54,254 nucleotides of DNA from Clostridia bacterium (GTDB lineage Bacteria; Bacillota; Clostridia; Oscillospirales; Acutalibacteraceae), in NCBI GenBank assembly GCA_017516745.1, contig JAFXBF010000025.1, positions 1-54,254 on the forward strand, in the 5' to 3' direction. The notes beneath the pieces were generated by a model, which did no database searches, was not told the DNA's origin, and was given only the letters and a program-made list of their open reading frames with translations. Of this stretch, positions 1 to 54,254 are shown in pieces; position 1 is the stretch's first letter; every line of letters starts with the position of its first letter. The position numbers and the translations under genes were made by a program.

Positions 1-1
1 A

Positions 2-1081
2 GAGGAAGAACGCAAATCTTCACATAATGGTATATGGCTTTGCCAATCATGCTCAAAGTTAATTGATTCTGATCCCACCGCTTATTCCAAAGACTTATTG
101 CATGGATGGAAGAGCCTTGCAGAAGCTACTTCTGCCTTAGAACTTGAACGTCCATCCGGGGCAATTGCAATCGGTGAAGGCCATCAAAACAATCATGCTG
201 AGTTTGAAAATATCCGATGGTTTGAACCTGTAGAAAAACATTCTACTATTATGTGGGCACACACGGCACTCGACAAATTTTGCAAAGTAACAGAAGGTAG
301 CGTAATTCTTGTGTCTGGATATTCTGGAGTGGGAATTGATATACTTGCTCAGAACATTGTGCGAAATAATCTTAAGGCAAACAGTAAAGTAATTTATTTC
401 AATTTGAAAGAATCGAGTGCCGCTATAGTCAATTCATTGGTTGCGGCAGAAAGCTATGTCAATACAAACGATATTAGAACATCCACGTTAACCGAAGACG
501 AGTGGCAACGCCTTGCCGTTGCTGCTAACGTGCTTGAGCATTGCCAGCTTCTTTTTGAACCATACGATTTGAGCCAATCTTCTATGTCTGATTATTTTCT
601 GTCCGCGATAAGGAATGGAAATGCAGATATTGTTGTTCTTGATGATCTGGACGGATTAGGCATAGGCGATGCAACAGCACTTAACTCATTTTTATATCAA
701 ATGCGTAATGCCGCAATTCAAAGCGGGACGATTGTTTGCGTTTTACTTGAGCTTAGCGAAATACCAAGGCGCATGGATAAAAGACCAGTAATAACTGATC
801 CGGCTATTAATAAGCTGAGTAAATTTTGTGATGTTATTCAATTCCTGTATCACAATGAAGATGATTATATTGTGTCCTCTGAAACAAGAATATTGGAATT
901 GATTGTTGCCAAAAACTATTCAACAACGCAAAGCGGAGTATTTTACTGGGCACAACTTCCCGCATATTCAGTCCTAACAGAGTTTGAGCACGAAACCGAA
1001 CAACGTAAGAATACTCTTGAAAAGTATCCTGGCATACTTGCGGGTGTACAAGCTTTTTCAGACTGTTTGGAAAAGCTGTAA
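2..1081 (+). CDS. Partial HNH-like zinc / degenerate DnaB-like ATPase protein
   Basis: The reading frame is open to the left edge, so the N-terminus lies outside the window; 359 residues are visible. The first visible residues hold a CQSC pair inside a NGIWLCQSC...LIDSD context followed by a helix with HGWK. This resembles the zinc-binding piece seen at the front of HNH-like proteins. A RecA/DnaB-type fold then seems to follow: a beta strand leads into GYSGVGID at about visible residues 106-113, where a Walker A would carry GKT/GKS, and a Walker B-like ADIVVLDD lies near 213. The Walker A lysine and Ser/Thr are replaced by Ile and Asp, so ATP hydrolysis is doubtful. It is followed by a hairpin cluster and a DUF4062-type gene on the same strand. 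A role in defence or replication control is inference only; the domain assignment is moderate. Confidence 0.6.
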   Translation, partial: EEERKSSHNGIWLCQSCSKLIDSDPTAYSKDLLHGWKSLAEATSALELERPSGAIAIGEGHQNNHAEFENIRWFEPVEKHSTIMWAHTALDKFCKVTEGSVILVSGYSGVGIDILAQNIVRNNLKANSKVIYFNLKESSAAIVNSLVAAESYVNTNDIRTSTLTEDEWQRLAVAANVLEHCQLLFEPYDLSQSSMSDYFLSAIRNGNADIVVLDDLDGLGIGDATALNSFLYQMRNAAIQSGTIVCVLLELSEIPRRMDKRPVITDPAINKLSKFCDVIQFLYHNEDDYIVSSETRILELIVAKNYSTTQSGVFYWAQLPAYSVLTEFEHETEQRKNTLEKYPGILAGVQAFSDCLEKL

Positions 1082-1091
1082 TACATACTCT

Positions 1092-1290
1092 TAGCACCAT
1101 CGGTGCGCAGCCAATTTCTCTGAAATTGTTAAAGGGTTCGGGATGTTGCCCGACAAGGAAATCGTAGATTTCGCATTGAGGGTACCTCGGTGCATTGCTT
1201 GCCAAGTATGATTTATCATCTTAGGCAAAAATGCGATGTGGGTCCCTTCATGCCCTGCTTGCCAAGTATGTTTTTGGCGAGTAGGGCATT
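1092..1290. repeat. Cluster of hairpins and a 60-bp-spaced direct repeat
   Basis: This gap between genes is packed with short perfect palindromes. They are GCACC-ATC-GGTGC (1094-1106), CAATTTC-TCT-GAAATTG (1112-1128), TCGGG-(6)-CCCGA (1138-1153), GAAATC-GTA-GATTTC (1158-1172... ending at 1172) and GAGG-GTA-CCTC (1178-1188). After them TGCTTGCCAAGTATG occurs twice, at 1196-1210 and 1256-1270. The second copy sits inside a larger stem in which ATGCCCT (1250-1256) pairs with AGGGCAT (1283-1289). The first copy can also form a looser stem. No convincing ORF fits. It may be a structured RNA, a degenerate repeat array or a terminator region. It is bounded on the right by an AT-rich stretch that could hold the promoter of the next gene. 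Confidence 0.65.
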
Positions 1291-1395
1291 TCTTATTCAA
1301 AAATTATTTTCAAAATTATTCGCAAAACGAATTGAAAATAATACAAATTTGTGATATACTATACGCAGAAAATATATCGGAGGGGAGTTTTTACG

Positions 1396-3024
1396 ATGCC
1401 TCATATTGGTGTAACCGTTTATGATCTTCTTTTATCATGTCCGGGGGATGTTCTGGACTTGAAAGAAACAATTGATGCTTGTGTAAAAAGCTTTAACGCT
1501 TCAATAGGTGAAGCTAACAATATAAGAATTGAACTGAAGCATTGGTCTACAGATAGCTTTTCTCAATCTGGAGATAAACCTCAGAACATTTTGAATAGAC
1601 AGTTCGTTGATGACTGTGATTTGTGTGTTGCTCTGTTGGGAATTCGCTTTGGTACGCCTACAGACAATTATGACTCCGGTACTGAAGAAGAAATCGAAAA
1701 AATGCTTGAGCAAGACAAGCAGGTCTTTCTTTATTTTGTGGAAAGAAACGTCGATCCAAGCAAGATAGATTTAGATCAATACAAAAAAGTCCAAGAGTTC
1801 AAAAAGAAATATACCGATAAAGGTGTATATACAGTTGTGAAAAGTGCAGAAGAACTGAGAAGTAATTTTCAAAATGCACTATCCCTGTATTTTATAAAAT
1901 TGGTTGCTCCTAATACCACACAGTTGCAACCAACACTCGCCCCCAAACTTATTATTTCATCCACTAATGATGACGGGACGAGTATTACACCGACTTATAC
2001 TCACTATCAAAAAATAAAGTTGGTCAAAGATAAAGAAGACTCTATCAAGGAACTAATAGAAAAAATATCCGCTATTACAATCACACGGCCTTCTGAGCAA
2101 TCATCCGAAGAACAAGAATCCGAGATTTCAGATGATGAACTGCAAGAAATGTGCGTGTCAGACGTTTTAGAGGCTCTTGAAAACAAAAAAATATCCACGA
2201 AACAGTATCATCGTTTATGTGGAACAAAGCCGCCTGAATATCACAAAGTCGAGATCGATGAGGAACACCAGAAGTTAGTGTCTTCATTTTGCGAGAAACA
2301 TGGTATTACTTTGAATGGTGATTTTTATTACTTAGGTAATTTGCAGAGAGAGATTAAATTTGCACTTATCACTCCATTTGGTAACAGTAGCACGTCCTAT
2401 CTCGGGAGCGACTTGGAACAGGAGAAGCATAAACTGTTGGAAGATCTTCTCTATAAATTCAGAGAATACAATCACGTGGTGGAATTCCTTGGAGGCATTG
2501 ATTCTATGCCTTATGTATCTCTTCAGATAGAAAATCAAGGAAACACTTTCGACGAGGATATTGACGTAAAACTCTTTATTGAGCAAGGGTGCTTTGCTGA
2601 TATCGATGACGTTCCTCAACCCGGATTGTTCTTTTTGGAAGAGGCAGTTGAGCTTAAAGTACCGAAGGCGCTGTTTTGTGGTCATCACGATGCTGATATC
2701 GAGGATTACACGAACTATCCCGTCTCTTATGCCCCACCCAAACTCTCTCTTCCTTTTAAGAGCAGAGATGAGGAAATTGCGGAACAACGAGAAGAATATC
2801 AAGATATGATGGAATATGTTTTCTGCTATGATTTAAGAGAAAACGATGAAGACGACATCCTATGTTTCAATATCCCTTACCTCAAACAGAACACAAAAAT
2901 GTTTTTCCCTTCGTATTTGTTCTTTAAGAAGAAACCCGAAAATCTCCGATACGAAATTCGTTCTAAGCATTCCCCCGAAGTCTATAAGGGAACGTTAAAG
3001 TTAGTTGATGGGAGCGAGAAGTAA
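1396..3024 (+). CDS. DUF4062-type N-terminal domain protein, candidate defence effector
   Basis: The start is the ATG at 1396 behind CGGAGGGG; an upstream in-frame ATG at 1351 has no ribosome site. The protein has 542 residues. The first ~150 match the DUF4062 pattern found at the front of many NLR-like and signalling proteins: YDLLLSCPGDV near the start, an RxELKHW strand, VDDCDLCVALLGIRFGTPT, a GTEEEIE helix and a VFLYF strand. DUF4062 is related to the TIR/SLOG-like nucleotide-binding folds. An acidic Ser/Glu-rich linker follows at ~240-265. The last ~280 residues are of a type I do not recognise, with no transmembrane segment. It is followed one base later by an XRE regulator and then a serine recombinase, so it is probable cargo of a mobile element. 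An anti-phage role is inference. Confidence 0.65.
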   Translation: MPHIGVTVYDLLLSCPGDVLDLKETIDACVKSFNASIGEANNIRIELKHWSTDSFSQSGDKPQNILNRQFVDDCDLCVALLGIRFGTPTDNYDSGTEEEIEKMLEQDKQVFLYFVERNVDPSKIDLDQYKKVQEFKKKYTDKGVYTVVKSAEELRSNFQNALSLYFIKLVAPNTTQLQPTLAPKLIISSTNDDGTSITPTYTHYQKIKLVKDKEDSIKELIEKISAITITRPSEQSSEEQESEISDDELQEMCVSDVLEALENKKISTKQYHRLCGTKPPEYHKVEIDEEHQKLVSSFCEKHGITLNGDFYYLGNLQREIKFALITPFGNSSTSYLGSDLEQEKHKLLEDLLYKFREYNHVVEFLGGIDSMPYVSLQIENQGNTFDEDIDVKLFIEQGCFADIDDVPQPGLFFLEEAVELKVPKALFCGHHDADIEDYTNYPVSYAPPKLSLPFKSRDEEIAEQREEYQDMMEYVFCYDLRENDEDDILCFNIPYLKQNTKMFFPSYLFFKKKPENLRYEIRSKHSPEVYKGTLKLVDGSEK

Positions 3025-3025
3025 T

Positions 3026-3397
3026 ATGGAAAGAAAACCACTTATCGTTGCACAAAGGCTGACAGAATTACGTGAAAGTGTACATCTTTCGCAAGCGAAA
3101 CTTGCAGCACAATTTGATGGCATAGAACAACCGGCAATCTTTAGATATGAAAATGCACAATCATTTCCTCCGTATGGGGTATTGATGCAATATGCTGATT
3201 TCTTTGATGTCTCTCTCGATTATATTTTTGGTAGAACAGATAATCCGCAAGGCAAGACTTACAAATACCAGCCTAAAATAATGCAGAGCAACTCTCAAAT
3301 GCATGAATTTATTGAGATGTGCTTTGATCCTAAATCACCTGCAAATGCGAAACTAAAAGAAATGTTATTAGATATGATGAAAGAGGGTGAAACATGA
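3026..3397 (+). CDS. XRE-family helix-turn-helix regulator
   Basis: The ATG at 3026 begins one base after the upstream stop and has GGGAG at 3010-3014; the longer frame starting at 3005 overlaps the previous gene and is unlikely. The protein has 123 residues. Residues ~6-65 form a Cro/CI-type HTH: RLTELRESVHLSQAKLAAQF, then an IEQPAIFRYENA recognition helix and a DVSLDYIFGRTDNP ending typical of Firmicutes XRE repressors. The C-terminal ~50 residues are helical. Its stop overlaps the recombinase start as ATGA, so the two are translationally coupled. It probably controls the element's own genes, including the upstream DUF4062 gene and the recombinase. Confidence 0.9.
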   Translation: MERKPLIVAQRLTELRESVHLSQAKLAAQFDGIEQPAIFRYENAQSFPPYGVLMQYADFFDVSLDYIFGRTDNPQGKTYKYQPKIMQSNSQMHEFIEMCFDPKSPANAKLKEMLLDMMKEGET

Positions 3398-4983
3398 AAG
3401 CTGTAATTTACGCCCGTTATTCTTCCGACAGCCAACGTGAAGAATCTATTGAAGGTCAAATCCGTGAATGTACTGCCTTTGCAGAAAAGAACGGCATTAC
3501 GGTGCTACGCCACTATATCGACAGAGCATTTTCTGCCAAGACAGACAACCGTCCCGAATTTCAGAACATGATTAAAGACAGCAACAAGAAGCTGTTCGAT
3601 ACTGTCATCGTCTGGAAGCTCGACCGCTTTGCCCGTAACCGCTATGACAGTGCAAGACATAAAGCTACGTTGAAGAAAAACGGCGTAAAGGTTGTATCTG
3701 CTACCGAAGCGATTGCTGATGGTTCCGTTGGCATTATGATGGAAACAATCTTGGAAGGTATGGCTGAGTATTATTCGGTTGACCTTTCTGAAAAAGTTGT
3801 GCGTGGTATGACCGACAATGCTTTGAAGTGTATGTTCAACGGTGGCACATTGCCGATTGGATATATCATCGACAAAGAACAGCATTTTCAGATAGACCCC
3901 GTTACCTCGCCTTTCGTACTTGCGGCTTTTGAGAAATACGCCGACGGTGCAACCATGACGGAAGTCCGTGACTATCTCAACGAAAACGGCGTAACCAACA
4001 CCAGAGGCAAGCCGATGACCTACAACAGCGTTCAGCACTTACTGAATAATCGTCGATACATCGGTGAGTATGTCTATCGAGAAATCGTTGTCCCTGATGG
4101 AATCCCCGCCATTGTTCCTCTCGATCTATTTGAACGAGTACAGGAAAAGATGGCAAAAAACAAAAAAGCCCCTGCACGACACAAAGCAGAGGATGATTAC
4201 TTACTGACCACCAAACTGTTCTGCGGTCATTGCGGAGCTTATATGTGCGGTGAAAGCGGCACCAGCAGAACCGGTGTGGTTCACCACTATTACAAGTGCG
4301 TATCCGTTAAGAAGAAACGTGCTGAATGCCACAAGAAGCCTGTCAAGAAAAGCTGGATCGAAGATCTGGTCATTGAAGAAGCCATGAAAATGGTTATGGA
4401 TGATGATGTAGTTGATGCTATCGTTTCTATGCTGATGGACTTACAAGGGCGTGAGAACACCAATCTACCGCTTTATCAGCAGCAGTTGAGAGAGACAGAG
4501 ACTAAGATAGAAAACCTCTTAAAAGCCATTACAGAGGGTGTCTTCACGAAATCTACCAAGACACTGCTTGAAGAATTGGAAGCAGCTAAAGAGGAACTTG
4601 AGAATCGCATTGCTCTTGAAAAACTGGAGAAACCTCAGATCAGCGAAGAATTTATGCGTTTCTGGCTCCACCGCTTTCGCAAGCTGGATATGGCAAAGAA
4701 AGAGCATCGTCAGATGTTGATCGACGTGTTTATCAATGCGATATTCCTGTACGATGACAAAATGCTCATTACCTTCAACTACAAAGAGGGTACCAAAACC
4801 ATCACTTTTGATGATGTAAAAAATGAGGTCTCGGGGGAGGCTTCTGGTTCGGATTTGGATTGCCCAAGTGCACCAAACGAAAATCCGTTTACGAAAGTGA
4901 GCGGATTTTCGTTTGTATTATTTATTTTTCAATATTCATCATTCATTATTCATTTGTTGCAGAACGGATTTTCGAATGAATAA
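3394..4983 (+). CDS. Large serine recombinase
   Basis: This is a site-specific recombinase of the large serine (resolvase/invertase) family, 529 residues. The catalytic region at 1-150 has ARYSSD with the nucleophile serine at about residue 10, plus VWKLDRFARN. The recombinase domain follows at ~155-265, then a zinc ribbon beginning LFCGHCGAYMC near 276 with later cysteines at ~302 and ~310. A coiled coil (~350-410) and a conserved tail ending in GSDLDCPSAPN complete it. It integrates or excises the element between att sites. The last ~35 residues are unusual: they are read through a perfect 13-bp terminator-like hairpin and low-complexity AT-rich DNA. The natural end of the family may therefore be at about residue 495, with the rest being read-through into flanking sequence. 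Start overlap ATGA with the XRE gene is clear. Confidence 0.95.
   Translation: MKAVIYARYSSDSQREESIEGQIRECTAFAEKNGITVLRHYIDRAFSAKTDNRPEFQNMIKDSNKKLFDTVIVWKLDRFARNRYDSARHKATLKKNGVKVVSATEAIADGSVGIMMETILEGMAEYYSVDLSEKVVRGMTDNALKCMFNGGTLPIGYIIDKEQHFQIDPVTSPFVLAAFEKYADGATMTEVRDYLNENGVTNTRGKPMTYNSVQHLLNNRRYIGEYVYREIVVPDGIPAIVPLDLFERVQEKMAKNKKAPARHKAEDDYLLTTKLFCGHCGAYMCGESGTSRTGVVHHYYKCVSVKKKRAECHKKPVKKSWIEDLVIEEAMKMVMDDDVVDAIVSMLMDLQGRENTNLPLYQQQLRETETKIENLLKAITEGVFTKSTKTLLEELEAAKEELENRIALEKLEKPQISEEFMRFWLHRFRKLDMAKKEHRQMLIDVFINAIFLYDDKMLITFNYKEGTKTITFDDVKNEVSGEASGSDLDCPSAPNENPFTKVSGFSFVLFIFQYSSFIIHLLQNGFSNE
4875..4914 (+). terminator. Perfect 13-bp hairpin inside the 3' end of the recombinase ORF
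   Basis: The left arm AAACGAAAATCCG (4875-4887) and right arm CGGATTTTCGTTT (4902-4914) are exactly complementary around a 14-nt loop and are followed by an AT-rich run. It looks like an intrinsic terminator or an att-linked palindrome, yet it lies before the stop codon at 4981. Confidence 0.6.
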
Positions 4984-4987
4984 TGAA
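4942..4987. repeat. Inverted repeat, 13-bp arms, at probable element edge
   Basis: TTCATTATTCATT (4942-4954) is exactly complementary to AATGAATAATGAA (4975-4987). A third copy of the decamer CGGATTTTCG sits in the loop at 4965-4974. The pair lies between the recombinase and the promoter of the next, host-like gene and may mark the right boundary of the integrated element. Confidence 0.5.
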
Positions 4988-5024
4988 AAATGAAGCCGCT
5001 GACGCTGATGAATAATAAATAATT

Positions 5025-5053
5025 TTGACATAGTTTTCATCGTGTGTTATAAT
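5025..5053 (+). promoter_or_regulatory. Sigma-A-type promoter for the phosphoesterase gene
   Basis: TTGACA at 5025-5030 and TATAAT at 5048-5053 are both perfect consensus boxes with a 17-bp spacer. The start codon is about 60 bases downstream. Confidence 0.85.
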
Positions 5054-5118
5054 TCAACACAGTTAAAGCTATTCAAAAATAATTATTTATTATTGAATCT
5101 GTTTAAGAGGGTGACTAT

Positions 5119-6324
5119 ATGAAAAAATCAATCAAATCAACAGTTTGCATACTTCTGTGCATAGTCCTTATGCTTTCTTTTGCCTTCGGCTCATTTGCCG
5201 TTTACACAAACACAGCCGAGGCGCAACGCTTCAATGATGACGGCACATTCAGAATTATGCACATCACCGACACTCACCTTGGATATTCCAATCTTGACGC
5301 TTCCATTTATCTTATCGCATCTGCCTGCGACAGAGAAAAGCCCGATATGATTGCTCTTACAGGCGATATCGCAATGTCGGACGACAAGGTGGAAATGGAT
5401 ACCTGTATAGATAGGCTTATGACCGTGTTTGAAGAAAGAAATATTCCCGTTGCGGTCAGCTTCGGCAACCACGATATCGAAACAAAAAGCTACCCCAATC
5501 CGAGTGAGCTTATGGCTCTTTACAATTCCTATGAATGTTCAATTTCCGTTGATGAGGGCGACATCCTTACGGGCTGCGGTACATACAACGTTCCCGTTTT
5601 GGCTTCCGACAGCGACGAAATTAAGTTCAATATCTGGGTCTTCGATTCCGGCTCATCGGACGGTGAGGGACACTACAGCAATGTTCCTGCCGACCAGGTT
5701 GAGTGGTACAAGACAGTGTCCGCTGATATTGAACAAGAAAACGGCAAGGTATATTCACTTGCTTTCCAGCACATAATCGTGCCCGAAATTTACGATGCTC
5801 TTCAGAAACACAACACACCGAGAGCCTATGCTTTTGAGCATATTTATAACAAAGGCGAGTACTATTCGTTTAATCCCGAGTTTGAAAACCATGGTGTGCT
5901 CAATGAAATGCCCTGTCCCGGTTACTATAACCACGGCCAGTTTGCTGCTATGGTTGACAGGGGAGACGTTCTCGGCATTTTTACGGGTCACGACCATACA
6001 AACGCTTTCAGCGTAAAATATCAGGGCATAAACATTACAAATTCACTCAGTACAAGATATAACGGCGATGCATTTTCTTCGCAGTACGGCTACAGAATTA
6101 TTGATATCAACGAAGCCGATACTTCAACCTACACAACAAGAGCCGTTCATTGGTACGACTTTTTCACCCTCGGCGATGTTTTTTCACTCAGCCGAAGCGG
6201 TGACAAGTACGGCTCAGGCCTTGCGTTCAGCGTTCTGTTCCAGGGCTTCTTCCAAAAGTATGCTGACAAATTCGCAACAACTATAGTCTATATTTTCACA
6301 GGCAGACAGTGTGCATATAACTGA
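5119..6324 (+). CDS. Secreted calcineurin-like metallophosphoesterase
   Basis: A 401-residue exported phosphoesterase. A signal peptide occupies about residues 1-29: a KKSIKS n-region, a long hydrophobic core and a SFA end. The metallophosphoesterase motifs are complete: DTH at 51-53, GD at 82-83, GNHD at 116-119, an H in FQHI near 217 and GHDH near 290. These bind two metal ions and hydrolyse phosphomono- or diesters. Its start has GAGGGTG ahead of the ATG. The C-terminus is hydrophobic (FSVLFQGFF and TTIVYIFTG), perhaps a weak membrane-binding tail. It is transcribed alone from a consensus promoter and ends at a bidirectional terminator shared with the convergent gene. The substrate cannot be told from sequence. 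Two more secreted members of the fold occur in this window. Confidence 0.9.
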   Translation: MKKSIKSTVCILLCIVLMLSFAFGSFAVYTNTAEAQRFNDDGTFRIMHITDTHLGYSNLDASIYLIASACDREKPDMIALTGDIAMSDDKVEMDTCIDRLMTVFEERNIPVAVSFGNHDIETKSYPNPSELMALYNSYECSISVDEGDILTGCGTYNVPVLASDSDEIKFNIWVFDSGSSDGEGHYSNVPADQVEWYKTVSADIEQENGKVYSLAFQHIIVPEIYDALQKHNTPRAYAFEHIYNKGEYYSFNPEFENHGVLNEMPCPGYYNHGQFAAMVDRGDVLGIFTGHDHTNAFSVKYQGINITNSLSTRYNGDAFSSQYGYRIIDINEADTSTYTTRAVHWYDFFTLGDVFSLSRSGDKYGSGLAFSVLFQGFFQKYADKFATTIVYIFTGRQCAYN

Positions 6325-6337
6325 TATCTGTAAAGAA

Positions 6338-6363
6338 AAAGCCACGGAGAAATCCGTGGCTTT
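6338..6363. terminator. Bidirectional terminator
   Basis: AAAGCCACGGA (6338-6348) pairs perfectly with TCCGTGGCTTT (6353-6363) around a 4-nt loop, with A and T runs outside. It sits between the convergent phosphoesterase and glycosidase-like genes. Confidence 0.9.
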
Positions 6364-6371
6364 AACTGTTA

Positions 6372-7613
6372 TTAATAGCTCTTGTCTTTTTCGATAAACT
6401 CACCGAAAAGCTCTTTTACTGCGTAATATGACGGCTTCGGGTTGCCTTTGACATCCACAAGACCCCATCTTGTTTCCGTCGGGCAGTCGTTCTGTCCGCA
6501 GTAAGCGCATTTTTCACAATCGGAGTAGCTGAAAACAATTGCACCGCAGATGAAATCGAGCTTGTAGAATAATTTAAGCACCTTGCGGTAGAACTTTGCC
6601 TGTCCCTCGGGTGTGTGCGGACAGCCCGGTATAACCGTAATTGCAGGCAGCTCCTTGTAAAGGTGGTTTGTCATATCACCGTGGAACATAAAGTCTGTAT
6701 AAAGCTCAGGCTTGTTTTCGCACACGTATTTGACGTGCTCTCTGAAATGCTCGGGCAGATTTTCCACAAAGCGAACGATATCTTTTTCTGCCTCTTTTTC
6801 GCTCTCAAAGCCGTAGTCTTGCAAAATCGACTTTTTTTCTGCCTTGGTTTTAGGCTTACCTTCACTTATGTAGCCGAATTCCTGCATAAGTATGGGCTTA
6901 CCCGTGAATGCCCAAAGAAAGCGTGCCATTGTTTCAAACAGGAAAATGAAGCCGGGCAGCGAGAAGAAGCAGCCGAGGTACATATCAAGTCCCACATAGT
7001 CGCAGTATTTGTGGTAGGGCTTCAAGCCGTAGTGCAGGTCAACCTGAGGGCCTGCGGAATTGTAGCCGATGATGATATCCTTTCTTAAAGGATACATTTC
7101 TTCAAGCTGAATACCGATGAATTTTATTGCCTCATCCATTGTGTAGGGTACGGTAAACCTCGGCATACCCATTTCGTTTGTAATCTGTAAGCCGTCAACA
7201 TAGCCCTGAATATCTTCAATAAAAAAGCGTGATACGGCACGCAGCTTTTCTTCGCCTTCTTTTGTGCGGCTGTCAATTCCGATGCCTACATAATGAGCAG
7301 GCAGGGGAGTAACCGCCATAACCTTAAGTCCGCTTTCGTGGAAACGCCTGCACCTTTCCTTGCTCTCGGTGTATCTCGGGTTGATTGAGCCGTCAGCATT
7401 GAACGGATACGGTATATCGGTTCTTATCCATTCGATATTTGCACCCTTGATTTGCTCGTGGTTGTCGCTTACGTGGCAGGCTCCACGAATAAACCCGTGC
7501 TTTTTGCGTATTGCCTTTTCTTCCGAAAGGTCTTTTATGAAATATGATTTTACTATGTTTGTCGGGATGAACTTAATGCTGTTGATAATCTGGTCTTTCA
7601 AAAACTGATCCAT
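6372..7613 (-). CDS. Clan GH-A-like TIM-barrel glycosidase-like protein (paralog 1)
   Basis: 413 residues, starting at an ATG with GGGAG 8 bases upstream. The fold pattern is that of clan GH-A glycoside hydrolases: GxxHVSDN and NIEWIRTD strands, an ITNEMG motif whose Glu after Asn would be the acid/base, and LMQEFGYISEG whose Glu would be the nucleophile. Near the C-terminus there is a cysteine cluster, C-x2-C-x2-C-x4-C, just ahead of TRWGLVD. I cannot place it in a numbered GH family. No signal peptide is evident, although a hydrophobic stretch occurs mid-protein (LPGFIFLFETMARFLWAF). A close paralog lies at 24132-25370. It is encoded downstream of the YfhO-like gene with a short gap (7614-7653), likely as one transcript, so a role in handling a surface or lipid-linked glycan is possible. 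Confidence 0.7.
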   Translation of the reverse strand: MDQFLKDQIINSIKFIPTNIVKSYFIKDLSEEKAIRKKHGFIRGACHVSDNHEQIKGANIEWIRTDIPYPFNADGSINPRYTESKERCRRFHESGLKVMAVTPLPAHYVGIGIDSRTKEGEEKLRAVSRFFIEDIQGYVDGLQITNEMGMPRFTVPYTMDEAIKFIGIQLEEMYPLRKDIIIGYNSAGPQVDLHYGLKPYHKYCDYVGLDMYLGCFFSLPGFIFLFETMARFLWAFTGKPILMQEFGYISEGKPKTKAEKKSILQDYGFESEKEAEKDIVRFVENLPEHFREHVKYVCENKPELYTDFMFHGDMTNHLYKELPAITVIPGCPHTPEGQAKFYRKVLKLFYKLDFICGAIVFSYSDCEKCAYCGQNDCPTETRWGLVDVKGNPKPSYYAVKELFGEFIEKDKSY

Positions 7614-7653
7614 TACATTTTCTCCCTTTATTATTCTGTAAAACCAATATACA

Positions 7654-9960
7654 TTATTTTTTTTGCTTTGTCACTACTTTTTTACCGCATATCGGAAAAA
7701 TAACACAGAACGATAAAAATATTAAAGATAAACAGCTTATGATTATTCCTGCCTTTAACCCGGGTGTGTGAAATTCAAGGCTTATTTGTGCTTTTCCTTC
7801 GGGAACGATTATTCCCATCATACCTCCGTTGATTGTCAGAATTTCGGCTTCTTCGCCGTTTATGTAAGCTCTCCAGCCGTTGTCGTTAGGTATGCTGAAA
7901 TATATCAGCCTTTTCTTTTCTCCGCTTGTTACGCAGGTCAAGCCCTTTGAGGTCAGTGAAATGTCCTTTGCGGCTGTTGCTTTGCTGTTCTTACAGGCGG
8001 TTTTCCAATCAACGCTGTCTGTGTTTTCAAGCGAAGTTGCAATACCTTTCAGTTTATCGGCTGTTTCCTTGTCAACGATACAAGCCTTTGTCATCAGCTT
8101 AATACGCCTGTTGTTTTCGGCTTTGTTTGTTGTATAATCAAAACCCTCGTCAATTACAAAATAATCATAAATCCATCCGAAAGGCGTGTAGTATTCTGCA
8201 GGAGTACTCACGCCTTCTTTGCTTACAAGTGTTTCAATACTTAACAAGGTTTGTACAGCAGGGGAGTCAAAATACTTTTTTGAAGAAGCGTGCAGCGTAT
8301 CCTCGTAGCCGATAAGCTTGCAGAATTCAGCCGTTGCTTTTGATTTGAACGAGTGAAAAACCGTTGTACCGGGTGTATTTGCAACCACTGGGTAGTTGAC
8401 AAGCGAGTAGCTGTAGTCCGTTCTGCTTGAGTAAATTGTACCGTCTTTTACGGCAGCATCCATTCCGTTGTAGCTTTCCTCATAGCTTGAATCTGCAATA
8501 TCGGTTTCGTTTATAAAATACACACCGAAATTAAGCGTACATATAAGAATAACCGCAGGTACTACCTTTTTTGCCTTGTAAAGCCAGCCGTTTTTTATGC
8601 TCATAAAAAGCGGAACAAAGCTTAATGCACATAAGAAAACAAGCGTTAAGCTATATCTGAAATCTTCGAAATTGAATTTTTCCGTTATGCCTATATCGGT
8701 AAGATAATCGAAAATATGCGCAGGCAGTATTCTGCTTGCAAAGTCTTTGAGGACATAAGCTGCAAGCACCTTTGCAAGGATAGGGCAGCCGATAACAGCA
8801 AGTGCAATTTTGGTTATCGTTTTCACGCTTTTGCGGTATTCGGCTATGGCTTCGTGTTCTTCAATTATTTTAACGCTGACAAGTACTTGTATCAGCACAA
8901 ACGCATACCACCACCGTGTGTAGCTTACGTTTGTGAAAAGACTGAAAATGCCGTTGCCGAAAGGAACAAGCGTAAGTACAAACAGAAATTTTATCAGTCT
9001 GTAATACCATTCTCCGCTTTTCTTTCGCAGTGCCGTGAATGTGAAAACCGCACCGAAAAACGGCAGAAAGGCGTTGTTCGAATTGAAAACGGAATAGCGA
9101 AAGCCCATTGCGCTGCCCATAATTCCCTCACTCGGCAGAATTATTCCTTTGAGCGTTTTGAAAAGCTGCGGTATAGAGGAAAGCCCTCTTACAAAAGTGT
9201 CCGCAAAGCTGCCTGAAACCTTGTAGGTTTCAAGCAGGCTGAACGCAGACGGCAAAAGTATGAACATAGCGGAAAAACCGCCCAAAGCGTAAAAAGCAAT
9301 ACAACGCAAGGCTGATTTGAAATCGTATTTGCCGTATCTTATTCTGAAAAACATATATATCAAAAAGAAAACGGATGAAATAAAAAAGAAGTAGTAATTA
9401 ACACAAGCGTTGAGCATTACAGCCAAAGAGAGCAGAGGCTTTTTTCTGCCTTCAAGCACTTCATCCGTGCAGTAAAGCAAAAGCGGAAATACGGCTATAA
9501 CGTCAATAAAATGATAGAAAAAGGTTGAGTCAAGCGTGAATGATGAAAACGCATAAATCAGCGCTCCCGTAAAAACAAGGTGCGGTGTGCGTATGTGCTT
9601 TTTCAGGTAAAGCGAAGCTGTCATTGCCGCAACGGTAAGTTTTATTATAAGCATTACGCCTGCACCTAAAGCAATGAATTTTTCGGGTAAAAGGAATAAC
9701 GGCAGGAAAAACGGACTTGCCCAATTGTAAAACGAATATGTACCCAAGAAATTTGCACCCAGAAAAGTGTTGTGGCTCCAAAACGGTGCACCCGACAGCA
9801 GCATCCGCCTGCACTCCCGTATGAACGGTATCTGCTGGGTCATATAGTCACCCACAAGGTATAAATTGCCTTCGTTTGCAATGAGTACGGGCAATATGGC
9901 AATTAAAGCCATAACCAATGCTGTAATTCCGATTTTCGGTGTCAGATATCTTTCTTTCAT
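7654..9960 (-). CDS. YfhO-family multi-spanning membrane protein
   Basis: 768 residues from the ATG at 9960, with AAAGGA about 10 bases upstream; a GTG two codons earlier is less well placed. About a dozen transmembrane segments fill the first ~470 residues. The first is followed by a luminal-type loop with GDYMTQQIPFIRECRR, and an FLGTYSFYNWASP motif is also present. Both are characteristic of YfhO/GT-C-type proteins. A soluble extracytoplasmic domain (~470-735) and a final membrane helix with a KKVVTKQKK tail complete it. In Bacillus and Listeria, YfhO is needed for sugar decoration of lipoteichoic acid, using undecaprenyl-linked sugars. That role is assumed here by family. It appears to lie upstream in the same transcript as the glycosidase-like gene. 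Confidence 0.85.
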   Translation of the reverse strand: MKERYLTPKIGITALVMALIAILPVLIANEGNLYLVGDYMTQQIPFIRECRRMLLSGAPFWSHNTFLGANFLGTYSFYNWASPFFLPLFLLPEKFIALGAGVMLIIKLTVAAMTASLYLKKHIRTPHLVFTGALIYAFSSFTLDSTFFYHFIDVIAVFPLLLYCTDEVLEGRKKPLLSLAVMLNACVNYYFFFISSVFFLIYMFFRIRYGKYDFKSALRCIAFYALGGFSAMFILLPSAFSLLETYKVSGSFADTFVRGLSSIPQLFKTLKGIILPSEGIMGSAMGFRYSVFNSNNAFLPFFGAVFTFTALRKKSGEWYYRLIKFLFVLTLVPFGNGIFSLFTNVSYTRWWYAFVLIQVLVSVKIIEEHEAIAEYRKSVKTITKIALAVIGCPILAKVLAAYVLKDFASRILPAHIFDYLTDIGITEKFNFEDFRYSLTLVFLCALSFVPLFMSIKNGWLYKAKKVVPAVILICTLNFGVYFINETDIADSSYEESYNGMDAAVKDGTIYSSRTDYSYSLVNYPVVANTPGTTVFHSFKSKATAEFCKLIGYEDTLHASSKKYFDSPAVQTLLSIETLVSKEGVSTPAEYYTPFGWIYDYFVIDEGFDYTTNKAENNRRIKLMTKACIVDKETADKLKGIATSLENTDSVDWKTACKNSKATAAKDISLTSKGLTCVTSGEKKRLIYFSIPNDNGWRAYINGEEAEILTINGGMMGIIVPEGKAQISLEFHTPGLKAGIIISCLSLIFLSFCVIFPICGKKVVTKQKK

Positions 9961-10131
9961 AACCACGCAATCCTTTGTGTTTTTTATACACTAATTTTCC
10001 CGTAAATTAAGAAAGATATTTTAAAAGCAATATTAAATCTGTTCAAAGAATTATTAAGGAAAAGTAACAACTTACTAAATTTTTATTAAATTTATTGGCT
10101 GAATTGTATGTAGATTTATTTTGGGTTGTTG

Positions 10132-10140
10132 TGATATAAT
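10132..10140 (+). promoter_or_regulatory. Extended -10 promoter
   Basis: TG-A-TATAAT at 10132-10140 is a consensus extended -10 element about 33 bases before the rhamnosidase ATG; no good -35 box is seen. The region 9961-10131 is otherwise AT-rich without a visible gene. Confidence 0.6.
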
Positions 10141-10173
10141 CAACTCATAAACCAAGTATCGGAGGCAAAAAAT

Positions 10174-12498
10174 ATGAAACTCTCAACATCTTTTATTTAT
10201 GCTTCACCCGAATATACAACCTTTGAAAAATTCGTTCCCTCGCCGTATTTCCGCAAGAATATTGTTCTTGACAGTGTGCCCGAAAAGTGCGAAATCACAA
10301 TTTCAGCCCTGGGCTTTTACCGCCTGTGGATAAACGGTACGGAAATTACAAAGGGTCTGCTTGCGCCCTATATTTCAAACACCGACCACATTGTTTATTA
10401 CGACCACTACAGCATTGCCGAGTATCTTCAACAGGGTAACAACTGCATAGGTGTTCAGCTTGGCAACGGTATGCAGAACTGTCCCGGCGGCTTTATATGG
10501 GATTTTGAGCTTGCACGTTTCAGAAGTGCTCCAAAGCTCAGCTTCTGTGTTGAGTACGGCGACGTATCGATTGAGGCTGACGAAACTGTAAAAACCGCCC
10601 CCTCGCCGATATATTTTGACGATATCCGATGCGGTGTCAGATATGATGCACGAAACGAAATCGACGGCTGGAACAGCCCCGATTTTGACGACAGCGCATG
10701 GGCAAATGCTATTGTCTGCTCAAAGCCTGCAGGCGAATTGAGAATCTGCGAGGCAGACCCCATTCTTCCGACGGGCGAGGAGTACACGGCTGTTGATATA
10801 ACAAAGCGTGAAGCCGTGCCGTTTGACCCCGACCACCGTAAAATTAAGCTTATGAATCCGCAGGAAAAGAACGAGGCTTCGGAATACTGGGTATATGATT
10901 TCGGCGTCAACAAAACAGGCCATTGCCGCCTTAAAATCAACGGCAGACCGGGTCAGCGCATCGAGCTTCAGTACGCAGAATGCTTGAGTAAAGACGGCAA
11001 ACTCGACTACACAAACATTCATTTCTATCCCGACGGTTATTCGCAGAGAGATGTCTATATCTGCAAGGGCGGCGAGGAGATTTTTGAGCCGCCGTTTACA
11101 TACCACGGCTTCCAGTACTGCGGTGTAACGGGTATTGACGACGACCAGGCAACACCCGAACTGCTTACCTATGTCGTAACAAATTCCGATTTGAAGCGCA
11201 GAGGCGGCTTTGAGTGCTCGGATAAGGATGCCAACAGACTTTGCGAAATCACCACTGTTTCCGACCTTTCCAATTTCTTCTATTTCCCGACTGATTGTCC
11301 GCACAGAGAGAAAAACGGCTGGACGGGTGATGCCGCAGTTTCCGCAGAGCATATGCTGATGACTCTGACACCCGAAAAGAGCTTTACCGAGTGGCTTCGC
11401 AACATCCGCAAGGCTATGAAAGAAGACGGCCAGATTCCCGGTATAATCCCCACGGGTGACTGGGGCTATGAATGGGGCAACGGCCCTGCGTGGGACAGAG
11501 TGCTTACGTATCTGCCTTATTACACCTATCTCTACACGGGTGACAAGAATATTCTTGAGGAAAACGCTACTGCTATATTCCGTTACCTCAACTATATTTC
11601 TCTTAACCGTACCGAAAGGGGAACGGTTGATTTCGGTCTGGGCGACTGGTGCCCCGTGGGCGGCAAGGTCAAGCCCACCGTTGAATTCACAAGCTCGCTG
11701 TGCTGTATGAGCATTGCGGAAAAAGCAGAATTTATTTTTGATGTGCTCAATATGCCGCTGCAGAAAAAGTTTGCACGCACTCTTCACGACGAAATAAAGG
11801 CGGCTGTCAGAGCAAACCTTGTTGACCTTGAAACACTTACCGCCGATACCCGTTGCCAGACTGCACAGGCAATGGCACTTTTCCACAATGTATTTGATGA
11901 TTATGAAAAAGCAAGAGCCTTCAGAGTGCTTCTCGATATAATTCACGAAGGTGACGACCATATCGATTTCGGTCTTCTCGGCTCAAGAGTATTGTTCCAC
12001 GTGCTGTCCGAGTTCGGTGAATCGGAGCTTGCATACAAAATGATTTGCCGCAGAGATTGGCCGAGCTACGGCTTCTTCCTCACGCTCGGTGTCAACTCTC
12101 TGCCCGAGGATTTCCTCGATGCCGAATACAGCCGCAAGGATTCACTCAACCACCACTTTATGGGCGATATTCTCAACTGGTTTATCTCCAATGTTGCAGG
12201 TCTTAAGTATAACCCCTACAGAGATGACCATAAAAAAGTTCTCATCAAGCCCTCGTTTATCGAAAGTCTGAACTTTGCAAAAGCTTATTTTGATTCACCC
12301 TACGGTAAGATAGAGGTTGAATGGAAGCGTGAAAAGGCAGATGTGATTATTTGCCTTAATATCCCCGACAATGCACTCAACTGTGTTGTTGAAGCTCCCG
12401 ATGGCTGGTGCTTTGAGGATTCAACCGTTCACAAAACGGTTACGCATTCACGCTCAATAAAGCTTATCAAAAACGTTATGGAAATTCCCAATCCGTAA
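10174..12498 (+). CDS. Alpha-L-rhamnosidase, GH78 family
   Basis: 774 residues; ATG preceded by CGGAGG. It should remove terminal alpha-L-rhamnose from plant or bacterial glycans. Beta-sandwich regions fill roughly the first 330 residues (ISALGFYRLWINGTEI is the typical N-domain strand pair). The (alpha/alpha)6 catalytic barrel follows, with FPTDCPHREKNGWTGDA near residue 370, the diagnostic GH78 stretch holding catalytic acids. A C-terminal beta-sandwich ends the protein. No signal peptide is present, so action is probably cytoplasmic on imported oligosaccharides. It is somewhat shorter than many GH78 enzymes (often 850-1000). The AraC-type gene follows within about 30 bases, and a GPH-type sugar symporter is next, which fits a rhamnoside utilisation group. 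Confidence 0.9.
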   Translation: MKLSTSFIYASPEYTTFEKFVPSPYFRKNIVLDSVPEKCEITISALGFYRLWINGTEITKGLLAPYISNTDHIVYYDHYSIAEYLQQGNNCIGVQLGNGMQNCPGGFIWDFELARFRSAPKLSFCVEYGDVSIEADETVKTAPSPIYFDDIRCGVRYDARNEIDGWNSPDFDDSAWANAIVCSKPAGELRICEADPILPTGEEYTAVDITKREAVPFDPDHRKIKLMNPQEKNEASEYWVYDFGVNKTGHCRLKINGRPGQRIELQYAECLSKDGKLDYTNIHFYPDGYSQRDVYICKGGEEIFEPPFTYHGFQYCGVTGIDDDQATPELLTYVVTNSDLKRRGGFECSDKDANRLCEITTVSDLSNFFYFPTDCPHREKNGWTGDAAVSAEHMLMTLTPEKSFTEWLRNIRKAMKEDGQIPGIIPTGDWGYEWGNGPAWDRVLTYLPYYTYLYTGDKNILEENATAIFRYLNYISLNRTERGTVDFGLGDWCPVGGKVKPTVEFTSSLCCMSIAEKAEFIFDVLNMPLQKKFARTLHDEIKAAVRANLVDLETLTADTRCQTAQAMALFHNVFDDYEKARAFRVLLDIIHEGDDHIDFGLLGSRVLFHVLSEFGESELAYKMICRRDWPSYGFFLTLGVNSLPEDFLDAEYSRKDSLNHHFMGDILNWFISNVAGLKYNPYRDDHKKVLIKPSFIESLNFAKAYFDSPYGKIEVEWKREKADVIICLNIPDNALNCVVEAPDGWCFEDSTVHKTVTHSRSIKLIKNVMEIPNP

Positions 12499-12528
12499 TT
12501 TCTTGTGCCCGAGCTGAGGAAAAAGGAG

Positions 12529-13479
12529 ATGGTAAGCATTAACGGCGATTTGCTTGAAAAACTGATTGAAAAAACCAAGGACAGCCGTTCTCTTATTCAC
12601 AAAGGCGGTCTGGCGCTTTACAGCGGTGACAAAAAAATAGAAGGGGAAAGAGCGCTCGAAAAGGAACGCCTTATTGCCGTGCGTCCGGATCTTGGTAATA
12701 ATCACGTTCCCGAACACAGCCACGATTACGTGGAAATTATCTATATGTACCGTGGCAGTAAAACCAATATGGTCAACGGAGAAACGGTTGAACTCAACGA
12801 GGGTGAAATGCTCTTTTTGAGTCAGAACTGCAGGCACGAGAATATGCCGTCGGGCGATGATGATATTTCGGTTAATTTTATTGTGCTTCCTCACTTTTTT
12901 GAACGTTCGCTTGAAATGCTCGGCGAGGAGGAAACGCTGCTTCACCGTTTTATCGTTCAGTGTCTTCGAGGCGAAAGCGGCAAGGCGAGCTACCTGCATT
13001 TCAAAACGGCAGATGTTCTGCCGGTCAGGTATCTGACACAAACGCTGATATGGAATCTTATCAACGATGAGCCTAACCCGAGGAAAATCAACGAAACGAC
13101 AATGGGGCTGTTGCTTTTACAGCTTCTCAACCACACGGACGGGCTCAATTACAGCAATGACGGCAGCGGCGTTATTATTCACGTGCTCAAATACATTGAT
13201 GCGCATTTTGCGGATGGCAGCCTGTCCGAGCTGGCGGACTCTCTTTTTTACGATTTCAACGCCCTGTCAAAGCAGATTAAGCGTGTAACGGGCAAAACCT
13301 ACACGGAGCTTGTGCAGGAAAAGCGTTTGTCGCAGGCCTGTGTTTTGCTTACTACGACCGATATCGGTGTTGCGGAAGTTTCAAGGCTTGTCGGCTATGA
13401 AAACATAAGTTATTTTCACCGTCTTTTCTTCAAAACCTACGGTATGTCACCGAAAAATTACAGAAAGGTTAACAATTAG
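12529..13479 (+). CDS. AraC-family transcriptional regulator with cupin sensor
   Basis: I choose the ATG at 12529 with GAGG nine bases upstream (316 residues). A GTG at 12505 would add eight residues but lacks a ribosome site. An N-terminal cupin-like sensor (~50-130) carries PEHSHDYVEIIYMYRG and a HENMPSG strand. The C-terminal ~100 residues form a double HTH of AraC/XylS type: LSELADSLFYDFNALSKQIKRVTG, then VAEVSRLVGYENISYFHRLFFKTYGMSPKNYRK. It lies directly after the rhamnosidase, probably cotranscribed, and likely activates this group in response to a sugar. It ends at a terminator before the symporter. Confidence 0.9.
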   Translation: MVSINGDLLEKLIEKTKDSRSLIHKGGLALYSGDKKIEGERALEKERLIAVRPDLGNNHVPEHSHDYVEIIYMYRGSKTNMVNGETVELNEGEMLFLSQNCRHENMPSGDDDISVNFIVLPHFFERSLEMLGEEETLLHRFIVQCLRGESGKASYLHFKTADVLPVRYLTQTLIWNLINDEPNPRKINETTMGLLLLQLLNHTDGLNYSNDGSGVIIHVLKYIDAHFADGSLSELADSLFYDFNALSKQIKRVTGKTYTELVQEKRLSQACVLLTTTDIGVAEVSRLVGYENISYFHRLFFKTYGMSPKNYRKVNN

Positions 13480-13486
13480 AGCAAAT

Positions 13487-13517
13487 AAGGACACTTTTTT
13501 AAGCGAAAGGTGTCCTT
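13487..13517 (+). terminator. Intrinsic terminator after AraC-type gene
   Basis: AAGGACAC (13487-13494) pairs with GTGTCCTT (13510-13517) in a stem with a small bulge, followed by TACTTTTTG. Confidence 0.75.
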
Positions 13518-13527
13518 TACTTTTTGA

Positions 13528-13557
13528 TTGAACGTGTTAAAATAGACTGTGTAAAAT
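13528..13557 (+). promoter_or_regulatory. Probable promoter for the GPH symporter gene
   Basis: TTGAAC at 13528-13533 and TAAAAT at 13552-13557 are separated by 18 bp. A second weaker pair is possible near 13610-13645, closer to the gene. Confidence 0.45.
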
Positions 13558-13692
13558 AGTATTCTGTCATTTTTTCTGTTTATATTTTCCAAACGGCATC
13601 TTGTGCTGCCGTATTGAATTTTCAGAAAAAGTATGATAGACTGTTTTTATGGTTAATCACACGGCGAAAAATTTTATTTCAGGCGGTGAATT

Positions 13693-15225
13693 ATGGCTAA
13701 AGTAAAAGAAAAAAAACCGAAGGGCGGCGTCAAATTCGAGCAGATCGACTATAAGGGCAACCGCCGCTACGTCGGCAGTGTTGAAACGGCGGCTTATGTT
13801 CTCAATGATGCTGCTGCCAGCCTCAACATAAGCGATTTTAATGAACGTTTTATTTATGACGTAATAAAAATCGACTTCAACTACCTTGCGCTTCACAATA
13901 TGATAGCCACGATTTGGGATATTATTAACGATACCTTTATCGGCGTTATCGTTGAAAGAACAAGAACACGTTGGGGTAAGTTCAAGCCCTATATGTTATT
14001 CGGTCAGATACCTCTGATGATTATCGGCCTGTTCTATTGGGTAATTCCGTTTATCTTCCCGGGTACCTCTGCTACATACCTGCCAAAGCTGCTGTTCTAT
14101 TCGGTTATGCTTATGGTTCAGGAAACTGCCGGTACATTTACAGGTATTGCCAATACGGGCTTTATGACGACTATTACGCCTAACCCCGTTGAGCGTACAA
14201 GGCTTATCACAATGGCGCATCTTCTCTCTCATATTTTTGAAGATTTGCCAAAGCAGATATTCGGTATTCTTTACGACCTTGTTATTAACGATGTTGTCAG
14301 TTGGGAGCTTCCCAAGCTCTTCGCAGGCTTCGGCCTTGCGTGTGCAATTCTTGGTACTGTCTTCGTTATGTTCTTCTTCACCAAGAGCCGTGAAAGAGTT
14401 ATGCAGTCTGTTGAGCGCCCGAGTGTTATTCAGGGCTTGAAGGCTATTGTTACCAATAAACCGGTTCTTATTCAGGTTGTTTCTTCCTTCCTCAGCGGCT
14501 TTGGTGTCGGCACCAGCCGAACGAATTTCTATATCGACGTTATCGGTTCAATCACCTGGAAAACAATCGTCGGTATTCCTGCTTTCCCCGTAAAGTTCAT
14601 CAGCTACAGCTTTGTTGCTCCGCTTCGTAAGCGCTTCTCTACCAAGGCTCTCTGGATATTTGAGGATGCATGGACGGATATGCTTTGGCTTACCGTTTTC
14701 GGCATAGGCTCAATCAATAACAACTTTATGAAAAAGCATATCATACTCCCGATGATGGGTATTGAAGAAATCTTCGAGATGTGTGTCTATGGCTTACGCC
14801 GAGTTATTCCCAATGAAATTGTAAACGAGTCTATGGACTATTGCGAATGGAAGAACGGCTACCGTGCAGAGGCTATGACGGGTGTTGCACAGGCACTTAT
14901 AGCAAAGCTGCAGCACACGGTTATGGGCAGCGTTCAGTCTCTTATTTTGGGTAAAATCGGTTATCAGCAGGGTCTTAAGGTTGGTACCCAGAACGATAAG
15001 ACAAAGTGGTGGATTTTTGCACTCGGCACCGGTGTTCCGATTATTACCAGCTCGCTTGGTATTATTCCCAAGCTTTTCTATCCGCTTAACGCTGAAATAC
15101 GTAACCAGATGTATTCAGACCTTCAGGAGCGCCGTGACAGAATGGCAAAGATTATGTCCGAAGGCTCTGCAGAGGAAGCAAAGCTTGCTGCTCAGGCAGA
15201 AATCAACGGCGAATTTGTCAAGTAA
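13693..15225 (+). CDS. GPH-type (MFS_2) sugar:cation symporter
   Basis: 510 residues; the ATG follows AGGCGGTG. A membrane transporter with about twelve hydrophobic segments. The glycoside-pentoside-hexuronide family signature is visible: an early DIINDTFIGVIVERTRTRWGKFKPY-type region (D near 78, the RTRxGKFKPY motif near 95-105), a second NESMDYCEWKNGYRAEAMTG motif around 375-395, and KxWWIFALG before the last helices. These proteins bring in disaccharides or uronides with Na+ or H+. The family is usually 450-500 residues, so length is normal apart from a longer charged N-terminus and a C-terminal helical tail. Position after GH78 and AraC suggests uptake of a rhamnose-containing sugar, by inference. 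Confidence 0.85.
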   Translation: MAKVKEKKPKGGVKFEQIDYKGNRRYVGSVETAAYVLNDAAASLNISDFNERFIYDVIKIDFNYLALHNMIATIWDIINDTFIGVIVERTRTRWGKFKPYMLFGQIPLMIIGLFYWVIPFIFPGTSATYLPKLLFYSVMLMVQETAGTFTGIANTGFMTTITPNPVERTRLITMAHLLSHIFEDLPKQIFGILYDLVINDVVSWELPKLFAGFGLACAILGTVFVMFFFTKSRERVMQSVERPSVIQGLKAIVTNKPVLIQVVSSFLSGFGVGTSRTNFYIDVIGSITWKTIVGIPAFPVKFISYSFVAPLRKRFSTKALWIFEDAWTDMLWLTVFGIGSINNNFMKKHIILPMMGIEEIFEMCVYGLRRVIPNEIVNESMDYCEWKNGYRAEAMTGVAQALIAKLQHTVMGSVQSLILGKIGYQQGLKVGTQNDKTKWWIFALGTGVPIITSSLGIIPKLFYPLNAEIRNQMYSDLQERRDRMAKIMSEGSAEEAKLAAQAEINGEFVK

Positions 15226-15247
15226 TCAGTTTAGCATAGGCTTTTTT

Positions 15248-15272
15248 AAACTCCCGATTTACTCGGGAGTTT
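15248..15272 (+). terminator. Intrinsic terminator after the symporter
   Basis: AAACTCCCGA (15248-15257) and TCGGGAGTTT (15263-15272) are perfectly complementary around a 5-nt loop, followed by ATTTTTAT. Confidence 0.9.
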
Positions 15273-15328
15273 ATTTTTATGTCTTTGTTGTAATAACAAT
15301 AGAACGGGACAATTTTCGGTATTAAAAA

Positions 15329-15666
15329 CCGACATGGTGTCGGAATTTGTAACTATTTTGTAACTATTTGTAACCATTTTGTAACTTCCTTTTTTGGGAA
15401 ATATGTGTTATAATGTATTTGCAACAACGGACGGTTGCAGTTTTAGCTCCTTTAAAAATGAATATTTTGTAAACATTTCAAATTTCGTGTTACTTTTCGG
15501 CAAAAAACGCATTATTAAGTTAGAAGAAAATAATTTAAAACTGTTCTTCTTAAAATCTTTGAAAGGCGGTGAGTCCGGTGGTTTAACGCAAATACGGTTT
15601 ACGTCCGCAACGGCAATTTCTGTTTGCTGTGTTAAAACCGAATAATAATATAAAGGAGCTAAAGAA
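15329..15666 (+). promoter_or_regulatory. Complex control region and long leader of the lipase gene
   Basis: This 440-bp gap begins with a perfect dyad CCGACA-TGG-TGTCGG (15329-15343). It is followed by four direct copies of TGTAAC whose GTAAC cores start at 15349, 15360, 15370 and 15381, i.e. 11, 10 and 11 bp apart. An extended -10 TG-T-TATAAT lies at 15406-15414, with no clear -35 hexamer. The last repeat falls where an activator would contact polymerase. Transcription would start near 15421 and leave a leader of about 245 nt. In it TGCAAC/GTTGCA can pair near 15419-15438, and a GC-richer stretch occurs near 15566-15620. I do not recognise a known riboswitch. Confidence 0.6.
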
Positions 15667-18600
15667 ATGACAAGACATAAGTTTTTCAAACGCCTTTTGC
15701 CGATTATACTTTCAGCAATGCTTTTGTTCAGCGTTCTGCCTGTGTCAGCTTCCGCCAATGACGAAAGCACGAATGAAGTAGCTTCTAAAATAGTACGGGA
15801 AGTGGTTGAGCTTCGTGAGGAATCCGTTAAACACTTTTTGTGTGAGGACGGGTCATATATCGCCGTAAGCTATGCCGAGCCCGTACATTACGAGAAAAAC
15901 GGCGAATGGCTGGAAATTGACAACACGCTTGTGCTGTCAAATAAAAATACCTACGTGCCTAAATCGAACGACCTTGCGGTGAGCATTCCGCAGAGCTTTT
16001 CGGGCGGCGAACAGATTACCGCCACAAACAAGGGGCACACAATCAGCTTCGGCGTGGCTTCGGGCAACGAAAACGTTGCTCTTTCAAAAACAGCCGCAGT
16101 CAAAGCGGTTGAAGCCCTGCCCTCAAGCATAGCGGCAGACGTTTCCGTAGAAACTCTTGCAAACGCTGAATTGAGCTCTACTGCTATAGTCGGCAAGGTT
16201 GATACGGCTGCACAAATCGAAGCCCACAACAGCGAGAAAACTACCGTGGATAATCAGGCAGGCGCACTTGTTTACGACAAGATTTTTCCCAACGCTGACC
16301 TTGAGTATATCGTAACGGGCAACAGTATAAAGGAAAATGTTGTTGTTTATCAGCCGCAAACGGAATACATCTATACCTTTGATATGGACTTCGGCGGTCT
16401 GACCCCCGTTGCACAGGAGGACGGCTCATACAGGCTGATTGACAGTGCAAAGCCCGATGAAACCGTTTTCATCCTTTCCGCACCGTATATGTACGATGCT
16501 AACGGCGAGGAAAGCTATGAGGTCGAAATGTCGCTGACAGAAAACGGCGACAATTACCTGTTGACCCTCACGGCAGACGAAGCGTGGATTAACAGCAGTG
16601 AAACAACGCTTCCTGTTACAATCAATCAAACGGAAGATTACAAGTTTGATGATGTTTTTGTTATAGACGGTCTCTTTGCCAATTCGCCTCGCGTAAAAAA
16701 TGAGCTTCGTGTCGGCAAAAATTTGACAAACATAACAAGAACATATATCAAAATATCCGAGTCTCACAACATACCGTATGGCAGTAAGATTAATTATGCA
16801 AAGTTAATTCTTAAAAATAAGCATTATTATCAAGCACCGTTTCAGGATAATATAGATATTAAATTGTATGATTGTTCTAAGGTTGCTACGTGGTCTGCCA
16901 CTTCGGTTACGTGGAATAATCAGCCGTTTGGTAATACATCGGGTAGCTATTCCTCTTATAATGCCGACTTGTTGTGCACAATTCCTGCTACAGACAATGA
17001 AGGCTCTGATTATGAGTTCAATATTAAAACTGCTGTAGAAAATTGGTTAGAAACAGGAACAAACAAAGGGTTTATGCTTGCTTCCTCTGATGAATCCTCA
17101 AAAACACAAATAGATTTTTATTCATCACGAGCTGATGTATATAAACCTATTATCCGTGTGAACTATGATATTCCTCATTTGAGCTTAACGGAATGGGTAC
17201 CGAATCAGAATGCGGCAACAAGCCCGGCAATAACCGTTAGTTCCACAAAAAATTGGACAGCATCTGCTAACCAATCTTGGATTTCGGTTTCACCGTCCGG
17301 CGGTGCCGATGGAGATTCTTTCACAATTACCGTAACGGAAAATCCTGATGCAAGTGAGCGTAAAGGCGAAGTTACGGTTATGGCCGGCACGTCAAAAATT
17401 GGTACGGTTGAAGTTATACAAACAGGCTCAGACCCGTTTTTAAGCGTTAGCAATACCGATTTGTCTTACAAACCGAATGAACAAAACATAACGCAAGTGG
17501 TTACCGTTAACGCTAACGAAGGCTGGAGTTTCGATGCGGACGTAGAATCATGGTTTACTGTTAGTAAAACGGCAGATAATAAGTTGACATTTGAGCTTTT
17601 GAAAGCCAACAGTACCTTTGAAACAAGAAGTTCTACGGTAACTGTCACAACTGATTCGGGTCTTGAGGAAGAAATAACCATTACTCAGTTTGATGAAGTT
17701 TCTTTATACTTTAACAAAATAAAACCCGATAGGTCAGCAAGCAGAAAAAGCTCGTCAGAATATAATCATCCGCTTGCAACGTGGGCTATGGAGTTGAGCT
17801 ATGCGGCATATAATTATCCGAGTGGTCTTGCTTTGCCGCCCATACCCGGGCTTTTTATGGGAGATATAGATTATACTGCTGCCGATGTTTTGCACAACTA
17901 CGGATTTGTTGATGATAATCCTGAAGATGATGTTGAGGAAAACATATGGGAAGAGAACTATGTTCCCTTAGTAGGCATTGCAGCTCACACTATCGGACAC
18001 AGAAAAATAACAATTTTTGATGATAATATTATAATAGGAGATGACAACAATGATACTAGCAGGACTGGTCTCGATTCCATTAGCATTTCTAGTGAAAATA
18101 TTTCCGCCAATACAACAAGTAATGGAATTTATAGCTCAAATGATAGTAGATCTGAATCCGATAATATAAGACAACTTGTGGTCGTTTCCGTTAGAGGTTC
18201 TGTTTCTCTTACGGATTGGTTTGCAGATATATTAACACAGTTTAATGTTGAAGCACTAAACTTTGAAAAAGGCTGTCAAGAGATTGTAGATTCTCTATAT
18301 GGAGTGAAAGATTGTAATGATTGCAACAGCACAGATCCAAATTGTAAAAAATGTTTGGGATATTTAGCTTCTGAGGGAATTTGTAACCCGATTATCCTTA
18401 TAACTGGACACAGCTTAGGTGCAGCAGTTGCAAATTTAACAGCAGATTATCTTACACGGAAGCTCGGTGCAGATAATGTCTATGCATACACCTTTGCTAC
18501 TCCTAACACTGTTAACAAGGCTAACGGTGAAGAATCAATTAGGCATACTAATATATTTAATATTCTGAACAACAATGATGCGGTTCCTCATTTCCCGATG

Positions 18601-19551
18601 AACTTTGTAGTAAACGAGTGGGAAAGACACGGACAGGATTTTCATATCACTATGCCATTAAATGTTAATTGGATATTGGGTGTAGATGTTGCTTTGATGG
18701 GTGCAGCTGGCCACGGTATGCCGAACTATTATTCGTGGCTTAACAATCTTCCCGGCACTTTGGGAAAATCTGCAGAAGACATAACCGTTGATGATCTTGA
18801 AGATATGTCCGTGGATTATGCGGTTGGAGCGATTGCAAAAATCTTTAAAGTACTCTGTCCTGTAACGGTAACGCTATACGATACTGACGGTAGTATTGTT
18901 CCCTTCGAAAGCGTGAAGAATAATGCCGAATATCCCAAAATAAGCGACACGGGAATTGTATCGTGGATTACCGATGACGGCGGAAAGATGTTCTTAATTC
19001 CCTACGGAACAGAGAATATTGAAGCACGGATTACGGCTTACGACTACGGCACAATGACCTTGACCGTTGAACAGCCCGGAATCGGTGAACCCATTGACAC
19101 AATAACCTACAACAACGTCAACCTGTATCCCGATAAGGAGTTTAAGGTTAATATCGACGAAGAATTCTCTTCGGAAGACGTTGCACTGGTGCAGGTGGAA
19201 ACCGATGAAGACGGAAATGAAATCGAAACCGAAATCACCGACTTAAACCCCTATCTTATAAGTGCAAGCGTTAACGTTGACGAAATTGTTCACGGACAGC
19301 CCTGTACAATCACAATCGTCACGCACAAGGATGCGGCTAAAACACAAATTCAGTACAACGGCACTGCCGCAACCGTAACCTTTACGCCCGAGCACGACTG
19401 GGTTGTAAGCGTTGTTCCTGACGGTGACACGCTTATCTGGACAATTCAGCCCGTACTCAACAGAATAGGCGAACACGTCTTTGACGTGAACGTCAAAGTG
19501 GGCAGTACGTGGTATTACACCGAAAAAGTATTCGCCCTAACAATCACCTAA
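15667..19551 (+). CDS. Secreted multidomain lipase with DNRLRE and BACON domains
   Basis: 1294 residues; ATG behind AAAGGAG. A signal peptide covers ~1-28. The N-terminal region (~30-310) carries the HYEKNGEWLEIDNTL pattern usual in DNRLRE proteins. A DNRLRE/CBM96-like domain follows (~325-500, with RTYIKI and WSATSVTWNNQP). Two BACON repeats lie at ~505-590 and ~595-678 (NWTASANQSWISVSPSGG is typical). A class 3 lipase-like alpha/beta-hydrolase occupies ~690-1040. It has VSVRGSVSLTDW, GHSLGAAVANL with the nucleophile Ser near 915, an NNNDAVPHFP Asp region, and a downstream His candidate. About 230 residues of beta-rich C-terminal domains end it. It should cleave acyl esters outside the cell. 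The central part (about 16.7-18.8 kb) is visibly richer in A+T than both ends, suggesting a spliced-in cassette. Confidence 0.85.
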   Translation: MTRHKFFKRLLPIILSAMLLFSVLPVSASANDESTNEVASKIVREVVELREESVKHFLCEDGSYIAVSYAEPVHYEKNGEWLEIDNTLVLSNKNTYVPKSNDLAVSIPQSFSGGEQITATNKGHTISFGVASGNENVALSKTAAVKAVEALPSSIAADVSVETLANAELSSTAIVGKVDTAAQIEAHNSEKTTVDNQAGALVYDKIFPNADLEYIVTGNSIKENVVVYQPQTEYIYTFDMDFGGLTPVAQEDGSYRLIDSAKPDETVFILSAPYMYDANGEESYEVEMSLTENGDNYLLTLTADEAWINSSETTLPVTINQTEDYKFDDVFVIDGLFANSPRVKNELRVGKNLTNITRTYIKISESHNIPYGSKINYAKLILKNKHYYQAPFQDNIDIKLYDCSKVATWSATSVTWNNQPFGNTSGSYSSYNADLLCTIPATDNEGSDYEFNIKTAVENWLETGTNKGFMLASSDESSKTQIDFYSSRADVYKPIIRVNYDIPHLSLTEWVPNQNAATSPAITVSSTKNWTASANQSWISVSPSGGADGDSFTITVTENPDASERKGEVTVMAGTSKIGTVEVIQTGSDPFLSVSNTDLSYKPNEQNITQVVTVNANEGWSFDADVESWFTVSKTADNKLTFELLKANSTFETRSSTVTVTTDSGLEEEITITQFDEVSLYFNKIKPDRSASRKSSSEYNHPLATWAMELSYAAYNYPSGLALPPIPGLFMGDIDYTAADVLHNYGFVDDNPEDDVEENIWEENYVPLVGIAAHTIGHRKITIFDDNIIIGDDNNDTSRTGLDSISISSENISANTTSNGIYSSNDSRSESDNIRQLVVVSVRGSVSLTDWFADILTQFNVEALNFEKGCQEIVDSLYGVKDCNDCNSTDPNCKKCLGYLASEGICNPIILITGHSLGAAVANLTADYLTRKLGADNVYAYTFATPNTVNKANGEESIRHTNIFNILNNNDAVPHFPMNFVVNEWERHGQDFHITMPLNVNWILGVDVALMGAAGHGMPNYYSWLNNLPGTLGKSAEDITVDDLEDMSVDYAVGAIAKIFKVLCPVTVTLYDTDGSIVPFESVKNNAEYPKISDTGIVSWITDDGGKMFLIPYGTENIEARITAYDYGTMTLTVEQPGIGEPIDTITYNNVNLYPDKEFKVNIDEEFSSEDVALVQVETDEDGNEIETEITDLNPYLISASVNVDEIVHGQPCTITIVTHKDAAKTQIQYNGTAATVTFTPEHDWVVSVVPDGDTLIWTIQPVLNRIGEHVFDVNVKVGSTWYYTEKVFALTIT

Positions 19552-19577
19552 AAATATTTAATACCCCAAATTTCAAG

Positions 19578-19604
19578 GGCTGTCCCGCCAAAAACGGGGC
19601 AGCC
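19578..19604 (+). terminator. Hairpin after lipase gene
   Basis: GGCTGTCCCG (19578-19587) pairs with CGGGGCAGCC (19595-19604) with one G-U pair. The following T content is modest, so termination may be weak. Confidence 0.6.
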
Positions 19605-19636
19605 TATATTATTTACATTAAATTTTCTGTAAATTC

Positions 19637-19665
19637 TTGATTATTTTGGTTTAAAGTGCTAATAT
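19637..19665 (+). promoter_or_regulatory. Promoter for the PHP-domain gene
   Basis: TTGATT at 19637-19642, a 17-bp spacer, then TAATAT at 19660-19665 preceded by TGC (extended -10). Confidence 0.7.
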
Positions 19666-19705
19666 ATGCTTAAAAAACAGTAAAAAAACTATCGGAGGTA
19701 ACGGT

Positions 19706-21211
19706 ATGTCAAAAACACTCAAAAAAGCTATTTCGCTTGTGCTTACTGCGGCGGTAATTTGTTTGACTCTTATTCCTGCAGCTGCAATTGACGGCGAAGA
19801 AAAGAACTACATCATCGACAACCCCTACGAGGAAATCAACTGGGATACATGGGGTGAATATAAAACACAGCTCCATTGCCATACAAATGCATCCGACGGC
19901 TTCCTTACAATCGAAGAATTTGTGCAGATGCATTATGCAGCAAACTTTGATATTGTTGCACTTACAGACCACGGCACGATAAACCAGGGCTGGAACAAAG
20001 TGCCCGAAACCGTTCCGCTTCTGCGCCTTATCAAGAAAGAGCGTACAAAAATGGCTGACATTATCCCGATTCCGCAGGAAGATTATGAAGCCTATCTCAA
20101 CGGCACATACGAAAACAAGAGCTATACCACAAAGGATGGCTATACAATCACCCGTACAAAGTCCAACGGTATGCTCGATGTTCCCAAGGGCATAGAGCTC
20201 AATATGGCAACACCTTTTGCAGACTGTCATCTCACGGGCTATTTCTCCGATTACGGTCAGGGTCTTGCAGGCGTTTTCGGCGACTATGAAACACCGTCAA
20301 GAGGTGTTTATGAAGCAGGCGGCATTTCCTACCTTTCACACGTAGGCGAGTATGTATATACCGACAAGGATTCCGAAAAATATGTCGGTCAGCTTATTGA
20401 TGACTACTATCCCACCAAGTTTGCAAGAATTTTCCTTGATTACCCCGGTTCATCCCTCGGTATGGGTATAAACAGCGCAACGGATGCGCACACACGCTGC
20501 GACAGAATACTCTACGACCAGATTCTGCAGAAGACTATTCCCAACGGCGTTGTTCCGTGGGGCAATACCTTTGCCGACTCCCACGACGAAAATGCCGTTA
20601 ACGATGCATACACAATGACATGGATGCCTGAATTTACAATGGAAGCCTTCCGCAAGTCACAGGAAAACGGCTGGTATTTCGGCGTTTCCCACTATTCAAA
20701 CGGCGTGGAGCTCAACGGTATGGAAGAAATGCCCGGCTTTGTTGAGCAGGATGTTTATGACAGTAAACGCTATTGGCTTGATAACACACCCGGTGTCACA
20801 AAAATAGCTGTTGACCAGGATAACGATACAATCACCGTTTGGGGTGAAGATGCAAATATCATCACATGGGTTTCAAACGGTAATGTTATTGAGCGTACAG
20901 AACTTAATGCAGACGGCTCTGCAACACTCGACCTTCACAGCGATAAGCTTCTTGACGAGCCTTACCTCTATGTCCGTTTTTACCTTTCGGGCGATAACGG
21001 CATCTGCTATTCACAGCCTATGGTGCTCAACGTTGAAGGCGAAGAATTTGCACCTGTCAATGTTCCCAAGACTCACGATATTTCAACCTTCCTTCGTGGT
21101 CTTGTAACTGTTCTTGATATTGCAATTTTCAGACTTAATCCCATTATCTGGGCGTTCAAGTATTTCGGTCTCGGCTATAACCCGATTGTACGCATTTTTG
21201 ACAAATCCTGA
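19706..21211 (+). CDS. Secreted PHP-domain phosphoesterase
   Basis: 501 residues; ATG after ATCGGAGG. A signal peptide spans ~1-28 (ending AAAID). The PHP metal-dependent phosphoesterase motifs are visible: QLHCHTNASDGFLT near residue 55 (HxH), VALTDHG near 88, further acidic/histidine residues in GIELNM and SHVGEY, and an SHDEN near 295. PHP proteins hydrolyse phosphate esters with a three-metal site; an exported one is less common than the polymerase-linked or histidinol phosphatase forms. A beta-rich module follows (~370-450), and the last ~45 residues are hydrophobic (LRGLVTVLDIAIF, IIWAFKYFGLG), perhaps a membrane-associating tail. It is monocistronic, with its own promoter and terminator. 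The substrate is unknown. Confidence 0.85.
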   Translation: MSKTLKKAISLVLTAAVICLTLIPAAAIDGEEKNYIIDNPYEEINWDTWGEYKTQLHCHTNASDGFLTIEEFVQMHYAANFDIVALTDHGTINQGWNKVPETVPLLRLIKKERTKMADIIPIPQEDYEAYLNGTYENKSYTTKDGYTITRTKSNGMLDVPKGIELNMATPFADCHLTGYFSDYGQGLAGVFGDYETPSRGVYEAGGISYLSHVGEYVYTDKDSEKYVGQLIDDYYPTKFARIFLDYPGSSLGMGINSATDAHTRCDRILYDQILQKTIPNGVVPWGNTFADSHDENAVNDAYTMTWMPEFTMEAFRKSQENGWYFGVSHYSNGVELNGMEEMPGFVEQDVYDSKRYWLDNTPGVTKIAVDQDNDTITVWGEDANIITWVSNGNVIERTELNADGSATLDLHSDKLLDEPYLYVRFYLSGDNGICYSQPMVLNVEGEEFAPVNVPKTHDISTFLRGLVTVLDIAIFRLNPIIWAFKYFGLGYNPIVRIFDKS

Positions 21212-21225
21212 ACAATAAAATAATT

Positions 21226-21260
21226 AAGGCTTGCACGGGATCAAAACCTGTGCAAGCCTT
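21226..21260. terminator. Bidirectional terminator
   Basis: AAGGCTTGCAC (21226-21236) pairs perfectly with GTGCAAGCCTT (21250-21260), followed by TTATAAATTT. It lies between the convergent PHP and oxidoreductase genes. Confidence 0.85.
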
Positions 21261-21268
21261 TTATAAAT

Positions 21269-22591
21269 TTATTTGAACGCTTTTGTGTACATATCTGCCC
21301 ATACCCTTACAGCCTTTTCGTTCCATACGGGTGGCATAGCCGCACAGGCGGCCGTAACCTTTGCAATTGATGCTCCGCAGCCGAGAATTTTTTTGAGCAG
21401 CTTCGGCTTTTTAATAACCTGAACACCTTTGTTCAATAAATCCGGAATATCAAAACGGAACAAATCTGTCAATGCTGTAAAATTTGCCGTCATTGTGATG
21501 TTGTCTTCGTTGAGCATTCCCGAATTGAAGCAGTAGTCAAGCTCTTCGGGTTCAAGAGTGAGAAGCAAAAATTTCACACATTCAAGCGGTGCAAGTCCTG
21601 CACCGAGCGCACGGTAATACTTCACCTGATAATTCCAAAGGGAAGCGGCTGAATATGTACCGTCCTTGTCGTTGATAACTGTGTCGGAGAGCATTTTTGC
21701 TGCCTTGAGTGAGTTTGCTATGCCCGAGCCTATAAGTGGTACGGTCATAAAAGCACTGTCGCCGATTGCGGCATAGCCGTCCGCAACCATTATTGATAAG
21801 GGATGCCGTACGGGGATTTCGACAAACTGACCGCCTCGGACTATCTCTCTGCCGAGCCTCGGACACTTTGTGCGCAGATAATCGGCAAAGCTGTTCACTT
21901 CGTCAAGGTCAAATTCCTCAAATCTGCCTATGAGCAGGTCTGTGTGCTCCTCTTCGCTTGCAACCCAGCTTACACCAAGTCTGTCATCCTCAAGCAGCAT
22001 AACACGGAATTTTGCCTCAACCTCTTCATCGGTTGCTTTGTTGAAAAATGCACGGAAGATGGTAATTCTTTCTCTTCTTGCTATTTCGTTTTCAATGCCA
22101 AGCTCTTTTGGCAGATTTCGGCGTACGGGTGAATTCATACCGCAGGCGTCAATAACAAGGTCGGCGTATTTTTCACCGTGTGACGTGTTGATACCGACTA
22201 CTCGCTTGCCCTCAACAATAGGTGAGAGCACCTCGCAGCCGTATTCAATCTTTACGCCGCAGCTGACAGCGTGGTTGATGAAGAGCTCGTAAATGTCCTT
22301 TCTCTCCATTTTGATTTCAAGCTCGTCGTGAGGCACCTGCTGTTCAAGGCCTCTCTTGGCATTGGGTGAAAAGAAGGTCATATTCTCTTTGAATTCGTAT
22401 TTGTTTCTCGGTGGCATCGGAATCTGTGCAATTCTCAACGCCGCAGGGGCAAATATATCCGTCCAGTCATAGCCGAGCGTGCCTTCTTCCTTTTTCTCAA
22501 AAACGGTAACATCATAGCCGTTTTTTGCAAGCAAAGCCGCCGCTGCAATACCTCCGTGACCAAGACCTGCCACAATAATTTTTTTACCCAT
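21269..22591 (-). CDS. FAD-dependent oxidoreductase (geranylgeranyl-reductase-like)
   Basis: 440 residues; ATG behind AGGAGG. The N-terminal Rossmann motif GLGHGGIAAAALLAKNG, followed by VTVFEKK, binds the FAD adenosine. A second FAD motif, YAAIGDSAFMTVPLIGSGIANSLKAA, lies near 275-300 and is typical of the geranylgeranyl reductase/p-hydroxybenzoate hydroxylase-like flavoproteins. It is cytoplasmic, without membrane segments. Members act on isoprenoid or lipid double bonds, on quinones or as hydroxylases; in an anaerobe a reductase is likelier. Transcribed alone and divergent from the following secreted-protein gene. Exact substrate cannot be told. Confidence 0.8.
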   Translation of the reverse strand: MGKKIIVAGLGHGGIAAAALLAKNGYDVTVFEKKEEGTLGYDWTDIFAPAALRIAQIPMPPRNKYEFKENMTFFSPNAKRGLEQQVPHDELEIKMERKDIYELFINHAVSCGVKIEYGCEVLSPIVEGKRVVGINTSHGEKYADLVIDACGMNSPVRRNLPKELGIENEIARRERITIFRAFFNKATDEEVEAKFRVMLLEDDRLGVSWVASEEEHTDLLIGRFEEFDLDEVNSFADYLRTKCPRLGREIVRGGQFVEIPVRHPLSIMVADGYAAIGDSAFMTVPLIGSGIANSLKAAKMLSDTVINDKDGTYSAASLWNYQVKYYRALGAGLAPLECVKFLLLTLEPEELDYCFNSGMLNEDNITMTANFTALTDLFRFDIPDLLNKGVQVIKKPKLLKKILGCGASIAKVTAACAAMPPVWNEKAVRVWADMYTKAFK

Positions 22592-22787
22592 ATACTTTAC
22601 CTCCTGCTTGATATGCTTTGATTTTAACCTTTCACACGGTAAAATTCAAGTAAAAAAATGCTTTAAGCGGGTAAACTTAATCAATTATTAATATTTTGTT
22701 CCGAAATCGAAATATAGTTTGATTTCAATGTGCTAATCTAAAATTGACGGAAATATTTTCCGCCATTAAATGTAAAGGAGAAAAACT

Positions 22788-24059
22788 ATGAAAAAGTTCA
22801 AAGTCGGTTTATCTTTGTTAATGTCGTTGATAATGGTCTTTTCTGTTTTCAGCTTCGGTGCTTTTGCGGCAACCGACACAGAAATTGACACAATAGCTCT
22901 CGATTTTAACGCAAAGCCCGGCGACAGCTTTGAGGATTGGAAAAATCAGCTTGCTATTAATACTGACGGTGTTACCGTTTCTTCAGCAATGGAAGAGCTG
23001 GGTGTCGGCGTTTTTGTAATCGGCGAAGATGAATTTCTTACCGGTACATACGAAATGGGCGAAACCTATTTAGTAACTATCTGTCTTGAAACTAAAGACG
23101 GTTATTCTTTCCCCGACAGTTCAGAGGGCTTCAAGTCCGTTACTGTCAACGGTGAACCTGCCGAGATTATTGTAGAAACCGTGGACGTTATTACGGTTTC
23201 GGTTACCGTTACCGCCGTAATGTATGAGCTTGTAATGGGCGGTACAATCGACTCGGTCGATGCTTCACTCAATGTTTACGGCGATATGGCTGTGGCTGAC
23301 TGGTACAGATATCTCAAAGTTAACTCACAGGGCGTTGAAGCACTTGATAGCGATATTGATGCAGTGCGTGCATACGACAAAAACGGCAACCCCGTTATCG
23401 GTGAGTTCGTAACAGGCGAGGAATACAGCCTTGAAGTTTATCTTTCAGCCAAGAAAAACTGCGAATTCAAAAAGAATGATGCAGGTGAGGTCGCTCTCGA
23501 CAGCGCAAAGCTTAACGGAAACGATGCAGCTTATACCGTAGGTACATATCAGTACGAAGGTACCCAGTATGAGTATCTTAAGTTTGAAACAACCGTAACC
23601 GCAAAAGAGCCCAAGTACATCACAAGCGTTGATATAACGGTCAGCGAAAATCTTGAGGGTATGCCCGTTGCGCAGTGGAAGGACTATGTTACAATCAACA
23701 CTCCCGGTCTTAAATTCCTTGATGATTACGCTTCCGTAGAGGTTTATGATTACTTCGGCAACTTTGTTTATGACAGCTTTGAAGAGGGTGACATATACAA
23801 CATCTTTGTTTATATAACTCCCGAAGAAGGCTATTTCTTCCCTCATCATGAACGCCTTGAGGATGTTAAGATAAACGGCAAGCAGCTTGACGAAACCGAA
23901 GTATTCTACTATGAGAACAACGAAAACGGCGAAGTATATATGGAGCTTTACACTAAGGCTGATATGGTCGGTGACGGTATCTGGGCACAGATAATGTTCT
24001 TCTTCAAGAAAGTAGCTCACTGGTTCCAGAATCTGTTCTTCGGCTTCATTCTCTTCTGA
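22788..24059 (+). CDS. Secreted protein with three internal repeats, function unknown
   Basis: 423 residues; ATG after AAAGGAG. A signal peptide covers ~1-27 (ending FGAFAA). Three related beta-rich units of ~115-125 residues follow, each with an ID-(S/T)-(I/V) opening, a W(K/Y)xxxxxN(T/S) helix-strand, a GExYxxxVxL strand and an xNG turn. They resemble Ig-like surface modules. The C-terminus is strongly hydrophobic and aromatic (IWAQIMFFFKKVAHWF and then NLFFGFILF), ending without charge, as if it inserts into a membrane or another complex. No enzymatic motif is seen. The -10 region GTGCTAATCT resembles that of the PHP gene. Ends at a very strong terminator. I do not recognise a family. Confidence 0.8.
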   Translation: MKKFKVGLSLLMSLIMVFSVFSFGAFAATDTEIDTIALDFNAKPGDSFEDWKNQLAINTDGVTVSSAMEELGVGVFVIGEDEFLTGTYEMGETYLVTICLETKDGYSFPDSSEGFKSVTVNGEPAEIIVETVDVITVSVTVTAVMYELVMGGTIDSVDASLNVYGDMAVADWYRYLKVNSQGVEALDSDIDAVRAYDKNGNPVIGEFVTGEEYSLEVYLSAKKNCEFKKNDAGEVALDSAKLNGNDAAYTVGTYQYEGTQYEYLKFETTVTAKEPKYITSVDITVSENLEGMPVAQWKDYVTINTPGLKFLDDYASVEVYDYFGNFVYDSFEEGDIYNIFVYITPEEGYFFPHHERLEDVKINGKQLDETEVFYYENNENGEVYMELYTKADMVGDGIWAQIMFFFKKVAHWFQNLFFGFILF

Positions 24060-24078
24060 TTTTAAAATTCAATACAGC

Positions 24079-24118
24079 AACAAATAACGGCAGGGCGTTG
24101 ACCCTGCCGTTATTTGTT
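24079..24118. terminator. Strong bidirectional terminator, 17-bp perfect stem
   Basis: AACAAATAACGGCAGGG (24079-24095) is exactly complementary to CCCTGCCGTTATTTGTT (24102-24118), with a 6-nt loop. It separates convergent genes. Confidence 0.95.
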
Positions 24119-24131
24119 ATATGAATGATTA

Positions 24132-25370
24132 TCAATCAATTTTGCCGAAAGCCTTTTGTACCGCATAATATGCAGGCTTGGGCTTGCCTTCGTAATCTAC
24201 GATACCCCACTTTGTTTCTACAGGACACTCAATCTGACCGCAGACATAGCAATGGCCGTTGTCCTGCCACTCGTAAACGAAAGCGCCAATAACAAAATCA
24301 AGCTTTTCAATCTTCGGAATTATGTATTCGTAGAATTTTGCCTGACCTTCGGCTGTGTGCTCAAAGCCGTAAAGACCTATGCCTTCTGCAAGCTCACAGT
24401 AAATGTGGTTGCTGTATTCGCCTTCAAAGAGGAGCTTTCCTTTTTCTTCGGCGCTCAGGTCGGCGTAGTAATTGTCAAATTCTTCCTTGATATCGGGCGG
24501 AAGCTTTGCAATAAAGTTGTCAACGTCAGCAATTGCTTCCTTTTCGCTGGAGTAGCCGTAGCCTTCAAGAATTTCTCTCTTTTCCTCTGCTGACTTGGGC
24601 TCGCCAAGACCGATATAGCCGAATTCACACATCATAACGGGCTTTCCTGTAGCCACTCTTACATATTTAAGTGCGGTTAAATACATATCTGCATTTTTGG
24701 TTATGTTTTCAAAGCAGCCGAGATATACGTCAATACCTACATAGTCGCAGTATTTGTGGTAGTCTCTCATAAGTCCGGGTAGCTGAAGCATAGCCTGTGC
24801 ACAAAGGTTGTAGCCCGTGATGATGTTGCCCTTTACCGGGTCCATAGCCTCAAGCTGAATACCGATGAATCTTGCGGCTTCTTCAAGCGTAAGCGGCTCT
24901 GTGAAGCGGTCAACACCCATTTCGTTGGTTATCTGGTAGGCATCAACAATACCCTTTAAATCTTCAACATAGAAAACTGCAATTTCCTTGATTTTTGCTT
25001 CGTTTTCGGGAATTCTCGGGTCAAGACCGATTTCTATGTATTCGTCGGGGTAGGGGGTAACGCCCATAATTCTAATGCCGTTGTCCACATACTCCTGCAT
25101 TTCTGCTTTCCAGTTGTTGTAGTGGATGTTTGGGCTGCCGTCTGCATTGATGGGTAACGGCATATCCTCACGCAGCCATTCGATGTTAGCATCTGTGATA
25201 AGCTCATATTCACGGTCGGTGTGGCATATACCCTTTATAAATCCGCCGACCTTATCTTCGGCAATTTTTATCTCCTTGTCAAAGGGCACCGTCGGGTCGG
25301 TGATTATAAGATTGGCAATGGGAGTAAGTATTGCTAAAATGAAGCCGACAATTGACATTAAAAATGACAT
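24132..25370 (-). CDS. Clan GH-A-like TIM-barrel glycosidase-like protein (paralog 2)
   Basis: 412 residues from the ATG at 25370, which has AGGAG nine bases upstream; an ATG three codons earlier abuts that site and is unlikely. It is paralogous to the protein at 6372-7613: shared GIxH, NIEWxRxDxP, QITNEMGxxRFT, YHKYCDYVGxDxYLGCF and MxEFGYIxxGxPK motifs. Probable catalytic Glu residues lie in ITNEMG and MMCEFGYIG. The cysteine loop is reduced to C-x2-C-x4-C ahead of VETKWGIVD. Unlike paralog 1 it starts with a hydrophobic segment (SFLMSIVGFILAILTPIANLI) that looks like a signal anchor, so it should face outside. Divergent from the GDPD pair. The reaction is unknown; glycoside hydrolysis is inferred from fold motifs. 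Confidence 0.7.
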   Translation of the reverse strand: MSFLMSIVGFILAILTPIANLIITDPTVPFDKEIKIAEDKVGGFIKGICHTDREYELITDANIEWLREDMPLPINADGSPNIHYNNWKAEMQEYVDNGIRIMGVTPYPDEYIEIGLDPRIPENEAKIKEIAVFYVEDLKGIVDAYQITNEMGVDRFTEPLTLEEAARFIGIQLEAMDPVKGNIITGYNLCAQAMLQLPGLMRDYHKYCDYVGIDVYLGCFENITKNADMYLTALKYVRVATGKPVMMCEFGYIGLGEPKSAEEKREILEGYGYSSEKEAIADVDNFIAKLPPDIKEEFDNYYADLSAEEKGKLLFEGEYSNHIYCELAEGIGLYGFEHTAEGQAKFYEYIIPKIEKLDFVIGAFVYEWQDNGHCYVCGQIECPVETKWGIVDYEGKPKPAYYAVQKAFGKID

Positions 25371-25544
25371 CGTTTTCATCTCCTGTTCGGTTTTTTGCTA
25401 TGTTATCATTTTTGTGATTTAAAAATCAATGAATAATTTATTAATTATTCTTCTTTTCGGAAATTCGGAATTAGAAACAATTTGAAGCGCAATTTTTTGT
25501 GAAAAGTATATATAATAATTATAATAATTTGTGTATTTCGGTTG

Positions 25545-25572
25545 TGGACAAATATTTCCTTTATGATATAAT
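25545..25572 (+). promoter_or_regulatory. Promoter for the GDPD pair
   Basis: TGGACA at 25545-25550 and a perfect TATAAT at 25567-25572 with a 16-bp spacer. The rest of the 25380-25604 gap is AT-rich with no visible gene. Confidence 0.6.
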
Positions 25573-25604
25573 AATTTCTATTATTGTTTAAAGGAGATAC
25601 AGAT

Positions 25605-26450
25605 ATGCTTGCAGTTTTGAACAAAATCATAACTCTCATTCTCGTGCCGCTTTATATGTGCCCGTGGCTGCCGTGTCTTAACGTTGTTAAGCTGTTCAAT
25701 CAGCCCAAGGAAGTTATTTCCCTGAGCGAAAACGGCATCGGCAGCGAGGCTGACCCCGTTTACCTTACGGCACACAGAGGCGTTACAGCCCGTGCACCAG
25801 AAAACACCGTCCCGGCTTATGAAGCGGCCGTTGAACTCGGCTACTATTCGGCAGAGTGCGATATCCGACTTACCAAGGACAACGAGTGGGTTCTTATCCA
25901 CAACAGCACAACCGATACCTGGTTCTGCCAGTACGGCAACGTGAGCGATTACACTCTTGAAGAGCTCAAATCCTTCAGCTACAAGTGGGGCGTAAACTTC
26001 TGGCAGGAGGGGCTTAAAATCCCGACTCTCGATGAATATCTCGATGTTTTCGTCGGCAAAAAAACACGTCCGCAGATTGAAATCAAGGGAGATAACTACG
26101 ACCTGCTTTACACAATTGTTGACGCTGTAAAAGCAAAGGGTCTTGAGGAAAGCGCAATCATCATTTCCTTTGACCTTGAGCAGCTTAAGGTTATCCGTAA
26201 ATATGATGCCAATATCGAGCTGTGGTATCTTATTGACGAAATCACACCCAAGACTATTGAAGAGGCAAAGGCACTCGGCGGTAATGTATGGCTTTCGCCC
26301 AGCTTTGAGAAAAACACGAAAGAGTCAATCCAGCTCGCCATTGATGCAGGCGTTCCCGCTTCCTTCTGGACTGTAAACACTCTTGAGGATGCAAAAATGC
26401 TCTACGATATGGGCATCAGATACATTGAAACAGACATACTCTGCAATTAA
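25605..26450 (+). CDS. Glycerophosphodiester phosphodiesterase family protein 1
   Basis: 281 residues from the ATG at 25605, which has AAAGGAG suitably upstream. An N-terminal hydrophobic segment (LITLILVPLYMCPWL type, ~5-22) probably anchors it in the membrane with the enzyme outside. The GDPD TIM barrel is clear: AHRGVTARAPENTVPAYE (catalytic His, metal Glu), then AECDIRLTKDNEWVLIH, EIKGD and SFDLEQL. It should release alcohol and glycerol-3-phosphate from glycerophosphodiesters such as deacylated phospholipids or teichoic acid pieces. An oddity is that the usual HD after the second strand reads HN (IHNSTTDTW). The second GDPD-like gene begins 18 bases after its stop, so they form an operon. 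Confidence 0.9.
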   Translation: MLAVLNKIITLILVPLYMCPWLPCLNVVKLFNQPKEVISLSENGIGSEADPVYLTAHRGVTARAPENTVPAYEAAVELGYYSAECDIRLTKDNEWVLIHNSTTDTWFCQYGNVSDYTLEELKSFSYKWGVNFWQEGLKIPTLDEYLDVFVGKKTRPQIEIKGDNYDLLYTIVDAVKAKGLEESAIIISFDLEQLKVIRKYDANIELWYLIDEITPKTIEEAKALGGNVWLSPSFEKNTKESIQLAIDAGVPASFWTVNTLEDAKMLYDMGIRYIETDILCN

Positions 26451-26468
26451 TTTACAGGAGAATTTAAA

Positions 26469-27491
26469 ATGAATATATTAGGAATACTTACACTTTTTAA
26501 AAATGTTTATCACGCCCTGCTTTCCATTGTTGTTGCCCTTCCCCTTGTTTTCACAATGGGTGCTGATGACAAAGAGGGTACACAGGTCGTAATAAACGAA
26601 AACGCAACAAATCCGTACATTGTCGATTATATGAATCCCGATATTTCTGCTCACCGTTCAGGCGCAGGCGTAGCACCGCAGAACACTCTTATGGCGTTTG
26701 AAACAATGCTTGCAAACAATGCCGAATACGGCGTTGATACCTTTGAATTTGACGTTCAGCTTACTGCTGACGGTGAACTTATAGTTCTGCACGACCTTAC
26801 TTATGATTCAACCACAAACGCAGTCGAGGCTTACGGCCACGATTCGGTTTATGCTTCCGAGCTTACTCTTGCCGAGGCAAAGCAGCTGAATATGGGCGAA
26901 AACTTCCAGCTTAACGGCGAATATCCCTACAGAGGCCTTCGTGGTGACGATATTCCCGATAACCTGCGTGTACCCACCTGTGAAGAGGTTATCGACCTTA
27001 TCGAAGCTAATGCAGAAGGCAGAGAGTTCCGTTACATCATTGAAATCAAGAGCAAGGGCATTCAGGGCTTTGAGGCTGCTGACAAGCTCTATGACCTTAT
27101 ATTTGAAAAGGGGATAGAGGACAGGGCAATCTGGGCTTCCTCCAAGCTTGAGGTTTCCTACTATATGGAAAACAAGCACCCCGATATGCCCCGTTCCGCA
27201 GGTGTTATCGAAGTTCTGCAGTTCTACATTTACGCAAGAATGGATTGGGATTTGAACGACGTCAACCCGACCTATGTTGCTCTTCAGATTCCCTACGGCG
27301 ACAGCGCAGCAGGCGGTATCATCAACCTCGGTACAAAGCAGTGCATTAACTATGCCCACAAGTATAACATCGCTGCACAGTACTGGACTATCAACGATGC
27401 CGAAGCGGTTGAATACCTTGTCAATAACGGTGCGGACTGCATTATGTCCGACTACCCCGATATGGTAAACGATATCGTCAACGGTAAATAA
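26469..27491 (+). CDS. Glycerophosphodiester phosphodiesterase family protein 2, altered site
   Basis: 340 residues; ATG after ACAGGAG. An N-terminal hydrophobic signal or anchor (~5-28, LLSIVVALPLVFTMG) is followed by a GDPD barrel: SAHRSGAGVAPQNTLMAFE, FEFDVQLTADGELIVLHDLTYDSTT, IIEIKSKG and a C-terminal QYWTINDAEAVEYLVNNGADCIMSDYP. The HD dyad is kept, but HRG reads HRS and the PENT Glu that normally binds metal is Gln (PQNT). This could lower or change activity. It follows the first GDPD gene directly. Together they might act on different diesters, or one could be regulatory; both are inference. Confidence 0.85.
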   Translation: MNILGILTLFKNVYHALLSIVVALPLVFTMGADDKEGTQVVINENATNPYIVDYMNPDISAHRSGAGVAPQNTLMAFETMLANNAEYGVDTFEFDVQLTADGELIVLHDLTYDSTTNAVEAYGHDSVYASELTLAEAKQLNMGENFQLNGEYPYRGLRGDDIPDNLRVPTCEEVIDLIEANAEGREFRYIIEIKSKGIQGFEAADKLYDLIFEKGIEDRAIWASSKLEVSYYMENKHPDMPRSAGVIEVLQFYIYARMDWDLNDVNPTYVALQIPYGDSAAGGIINLGTKQCINYAHKYNIAAQYWTINDAEAVEYLVNNGADCIMSDYPDMVNDIVNGK

Positions 27492-27504
27492 GATAATATT
27501 ATTA

Positions 27505-27538
27505 AAAGCTCTCTTGTTCAATCGAACAAGGGAGCTTT
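27505..27538. terminator. Bidirectional terminator
   Basis: AAAGCTCTCTTGTTC (27505-27519) pairs with GAACAAGGGAGCTTT (27524-27538), one G-U, 4-nt loop, flanked by A/T runs. Between convergent genes. Confidence 0.9.
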
Positions 27539-27543
27539 AATAA

Positions 27544-28086
27544 TTAATTCCACAGCATCGGAAAATTTTCCGCAATAAATTTACTCATCGGATTATTCAT
27601 ATCATTTTTCAGGCCGTATTTTTCAATAGTGCTTCTCATATCGTCAAGCACAAAAGCCATTTCCTTTTCCGGTATGCGGTCAAAAGGCTTTATATCGAAT
27701 AAACCTTCTTTCCGGTACTCGGCAAATTTTTCATAAATATCTTTAATTTCAATGCATTTACATACCTTGACAGGGCTTTCGGTTGTGTAGGCGCAGTTGA
27801 TTGCCGTTGCATTTTCGGCGTTTTCCGCAACCTCACATTCGTACAGAAAACCCGTCTTGCCTTGGTAAAGCTTTTTAAAGCAGTCCTCGAAGTATTCGCT
27901 GTAAATAACCTTGCCTGAGTCAAAGCCGTAGGGGTAAAAGCTGAAAGGCTTTGGCACGGGCTTAACAGCGTACAGCAGAGCAACAACGGGGTTGCTCGAC
28001 AGATAAACGTAAGCCTTCCCGTGCTCGGATAAAAACGGCTTTAATTGAGTCAGACCCCCAACACAGGAACCGTGATATAAAAGCAT
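27544..28086 (-). CDS. Small protein with ADP-ribosyltransferase-like N-terminal pattern
   Basis: 180 residues; ATG with AAGGAG upstream. I do not recognise a named family. The beginning, LLYHGSCVGGLTQLKPF followed by VYLSSNPVVALLYA, resembles the ART fold seen in Arr-like enzymes: a YHG motif, an L-x-P loop, then YVYLS and a helix packing into the site. A middle region with GFLYECEVAENAE could hold the third strand. The C-terminal third is helical and charged. There is no signal peptide, so it is cytoplasmic. It is alone between the GDPD pair and the four-helix-bundle element. An NAD-using or toxin-like role is a hypothesis from motif shape only. Confidence 0.5.
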   Translation of the reverse strand: MLLYHGSCVGGLTQLKPFLSEHGKAYVYLSSNPVVALLYAVKPVPKPFSFYPYGFDSGKVIYSEYFEDCFKKLYQGKTGFLYECEVAENAENATAINCAYTTESPVKVCKCIEIKDIYEKFAEYRKEGLFDIKPFDRIPEKEMAFVLDDMRSTIEKYGLKNDMNNPMSKFIAENFPMLWN

Positions 28087-28170
28087 TCTTGTTCTCCTTG
28101 GAATTTATTTGCTGATTAAAACATTTTGTACCATACTGTACTAATCAAATACTAACAATTCTTTGATGTA

Positions 28171-28515
28171 TTATGCTTTACCTTTTAAGGTTTTACAACT
28201 TGCAATTAACATTCTTCTTATACGACCGCAAAGATTTCTGTTGTTCTTATAAGTGACTTCATCAATATAATGGGTGTTAAATAATAGTTGTAACCAACCT
28301 TCTGTTTCACTGCATTCTTTTAATGAAATCTCGAATTTAGAGAGCATATCCGCTTTGCTTTGACCGTAATTGGCTTCGCGGATATTAGCGTAAACACTGC
28401 TTGAGCTTTTACGCATTTGAAACAGTGTGTTTGACGGAGCTTTTATATTTTGACAAAGCAACTCGATATCCGTTGCCAATTGTTCGGAATATATGAGTAA
28501 ATAATTTACAGCCAC
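28171..28515 (-). CDS. Four-helix-bundle protein (23S IVS/Avd-like)
   Basis: 114 residues from the GTG at 28515, with AGGAAG seven bases upstream. The protein matches the small four-helix-bundle family first seen in 23S rRNA intervening sequences and related to Avd of diversity-generating retroelements. It has MRKSSSSVYANIREANYGQSKADMLSKFEISLKECSETEGWLQLL, split here across helices 2 and 3, plus a basic C-terminus (RIRRMLIASCKTLKG). Family members form basic pentameric barrels that bind nucleic acid. On this strand its promoter is TTGATT (28560-28565)/TATAAT (28537-28542), 17-bp spacer. Promoter and ribosome site sit inside the first units of the adjacent hairpin array, so gene and array look like one element. 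No reverse transcriptase is nearby. Confidence 0.85.
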   Translation of the reverse strand: MAVNYLLIYSEQLATDIELLCQNIKAPSNTLFQMRKSSSSVYANIREANYGQSKADMLSKFEISLKECSETEGWLQLLFNTHYIDEVTYKNNRNLCGRIRRMLIASCKTLKGKA

Positions 28516-28520
28516 ATAAT

Positions 28521-28733
28521 CACTTCCTTTGTGATGATTATACTGTAAAGTTTGCTAAAAATCAAGGCGAAGCCTTGTATATCATCAATTCCGTAGGAAT
28601 TGCATATCATCAAAACAAAGTTTTGTATATCATCATTGCGAAAGCAAGTATACAGCCTGCGGCTGATGATATACACACTTCGTGTGATGATATACGCCTG
28701 ACGGCGATGATATGCCATTGCTTTCGCAATGGA
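28521..28733. repeat. Symmetric array of eight perfect hairpins with inverted 10-nt linkers
   Basis: Eight different short palindromes follow one another: CAAGGC-GAA-GCCTTG (28563-28577), CAATTCC-GTA-GGAATTG (28586-28602), CAAAAC-AAA-GTTTTG (28611-28625), TTGC-GAAA-GCAA (28636-28647), CAGCC-TGC-GGCTG (28653-28665), CACAC-TTC-GTGTG (28674-28686), CGCC-TGAC-GGCG (28695-28706) and CCATTGC-TTTC-GCAATGG (28715-28732). Left of the centre the joints read (T/C)ATATCATCA (28578, 28603, 28626). Right of it they read TGATGATATA or a piece of it (28664, 28685, 28706), the reverse complement. The midpoint is the self-complementary GTATAC (28648-28653). Linkers can therefore pair as nested rungs with hairpins as side branches. 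A partial unit, CAC...GTG-TGATGATTATA, lies at 28521-28542 over the gene start. Confidence 0.9.
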
Positions 28734-28734
28734 T

Positions 28735-28772
28735 AAAAAAGTCCGACAAGTTAAAACTTGTCGGACTTTTTT
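28735..28772 (-). terminator. Terminator of the tRNA-Ala gene
   Basis: AAAAAAGTCCGACAAGT (28735-28751) is exactly complementary to ACTTGTCGGACTTTTTT (28756-28772), loop of 4. It ends transcription on the minus strand directly after the tRNA, and separates it from the hairpin array. Confidence 0.9.
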
Positions 28773-28847
28773 GGTGGACCCGAAGGGGATTGAACCCTCG
28801 GCCTTACGGATGCGAACCGTACGCTCTCCCAGCTGAGCTACGAGCCC
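28772..28847 (-). tRNA. tRNA-Ala (anticodon CGC)
   Basis: A complete 76-nt cloverleaf on the minus strand with encoded CCA. The stems are: acceptor GGGCTCG/CGGGTCC, D stem GCTC/GAGC, anticodon stem TACGG/CCGTA with loop TTCGCAT, and T arm GAGGG-TTCAATC-CCCTT. The anticodon CGC reads GCG. The G3-U70 pair in the acceptor is the alanine identity element, which supports the call. Promoter: TTGACA (complement at 28891-28896) and TATAAT (28867-28872), 18-bp spacer. Confidence 0.95.
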
Positions 28848-28899
28848 ATATTAATTTTGTAATTAGATTATAAATCTTCCTCAATATTTTTGTCAACCC

Positions 28900-28928
28900 T
28901 TGAATTATTATAGAAACTATAGTATAAT
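28900..28928 (+). promoter_or_regulatory. Promoter for the MltG-like gene
   Basis: TTGAAT at 28900-28905 and perfect TATAAT at 28923-28928 with a 17-bp spacer. It overlaps the divergent tRNA-Ala promoter region, so the two may influence each other. Confidence 0.75.
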
Positions 28929-28954
28929 CTAAAATTAGATGTTGGAGGATGAGA

Positions 28955-29758
28955 ATGAAAAAGACAATAACACTAATTCTTGCGTTGCTTTCCTTTCTTT
29001 CACTTTTCGGTTGTTCTGCCGAAAAAATCAAAGAGGAGCTTCGCCCGACCACAACCGCAATTCCGACAGTCAGGGTTATGTTCCCCGAGGGCTCAACTGT
29101 CAGCGAAATTGCCGCATTGTTAGAACAAAACGGAGTTTGCTCTGCGGAAGGCTTTATGGCGGCTGTCAATGCACCCGAAGGCGATTATTACTTTATCGAG
29201 GGGATAGAAAACCCCGAGGAAAGACCGTTTCTGCTCGAGGGCTATGTTTTCCCCGATACTTATGAGTTTTATTTTGATATGACTCCGCAGGCGGTGCTCA
29301 AAAAATTCCTTGATAATTTTGAAAGCAAAATCACTCAGGCGGATTTTGACCGTGCAGCCGAATTGGGCTATACGATTGACGAGGTTATCCGCATAGCCTC
29401 CATTATTCAGGAGGAAGCTCTTGACCCCGAAATGAAAAAGGTTTCCTCCGTCCTTCACAACAGGCTTGATTCCGCATACGGCAAGCTTGAATGCGATGTA
29501 ACGATTTTCTACCTTCGCAATTCTGTCGAGCCCTATGTTGAGGATATTTCGGTTTACAGCGAGCTTTACAACGCCTATAAGCGTGTCGGCTTACCTGCAG
29601 GGCCTATAACAAACGTCGGCAGAAATGCAATTGAAGCTGCTCTTTACCCCGAAGATACCGACTATTACTTTTTCCTCACGGATAAGGATATGAATTATCA
29701 CTATGCCGTAACGTGGGCTGAACACAGCAAAAACGTAGATAAGTATATCGAAGATTAA
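28955..29758 (+). CDS. mltG: MltG-like endolytic murein transglycosylase, lipoprotein form
   Basis: 267 residues from the ATG at 28955, six bases after GGAGG; the ATG at 28949 abuts that site. MltG cuts nascent peptidoglycan glycan chains at the membrane. The signature runs LLEGYVFPDTYEFYFD, then VIRIASIIQEEAL with the catalytic Glu at about 153, then VSSVLHNRLD and GLPAGPITNVGRNAIEAALYP near the end. Most MltG proteins are anchored by a transmembrane helix. Here the leader ends LSLFGC, a lipobox, so it is probably a lipoprotein. It is also short, lacking much of the N-terminal LysM-like part. It is followed after 50 bases by another lipoprotein gene, with a small AATGCC/GGCATT hairpin (29770-29787) between. 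Confidence 0.85.
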   Translation: MKKTITLILALLSFLSLFGCSAEKIKEELRPTTTAIPTVRVMFPEGSTVSEIAALLEQNGVCSAEGFMAAVNAPEGDYYFIEGIENPEERPFLLEGYVFPDTYEFYFDMTPQAVLKKFLDNFESKITQADFDRAAELGYTIDEVIRIASIIQEEALDPEMKKVSSVLHNRLDSAYGKLECDVTIFYLRNSVEPYVEDISVYSELYNAYKRVGLPAGPITNVGRNAIEAALYPEDTDYYFFLTDKDMNYHYAVTWAEHSKNVDKYIED

Positions 29759-29811
29759 CAGTTGTAAACAATGCCTGTTTAGGCATTAAATATGAAAGGA
29801 GAATTCCCCGT

Positions 29812-30738
29812 ATGAAAAAACTTCTTGCACTTCTTCTTGCCGCTGCAATGCTCCTTAGCTTTGCTGCCTGCGGTGAGAAAGAACCCGACCCCGTAACAGA
29901 CGAATCCACCACACTCGCCGACGAAACACTCGATGCAAATGCTACAGAGGCTCCCTCTGCAGATGCAACAGAGTCCGCAACAGGCGAAACAGAGCCTGCT
30001 TCCGTTGAGGATGCTACAGGCGAAGCAACATCCGAAGCAGCATCCGAAGAGGATTCAACAGCTGCTGAAGAATCAACAGCTCCTGCCAAGCCCGCTTCCA
30101 AGGACGAAATTATTTCCTACTACAACACAGCAGTAAATGAAGCTGTAGCTGCAAAGGTTGGCTTTAACAAGCTCCGTTATGTTGACAATGAGCAGCTTAA
30201 TGCCGGCTTCCTTCTCAAGACATTCGGCAGCCTTCTGTATCAGTTTATGGGCATCGGCGCAGAAAACAAGTACACAATGGACGTTACCAAGGGCCAGTGG
30301 GAAGCTGACCTTCCTCACCAGTACCTTCGCAAGAGCACACTTTCAGCTGCTGACGTAACAAATGCAACCTGCACAGCTAACGGCAACCAGTACACAATTG
30401 TAATGGATGTCAAGGGCGGCAAAAGTTATGCTGACAAGAATTCCAAGTCCAACAGCTCTCCCATCGACAAGTGCGGTATCTGCGTTGGCGATGCAGACAA
30501 GAGCTATTTTGACCACAAGACAGCTATCGTTATTTACGATGCAATTGACGATGTTCTCGGCGGCGCAAAAATCAGCGAGAGCTACAACAACGCAAAGGTT
30601 AAGGCTGTTATCGACTCAACAACAGGTCATCTTGTAAGCCTTACTGTTGAATATAATATCAGCGTTGTTATTGATGCAGCCGGCGGCGGTAACGCAACAG
30701 GTTCATCACACACTATCTACAAGAACTTCAAGTATTAA
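29812..30738 (+). CDS. Lipoprotein of unknown function
   Basis: 308 residues; ATG after AAAGGAG. The lipoprotein leader ends LSFAAC (lipobox, Cys20). A low-complexity linker rich in Thr, Glu, Ala and Ser covers ~24-100, as in surface lipoproteins that stand off from the membrane. A folded domain of ~200 residues follows. It has KDEIISYYNTAVNEA, a YTMDVTKGQW strand, NQYTIVMDVKGG and a late KAVIDSTTGHLVSLTVEYNISVVI pair of strands; its shape suggests a beta-rich ligand-binding module. I do not recognise a named family. It may share the MltG-like transcript and ends at a strong terminator. Confidence 0.8.
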   Translation: MKKLLALLLAAAMLLSFAACGEKEPDPVTDESTTLADETLDANATEAPSADATESATGETEPASVEDATGEATSEAASEEDSTAAEESTAPAKPASKDEIISYYNTAVNEAVAAKVGFNKLRYVDNEQLNAGFLLKTFGSLLYQFMGIGAENKYTMDVTKGQWEADLPHQYLRKSTLSAADVTNATCTANGNQYTIVMDVKGGKSYADKNSKSNSSPIDKCGICVGDADKSYFDHKTAIVIYDAIDDVLGGAKISESYNNAKVKAVIDSTTGHLVSLTVEYNISVVIDAAGGGNATGSSHTIYKNFKY

Positions 30739-30759
30739 TCAAAATACATACATAAACTT

Positions 30760-30791
30760 CAAAGGCTTCTGTTTAACCGCAGAAGCCTTTG
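30760..30791 (+). terminator. Intrinsic terminator
   Basis: CAAAGGCTTCTG (30760-30771) pairs perfectly with CAGAAGCCTTTG (30780-30791), followed by TTTTTTT. Confidence 0.95.
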
Positions 30792-30837
30792 TTTTTTTAC
30801 CGAATATTTTTTGATTTATACCGAACAGCAAAAATTT

Positions 30838-30866
30838 ATGACAGGACAAAATATAAGTGCTATACT
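30838..30866 (+). promoter_or_regulatory. Promoter for the LytTR/DUF3021 operon
   Basis: ATGACA (30838-30843), 17-bp spacer, TATACT (30861-30866). Confidence 0.6.
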
Positions 30867-30891
30867 CATAACCGAAAGGAGGGAATAGCCG

Positions 30892-31323
30892 ATGGAATAT
30901 AAACTTATAATTGATGAAGCTGCCGACGAGTCGCTTGTGCTTACCGTGCACGAAAGAAACCCACTTGTTGAAAGCGTTGAAAAACTGCTTAACACTAAAA
31001 CGGAGTATCTGACGGCTTATACCGAGGACGAGGTTTTACGCATAGCAGTAAAGGATGTTGACTGTTTTTATACCGATTCCGGCAGGGTGTGTGCCATTAT
31101 CGGTAAAGAGAAATATACCGTGCGCTACAGACTTTATGCACTCGAAGAAATCCTTGGCGATGATTTTGTAAAAATCAATCAGGGCTGTATTGTAAAAGTA
31201 AACGCCGTTAAAAGGTTTGAAGCTTCGGTGGGCGGTGCAATTAAAATTATCCTCGGCAACGGCTTTGAAGATTATATTTCAAGGCGTGAATTATCAAAAG
31301 TGAAAAGGAGATTCGGTTTATGA
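30892..31323 (+). CDS. LytTR-family DNA-binding regulator
   Basis: 143 residues; ATG after GGAGGG. No receiver domain is present. The N-terminal ~45 residues precede a LytTR DNA-binding domain (~48-143): DEVLRIAVKDVDCFYTDSGRV, YTVRYRLYALEEIL, FVKINQGCIVKVNAVKRFEA and an ISRRELSKVKRRF ending, all typical. Stand-alone LytTR proteins paired with a DUF3021 membrane partner are common in Firmicutes and often control their own operon. The stop overlaps the partner's start as ATGA. Confidence 0.9.
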   Translation: MEYKLIIDEAADESLVLTVHERNPLVESVEKLLNTKTEYLTAYTEDEVLRIAVKDVDCFYTDSGRVCAIIGKEKYTVRYRLYALEEILGDDFVKINQGCIVKVNAVKRFEASVGGAIKIILGNGFEDYISRRELSKVKRRFGL

Positions 31324-31730
31324 ATAAGTATGTAAAGGGTTTTTTCTTAAGGGGTCTGATGTTTGGCGGCTTCGGCCCGATTGTTGTGGCGATAGTGTTG
31401 TTTGTCATTTCGTTTTTTGATACGGTCAGCCTGTCCGCTTCACAGCTTCTTGTTGCAGTTGTTTCAAGTTATATCCTCGCCTTTGTTCAGGCAGGCGCAA
31501 CCGTGTTCAATCAAATTGAACAATGGCCGATTTTAAAGAGCATAGGCGTTCATTTTCTTACGCTCTATATTGCGTATTCACTTTGCTACACGGTCAACAG
31601 CTGGATACCCTTTGAGCCTAAGGTGTTGCTCATATTTACGGGTATTTTCATTGCGGTCTATGCTGTGGTTTACATCACGGTTTATCTTATAGTCAGAAGT
31701 ACAACAAAGAAACTGAATAAAGCGCTGTGA
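31320..31730 (+). CDS. DUF3021-family membrane protein
   Basis: 136 residues with four predicted transmembrane helices (~20-40, 45-65, 78-100, 108-130), a short basic N-terminus and a basic KKLN tail. Gene order, overlap with the LytTR gene and size match the DUF3021 partners of LytTR regulators, which are thought to restrain the regulator at the membrane. The signal is unknown. Ends at a terminator shared with the convergent BlaR-like gene. Confidence 0.85.
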   Translation: MNKYVKGFFLRGLMFGGFGPIVVAIVLFVISFFDTVSLSASQLLVAVVSSYILAFVQAGATVFNQIEQWPILKSIGVHFLTLYIAYSLCYTVNSWIPFEPKVLLIFTGIFIAVYAVVYITVYLIVRSTTKKLNKAL

Positions 31731-31735
31731 AAATT

Positions 31736-31772
31736 AAAAAGTGCTCCCGCTTTACATAACGGGAGCGCTTTT
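31736..31772. terminator. Bidirectional terminator
   Basis: AAAAGTGCTCCCG (ending 31749) pairs with CGGGAGCGCTTTT (31760-31772) with one mismatch; A and T runs outside. Confidence 0.85.
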
Positions 31773-31776
31773 GCTG

Positions 31777-34496
31777 TTATTTCGGCTCTTTTACGTATTG
31801 TATCTGCCACGAGTCAAGGTCGCTGATTGAAATATATCCTTTTTCGAGTGCTTCCTTGGCTGTCATCTGTGCTCCGTTTATGAAATTGACTATTACATAA
31901 TCGCTGCGAATCGACGGATAAGAATATATGTATTCGTCGTCTTCATAAAACGGTTGTAAGCTGTGTCGGTTGTAAGCTGTTGCTTTACTGTTAAATCCTC
32001 AATTGAAGTGACAAGCGGTGTGTCGCTGTTAAGCTGTGCGTCAAATTTGACGCAGCTTTTGACATCATCATTCTTTGCCGTATAGGTCAGCATCCAGCCT
32101 GCTACCATATTTGCTACGACCTGCGGATGGTTAACCTGTTTTACGTGAATAATGAAATGCTTGCCGTCGTTAAAAACGCTGTCGATTGCAAAGCGGTGCG
32201 TGCAGTCAGCGCATTGTACAAATACCGCAAACAGCACGTTTTCCTCAAAGAAAGCCTCGTCATACTGCGCTAAAACCGAGTTTACGCTCGGCATTTCGTC
32301 CAAGCCTGAATCAAGTGTGATTTTGTCGCCGTTTGTAGCAATAAACTTATCAATTTCTTTTCGGCCTTCAAATTTGTATATGGGCAGGTGCTTAATGCTG
32401 CTGATATGCAATTTGTCTGCGTTGAGTCCGCCGTAAAGCGTGTTGCTGCCCGTAAATGCGATAGCTGTTTGGGGGTAATTCTTCGTAGTAACGGGCTTCT
32501 TTTCGGTTGTCGTTTCAAGCGGCTTTGCGCTGATTTGCTCCTTATCTTCTTCAGTTGTGGTTTCCTCAAGAGTATAGTGCGTGTAGCCGGGCACTGTGGT
32601 TGCCATTTCGGTTTCCTTACGCAGTGTTTCGGAATACTTTACGCTGTTTTTGTTTAGCTCAAACTCAACCGCCACCTTTACCTCTTCACCGTCAAGACTG
32701 CCCTTGCTCTCAAAGCGGTATCTGCCTTTTTCACTCAGGTCAATAAACGCAAGGTTGTATTTCTTGAAACAAAAGCTATGGGGCTCAACAAGATAACCGA
32801 TTAAGTTGAAATAAGTACCGTCAACATCCGTGCTGCGGCAGTCAACCCATTTGCCGTTATCATAGCGGTAAATGTAAAATTCTTCGCCTATCGTCAGCTT
32901 TTTATCACTCGTGTTAAGCCAACGGACGTTGATATACGGCGAAGTATCCGTTGTGAGTATATTGGTTATTTCCGCTTTGATTTCGGGATTTGTTGAGCTT
33001 GCGTTTTGGCCTTTAATGTAGAGATTCTTAAAGCTTCTGTCGTTTGTGTAGTGGATTATGTTGCAGTAAACCGATATTAAAATATGGTCTTGTGCGTTTT
33101 CGTAAACATCTTTACTTATTGTTATACCAAACTGATTGTCGGGACCCGCTGAACGCAAATCAACGGCATTTTTATATTCTCTCGTACTGTCTGATACATT
33201 GCTGCTTGCAAGGCTTATTCCGTCTAAAAAACCGTTTGCATCCTTGTGAACGGTGGAAAGGATAAAACCGTCCTTTTCGGGTTTATGCTTTATGTTAAAA
33301 AAGAGATATATCTGGTTTTCTCTATCGCTGACAGGCATGATTTTTTCAAGGTAAATGTGAGATGCTTTGCCGTGCTGATAAACTATAACCTCATTTTTGC
33401 TGAAACTGTGCTCCATATCAACCTTTTTGGGCAGCTTGTCAAGCGGAACTCTTAACGTAATCAATGCTCTTTCCTGTGCCGTTATTGTAAAGCCCTGCTC
33501 GTTCATAATTCTGTCGTAGTTTACGGAAATCGGGTTGGTCATAAAGCAGACTGCAACAGCAATGCTCAATATAACCGCAACAATAATCACCCAGAACGCA
33601 GGCTTTTTGTAACTCAGTACGGATTTTATCCTGTTCTTTACGCCGACCTCACCAAAGGCGAGGGGACAGGCGGCAATTGCTTTTCTCGGTACACTGCAAT
33701 TGATAAGTGCCTGTGAGTACGGCTTCTTGATATCCGTGCCCATTTCCTTTATTACCCTTTCGTCGCAGGCAAGCTCAATATCCCTGCAAAGCAATATGTA
33801 TGCAAGCCACATCGCAGGGTTCAGCCAGTAAATGCTCAGCAGCACAAAACCAAGCGGCTTCCAGATGTGGTCTTTTCGCTTCAAATGAGCCGTTTCGTGT
33901 GCAATGACATAGCTCATATCCTCCTCACTCATATAAGAGGGAAGATAGATTTTAGGCCTTATCACGCCTAAAATAAACGGTGTGGGAATGTTGTCACAAA
34001 GGTATATGTTATCCCGAAGCCGTATTGAAGGCTTTGTTTTCCTTCGGATGATCAGGTAGCTTATGAGTGCGTAAAGCAGCATTGCCGCAATGCCGAACAG
34101 CCACACGAAATCCAGCATAATCAGGTCAATACCCACACTGCTTACCGGTGCTTTGAATTCCTGCGTTACCGTTTCGGGGTAATTCGGGTTTGTTACAATG
34201 TCCAGTGTAAATTTGTCGTGCTGTGTGTCCTCGCTGAATATTGCCTCCTGCGGTATCGTTTCTCCGCTTGGCACAAGGCTCATAGGGCTTTCAAGCGAAA
34301 ACGGGCATACAAGCCGTATTGCAACAAGTCCCCATAACGCCACTATCAGCGACTTCGGTGCTTTTTTTAGCACAAAACGCAGTAACACAATTGCAAGAAT
34401 GAGAAACGTTGCGGATATGCTGATGTTTAGCGAACGGTAGTAAAAATCGTTTATAAACCAGTCAACAATTGTTGCCCAAACATTAACAATGTCCAT
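31777..34496 (-). pseudogene. BlaR1-like M56 sensor peptidase with PrcB/Ig-like domains, frameshifted
   Basis: An integral-membrane M56 metallopeptidase sensor. Helices at ~20-43, 48-65 and 128-150 precede a zinc motif HETAH at 200-204 with ELACDE downstream, and further helices at ~215-235 and ~303-325. The external part has a Big_14-like Ig module (WLNTSDKKLTIGEEFYIYRYDNGKWVDC region) and a PrcB-like module near 740-830. The continuous frame stops at 31893 (867 residues). Losing one T in the TTTT run at 31947-31950 explains this: the other frame continues with FYEDDEYIYSYPS, then an MTAKEALEKGYISISDLDSW ending, to a stop at 31777, giving ~905 residues. It is either a sequencing or assembly error, a recent mutation, or slippage; only the last ~60 residues are affected. 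Partner of the BlaI-like gene, two bases upstream. Confidence 0.8.
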
Positions 34497-34498
34497 CT

Positions 34499-34861
34499 TT
34501 ACTTCACCTCGTATTCGTCAACAAGCCGTCTTAATTCGCTTACTTCCTTTTGTGTCAGTTTTTTGCGTTTGGTAAAAGCGGCAAGAAAGGCGGGGAGCGA
34601 GCCTTCGAAGGTCTCCTCAACAAATTTCTCGCTCTGAATGGAATAGAACTCCTCACGGCTTAATTTTGCCGTTACCGTGCTGTTTTCTGTTTGGAATATC
34701 CCTCTTTCACACAGCTTTTTCAGCACGGTGTAGGTGGTCGTGCGCTTCCAGTTAAGCTCTTTTTCGCAAAGCGCAACAAGCTCCTTCGTGGTTAAAGGCT
34801 CGTTTTGCCACACAATGTCGGCAAAGCGGCTTTCAACAACGCCCAATTTCATTTCGTCCAT
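34499..34861 (-). CDS. BlaI/MecI/CopY-family repressor
   Basis: 120 residues; ATG behind AAAGGAGG. A winged-helix N-terminal domain (~1-75: KLGVVESRFADIVWQNEPLTTKELVALCEKELNWKRTTTYTVLKKL, quoted here only by its ends) is followed by a helical dimerisation tail. BlaI-type repressors are cleaved when the M56 membrane sensor is triggered, usually by beta-lactams. No beta-lactamase or PBP2a gene is seen here, so the signal is unknown. The gene begins the operon with the M56 gene, and its promoter holds two matching dyads (34885-34928), consistent with autoregulation. Confidence 0.9.
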   Translation of the reverse strand: MDEMKLGVVESRFADIVWQNEPLTTKELVALCEKELNWKRTTTYTVLKKLCERGIFQTENSTVTAKLSREEFYSIQSEKFVEETFEGSLPAFLAAFTKRKKLTQKEVSELRRLVDEYEVK

Positions 34862-34884
34862 ATATGTAAATCCTCCTTTTGCGT

Positions 34885-34928
34885 GTCTATTGTCGATAGA
34901 CTACAATTATAGTCTATCACTGATAGAC
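34885..34928 (-). promoter_or_regulatory. Twin operator dyads and promoter of the BlaI-like operon
   Basis: GTCTAT-TGTCG-ATAGAC (34885-34901) and the perfect palindrome GTCTATCACTGATAGAC (34912-34928) have centres 27 bp apart. A TATAAT (minus strand, 34906-34911) lies between them, and a TTGACA lies just upstream (complement near 34934-34939). Repressor bound to both would block the promoter. Confidence 0.7.
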
Positions 34929-34969
34929 AGATTTGTCAAGAATTTTCTATAAAATGTTGTCAAAATTCA

Positions 34970-34997
34970 TTGACTTTATATATAAAAATTGTATAAT
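34970..34997 (+). promoter_or_regulatory. Promoter for phosphoesterase 2
   Basis: TTGACT (34970-34975), 16-bp spacer, perfect TATAAT (34992-34997). Confidence 0.75.
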
Positions 34998-35030
34998 TAA
35001 ACCAAATATTATTTAGTTGGGTGATTTTTG

Positions 35031-36116
35031 ATGTTTGTAAGTATATTCAGGGTGATTTCTTCAATTTTCGTGGCAATAGCTGCGGTTTTTGCTTTGCCTT
35101 TTGCAGGAAATATTTCAGCACCCTTTGCACCGAAGGATGCCGAAAACGTAAAGCTCTTTTTTGCAACAATGTCCGATACTCACTTCAATTCCTCGCAGGG
35201 CCGTGTGTTTATGACACAGCTTGGTCTCAATGATATGCAGTCCGCCGATTATGAGCTGGATGCACTCGTTCACGCAGGGGATATAACCGACCACTCTTAC
35301 GAAGAGGATTGGCAGAACGTTGCCAAGGCTTTTTCCGAGTATACGCCTGCCAAAAACATAGTCTTCGCCGAGGGTAATCATGATACCTGGGCAACGGACG
35401 ATGAAACGAGCTTTGAGGTTTCAAAAGAAAGATTCATCCGTTATAACAAGCAAATCTGCGGCAGAGAGCTTGAAAACGTTTACTATTCAACAAAGATAAA
35501 CGGCTATACCTTTATTGTTCTGGGCAGTGAGGGTGACCACGTTGCCGCCGATGTAAGCGACACACAGCTTGCATGGCTTGAGGCGGAAATGGCACTTGCC
35601 GCACAGGACGGCTTGCCGATTTTCGTTGTTTTCCATCAGCCGATAAATAAGACTCACGGTCTGCCTGAATCATGGGGAGACGAGGATTATGATGATAAGA
35701 CAGGCGGTATAGGTGAGCAGTCTGATGCGGTGGAGGCAATCCTTCAGAAGTATAAAAATGTTTTTTATATCAACGGTCATATCCACAGCGGTGTCAGCGG
35801 CGATTTGAATTATAAAATTAACGGCTTTAAGAGTATTGAAACGCACGGCAATATTACAAGCATAAATCTGCCCAGCTATATGTATGCTAACCTTCGTGGG
35901 CAGGTACCCAGCGGTCTCGGCTTCGTGTTTGAGGTATATGAGAATGAAGTTGTTATCCGTGCCAGAAGCTACTCCAGCAATGTCTGGTACACGACTTATG
36001 ACTATACAATTCCTCTTGTTGAGCAGCCGGATATTGAACAACCGCCTGTAGAACAACCTACAGAAGAGCAACCTACAGAAGAACAACCAATCATTGAGCA
36101 ACCAACGGCTGAATAA
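35031..36116 (+). CDS. Exported calcineurin-like metallophosphoesterase 2
   Basis: 361 residues from the ATG at 35031 (GGGTGA upstream); a TTG one codon earlier is unlikely. A signal peptide or anchor covers ~1-25. Metal and catalytic motifs are intact: SDTH near 48, HAGDITDH near 85, EGNHD near 115, FHQP near 204 and INGHIHSG near 245. The C-terminal ~30 residues are a proline-rich spacer of EQP(x)xx repeats (EQPTEEQPTEEQP), like a cell-wall-spanning stalk, but no LPXTG sorting signal follows. It is upstream of the GH4 gene by 33 bases, so the two are probably cotranscribed. Substrate unknown. Confidence 0.9.
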   Translation: MFVSIFRVISSIFVAIAAVFALPFAGNISAPFAPKDAENVKLFFATMSDTHFNSSQGRVFMTQLGLNDMQSADYELDALVHAGDITDHSYEEDWQNVAKAFSEYTPAKNIVFAEGNHDTWATDDETSFEVSKERFIRYNKQICGRELENVYYSTKINGYTFIVLGSEGDHVAADVSDTQLAWLEAEMALAAQDGLPIFVVFHQPINKTHGLPESWGDEDYDDKTGGIGEQSDAVEAILQKYKNVFYINGHIHSGVSGDLNYKINGFKSIETHGNITSINLPSYMYANLRGQVPSGLGFVFEVYENEVVIRARSYSSNVWYTTYDYTIPLVEQPDIEQPPVEQPTEEQPTEEQPIIEQPTAE

Positions 36117-36149
36117 AGCCGAAACATAAAAAATAAGGAGACTGATTTT

Positions 36150-37493
36150 ATGAAAATTACCTTTATGGGCGCAGGCAGCACCGTATTTGCAAGAAACGTT
36201 CTTGGCGACAGTATGTGTACGCCGGCACTTTGTGAAGCGGAAATCGCACTTTACGATATCGACAAGCACCGCTTGGAGGATTCCGAGCTTATCATCAAAG
36301 CTATCAATGAAAACGTCAATGAAGGCAGAGCAAAAATCAAATCTTATCTCGGTGTTGAAAACCGTAAGGAAGCTCTTCGTGGCGCAAACTTCGTTGTCAA
36401 TGCAATTCAGGTTGGTCTCTATGACCCCTGCACGATAACAGACTTTGAAATCCCGAAGAAATACGGCCTTCGCCAGACTATCGGCGATACGCTCGGTATC
36501 GGCGGTATTATGCGTGGTCTGCGTACAATTCCCGTTCTTGAGGATTTTGCAAACGATATGCAGGAAGTCTGCCCCGACGCATGGTTCCTCAACTACACCA
36601 ACCCTATGGCTATTCTCTCGGGCTATATGCAGAGATACACAGGTATCAAGACCGTAGGTCTTTGCCACTCTGTCCAGGGCTGTTCCAGAGACTTGCTTCA
36701 TAAGGTCGGTATGCAGGACAAAGTTGAAGGCAGATACGACAAAATTGCCGGTATCAACCATATGGCATGGCTGCTTGAAATCCACGATAAGGACGGCAAC
36801 GACCTCTATCCCGAAATCAGGCGCAGAGCAGAGGAAATCAACGCCGCAGCCCTTGCTACCAACGACCCCGAAAAGAAGCACGACGATATGGTTCGCTTCG
36901 AGTATATCAAGCGTTTGGGCTACTACTGCACAGAGTCCAGTGAGCACAACTCCGAGTACAATATGTTCTACATAAAGGATAAGTACCCGAACCTTATTGC
37001 TGATTATAAGATTCCGCTTGATGAATATCCCCGTCGCTGTATCGAGGCTATGGGTCGCTGGGATGACGAAAAGAAAAAGCTCTTTGATAACGGCAAGATT
37101 ACTCACACCCGTTCACACGAGTACGCTTCCTATATTATGGAGGCTATGGTTACCAATAACCCGTACAAAATCGGCGGTAACGTTCTCAACACAGGTCTTA
37201 TTGACAACCTTCCTGCAGATGCCTGCGTTGAGGTTCCCTGTCTTGTCGATGCAAGCGGCGTAACACCTTGCCATATCGGCAGACTTCCCGTTCAGCTTGC
37301 AGCTATGAATATGACAAACATCAACGTTCAACTTCTCACAATCGAAGCCGCAGTCACAAAGAAGAAGGAGCACATCTACCAGGCTGCTATGCTCGATCCG
37401 CATACAGGCTCAGAGCTGAGTATTGACGATATTGTCAAGATGGTTGATGAGCTCATCGAAGTCCACGGCGATTGGATGCCTAAATATCATTAA
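36150..37493 (+). CDS. melA: GH4 alpha-galactosidase/6-phospho-glycosidase
   Basis: 447 residues; ATG after AAGGAG. GH4 enzymes use NAD+ and Mn2+ and cleave glycosides by a redox-elimination route. Visible features are the Rossmann start KITFMGAGSTVFARN, DIDKHRL for NAD binding, IGGIMRGLRTIP, LNYTNPMA near 149, CHSVQG near 172 (Cys metal ligand, the alpha-galactosidase type) and GINHMAWL near 200 (His ligand). Length is normal. CHS at the metal site fits alpha-galactosidases (MelA) better than 6-phospho-glucosidases (CNVP-type). It is cytoplasmic; uptake might use the GPH symporter at 13.7 kb, whose family includes melibiose carriers, though the two genes lie far apart. Confidence 0.9.
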   Translation: MKITFMGAGSTVFARNVLGDSMCTPALCEAEIALYDIDKHRLEDSELIIKAINENVNEGRAKIKSYLGVENRKEALRGANFVVNAIQVGLYDPCTITDFEIPKKYGLRQTIGDTLGIGGIMRGLRTIPVLEDFANDMQEVCPDAWFLNYTNPMAILSGYMQRYTGIKTVGLCHSVQGCSRDLLHKVGMQDKVEGRYDKIAGINHMAWLLEIHDKDGNDLYPEIRRRAEEINAAALATNDPEKKHDDMVRFEYIKRLGYYCTESSEHNSEYNMFYIKDKYPNLIADYKIPLDEYPRRCIEAMGRWDDEKKKLFDNGKITHTRSHEYASYIMEAMVTNNPYKIGGNVLNTGLIDNLPADACVEVPCLVDASGVTPCHIGRLPVQLAAMNMTNINVQLLTIEAAVTKKKEHIYQAAMLDPHTGSELSIDDIVKMVDELIEVHGDWMPKYH

Positions 37494-37513
37494 TTTAATA
37501 TCCTTATAAAAAT

Positions 37514-37543
37514 CAGCCTCTTGTACACTTGTACAAGAGGCTG
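37514..37543. terminator. Bidirectional terminator
   Basis: CAGCCTCTTGTAC (37514-37526) is exactly complementary to GTACAAGAGGCTG (37531-37543), loop ACTT. Between convergent genes. Confidence 0.9.
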
Positions 37544-37548
37544 TAAAT

Positions 37549-38211
37549 TTATTTGTTGAGAAAATTTATTGCTTCCTTTGATGCTTTCACAACTGCTTCG
37601 GTATAATCTCTCATCCTGATTTTTGCAAGCAGTCCGTCAAACTTAGGATTGAGTATGTTCAGTGCTTCGGTGCGTGCTTTTTCTGCTGCTTGAGTATCGC
37701 CGCTGTTCGTGAAAATAATCACTTCCGCAATTCTTTTGTAGAACATATCCGTCACACTTTGGAAAAGCGTATCGCCGAGTGCCGTTGCGTTGTCATAGTA
37801 GGTTTGCAAATCCTCGCTGTATTCAAATCCGTCACAGTGAAGCCACGCACGCATAAGGTGTACGGAACAGCCTGCAATATGTGCAGGTGTTCTTATGTCA
37901 TCGGGTATCGCATCAAATGCCTTGTTGTATTCGTAATGTGCCTCAAACCGGTTTTCTGCGTTTTCGTATATAACGCCCTTGTTGTGGTGGCAGCGCATAT
38001 CATCAAGCCAACCGTTTGAAAGGGGCAGGGCAAGGTCAATAAGTTCAATTGCCTGCAAATAGTGCTGCGGCTGCATAGCAACAGCAGTTGTATAAAGCTG
38101 CTGACAGCGCTCATTTTCGGGCAGCTTCTCAATTTCTTCTTTGAATTCGGAAAAAGTTCTGTCTGTAACATTTCCTCTGATAAGTGTCTGTTTGAGCATA
38201 TTGTATTTCAT
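37549..38211 (-). CDS. TPR-like helical protein, function unknown
   Basis: 220 residues from the ATG at 38211, which has GGAG ten bases upstream; the longer frame to 38301 would cross the promoter (TATAAT on the minus strand near 38241-38246). All-helical with TPR-like pairs in the middle: QAIELIDLALPL, MRCHHNKGVIYENAENRFEAHYEYNKAFD, then HIAGCSVHLMRAWLH. No signal peptide, no enzymatic motif. TPR folds bind peptides or partners; the partner is unknown. It stands alone between the GH4 gene and phosphoesterase 3. Confidence 0.7.
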   Translation of the reverse strand: MKYNMLKQTLIRGNVTDRTFSEFKEEIEKLPENERCQQLYTTAVAMQPQHYLQAIELIDLALPLSNGWLDDMRCHHNKGVIYENAENRFEAHYEYNKAFDAIPDDIRTPAHIAGCSVHLMRAWLHCDGFEYSEDLQTYYDNATALGDTLFQSVTDMFYKRIAEVIIFTNSGDTQAAEKARTEALNILNPKFDGLLAKIRMRDYTEAVVKASKEAINFLNK

Positions 38212-38294
38212 TTGCACATCACTCCAATTTATTGTAAAACTATTATACATATATTTCTTTAACTTTTCAAGTTTTATATTTTGTACTCTTTTCG

Positions 38295-38323
38295 TTGACA
38301 TTTTATATTTATTTTGTTAATAT
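38295..38323 (+). promoter_or_regulatory. Promoter for phosphoesterase 3
   Basis: Perfect TTGACA (38295-38300), 17-bp spacer, TAATAT (38318-38323). Confidence 0.8.
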
Positions 38324-38354
38324 TTTCTTATATTCTTAATAGGAGAGAAGAAAG

Positions 38355-40052
38355 ATGAAAAAAATAATCAGCGTTATTCTTTCTGCGGCTATGCTGTTTT
38401 CACTCGTTGCTGTCGGCTTTACAGCCAATGCAGACGATGCAACAACAACCTTTGCCGTAGCATCCGACCTTCACTATGTCGAGCCCCGTGAAGAGCTCGA
38501 AGGCCCGATTGATGACCCGATTTACTGGTACGCAAACAGACGTGCCGCAATGGAAGACGAAAGCGGCTTTATTATTGATGAGTTCCTGCGTCAGTGTGCG
38601 GAGGATGACAATATTGAGTTTGTTCTTCTTCCCGGCGACCTTGTAAACGACGGCAGAGTTATTGTTCAGCAGCACCTTGATGTTGCCGCAAAGCTCAAAA
38701 AGTTTGAACAGGAAAGCGGCAAGCCCGTTTACGTTATCAACGGTAACCACGATAACGGCGCAGGCGATAACGATTTTAAATATGACGATTTTATTGAGAA
38801 TTACTATCAGTTCGGCTATGATGAAGCTATTGCAACAATGGAGGGTAACTGCTCTTATGTCGCAGAGCTTAACGAGGAATACCGTCTTATCGCTGTTGAC
38901 AGCTGTGACCCCACAAAATCAACGGAAGACGGTATGACCTCCGACAGAGTTGACTGGGTTCTCGAACAGGCTGCGAAAGCAAAAGAGGACGGCAAATATC
39001 CCATTCTTATGATGCACCACAATCTTCTTGACCATCTTCCCGTTCAGCGTATTTTAAGCCGTAACTTCATTATCCGTTTCCACTACACAACGGCTGAAAA
39101 ATTCGCAAATGCAGGCATTAAGCTTGTTTTCACAGGTCACGAGCATTGCAGTGACGCTGCAACCTACACAAGCACCAAGGGCAATAAAATCTACGATTTT
39201 GCCACAACTTCTCTCACAATGTTCCCCACTCAGTACAGAGTGTTCAATCTCACTCCCGATGAAATCAAGTATGAGGCGAGAACCGTTGATAAGATTGATA
39301 CAGATGCTCTTACTGCAGCCGTAAGCGGTTACACTCAGGAGCATATCGACCTTATGAACGCAGGCTTCAACGCTTATGCAAAGGGCTTCCTTAAGAAGGG
39401 CATTGAGTACAGACTTGCTCTTGGTATGACAATGGAAAAGATAGGCATTGCCGAGGGTGAGCCTTTCTATAAGCTTGTCAATACAGCTGTTACAGGTCTT
39501 ACCGATATCCTTGAAGCACCTCTTTACGGTGAAGAGGGCAGTGTAGAGGCTCTTGCAGCCGAATACGGTGTTGAGCTTCCCAAGACCGATTATAAGACCG
39601 GCTGGGATCTTGCAACTGAGCTTGTAGGTGCTCACTACGCAGGCGAAGAGGATTTTCCGCTTGACAGCGCACCTATCTCTGTTTTCTTCAAGGTTGTTGC
39701 ACTCATTCTCCGTGACGACCTTGCAGGCATTGCGGACGATGTCCTTCTCGGCGCAGTTCACGAACTGCTCGGCCTTGAAAACGGTATCACAACCGAAATC
39801 ACACAGCTTTGCACAAAGCTGATGGGCAGAGCAACAGCAGTCGAGTATCTTCTCCTTGCAATCGCTTCTCCGCTTCTTTATGAGTTTACGGGCGACCACG
39901 ACGGCGTTTCCGATAATGAAGGCACACTTCCCGGCTACGGTGTAGGTGCAACGGCAGGGGATGTATTTGATAATATTTCAAATATTTTCTCAAAGATTAT
40001 GGAATATTTAAGCCTGTTTATTACATATATTTTGAAAGTGTTCACCTTCTGA
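38355..40052 (+). CDS. Secreted calcineurin-like metallophosphoesterase 3
   Basis: 565 residues; ATG after AGGAGAG. A signal peptide covers ~1-26 (ending ANAD). The phosphoesterase domain (~30-320) has ASDLHY, LLPGDLVNDG, NGNHDNG, MMHHN and FTGHEHCSD, a full two-metal site. The following ~200 residues are helical (GYTQEHIDLMNAGFNAYAKGF and on), of a kind I do not recognise. The C-terminus after a Gly-rich linker is a hydrophobic amphipathic stretch (NISNIFSKIMEYL, FITYILKVFTF) that may dip into the membrane. This tail style recurs in two other exported proteins here. It is followed by the tRNA operon. Substrate unknown. Confidence 0.9.
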   Translation: MKKIISVILSAAMLFSLVAVGFTANADDATTTFAVASDLHYVEPREELEGPIDDPIYWYANRRAAMEDESGFIIDEFLRQCAEDDNIEFVLLPGDLVNDGRVIVQQHLDVAAKLKKFEQESGKPVYVINGNHDNGAGDNDFKYDDFIENYYQFGYDEAIATMEGNCSYVAELNEEYRLIAVDSCDPTKSTEDGMTSDRVDWVLEQAAKAKEDGKYPILMMHHNLLDHLPVQRILSRNFIIRFHYTTAEKFANAGIKLVFTGHEHCSDAATYTSTKGNKIYDFATTSLTMFPTQYRVFNLTPDEIKYEARTVDKIDTDALTAAVSGYTQEHIDLMNAGFNAYAKGFLKKGIEYRLALGMTMEKIGIAEGEPFYKLVNTAVTGLTDILEAPLYGEEGSVEALAAEYGVELPKTDYKTGWDLATELVGAHYAGEEDFPLDSAPISVFFKVVALILRDDLAGIADDVLLGAVHELLGLENGITTEITQLCTKLMGRATAVEYLLLAIASPLLYEFTGDHDGVSDNEGTLPGYGVGATAGDVFDNISNIFSKIMEYLSLFITYILKVFTF

Positions 40053-40126
40053 TTGGCTGTATATAGCGGATTGTCAGCACCTGAAAAACTTTTTTGAAAA
40101 AAATTAAAAAAAGTTTCAAAAAAGTG

Positions 40127-40190
40127 TTGACAACCGTGAAAAAATGTAGTATATTAATTTGCGTCGCCGACAGTGAGCGGCGGCGCAAAT
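40127..40190 (+). promoter_or_regulatory. tRNA operon promoter and leader hairpin
   Basis: TTGACA (40127-40132), 17-bp spacer, TATATT (40150-40155). Right after the start site ATTTGCGTCGCCG (40157-40169) pairs with CGGCGGCGCAAAT (40178-40190) in a 13-bp stem with one G-U, ending five bases before tRNA-Val. Confidence 0.9.
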
Positions 40191-40195
40191 AACGT

Positions 40196-40272
40196 GGGAG
40201 CATAGCTCAGTTGGCTAGAGCACCTGCCTTACAAGCAGGGGGTCATAGGTTCGAGCCCTATTGTTCCCACCA
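40196..40272 (+). tRNA. tRNA-Val (anticodon UAC)
   Basis: 77 nt with encoded CCA. Acceptor GGGAGCA pairs with TGTTCCC; anticodon loop CTTACAA gives UAC; T loop TTCGAGC. First gene of the five-tRNA operon. Confidence 0.97.
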
Positions 40273-40279
40273 TTTTAAT

Positions 40280-40356
40280 GGCCCGGTAGTTCAGTTGGTT
40301 AGAACGCTAGCCTGTCACGCTAGAGGTCGACGGTTCGAGCCCGTTCCGGGTCGCCA
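40280..40356 (+). tRNA. tRNA-Asp (anticodon GUC)
   Basis: 77 nt with encoded CCA. Acceptor GGCCCGG, anticodon stem CTAGC/GCTAG with loop CTGTCAC giving GUC. Confidence 0.97.
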
Positions 40357-40368
40357 TTTTTTTTAAAT

Positions 40369-40444
40369 GCCTCTGTAGCTCAGTTGGTAGAGCAGTGGAC
40401 TGAAAATCCACGTGTCGCTGGTTCGATTCCGGCCGGAGGCACCA
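40369..40444 (+). tRNA. tRNA-Phe (anticodon GAA)
   Basis: 76 nt with encoded CCA. Acceptor GCCTCTG pairs with CGGAGGC; anticodon loop CTGAAAA gives GAA. Confidence 0.97.
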
Positions 40445-40451
40445 GCAGTGT

Positions 40452-40527
40452 GCGGATGTAGCTCATCTGGTAGAGCGCCACCTTGCCAAGGTGGAGGTAG
40501 CGAGTTCGAGCCTCGTCATCCGCTCCA
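40452..40527 (+). tRNA. tRNA-Gly (anticodon GCC)
   Basis: 76 nt with encoded CCA. Acceptor GCGGATG; anticodon stem CCACC/GGTGG, loop TTGCCAA giving GCC. Confidence 0.97.
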
Positions 40528-40549
40528 TTTTTTTATAAAAATATAATAT

Positions 40550-40624
40550 GGCGCCATAGCCAAGTGGTAAGGCACGAGTCTGCAAAACTCTGATCCCCCA
40601 GTTCAAATCTGGGTGGCGCCTCCA
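40550..40624 (+). tRNA. tRNA-Cys (anticodon GCA)
   Basis: 75 nt with encoded CCA. Acceptor GGCGCCA pairs with TGGCGCC; anticodon loop CTGCAAA gives GCA. Last gene of the operon and nearest to the integrase, so its 3' end is a candidate attachment site. Confidence 0.97.
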
Positions 40625-40669
40625 AAAAAGTCCCAGAAATGGCTCTACATAGCCGTTTGTGGGACTTTT
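40624..40669 (+). terminator. Terminator of the tRNA operon
   Basis: AAAAAAGTCCCA (40624-40635) pairs with TGGGACTTTT (40660-40669); an inner GGCT/AGCC pair (40641-40644, 40651-40654) makes a two-tier stem. Followed by CCTTTTTT. Confidence 0.85.
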
Positions 40670-40765
40670 CCTTTTTTAAAATCATTCTTAAAAATGACAT
40701 AAAATGTCAAAAATAATGCTAATATAGAAAATAAACGGCGTTTTTTGGTGAAAAAAATTTAAATC

Positions 40766-40880
40766 TACCACCTTTTTACCACCTTTTTTAGCGCCTTTTT
40801 ACCACCTTTTTACCACATTTTTCCGTTTTTCGGTAAGTTTTCGGTAATTTTTCGGTAAACTTTCGGTAAGTTTTCGGTAA
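40766..40880. repeat. Two arrays of five 11-bp iterons beside the integrase
   Basis: TACCACC-type units start at 40766, 40777, 40789 (degenerate GCGCC copy), 40800 and 40811. TTCGGTAA units start at exactly 40829, 40840, 40851, 40862 and 40873. Both have one-helical-turn spacing. The reverse complement of the second set is TTACCGAA, so both sets share a TTACC core in opposite orientations. The rest of the 40670-41010 gap is AT-rich with a small GCAC-TCAG-GTGC stem and no visible gene. The arrays could be arm-type binding sites for the integrase or an origin-like site. Confidence 0.8.
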
Positions 40881-41010
40881 TTTTTTGAAGTGGTAACATT
40901 TTTTAAGGTATGAGTTTATCGCACTCAGGTGCTTAAGTCAAATCTGGATGTCATCTAACCCATTTTGTCCCCAATATTTTTAATTTATATGATGTTTTTA
41001 GATATAATTT

Positions 41011-41037
41011 AAGACCTTCCGTTTTGCAGAAGGTCTT
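41011..41037 (-). terminator. Terminator of the integrase gene
   Basis: AAGACCTTC (41011-41019) pairs perfectly with GAAGGTCTT (41029-41037); on the minus strand it follows the integrase stop and leads into an A/T run. Confidence 0.75.
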
Positions 41038-41043
41038 TTTGTT

Positions 41044-42207
41044 TTATTTACAGTAACAATCAAGATCTTTAATAGCTTTGATTCTTTGAGCCTGTATGGT
41101 GTGAATATAAATGTTTTCTGTTACCTTGGTGTTCGAATGACCTAAGAGTTCAGATACAATCTTTAACTCACAACCGTTTTCGAATAGCATTGTTGCAAAG
41201 GTATGTCGCAACATATGTACGCCACGGGATTCGCCATGTTTGATTATGCCGCAGTTTGCAAGGATTGAACGATAACATTTGTTGAAAGAGCCGGGAACAG
41301 GGTGTGCGCCATGCTTTGTTCTTACAACATGATCTGTTCCTGAGCAATCACCGTATGAATCTTTGATAACAAGTAATGCGTCACGGGCCTTTTGGCTCAT
41401 AGGTAAAAGTCTTCGGCTGCATTTGGTTTTAAGCTTTTCGCCATCAATATAGCGATGTTCACCGTCCATATCTACATAAACCGAGTTCTTGTTAATGTCA
41501 ATGGTTCCTTCTTCGAAATCAATGTCGTTCCAAGTCAGGGCGACCATTTCGCCGAAACGCATTCCTGTATACATCAGCAGAACCATAGCAGGACCGTAAC
41601 GGTATACAAGACTGCCGTTTTCATAACGTTTATATGACTCTTCTTCAACGAGTTGACGCTGCTGCTTGGTCAGAAACTTATAATCTCCTTCTTCTTTTTC
41701 AAGAACCTTCGGGAGCTCAACTCCTTCGCAAGGGTAGTAACGGATATTCTTAAGCACGCGGTAATATCGTGTACATCCGTTTATAAATTCGTATGCTTTT
41801 TTGATTGATGAGAAGGACCTGCCACTCTCAGTCAGAGTGTCGATAACCTTTTGAACATCATCTTTCGTGATTTCAGTCATTTTTCTATTGCCGATATAAG
41901 GGTTGACGAGGTTTTTCATTGTGCGCATCTTTGTAAAATAGCTTGATTGTTTCATAACTTTTTTCTGGCGGTTTTCCATCCAACCGGCAGAAAAGTCGGT
42001 GAAAGTAATGTCGTCTACAATGAGTATGTTTTTATTGATGAAAACATCAATCTTATAGTCTTGTACCTTTTTCTGAAGTTCGGACTTGCTTTTAGCTGAA
42101 ATAGTTTTGCGGATTTTTTCTCCGGCCCATATGAATCGTATATCTGCTCGCCAAGAGTCGTGATTTTTGTCATAATACAAACTTTCAGTATAAGAAGTAA
42201 CAGACAT
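41044..42207 (-). CDS. int: Tyrosine recombinase (integrase)
   Basis: 387 residues; the ATG lies just downstream of TTGGAGCGT. It catalyses strand exchange between att sites. The N-terminal ~60 residues resemble arm-binding domains of Tn916/ICE-type integrases (DSWRADIRFIWAGEKIRKTISAKSK-type beta sheet), followed by a SAM-like core-binding domain (~70-170). The catalytic domain has YTGMRFGEMVALTW (Arg), HMLRHTFAT with H331/R334, LLGHSN with a second His near 357, and tyrosine Y367 in NIYIHT. Its 3' end faces the tRNA-Cys gene across the two iteron arrays, the usual arrangement for a tRNA-inserted element. A DUF6809 gene lies upstream. Confidence 0.95.
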   Translation of the reverse strand: MSVTSYTESLYYDKNHDSWRADIRFIWAGEKIRKTISAKSKSELQKKVQDYKIDVFINKNILIVDDITFTDFSAGWMENRQKKVMKQSSYFTKMRTMKNLVNPYIGNRKMTEITKDDVQKVIDTLTESGRSFSSIKKAYEFINGCTRYYRVLKNIRYYPCEGVELPKVLEKEEGDYKFLTKQQRQLVEEESYKRYENGSLVYRYGPAMVLLMYTGMRFGEMVALTWNDIDFEEGTIDINKNSVYVDMDGEHRYIDGEKLKTKCSRRLLPMSQKARDALLVIKDSYGDCSGTDHVVRTKHGAHPVPGSFNKCYRSILANCGIIKHGESRGVHMLRHTFATMLFENGCELKIVSELLGHSNTKVTENIYIHTIQAQRIKAIKDLDCYCK

Positions 42208-42248
42208 TTATTACGCTCCAATCTGTAAAAATTAATAGGGGAGAACCT

Positions 42249-42509
42249 TTAGTTGAAAACATCACAGGCGAACTTCGCACCGTGCCGAAAGCCTTCTTTG
42301 TAGCTACACAGCTCTAAATCTCCGCAGATGATTCCCCAAAGGTTTACATATTCAATAAAAAGCTCTTTTTCCTCGTCTGTAAGCCGTTCTCGCAGTGAAT
42401 TCTCAATCTTACATAGTGAATCCATATCCTGCTTAAATGAGGCGTTTTCTTTAACATTTCGCAACTGTGGGTCAATGTTGCCATAGTAAAACTCTTCAAT
42501 AAAACTCAT
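42249..42509 (-). CDS. DUF6809-family small protein
   Basis: 86 residues from the ATG at 42509, eight bases after GAGGAGG. The start MSFIEEFYYGNIDPQ, the ENSLRERLTDEEKELF helix and the EGFRHGAKFACDVF ending are the marks of DUF6809. This family is common on conjugative and mobilisable elements of Clostridia, with unknown function. A homolog lies at 53374-53643, on the far side of the hydrogenase operon. Cytoplasmic, helical. Confidence 0.85.
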   Translation of the reverse strand: MSFIEEFYYGNIDPQLRNVKENASFKQDMDSLCKIENSLRERLTDEEKELFIEYVNLWGIICGDLELCSYKEGFRHGAKFACDVFN

Positions 42510-42693
42510 TGGCTTGTCCTCCTCTCTCAAAACTGTAGCTATATTTTAAAACATCTTAATGTCAAACGTCACGTTCAAAAGCGCACGAAGTTTTACGCGA
42601 AATAAGAATTATGGCCGTCTATTGCGCGCAAAACATCATTTTTATATTTCAAAATAACAACGGGGGAGAAGGGCCTTTATTTCTATATGGGAC

Positions 42694-42721
42694 TTGAAAA
42701 ATTAGAATTCCATTGTATAAT
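42694..42721 (+). promoter_or_regulatory. Promoter for the LysR-type gene
   Basis: TTGAAA (42694-42699), 16-bp spacer, perfect TATAAT (42716-42721). The rest of 42510-42693 shows no gene. Confidence 0.7.
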
Positions 42722-42765
42722 GGATGTATATTTATAAATCCTTTTGAGTATCAGAGGTAAGATAA

Positions 42766-43713
42766 ATGAATATACTGCATATGAAGTATGCCGTTGAGGT
42801 TGCGAAGGTTGGTTCGCTCAACAAGGCGGCAGAAAGTCTTTATGTGGCTTTGCCGAACATAAGCCGTTCTATTAAAGAACTTGAAGCGGATTTGGGTATA
42901 ACAGTTTTTGACCGCACGGCAAAAGGAATGGTGCTCACTCCCGAAGGTGAAGAATTCATCAGCTACGCTAAAGATATTCTCAAGCAGATTGATCAAGTTG
43001 AGAATATGTACAAAAGCGGTCAGGTAAAGAAGCAGAAGTTTTCTGTTTCCGTTCCGAGAGCAAGCTATATTTCAGATGCTTTTACAGAGTTTTCAAAAAC
43101 GCTTTCCAAAGACGCCTGTGATATTTTTTATAAAGAGACAAATTCACAACGCACCATAAATAATATTCTGAATCATGATTACAAACTCGGAATTATCAGA
43201 TATGCCGAGAATTTTGACAAATATTTTAAATCTATGCTCGAAGAAAAGGCACTCAGCTACGAAATGGTTACAGAGTTTTCTTATTGTCTGATTATGAGTG
43301 CCGATAATCCGCTTGCGAAGAAAGAAGAAATCACTTTTGATGATTTGACAGACTATATTGAAATTGCACACGCTGACCCGTATGTGCCGTCGCTTCCGCT
43401 TTCAAAGGTTGTCAAATCGGAGCTTCCCGATAACATTGACCGCAGGATTTTCATTTTTGAAAGAGCAAGTCAGTTTGATTTGCTTTCACAGAATCCTGAA
43501 ACATTTATGTGGGTTTCTCCTGTTCCTGTGGATACACTTGAACGATATAATCTTGTTCAGAGAAAGTGTGTTGATAATAACAAAGTATATAAAGATGTGC
43601 TTATTTATAAAGAGGGCTACAAGTTTTCGGAGCTTGATAAAAAGTTTATAACGGCTCTTTGTCAATCAAAACGAAAACATATTAATAATGAAATTTCAAA
43701 GACTCGTCCATAA
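42766..43713 (+). CDS. LysR-family transcriptional regulator
   Basis: 315 residues; ATG after AGAGGTAAG. The winged HTH at 1-60 has MKYAVEVAKVGSLNKAAESLYVALPNISRSIKELE and FDRTAKGMVLTPEGEEF, both classic LysR. A linker helix and a periplasmic-binding-like effector domain (~90-300) follow. The ligand is unknown. It is on the same strand as rex-adhE but ends at its own terminator, so it is a separate unit. As its direct neighbour it may regulate the redox operon; that is inference. Confidence 0.9.
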   Translation: MNILHMKYAVEVAKVGSLNKAAESLYVALPNISRSIKELEADLGITVFDRTAKGMVLTPEGEEFISYAKDILKQIDQVENMYKSGQVKKQKFSVSVPRASYISDAFTEFSKTLSKDACDIFYKETNSQRTINNILNHDYKLGIIRYAENFDKYFKSMLEEKALSYEMVTEFSYCLIMSADNPLAKKEEITFDDLTDYIEIAHADPYVPSLPLSKVVKSELPDNIDRRIFIFERASQFDLLSQNPETFMWVSPVPVDTLERYNLVQRKCVDNNKVYKDVLIYKEGYKFSELDKKFITALCQSKRKHINNEISKTRP

Positions 43714-43725
43714 AGGGCGGGTCTT
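43699..43725 (+). terminator. Terminator after the LysR-type gene
   Basis: AAGACTCGTCC (43699-43709) pairs with GGGCGGGTCTT (43715-43725) using two G-U pairs; followed by GATTTTTTAT. Confidence 0.75.
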
Positions 43726-43733
43726 GATTTTTT

Positions 43734-43758
43734 ATATCGATACGAGGGTTATCGATAT
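43734..43758. promoter_or_regulatory. Inverted repeat upstream of rex
   Basis: ATATCGATA (43734-43742) is exactly complementary to TATCGATAT (43750-43758) around a 7-nt centre. It lies about 90 bases before the rex start and may be an operator. A GTTA-AGA-TAAC dyad is also present near 43809-43819. Confidence 0.5.
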
Positions 43759-43847
43759 TGATAATACCGATTGAACATTTTAATAATTCCCAACTCCTTT
43801 AAGTTTTGTTAAGATAACTACGGTCCAAAGAGAGAGGAGGAATTACG

Positions 43848-44468
43848 GTGGAAAAAGCAGAAATGACTAAAGCTACATTGGGCAGACTTCCGCATTATCT
43901 TCAGTTTCTGCGAGAACTGTCGGCTGACGATGTTCCGTATATTTCCGCAACCGTGATTGCCAAAAAGCTTTCTCTCGGCGAAGTTCTCGTGCGAAAGGAT
44001 TTAAGCATTGTAAGCGGCGCAGGAAAGCCCAAGGTCGGATATAAGACGGTTGACCTGATAAAGAGCATTGAAGCTCATCTCGGTCAGGGTGATATGACAA
44101 ATGCCGTTCTTGTCGGAGCAGGAAAGCTCGGAAAAGCTCTTCTTGAATTTGACGATTTTGAAGATTACGGTGTAAAAATCATAGCCGCATTTGATTGCAA
44201 CCCAATCCCGATTAAATACAACCGCTCTATTGAGATTCTGCCGATGAATGATTTTGATTCATTCTGCAAAAAGAATAACGTAAGAATCGGAATCATAACG
44301 GTAGGTACAGGGTCTGCACAGAATGTGTGCGACTGTATGGTTGAAAGCGGAATTACGGCAATTTGGAACTTTGCACCGTGCAACCTTGAGGTGCCCGACG
44401 GCATACTTCTCAAACAGGAAAGACTTGCACTCTCACTCGCATATCTTAACAATAAATTATGTAATTAA
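43848..44468 (+). CDS. rex: Redox-sensing repressor Rex
   Basis: 206 residues from the GTG at 43848, seven bases after GAGGAGG. Rex senses the NADH/NAD+ ratio and represses fermentation genes when NADH is low. The N-terminal winged helix (~5-80) has TLGRLPHYLQFLREL and ISATVIAKKLSLGEVLVRKDLSIV. The Rossmann domain has VLVGAGKLGKALLEF near 86-100 and AAFDCNP, and a C-terminal swap helix ends it. It is the first gene of the operon; adhE follows 18 bases later, so Rex likely controls this operon and itself. Confidence 0.95.
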   Translation: MEKAEMTKATLGRLPHYLQFLRELSADDVPYISATVIAKKLSLGEVLVRKDLSIVSGAGKPKVGYKTVDLIKSIEAHLGQGDMTNAVLVGAGKLGKALLEFDDFEDYGVKIIAAFDCNPIPIKYNRSIEILPMNDFDSFCKKNNVRIGIITVGTGSAQNVCDCMVESGITAIWNFAPCNLEVPDGILLKQERLALSLAYLNNKLCN

Positions 44469-44486
44469 TATTCAGGAGGATATAAA

Positions 44487-47186
44487 ATGGCTACAAAGAC
44501 TTATGAAATCATTGACGGTGTTGAAAAACTCACCGAAGCGATTGCTCGTGTGAGAAAAGCTCAGCAGGTTTTCGCAACCTACACACAGGAGCAGGTTGAC
44601 AAGATTTTCCTTGCAGCTGCTTCTGCAGCAAACAAAGCAAGAATCCCCCTCGCAAAGATGGCTGTTGAAGAAACAGGCATGGGTATTGTTGAAGACAAGG
44701 TTATCAAGAATAACTACGCTTCTGAATACATCTACAATGCATATAAGGACACAAAGACCTGCGGCATAATCGAAGAGGACAAGGCTTTCGGCATCAAGAA
44801 AATTGCAGACCCCATCGGTGTTATTGCTGCGGTTATCCCCACTACAAATCCCACATCAACAGCTATTTTCAAGTGCCTTATTGCTCTTAAGACAAGAAAC
44901 GCTATTATTATTTCTCCTCACCCCAGAGCAAAGAACTGCACAATAGCAGCTGCAAAGCTTGTTCTTGAAGCAGCAGTTGCAGCAGGTGCACCCGAAGGAA
45001 TCATTGACTGGATTGATGTTCCCTCACTTGAAATGACAAATACAGTTATGAAGGAAGCAGACATCATCCTCGCAACAGGCGGTCCCGGTATGGTTAAGGC
45101 TGCTTACTCAAGCGGTAAGCCTGCTCTTGGTGTTGGTGCAGGTAACACTCCCGCTATCATCGACGACAGTGCAGATGTACTTCTTGCCGTTAACTCTATC
45201 ATCCACTCAAAGACATTTGATAACGGTATGATTTGTGCTTCTGAGCAGTCCGTTATCGTTATGGAAAGCATTTACGATATTGTTAAGGAAGAATTTGCAG
45301 CAAGGGGCTGTTACTTCCTCAACGCAACTGAGACAGAAAAGGTAAGAAAGACAATCATCATCAACGGTGCTCTCAATGCAAAAATCGTTGGTCAGCCCGC
45401 AGCAAAGATTGCAGAGCTTTCCGGTGTAACCGTTCCCGAAGGAACAAAGATTCTTATCGGTGAGGTTGAGAGCGTTGATATCAGCGAAGAGTTTGCTCAC
45501 GAAAAGCTTTCACCTGTTCTTGCAATGTATAAGGCAGAAAGCTTTGAGGATGCACTTTCAAAGGCAGAGCACCTTGTTGCAGACGGCGGCTACGGCCACA
45601 CATCTTCACTATATGTAAATGAAGTTACAGAAATTGAAAAAATCAATGAGTTTGCCGCAAGAATGAAGACTTGCCGTATTCTTGTTAACACCCCCTCATC
45701 ACACGGCGGTATCGGTGACCTTTACAACTTCAAGCTTGCTCCCTCACTCACACTCGGTTGCGGCTCTTGGGGCGGTAACTCAGTATCAGACAACGTTGGT
45801 GTCAAGCACCTTATCAATATCAAAACTGTTGCAGAAAGAAGGGAAAATATGCTCTGGTTCCGTGCACCTGAAAAGGTATATATCAAGAAAGGCTGTCTTT
45901 CCGTTGCACTCGACGAGCTCAAGAACGTTATGGGCAAGAAGAGAGCATTCATCGTAACAGACACATTCCTCTATGAAAACGGCTATACAAAGCCCATCAC
46001 AGACAAGCTCGATGAAATGGGCATTGCTCACACAACATTCTTTGATGTTCAGCCTGACCCCACACTCCTCAACGCAAAGAATGGTGCTGCACAGATGGCT
46101 GCATTCAAGCCCGATACAATCATCGCTCTCGGCGGCGGCTCTGCAATGGACGCAGCAAAGATTATGTGGGTTCTTTATGAACATCCCGAAGCAGACTTCA
46201 TGGACATGGCAATGAGATTCATCGATATCCGCAAGAGAGTTTATACCTTCCCCAAGATGGGCGAAAAGGCATATTTCATCGCAGTTCCCACATCCGCAGG
46301 TACAGGCTCCGAAGTTACTCCCTTCGCAGTTATCACTGACGAAAAGACAGGCGTTAAGTATCCTCTTGCCGACTATCAGCTTCTTCCCAATATGGCAATT
46401 ATTGATACAGATTTCCATATGTCAGCTCCCAAGGGTCTTACTGCTGCATCGGGTATCGACGCAGTAACACACGCAGTTGAAGCTTACGCAGCAATGCTTG
46501 CAACCGACTACACAGACGGTCTCGCACTTCAGGCACTCAAGAATATCTTTGCTTATCTTCCCAGAGCATATGAAAACGGTCAGACAGACATTGAGGCAAG
46601 AGAAAAGATGGCTAATGCCGCAACAATGGCAGGTATGGCATTTGCAAATGCATTCCTTGGTATATGCCACTCAATGGCTCATAAACTCGGTGCATTCCAT
46701 CATCTTCCCCACGGTGTAGCAAACGCACTTATGATTGAAGAAGTTCTCCGTTTCAATGCTTCCGAAGCACCTGCAAAGATGGGCACATTCTCACAGTATG
46801 ACCATCCTCACACTCTTGCACGCTATGCAGAAATTGCTGATTATCTTGGTCTCGGTGGTAAGAATGATAAGGAAAAGCTTGAAAATCTTATCAAGGCGAT
46901 TAATGGCCTTAAGGCTCAGGTTGGTATTAAAGATACAATAAAAGATTACGGCATTGATGAAAAGGATTTCCTTGACCGTCTTGATGATATGGTTGAGCAG
47001 GCATTCGATGACCAGTGCACAGGCGCTAACCCCAGATATCCCCTTATGAGCGAACTCAAGCAGATGTATCTCAACGCTTACTACGGCAAACACTTTGTTG
47101 AAAAGGCTATGCCCACAGCAGACGACATCAAGGTTTTTGAGTCCGACAAGGTTAAGTCCGCATACAGAAAAAGCAAAAAGGCATAA
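44487..47186 (+). CDS. adhE: Bifunctional acetaldehyde-CoA/alcohol dehydrogenase AdhE
   Basis: 899 residues, the usual AdhE length; ATG after CAGGAGG. It turns acetyl-CoA into ethanol with two NADH. The N-terminal aldehyde dehydrogenase (~1-440) has PTTNPTSTAIFK, VGAGNTPAIID and the catalytic Cys in NGMICASEQSV near residue 250. The C-terminal iron alcohol dehydrogenase (~455-870) has GGGSAMDAAKIMW, PTSAGTGSEVTPFAVI, HAVEAYAA and CHSMAHKLGAFHHLPHGVAN, with the iron-binding histidines. AdhE forms spirosomes in the cytoplasm. Cotranscription with rex and the hydrogenases joins the two ways of disposing of reductant. Confidence 0.97.
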   Translation: MATKTYEIIDGVEKLTEAIARVRKAQQVFATYTQEQVDKIFLAAASAANKARIPLAKMAVEETGMGIVEDKVIKNNYASEYIYNAYKDTKTCGIIEEDKAFGIKKIADPIGVIAAVIPTTNPTSTAIFKCLIALKTRNAIIISPHPRAKNCTIAAAKLVLEAAVAAGAPEGIIDWIDVPSLEMTNTVMKEADIILATGGPGMVKAAYSSGKPALGVGAGNTPAIIDDSADVLLAVNSIIHSKTFDNGMICASEQSVIVMESIYDIVKEEFAARGCYFLNATETEKVRKTIIINGALNAKIVGQPAAKIAELSGVTVPEGTKILIGEVESVDISEEFAHEKLSPVLAMYKAESFEDALSKAEHLVADGGYGHTSSLYVNEVTEIEKINEFAARMKTCRILVNTPSSHGGIGDLYNFKLAPSLTLGCGSWGGNSVSDNVGVKHLINIKTVAERRENMLWFRAPEKVYIKKGCLSVALDELKNVMGKKRAFIVTDTFLYENGYTKPITDKLDEMGIAHTTFFDVQPDPTLLNAKNGAAQMAAFKPDTIIALGGGSAMDAAKIMWVLYEHPEADFMDMAMRFIDIRKRVYTFPKMGEKAYFIAVPTSAGTGSEVTPFAVITDEKTGVKYPLADYQLLPNMAIIDTDFHMSAPKGLTAASGIDAVTHAVEAYAAMLATDYTDGLALQALKNIFAYLPRAYENGQTDIEAREKMANAATMAGMAFANAFLGICHSMAHKLGAFHHLPHGVANALMIEEVLRFNASEAPAKMGTFSQYDHPHTLARYAEIADYLGLGGKNDKEKLENLIKAINGLKAQVGIKDTIKDYGIDEKDFLDRLDDMVEQAFDDQCTGANPRYPLMSELKQMYLNAYYGKHFVEKAMPTADDIKVFESDKVKSAYRKSKKA

Positions 47187-47208
47187 TTGAGAAGGAGGAT
47201 ATATAACA

Positions 47209-47958
47209 ATGAAACTTGACAGAGTTATAGCAGTAAGAAACAATAAGACAATCTACCGTGACGGCGACGTTTGCGTTAAGGTTTTTAACGACGATTATTC
47301 AAAGGCTGACGTTCTCAACGAGGCACTCAATCAGGCAAGAATTGAAGAAACAGGTCTTAATATTCCCAAGGTGCTTGAGGTTACAATGATTGACGGCAAA
47401 TGGGCAATCGTTTCCGAATATATCAAGGGCAAAACACTTGCACAGCTTATGGCAGAAGATGAAGATAAAAAGAGCGAATATCTGGAGCTTCTTGTTGACC
47501 TTCAGCTTGAAGTGCAGTCAAAAACCTGCCCGCTTCTCAACAAGCTCAAGGACAAGATGAACAGAAAAATCAGCCAGTCAGAGCTTGAGGCAACAACAAA
47601 GTATGACCTTCACACCCGTCTTGAAGGTATGCCCAAGCACAATAAAGTCTGCCACGGCGACTTTAACCCCTCAAACATCATTATCGCAGAAGACGGTACT
47701 CCCTATATCCTTGACTGGTCACACGCAACACAGGGTAACGCATCAGCAGATGTTGCAAGAACTTACCTTCTTTTCTGGCTCAGCGGTGACATAAACGGCG
47801 CAAAAGAATACCTCGAACTCTTCTGCCAAAAGAGCAACACAGCAATGCAGTATGTTCAGAAGTGGATGCCTATCGTTGCAGCTTCACAGTCGGTTAAGGG
47901 CAATGAAAAAGAGCGTGAGTTCCTTCTTACTTGGGCAAACGTTGTAGATTACGAATAA
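47209..47958 (+). CDS. APH-like small-molecule/protein kinase
   Basis: 249 residues; ATG after GGAGGA. A phosphotransferase (APH/choline kinase-type) fold: an N-lobe with VCVKVFNDDYSKADVLNEA, WAIVSEYIKGKTLAQLM hinge, VCHGDFNPSNIII catalytic loop near 147-160 and the metal Asp in YILDWSHA near 167. The substrate is not predictable. In operons with sensory hydrogenases, kinase and phosphatase genes flank the sensor, so it may phosphorylate a signalling partner rather than an antibiotic. It follows adhE by 22 bases and precedes two ferredoxin-like genes. Confidence 0.85.
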   Translation: MKLDRVIAVRNNKTIYRDGDVCVKVFNDDYSKADVLNEALNQARIEETGLNIPKVLEVTMIDGKWAIVSEYIKGKTLAQLMAEDEDKKSEYLELLVDLQLEVQSKTCPLLNKLKDKMNRKISQSELEATTKYDLHTRLEGMPKHNKVCHGDFNPSNIIIAEDGTPYILDWSHATQGNASADVARTYLLFWLSGDINGAKEYLELFCQKSNTAMQYVQKWMPIVAASQSVKGNEKEREFLLTWANVVDYE

Positions 47959-47971
47959 GGAGATAACGACA

Positions 47972-48211
47972 ATGAAAATTACAGTATGTATCGGTTCATC
48001 ATGCCACATCAAAGGATCCCGTCAGGTTGTTGAACAGCTTCAGTATCTCATCAGCGAAAACAAGCTCGGTGACAAGGTTGAGCTCGGCGGAACTTTCTGT
48101 ATGGGCAAATGTCAGCAGGGAGTATGTGTTACCGTTGATGACAATTTCTTCTCGGTAACTCCCGAAACAGTAGACGAATTCTTCTCAAAAGAAGTTATTG
48201 CGAAGGTGTAA
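47972..48211 (+). CDS. Thioredoxin-like [2Fe-2S] ferredoxin (NuoE-like) 1
   Basis: 79 residues; ATG after AAGGAG. It has the fold of the C-terminal part of NuoE/HydC-type electron carriers: CIGSSCHIKGS at the start and FCMGKCQQGVCV in the middle, giving the four cysteines of a [2Fe-2S] site (C-x4-C and C-x3-C). It probably moves electrons to or from the hydrogenases in this operon. A second, related gene follows after three bases. Confidence 0.9.
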   Translation: MKITVCIGSSCHIKGSRQVVEQLQYLISENKLGDKVELGGTFCMGKCQQGVCVTVDDNFFSVTPETVDEFFSKEVIAKV

Positions 48212-48214
48212 GCT

Positions 48215-48472
48215 ATGGTGATTGTTCAGGTTTGTGTCGGCAGCTCATGCCACCTGAAGGGTTCGCCCGAAATAGTTGAACTCCTTCAGAAAGCCGTTGA
48301 AGAACATCATCTTGAAGACGAGGTTACACTTGCCGGAAGCTTTTGCATCGGCAAGTGTAATCGTGTTGGTGTAACAATTCAGGTTGATGACGATATTCAT
48401 GTCGGCATAACAAAAGAGAATTTCAAGGAATTTTTTAACGACAATATTTTGTCAGCAGTTGAAGGGAAGTAA
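48215..48472 (+). CDS. Thioredoxin-like [2Fe-2S] ferredoxin (NuoE-like) 2
   Basis: 85 residues; ATG behind GGTGTAAGCT (weak ribosome site), so translation is probably coupled to the previous gene. CVGSSCHLKGS and FCIGKCNRVGV carry the four cluster cysteines. It is a diverged copy of its neighbour. Two tandem small NuoE-like proteins without a NuoF partner suggest electron relay or sensing with the next hydrogenase rather than NADH oxidation. Confidence 0.9.
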   Translation: MVIVQVCVGSSCHLKGSPEIVELLQKAVEEHHLEDEVTLAGSFCIGKCNRVGVTIQVDDDIHVGITKENFKEFFNDNILSAVEGK

Positions 48473-48477
48473 TATTT

Positions 48478-50151
48478 ATGAATTGCCTTACTCTTAAAAA
48501 ATCAAACTGCAAAAACTGCTATAAATGTATCCGCCATTGTCCGGTCAAAGCCATCCGTTTTTCGGGCAATCAGGCGCATATTATAGGTAACGAGTGCATT
48601 CTGTGCGGTCAGTGTTTTGTTGTTTGTCCGCAGAATGCTAAAGAAATTGTCAACGAGGTTGAAAAGGTAAAAGTTCTTATTCAGAGCGGTGACCCCGTTG
48701 TAGTCAGCCTTGCTCCGTCGTTTATTGCAAACTATGACGGTGTGGGCATCAATTCTATGCGTTCCGCACTTCAGAAACTCGGATTTTTCGATGTTGAAGA
48801 AACCGCAATCGGTGCAACAATTGTTAAAAATGAATATGAGAGAACACTTGCGGAAGAGGAGAGAGATGTTATCATTTCTTCCTGCTGTCATTCAATAAAT
48901 CTTCTGATTCAGAAGCATTATCCCGCAGCACTCGAATATCTTGCCGATGTTATGTCCCCAATGCAGGCACACTGTCAGGATATAAAAAAGCGTATTCCAA
49001 ACGCAAAAACCGTTTTTGTCGGCCCTTGTGTTGCGAAAAAGGATGAGGCTGATTATTACGAAGGCATAGCAGATGCTGTTCTTACTTTTGAAGAGCTTAC
49101 AGAATGGCTCAAGGAAGAAAATATTGTACTTGAGGCAGTTTCGGATAAGGATGAATTCAGCCGTGCAAGATTCTTCCCCACAACGGGCGGCGTGCTTAAA
49201 ACAATGACTGAAGTGAGCGACTATACATACGTTGCCATTGACGGCGTTGAAAACTGCATTGCCGTTCTCAAGGATATTGAAAAGGGCAAGATTCACAAGT
49301 GCTTTATTGAAATGTCATCTTGCGTCGGCAGCTGTGTAGGCGGTCCCGTTATTGAAAAATATCACCACACCTCAAACATCAAGGACTATATTGAAGTTGC
49401 AAACTATGCAGGAAGCAAGGATTTTGAGGTCGACCAGCCCAAAGCAATCGAGCTCAAAAAGAATTTCAGTTTCATTGAAAGAAAGCTACCTTTGCCTTCA
49501 GAAACGGAAATAAACAACATTCTCCGTCAGATGGGTAAATTCAAGCCTTCCGATGAGCTTAACTGCGGCTCCTGTGGCTATAATACCTGCCGTGAAAAAG
49601 CAATTGCAATTTCACAGGGCAAGGCAGAATTTTCAATGTGTCTGCCGTATCTTAAGGATAAAGCAGAAAGCTTTTCCGACACAATAGTTAAAAACACTCC
49701 CAACGGACTTATCGTTCTCAACGAACAGCTTGAGGTTCAGCAGATAAACACCGCCGCAAGAAAGATTATGAATATCCGCTCTGCATCCGATGTTCTGGGT
49801 GACCAGGTAATCAGAATTCTTGACCCCAGCGTGTTTATGACCGTTCTTTCAACGGGCAGAGATGTTCGTGACCAGCGTGTATATCTTGCAGAATATAAGA
49901 GATACGTTGAGCAGACTGTTGTTTATGACCGTGACTCACACCTTCTTATCGGAATTATGCGTGATGTTACCGATGAAGAGACGGAGCGTGAAAAGAAGGA
50001 GAATATCAGCCGTCAGACCGTTGAGGTTGCGGACAGAGTTGTTGAAAAGCAGATGCGTATTGTTCAGGAAATTGCATCACTTCTCGGGGAAACAGCTGCA
50101 GAAACAAAAATCGCTCTTGCGAAGCTGAAGGAGTCGATTACCGATGAATGA
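48478..50151 (+). CDS. hydS: PAS-containing sensory [FeFe] hydrogenase (group C type, HydS-like)
   Basis: 557 residues. Two [4Fe-4S] motifs start it (CKNCYKCIRHCP, CILCGQCFVVCP). The H-cluster region follows with SSCCHS (L1, ~132), FVGPCVAKKDE (L2, ~178) and MSSCVGSCVGG (L3, ~280). An extra Fe-S motif, CGSCGYNTC, lies near 362, and a PAS domain (~400-500, NTPNGLIVLNEQLEVQQINTAA region) and a helical tail end it. This order is the group C [FeFe] hydrogenase design, thought to sense H2 or redox state and pass the signal on. The L1 and L3 changes from group A sequences suggest low catalytic use. The next gene overlaps it by 8 bases and encodes a SpoIIE-type phosphatase, as expected of the phosphatase-linked subgroup. 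Confidence 0.9.
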   Translation: MNCLTLKKSNCKNCYKCIRHCPVKAIRFSGNQAHIIGNECILCGQCFVVCPQNAKEIVNEVEKVKVLIQSGDPVVVSLAPSFIANYDGVGINSMRSALQKLGFFDVEETAIGATIVKNEYERTLAEEERDVIISSCCHSINLLIQKHYPAALEYLADVMSPMQAHCQDIKKRIPNAKTVFVGPCVAKKDEADYYEGIADAVLTFEELTEWLKEENIVLEAVSDKDEFSRARFFPTTGGVLKTMTEVSDYTYVAIDGVENCIAVLKDIEKGKIHKCFIEMSSCVGSCVGGPVIEKYHHTSNIKDYIEVANYAGSKDFEVDQPKAIELKKNFSFIERKLPLPSETEINNILRQMGKFKPSDELNCGSCGYNTCREKAIAISQGKAEFSMCLPYLKDKAESFSDTIVKNTPNGLIVLNEQLEVQQINTAARKIMNIRSASDVLGDQVIRILDPSVFMTVLSTGRDVRDQRVYLAEYKRYVEQTVVYDRDSHLLIGIMRDVTDEETEREKKENISRQTVEVADRVVEKQMRIVQEIASLLGETAAETKIALAKLKESITDE

Positions 50152-51316
50152 TTTATGTGCAGATATCGGCTATAAAAGCGTCAATCACTACGGCGAAGAG
50201 CTTTGCGGTGACCATGTTGATGTTGTTGAACAGGATGAAAATTCAACCGTTATCGTTCTTGCTGACGGTCTTGGCAGCGGAGTTAAAGCGAGCATACTTT
50301 CAACCTTGACATCAAAGATAATTTCAACAATGATGGCAGAGGGACTTCCTCTTGAAGAATGTGTTTCAACCATTGCCGCAACTCTTCCCGTTTGCTCGGT
50401 AAGAGGCGTTGCATACTCAACTTTTACTATTATTCATCTGAAAAACAATGATATAGCCGAAATTATTCAGTATGATAATCCTCAGGTAATCGTTATCCGT
50501 GATGATGAAAACTACGATTATCCGAAAACTGAAATGAATATCGGCGGCAAAAAGATTTTCAAAAGCATAATAAAGCTTCGTGAAAACGATATTTTTGTTG
50601 CAATGAGTGACGGATGTCCTCATGCAGGTATCGGTATGTTATATAATTTCGGGTGGAAAAGGGAAGATATAGTTTCGTTTTTTGAAGGCCTTGCTCCCGT
50701 CGGATATACGGCAAAAACCCTTTCAACAATTCTTGTTGATGAGTGTTTTAAACTTTACGGTGGTAAACCCGGTGATGATGCAACGGCTTGTGTTGTGAGA
50801 ATCAGAAAGCGTGAGCCGATGAATATTCTTTTCGGACCTCCGTCAAACAGAGATGATGCAAACAGAATGATGTCACTTTTCTTCTCAAAAGAGGGAAAGC
50901 ACATTATCTGCGGCGGTACAACGTCTTCTATTGCTTCAAAATATCTCGGCAAACCTATAAAAGCAAGCCTTGATTTTACGCAGAGCGATGTGCCTCCGAT
51001 AGCTGAAATCGAAGGTGTTGACCTTGTAACAGAGGGAGTTATAACTGTAAACAAGGTTGTAGAATACGCAAATGATTATCTTGGTGAAAACAAGTACTAT
51101 GAGCACTGGAGCATCAAGCGTGACGGTGCTTCCTTGATTTCCCGCTTGCTTTTTGAAGAAGCAACTGATATAAATTTCTATGTAGGCCGAGCAATCAATC
51201 CTGCTCATCAGAATCCCGATCTGCCTATTAATTTCAGCATCAAAATGAATCTTGTTGAGGAGCTTTCGGCTTGCCTCAAAAAGATGGGAAAACGCATCAA
51301 AGTGAGTTACTTTTAA
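50144..51316 (+). CDS. SpoIIE-type PP2C serine phosphatase
   Basis: 390 residues; the ATG overlaps the upstream stop region, so the pair is coupled. The PPM/SpoIIE phosphatase domain (~1-225) has IVLADGLGSG near 43-53, FVAMSDGCPHAG and KPGDDATACVVRI, carrying the metal-binding Asp residues. The last ~160 residues (MNILFGPPSNRDDANRMM and on) form a second domain of unknown function with GGTTSSIASKYLG. It probably takes the hydrogenase-derived signal and dephosphorylates a regulator or antagonist. The kinase at 47.2 kb is a candidate opponent. Confidence 0.9.
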   Translation: MNDLCADIGYKSVNHYGEELCGDHVDVVEQDENSTVIVLADGLGSGVKASILSTLTSKIISTMMAEGLPLEECVSTIAATLPVCSVRGVAYSTFTIIHLKNNDIAEIIQYDNPQVIVIRDDENYDYPKTEMNIGGKKIFKSIIKLRENDIFVAMSDGCPHAGIGMLYNFGWKREDIVSFFEGLAPVGYTAKTLSTILVDECFKLYGGKPGDDATACVVRIRKREPMNILFGPPSNRDDANRMMSLFFSKEGKHIICGGTTSSIASKYLGKPIKASLDFTQSDVPPIAEIEGVDLVTEGVITVNKVVEYANDYLGENKYYEHWSIKRDGASLISRLLFEEATDINFYVGRAINPAHQNPDLPINFSIKMNLVEELSACLKKMGKRIKVSYF

Positions 51317-51327
51317 GGAGAATTGAT

Positions 51328-52749
51328 ATGAGAAAGTTTGATACAAAAGTTCAGCATCTCAAATATAAGGTTTTGAGAGAGGTTGCAAGACAAGCGTGGA
51401 ACGATACCTTGTTTGACAATCTTCTCGATATTCCCAAAACCCTTGTCCCCGGAAATGAACCCACGATGCGTTGCTGTGTTTACAAAGAACGTGCAATTCT
51501 TGCCGAAAGAGTAAAAATTGCAATGGGCGGCGATAAACTTAACCCCAACGTCATTGAAGTTATAGATATCGCCTGCGACGAATGTCCCGTCGGCGGTTAC
51601 GAAGTAACGAACGCCTGCAGAGGATGTCTTGCTCACAGATGCGAGGATGTATGTAAAAAGGGCGCAATCACATTCGACAACAACCACGTTGCACATATTG
51701 ACAAATCAAAGTGCGTTGAATGCGGTGCGTGTGCAAAGGTTTGTCCTTACACAGCGATTGTCAGCCGAAAAAGACCTTGTCAGAGTGCTTGCAAAATAAA
51801 AGCTATTTCAATGAATGAGCAGAAAGCGGCAACTATCAACAACGATAAATGTACTGCTTGCGGTGCCTGCGTTTATCAGTGTCCTTTCGGTGCGATAATG
51901 GATAAATCATATATGGTTAATGTTATCGACATCATCAAAAAGAGCGAAGAGAACAAAAAATATAAGGTTTACGCAGTTGTTGCTCCGTCAATTTCAAGCC
52001 AGTTTACCTATGCAAAGCTCGGTCAGGTTATCAGCGGACTCAAAGAGCTCGGATTCTTTACCGTTGTTGAAGCTGCACTCGGTGCAGATATGGTTGCAAT
52101 GGCTGAATCAAAAGAGCTTGCCGAAAAAGGTTTCCTCACAAGCTCATGTTGTCCCGCGTTCGTTTCTTATGTAAAATCTGCGTTCCCCGCACTTGCAGAG
52201 CATATTTCGCATAATCTTTCACCCATGGCGGCACTTGCAAAATATATCAAAGAAACAGATGAAGGTGCAAAGGTTGTTTTCATCGGACCTTGCACTGCAA
52301 AGAAAGCGGAAGCACAGCTTGAATCTGTCAAGCCTTACGTTGACAGCGTTCTTACCTTTGAAGAGCTTCAGGCACTCTTTGACAGTAAGGATATCGATAT
52401 CACAACTCTCAGCGAAGATGTGCTTGATAACGCATCGTATTTCGGCAGAATTTTCGCAAGAAGCGGCGGACTTTCGGATGCAGTTGCTCAGGCGATGAAA
52501 GAGCAGGATATTGAATTCGACCTCAAACCTGCAGTCTGCGACGGTATTGAAGCTTGTCGTGTTGCACTTCTTAAAAAAAGCAAGAATGTTCTTGATGCAA
52601 ACTTCATTGAAGGTATGGCTTGTGTCGGCGGATGCATCGGCGGAGCAGGTTGCCTTACCCACGGCGAAAAGAACAAATCCGAAGTTGATAAATACGGCAG
52701 AGAAGCAATGGAAAAAACAATCTCTGATGCGGTTTCAATTTTAAAATAA
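51328..52749 (+). CDS. hydA2: [FeFe] hydrogenase, group B-like
   Basis: 473 residues from the ATG at 51328, which follows AAGGAG; the longer frame to 51271 overlaps the phosphatase gene. The N-terminal part holds cysteines CDECPVGGYEVTNACRGCLAHRC and the ferredoxin motifs CVECGACAKVCP and CTACGACVYQCP. The H-cluster domain has SSCCPAF (L1, ~272), FIGPCTAKKAE (L2, ~318) and GMACVGGCIGGAGC (L3, ~430). This is a probable ferredoxin-linked, H2-evolving enzyme of the group B kind. It closes the operon. A similar set (rex, adhE, hydS, phosphatase, second hydrogenase) is known, as I recall, from Ruminococcus albus. Confidence 0.9.
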   Translation: MRKFDTKVQHLKYKVLREVARQAWNDTLFDNLLDIPKTLVPGNEPTMRCCVYKERAILAERVKIAMGGDKLNPNVIEVIDIACDECPVGGYEVTNACRGCLAHRCEDVCKKGAITFDNNHVAHIDKSKCVECGACAKVCPYTAIVSRKRPCQSACKIKAISMNEQKAATINNDKCTACGACVYQCPFGAIMDKSYMVNVIDIIKKSEENKKYKVYAVVAPSISSQFTYAKLGQVISGLKELGFFTVVEAALGADMVAMAESKELAEKGFLTSSCCPAFVSYVKSAFPALAEHISHNLSPMAALAKYIKETDEGAKVVFIGPCTAKKAEAQLESVKPYVDSVLTFEELQALFDSKDIDITTLSEDVLDNASYFGRIFARSGGLSDAVAQAMKEQDIEFDLKPAVCDGIEACRVALLKKSKNVLDANFIEGMACVGGCIGGAGCLTHGEKNKSEVDKYGREAMEKTISDAVSILK

Positions 52750-52778
52750 CGAATCATATATCTACCCCCAATCTTTTA

Positions 52779-52811
52779 CAAAAGCACCGAGTGTTCAACT
52801 CGGTGCTTTTG
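52779..52811 (+). terminator. Operon terminator
   Basis: CAAAAGCACCGAGT (52779-52792) pairs perfectly with ACTCGGTGCTTTTG (52798-52811), loop GTTCA, followed by TTTTC. Confidence 0.9.
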
Positions 52812-52924
52812 TTTTCATATCATGGCATTTGTCTTAGCGAGCAATGGATTTGTGTGTACAAATCCGAAATTCAGGGATTCTCACCCCTTACACCCCGAAG
52901 AAAAAATAAAAGTACGAAAAAGAA

Positions 52925-52963
52925 AATCAGGTGCAGCAGGAGTATACCCTGTTGCACCTGATT
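52925..52963 (-). terminator. Terminator after tnpV
   Basis: AATCAGGTGCAGCAGG (52925-52940) pairs with CCTGTTGCACCTGATT (52948-52963) with one G-U. On the minus strand it follows the TnpV gene and leads into TTTTCTTTTT. Confidence 0.85.
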
Positions 52964-52981
52964 ATGTTTTTTTAGAAATGA

Positions 52982-53359
52982 TTATGCTGTAAAAATCAAC
53001 TCATGATTAACAATTTCCCTTGCCCGTGCTTCAATGTTATTCATACGGGCAACCCACTCCATTTGGTCATCTGCCTTAAGCTTTTCTGTTATGTCCTCAT
53101 TAACTTTCATCTGTTCTACCAGCCGAGAGAACATATCAGATGCCTGTTCATCAATCTCTGCAAGATGAGTCCACAATGTGCCGTTCATAAGCATTATATT
53201 AAATTGAACTCGTTTATCTTTCATTAGATAATCTTTGCGTTTCAGTCCCCATACACCGAGCGGTTTGTTTGCTTCGGCAGGTAATGCGATGTTAGGGATT
53301 ATGTAATCGCCGACTGTTCTGTAAGTGCCGCCGTTCTGTTCAAATGATGATTTATTCAT
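52982..53359 (-). CDS. tnpV: TnpV-like transposon-encoded protein
   Basis: 125 residues from the ATG at 53359, which has AAAGGAG eight bases upstream; the longer frame is not supported. YRTVGDYIIPNIALPAE, GLKRKDYLMKDKRV, LWTHLAEIDEQASDMFSRLVEQM and a DQMEWVARMNNIEARAREIVNHEL ending match TnpV, a small protein found on Tn4451/ICE-like elements of Clostridia. Its job is unknown. It follows a DUF6809 gene on the same strand (15 bases apart) and so marks mobile DNA next to the hydrogenase operon. Confidence 0.9.
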   Translation of the reverse strand: MNKSSFEQNGGTYRTVGDYIIPNIALPAEANKPLGVWGLKRKDYLMKDKRVQFNIMLMNGTLWTHLAEIDEQASDMFSRLVEQMKVNEDITEKLKADDQMEWVARMNNIEARAREIVNHELIFTA

Positions 53360-53373
53360 AACAATAACTCCTT

Positions 53374-53643
53374 TCAATCAGTAACAAATGTGTCGTGTGT
53401 AAATTTAGCACCAAGCCGAAAACCTGAAATAAAACCGTCGGCTATACTGACTGTCAGAAAATCATTATATGTACTTACATATGTTACGAACAAATCTTTT
53501 TCTTCACCGCTTAACCTTGAATTAAGCATTTCTTCTTTTTCCGTAAGAGAGTTTAACTTTTTCTTTAACTTATTTTTTAACTCTGAACAGCATTCCTGCG
53601 GTTCAATGTTGCCATAATAAAAGTCTTCAATAAAGCCAGACAT
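53374..53643 (-). CDS. DUF6809-family small protein (second copy)
   Basis: 89 residues. MSGFIEDFYYGNIEPQ, a KEEMLNSRLSGEEKDLFVTYV helix and ISGFRLGAKFTHDTF mark the family, as in the copy at 42249-42509. The two are clearly related in layout but differ in most other positions, so they belong to different elements rather than to a recent duplication. Helical and cytoplasmic; function unknown. It is upstream of tnpV in the same transcript. Confidence 0.85.
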   Translation of the reverse strand: MSGFIEDFYYGNIEPQECCSELKNKLKKKLNSLTEKEEMLNSRLSGEEKDLFVTYVSTYNDFLTVSIADGFISGFRLGAKFTHDTFVTD

Positions 53644-53698
53644 TTTGTAAAATAGATTGATAATCCATACAATTCAATCATTCCGACTGTCTACAAAA

Positions 53699-53740
53699 GC
53701 CGAAGAGAGGCAACTTCCTTATGAAGTGCCTCCCTTCGGC
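53699..53740 (+). terminator. Hairpin in the gap before the second integrase
   Basis: GCCGAAGAGAGGCAACTT (53699-53716) pairs with AAGTGCCTCCCTTCGGC (53724-53740) with one bulge and one mismatch, followed by a T run (ATTCTTTTTTTT). No gene is seen in the rest of 53741-53850. Confidence 0.65.
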
Positions 53741-53864
53741 GGCATTCTTTTTTTTATGAAATCTTAAAGTGTTGTGTGAGTGGGGGAATATTTGCACTAA
53801 AGTACGATGTTATTTTTGTTATTTCTTCGCAAAATATAGTAACAGATTTTTTGCGGAGGTAATT

Positions 53865-54254
53865 ATGAACTACAAAGAAGAAGTTTCGGCTTTCGGGCGG
53901 TATCTGGAAAATGAGGAAAAGAGCCGGGCAACGGTTGAGAAATATCTGCGTGATGTCCGTAGGTTTGTTACTTTTGTGAAAGACCAAAGCCCTACAAAAG
54001 AGCTGACATTATCATTCAAGCAATATCTTGTTGAGCAATATGCACCTGCAAGTGTCAATTCGATGATTGTGGCGGTCAATGCGTTTCTTGATTTTATTGA
54101 CAAGAGCGAGTGCAAGGTAAAGCAGCTTAAAATTCAACGGCAGATTTTTGCAAACGAAGAAAAGGAGCTGAGCTGTGAGGAATTCAGGCGGCTTGTTTCG
54201 GCGGCGGAAGGCAGCAGAATATCCGCAGTTATTCAAACGATATGCGGTACGGGA
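53865..54254 (+). CDS. Tyrosine recombinase, cut off by the window end
   Basis: The frame is open to the right edge; 130 residues are visible from the ATG at 53865, five bases after GCGGAGG. It starts MNYKEEVSAFGRYLENEEKS with RATVEKYLRDVRRFVTFV, the SAM-like N-terminal core-binding domain of phage-type and XerC/D-like integrases. The catalytic domain begins near FRRLVSAA, and the window ends at TICGTG, just before the first catalytic Arg motif. It is a different enzyme from that at 41.0-42.2 kb (no similarity in the visible part). It could serve a second element to the right. Confidence 0.9.
   Translation, partial: MNYKEEVSAFGRYLENEEKSRATVEKYLRDVRRFVTFVKDQSPTKELTLSFKQYLVEQYAPASVNSMIVAVNAFLDFIDKSECKVKQLKIQRQIFANEEKELSCEEFRRLVSAAEGSRISAVIQTICGTG

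Follow-up and report, generated by a model that had tools for sequence, protein, structure and literature searches.

Organization of the locus

The window, that is, the whole stretch of 54,254 nucleotides analyzed here, is derived from a Clostridia bacterium (Acutalibacteraceae; assembly GCA_017516745.1, contig JAFXBF010000025.1, positions 1–54,254), the genome of which (designated G000) is 97% complete. On the minus strand, from 28847 to 27544, a tRNA-Ala gene is followed in order by a terminator hairpin, a mirror-symmetric hairpin array, a promoter-like stretch, the gene of a small protein (hereafter designated IVP), and another ORF, with the following features.

28772..28847, minus strand: tRNA-Ala (CGC), the encoded CCA end of which (28774–28772) is the docking point of the element
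28735..28772, minus strand: terminator-like palindrome A6-GTCCGACAAGTT / AACTTGTCGGAC-T6, left end of the element
28560..28733, minus strand: mirror-symmetric hairpin array with 8 hairpins, 3 + 3 inverted linkers, and the centre GTATAC
28715..28732, minus strand: first hairpin S1 (CCATTGCGAAAGCAATGG), the 5′ arm of which is also complementary to the centre segment S1′ (28636–28647)
28563–28577, 28587–28601, 28612–28624, and 28636–28647: first four of the eight perfect hairpins
28654–28664, 28675–28685, 28695–28706, and 28715–28732: last four of the eight perfect hairpins
28648–28653: array centre GTATAC
28578 and 28626 (TATATCATCA) and 28603 (CATATCATCA): array linkers
28664 and 28685 (TGATGATATA) and 28706 (GATGATATGC): inverted array linkers
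28626..28635, no strand: innermost linker TATATCATCA, which pairs with 28664–28673
28664..28673, no strand: innermost inverted linker TGATGATATA
28537..28542, minus strand: −10-like TATAAT directly after the array, read from the sequence as the presumed IVP promoter
28171..28515, minus strand: IVP gene, encoding a PF05635 / TIGR02436 four-helix-bundle protein of 114 aa, with a GTG start
27544..28086, minus strand: downstream ORF of 180 aa, like the ORF behind the same tRNA in the sister species G002 and G006 (by eye)

The arms of the terminator-like palindrome (18 + 18 nt) are 100% complementary, and its foot shares the last A of the CCA of tRNA-Ala. The unit is larger than the gene and array described in an earlier reading of this DNA made from its letters alone (hereafter, the sequence-only reading), as it also includes the tRNA docking point, the terminator, and the downstream ORF. 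The 180-aa ORF gave no Pfam match at E ≤ 0.001; no CA tail is visible beyond it, and the right boundary of this copy was not located. Rfam scanning of 27400–29500 gave no rRNA match. Elsewhere in the window, a BlaR1-type M56 peptidase lies beside a penicillinase-repressor-type regulator (31893–34861), and five tRNA genes are clustered at 40196–40624, the last of which (Cys) runs directly from its CCA into a terminator, with no array within the 100 nt inspected (by eye), and is apparently an unoccupied site in the same genome.

IVP matched Pfam PF05635 (9e-19; 68.1 bits, cut-off 33.8) and TIGR02436 (1.5e-20; 73.5 bits, cut-off 24), and its AlphaFold2 model (pLDDT 95.9) has helices at residues 5–23, 28–49, 54–80, and 86–112. 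The window IVP is accordingly modeled as a four-helix bundle, and these matches above the cut-offs bear out its initial assignment to the 23S IVS/Avd class. The closest solved sequence is PDB 2rld (8.9e-16), which has five chains; proteins of the PF05635 / TIGR02436 family presumably form pentameric assemblies. Four residues (S40, N44, E47, and E70) are invariant in 45 IVPs. PF05635 is present in 69 of 150 genomes of the window's bacterial family, and IVP was found in 52 of 299 genomes of the phylum sample.

Structure and folding of the hairpin array

The eight perfect short-loop hairpins of the sequence-only reading were reproduced with their coordinates. Counted with a stem of 4 or more and a loop of 3–4, they occur within 174 nt, compared with a mean of 1.67 and a maximum of 6 in 1000 dinucleotide shuffles, and each of 616 other 174-nt stretches of the window contains at most 6. 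The near-constant linker that inverts at the central GTATAC was confirmed as six linkers (3 + 3); with at most one mismatch, TATATCATCA has 17 matches in the window versus 4.15 expected, five of them inside the array. Folding of 28560–28733 (minus strand) as RNA gave −76 kcal/mol, compared with −39.8 (SD 4.15) for shuffles (z = −8.73; 0 of 200 shuffles), and in the minimum-energy structure the linkers pair into a ladder that carries side hairpins, the same as the ladder of rungs proposed before. Moreover, 28634–28647 and 28718–28731 are 100% complementary over 14 nt, as had been stated for the centre unit (28636) and the core of the last unit. Because the 5′ arm of the first hairpin also matches the centre segment, as it likewise does in the relatives (by eye), two folds would compete.

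When the window array and those of 67 close loci were searched with sequence patterns, exactly 3 + 3 linkers were found in 52 of the 68 (mean z, −6.7), the single minimum-energy folds of which contain three rungs in 30 and no rung in 17. RNAalifold analysis of 38 arrays revealed linker rungs and hairpins with 30 consensus pairs, 10 of which are changed on both sides, in agreement with the view that the stems vary with pairing kept. Two rung positions are broken in 10 of 38 (nine C-A) and in 5 of 38 (four C-A) arrays, and linker pairing is not strict. At two loci (L084 and L067), extra palindromic insertions with a second −10-like TATAAT lie between the array and IVP (by eye), as if hairpins had been added in place. 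A chance origin of the array is ruled out by the shuffles and by the control flanks described below, and an assembly artefact by the recurrence of the array in many genomes; a CRISPR array was rejected, as the "spacers" are hairpins and the repeats invert at the centre.

Association of the array with IVP in relatives

The close IVP set was profiled with 80 loci kept of 156 relatives (84–94% identity), in Clostridia-type MAGs that are mostly from ruminant guts according to the deposit descriptions. Close-set counts omit L112 (5333 bp identical to L110), leaving 79 loci, of which 14 could not be read on the left side; of 90 family loci, 86 were counted, the other 4 being too short. Because many related loci stop at contig ends, as repeats do, the copy numbers are lower limits. 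The identical 5333 bp of L110 and L112 occur in MAGs of two species (goat cecum and goat rectum), representing either recent transfer or a binning error.

Of the 68 close loci, 61 have a mirror repeat in the 450 nt preceding IVP, versus 10 of 125 control flanks; the corresponding numbers are 20 of 31 versus 0 of 59 for same-genus IVPs and 38 of 86 versus 2 of 163 for family IVPs. The close and genus sets, which are not independent (L087 and L124 are the same DNA as the genus loci L006 and L007), were matched by 0 of 495 shuffles. Among phylum-wide IVPs, a mirror array was found in 1 of 27 versus 1 of 54 control flanks; hence the gene–array link of the sequence-only reading extends over the close, genus, and family sets but not over the phylum.

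Same-genus IVPs (mostly 36–52% identical) often share the design with other linkers (by eye), for example CGATAT, GTGAAATC, GATGAAATC, GTGAAGTT, and AGTTATAT. A repeat word is common to 59–77% of IVP pairs at 60% identity or more and to at most 7% of the pairs below (0 of 2000 permutations), and linker and IVP clade co-segregate, which linkage alone could produce. G002 retains a window-type array, yet its best IVP is only 41% identical, and at tRNA-Ser of G002 and G006 a window-type array is found with another gene and without IVP. Within the window's own genome, an other-linker array located directly after tRNA-Leu and a terminator is followed by a C-terminal IVP remnant (L004, G000:C5:53641–56724), and an IVP lies behind the tmRNA gene (L003, G000:C9:56315–59551); in a second species, IVP precedes the tmRNA gene (L030).

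Carriage by phages was rejected, as IMG/VR gave no relative at the query's own sequence in a search that reached close relatives only, and just 2 of 50,697 phage records contain IVP relatives, both without annotation. IVP relatives occur in 20 plasmid records, mostly cyanobacterial. One unverified record of 17 kb ("Bacteriophage sp."; L343, MT835815.1) contains a tRNA end, a terminator, a GTGATAT mirror array, and IVP (by eye).

Relation to Gut-1 RNA

The window array aligned to the full Gut-1 model of Rfam (RF01706, 1–77), that is, three short hairpins joined by a repeated linker, with 30.5 bits (E = 0.00028 on 291 bases), which is below the gathering score of 50. At E ≤ 0.01, 112 of 250 family genomes contained Gut-1, and the match exceeded the cut-off in 89 of them. 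Of the 18 Gut-1 loci inspected by eye, most correspond to one half, the left, of a GTGAAAT mirror array, and mostly they follow a tRNA, a tmRNA, or the decayed end of a tRNA. The Rfam orphan Gut-1 would thus be, in most cases viewed, the left half of such arrays; Weinberg et al. (2010; PMC2864571) report it as a non-coding RNA solely from environmental sequences, and its Rfam entry gives no function. The statement that no described element has this design therefore needs revision in one part, since half of a sister array is Gut-1 (RF01706), and stands for the rest of the unit, which is not in the model.

IVP is present in 3 of 30 kept Gut-1 loci and absent in 27 (flanks of up to about 1.5 kb per side), some of which have another gene. 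According to the sequence-only reading, the gene–array link would be chance if homologous genes in relatives had no such arrays and arrays were equally common without the gene; arrays lacking IVP are indeed frequent among these Gut-1 loci, whereas the flanks of IVP are enriched in arrays above controls. At the genome level, Gut-1 was found in 54 of 69 IVP-positive genomes versus 4 of 20 IVP-negative ones, the latter being the first listed of 81 (Fisher p = 3e-6).

Junction at the CCA end of tRNA and tmRNA

ARAGORN analysis of the 65 readable close loci revealed a same-strand tRNA (39) or tmRNA (1) ending at the terminator foot in 40, with a junction offset of −1 in 39 and 0 in 1, and with 14 tRNA isotypes. 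The remaining 25 loci, of which L073, L076, and L126 were mis-parsed by the script, include 22 with a decayed or contig-cut tRNA/tmRNA end or with the CA tail of a preceding unit (by eye). Moreover, a same-strand tRNA/tmRNA lies within 480 nt upstream of IVP in 36 of 86 loci of the family sample, and an opposite-strand one within 600 nt in 0 of 86. Many IVPs sit behind protein-coding ORFs (by eye).

The terminators of 44 tRNA/tmRNA loci (window included) fell into 13 clusters, and 35 loci belong to four isotype-spanning clusters, as obtained by single linkage at 0.88 string similarity, with which chaining is possible; the largest cluster contains 16 loci of 8 isotypes, and another includes the tmRNA. 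Since similar terminators are found behind different isotypes, the terminator was taken as part of the unit. These same terminators also occur after the CA tails of other cassettes (L120, L123, and L131; by eye). The first base of the unit directly follows the CCA of a tRNA or tmRNA gene in the same orientation; from there come the terminator, the mirror array, a promoter-like stretch, and IVP and/or other genes, and in near relatives the unit closes with a tail whose last two bases are CA, next to the start of a terminator or a further cassette.

Right ends and cargo genes

The right end was placed by comparing, by eye, same-cargo loci behind different tRNAs; it consists of the tail ending in CA (GGCA, CGCA, or CCA), after which an A-run, a hairpin, and a T-run follow. 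The terminator past the CA tail starts another array, or a second cassette, in several loci. In 48 loci, an A-run, hairpin, and T-run lie downstream of IVP, but these do not all mark a cassette end; by pattern, 5 of the 48 open another array (more by eye). CA/CCA tails of some relatives carry GTTCGAA-like words (by eye). The variable ORF after IVP has an ATGA-type overlap start in 35 of 74 cases, and Pfam scanning of 56 cargo ORFs revealed 16 families in all, including GNAT (6), NUDIX (4), SAP (2), and pyrophosphatase, DMP19, WapI, and YcxB (one each). Among the 10 ORFs neighboring the window unit (24132–34861), no recombinase, transposase, or RT was found by Pfam, and no integrase family was found among these 10 ORFs and IVP.

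Occupancy of orthologous sites

At tRNA-Ala(CGC) beside a YceG-like gene, G006 has a like array and another first gene, followed by a like 180-aa ORF, and G002 has a different terminator and array start with the same two genes; the mirror array after CCA is absent in G001, G003, G004, and G007. At tRNA-Ser, four different terminator–array units immediately follow the CCA in G003, G005, G002/G006, and G001, other DNA is present in G000, and the mirror array is absent in G004 and G009 (152 nt only for G009). The G005 and G001 sequences align at 88.6% as far as the CCA and, beginning with the final IVP codons, again at 96.3%; the intervening 591 and 576 bp, respectively, differ in terminator, array, and IVP, and within them only 90 bp of IVP could be aligned (71%). 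The mirror array was found in 0 of 20 family tRNA-Trp genes (one with only 158 nt), many of which have a different terminator of their own at the CCA (by eye). Occupancy of one tRNA differs among species, and different tRNAs bear closely related units.

The comparison of empty and filled sites proposed in the sequence-only reading thus revealed differing occupancy at orthologous tRNAs but no single locus at which the filled and the empty state could both be traced across the two boundaries. The array-free tRNA-Ser and tRNA-Ala orthologues have right flanks unlike those of the filled loci, and the left-flank search for tRNA-Trp gave unoccupied tRNAs but no pair with a matching right flank.

Heptamer repeats beside distant IVPs

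Among the phylum-sample IVPs, 7-nt periodicity of at least 0.6 was observed upstream of 43 of 66, versus 30 of 387 control flanks, and the upstream and downstream flanks of 36 of 61 distant IVPs are complementary above the 99th percentile of mismatched pairs. Eight plasmid IVPs, from 8 of the 20 records (Cyanobacteriota, Bacteroidota, and Spirochaetota), are flanked by heptamers on either side; the complementarity score of their flanks is 20 or more in 7 of 8, a score reached by 8 of 41 mismatched pairs, and only 1 of 8 in this small set lies beyond the 99th percentile of mismatched pairs. Cyanobacterial STRRs are heptamer tandem repeats. The main text of a study on TAACTGA heptamer tandem repeats (PMC4679880) draws no tie to IVP.

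Distant IVPs were found within 23S rRNA in 3 of 20 scanned loci and within RNase P RNA in 1 of 20, namely inside an RNase P class A RNA gene (L201, G304:C1 ~403844–404161; Rfam 1–367 over 775 bp). Two cyanobacterial IVPs with heptamer arrays lie between cas2 and cas1 (L337, NC_019772.1) and between drmD (DISARM) and pglX (BREX) (L338, NZ_LR882951.1); in a CRISPR mining paper (PMC10910872), the legend of a figure on CRISPR adaptation modules names a 23S rRNA IVP. At L197 and L210, an 11-nt tandem repeat is located upstream of IVP in place of the 7-nt one.

Interpretation

The observed anatomy, junction, differing occupancy, and co-segregation are best explained by assuming that the window locus is probably an IVP-linked mobile gene cassette attached at the 3′ terminus of a gene for a stable RNA; it looks like one copy of an undescribed kind of cassette docking at tRNA ends in gut bacteria. 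IVP would recognize the cognate 7–10-nt linker repeated in the array, presented as a folded RNA or as a ladder/cruciform DNA, and the resulting IVP–array nucleoprotein may be what is inserted at CA/AAAA-hairpin sites, with a recombinase or polymerase supplied in trans presumably doing the joining. Arrays without IVP would be non-autonomous relatives. Movement of the cassette itself is what we infer from these features; because it brings a terminator of its own, insertion would do no harm to the tRNA, and its cargo would be expressed from its own promoter.

Insertion at the RNA level, in which the CCA 3′-OH of tRNA/tmRNA is joined to, or primes on, the element RNA, IVP acts as an Avd-like RT cofactor, and the cDNA enters the tRNA locus, is a rather doubtful alternative. 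The mature CCA end as the junction in 40 loci, including one tmRNA, and the location of other IVP genes inside 23S rRNA (3/20) and RNase P RNA (1/20) are consistent with it, palindrome-rich arrays would suit strand switching, and PF05635 resembles Avd, a required partner of diversity-generating reverse transcriptases (PMC10053308). Reverse transcription is an attractive route for its exactness, but the presence of RT does not follow IVP: RVT_1 (E ≤ 1e-10) occurs in 45 of 150 family genomes, that is, in 25 of 69 with IVP versus 20 of 81 without (Fisher p = 0.15, assuming that both counts used the same 150 genomes), and is absent at this threshold from G000, G001, and G013, which all hold IVP; the many IVPs behind protein-coding ORFs also speak against it. 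A diversity-generating retroelement with a resident RT was rejected, as no RVT_1 at E ≤ 1e-10 is found in G000, a genome 97% complete. We consider it unlikely that the array is a regulatory leader, that is, a 5′ operator bound by IVP or another factor, with the tRNA position reflecting the use of read-through. The array does lie 5′ of the promoter-like stretch and IVP in the loci read, and its alternative folds (S1 with itself or with the centre, and the ladder) look switch-like; however, the promoter-like TATAAT comes after the array (by eye), therefore placing the array outside an IVP mRNA started from that promoter, a terminator separates the tRNA from the array, and the units differ at orthologous loci.

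Two further readings were ranked low. That the terminator belongs to the tRNA, the element being inserted downstream of it and not at the CCA, is improbable: unoccupied tRNAs often have their own terminator at the CCA (the tRNA-Trp set and the window tRNA-Cys; by eye), whereas similar terminators are shared by as many as 8 isotypes (16 loci), a further cluster extends to tmRNA, 35 of 44 loci belong to isotype-spanning clusters by single linkage, and the same terminators follow the CA tails of other cassettes (L120, L123, and L131; by eye). Still more improbable is the coincidence of two unrelated things, namely REP/MITE-like palindromes spreading at terminators with IVP merely nearby. Such spreading would account for the common arrays without IVP (27 of 30 kept Gut-1 loci) and for the tRNA-Ser sites of G002 and G006, where a window-type array is accompanied by another gene and lacks IVP, but not for mirror arrays upstream of IVP far above controls in three samples, for a repeat word that tracks the IVP clade, or for the bias of Gut-1 toward IVP-positive genomes (54 of 69 versus 4 of 20, the first listed of 81).

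Extending the interpretation of a mobile cassette beyond the window, we tentatively entertain, at less than even likelihood, that one IVP superfamily underlies 23S intervening sequences, the heptamer arrays of cyanobacteria and other phyla, Gut-1, and tRNA-anchored cassettes, in which each IVP clade would recognize a short repeat of its own and direct insertion at or in stable RNA genes, and which in gut Clostridia has led to integrase-less gene capture at the mature CCA of tRNAs and tmRNA. Inverted arrays of the clade's own repeat would bracket or head each unit. No paper was found that joins IVP with tRNA-anchored cassettes, hairpin arrays, Gut-1, or heptamers, a weak absence, since preprints and most subscription journals were outside the coverage. 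Gut-1, an Rfam orphan since 2010, gains a context, and PF05635, a family without an assigned role, is tied to cognate repeat arrays. The ligand of an S23/IVS protein may be predictable from the array beside its gene, which makes an old question directly testable; if the cassettes move, they would represent a route of gene capture in gut bacteria via tRNA 3′ ends with no integrase seen.

Comparison with known systems

The 23S rRNA intervening sequences with an S23p ORF (Coxiella and Leptospira) are regarded as a selfish element of unclear origin and function (PMC4990558). They resemble the window-type units in the PF05635 protein, a stable RNA gene as the site, and complementary sequence around. 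The window-type units differ in lying behind tRNA/tmRNA rather than within rRNA, in placing the entire mirror array, with its side hairpins, 5′ of the gene, and in having their own terminator, promoter-like stretch, cargo genes, and tandem units. Membership of the window locus in the 23S intervening sequences was rejected, as there is no rRNA in 27400–29500 and both inverted halves are 5′ of the gene, with no stem around the ORF.

Gut-1 shares with the left half of the mirror arrays three hairpins with a constant linker, whereas its Rfam model lacks the right half, tRNA, IVP, and cargo, and the linker of the window differs. As for heptamer repeats, many IVPs outside the window's bacterial family are preceded by heptamer arrays with family-specific 7-nt words, whereas in the window array the words are separated by hairpins.

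Integron cassette arrays have one docking point, one orientation, tandem folded cassettes, and GNAT/NUDIX-type cargo, and the window-type cassettes likewise have a single docking point and orientation, tandem units, folded arrays, and GNAT/NUDIX-type cargo. Their docking point, however, is the tRNA CCA end, with no integrase among the neighboring ORFs scanned, and each unit has a promoter-like stretch and a terminator, with IVP present. tRNA 3′ ends are also used by tRNA-targeting genomic islands and tycheposons; unlike these, the window-type units are about 1–1.5 kb with no integrase seen, and attach after the CCA at 14 isotypes, with like left ends. REPINs, palindromic repeats with a cognate gene (RAYT, a Y1 transposase) and many gene-less copies, are comparable to the window-type arrays, which are also palindromic and have a cognate gene that many copies lack; the window-type arrays are distinguished by a four-helix-bundle gene in place of the Y1 transposase, by their mirror symmetry, and by docking at the CCA.
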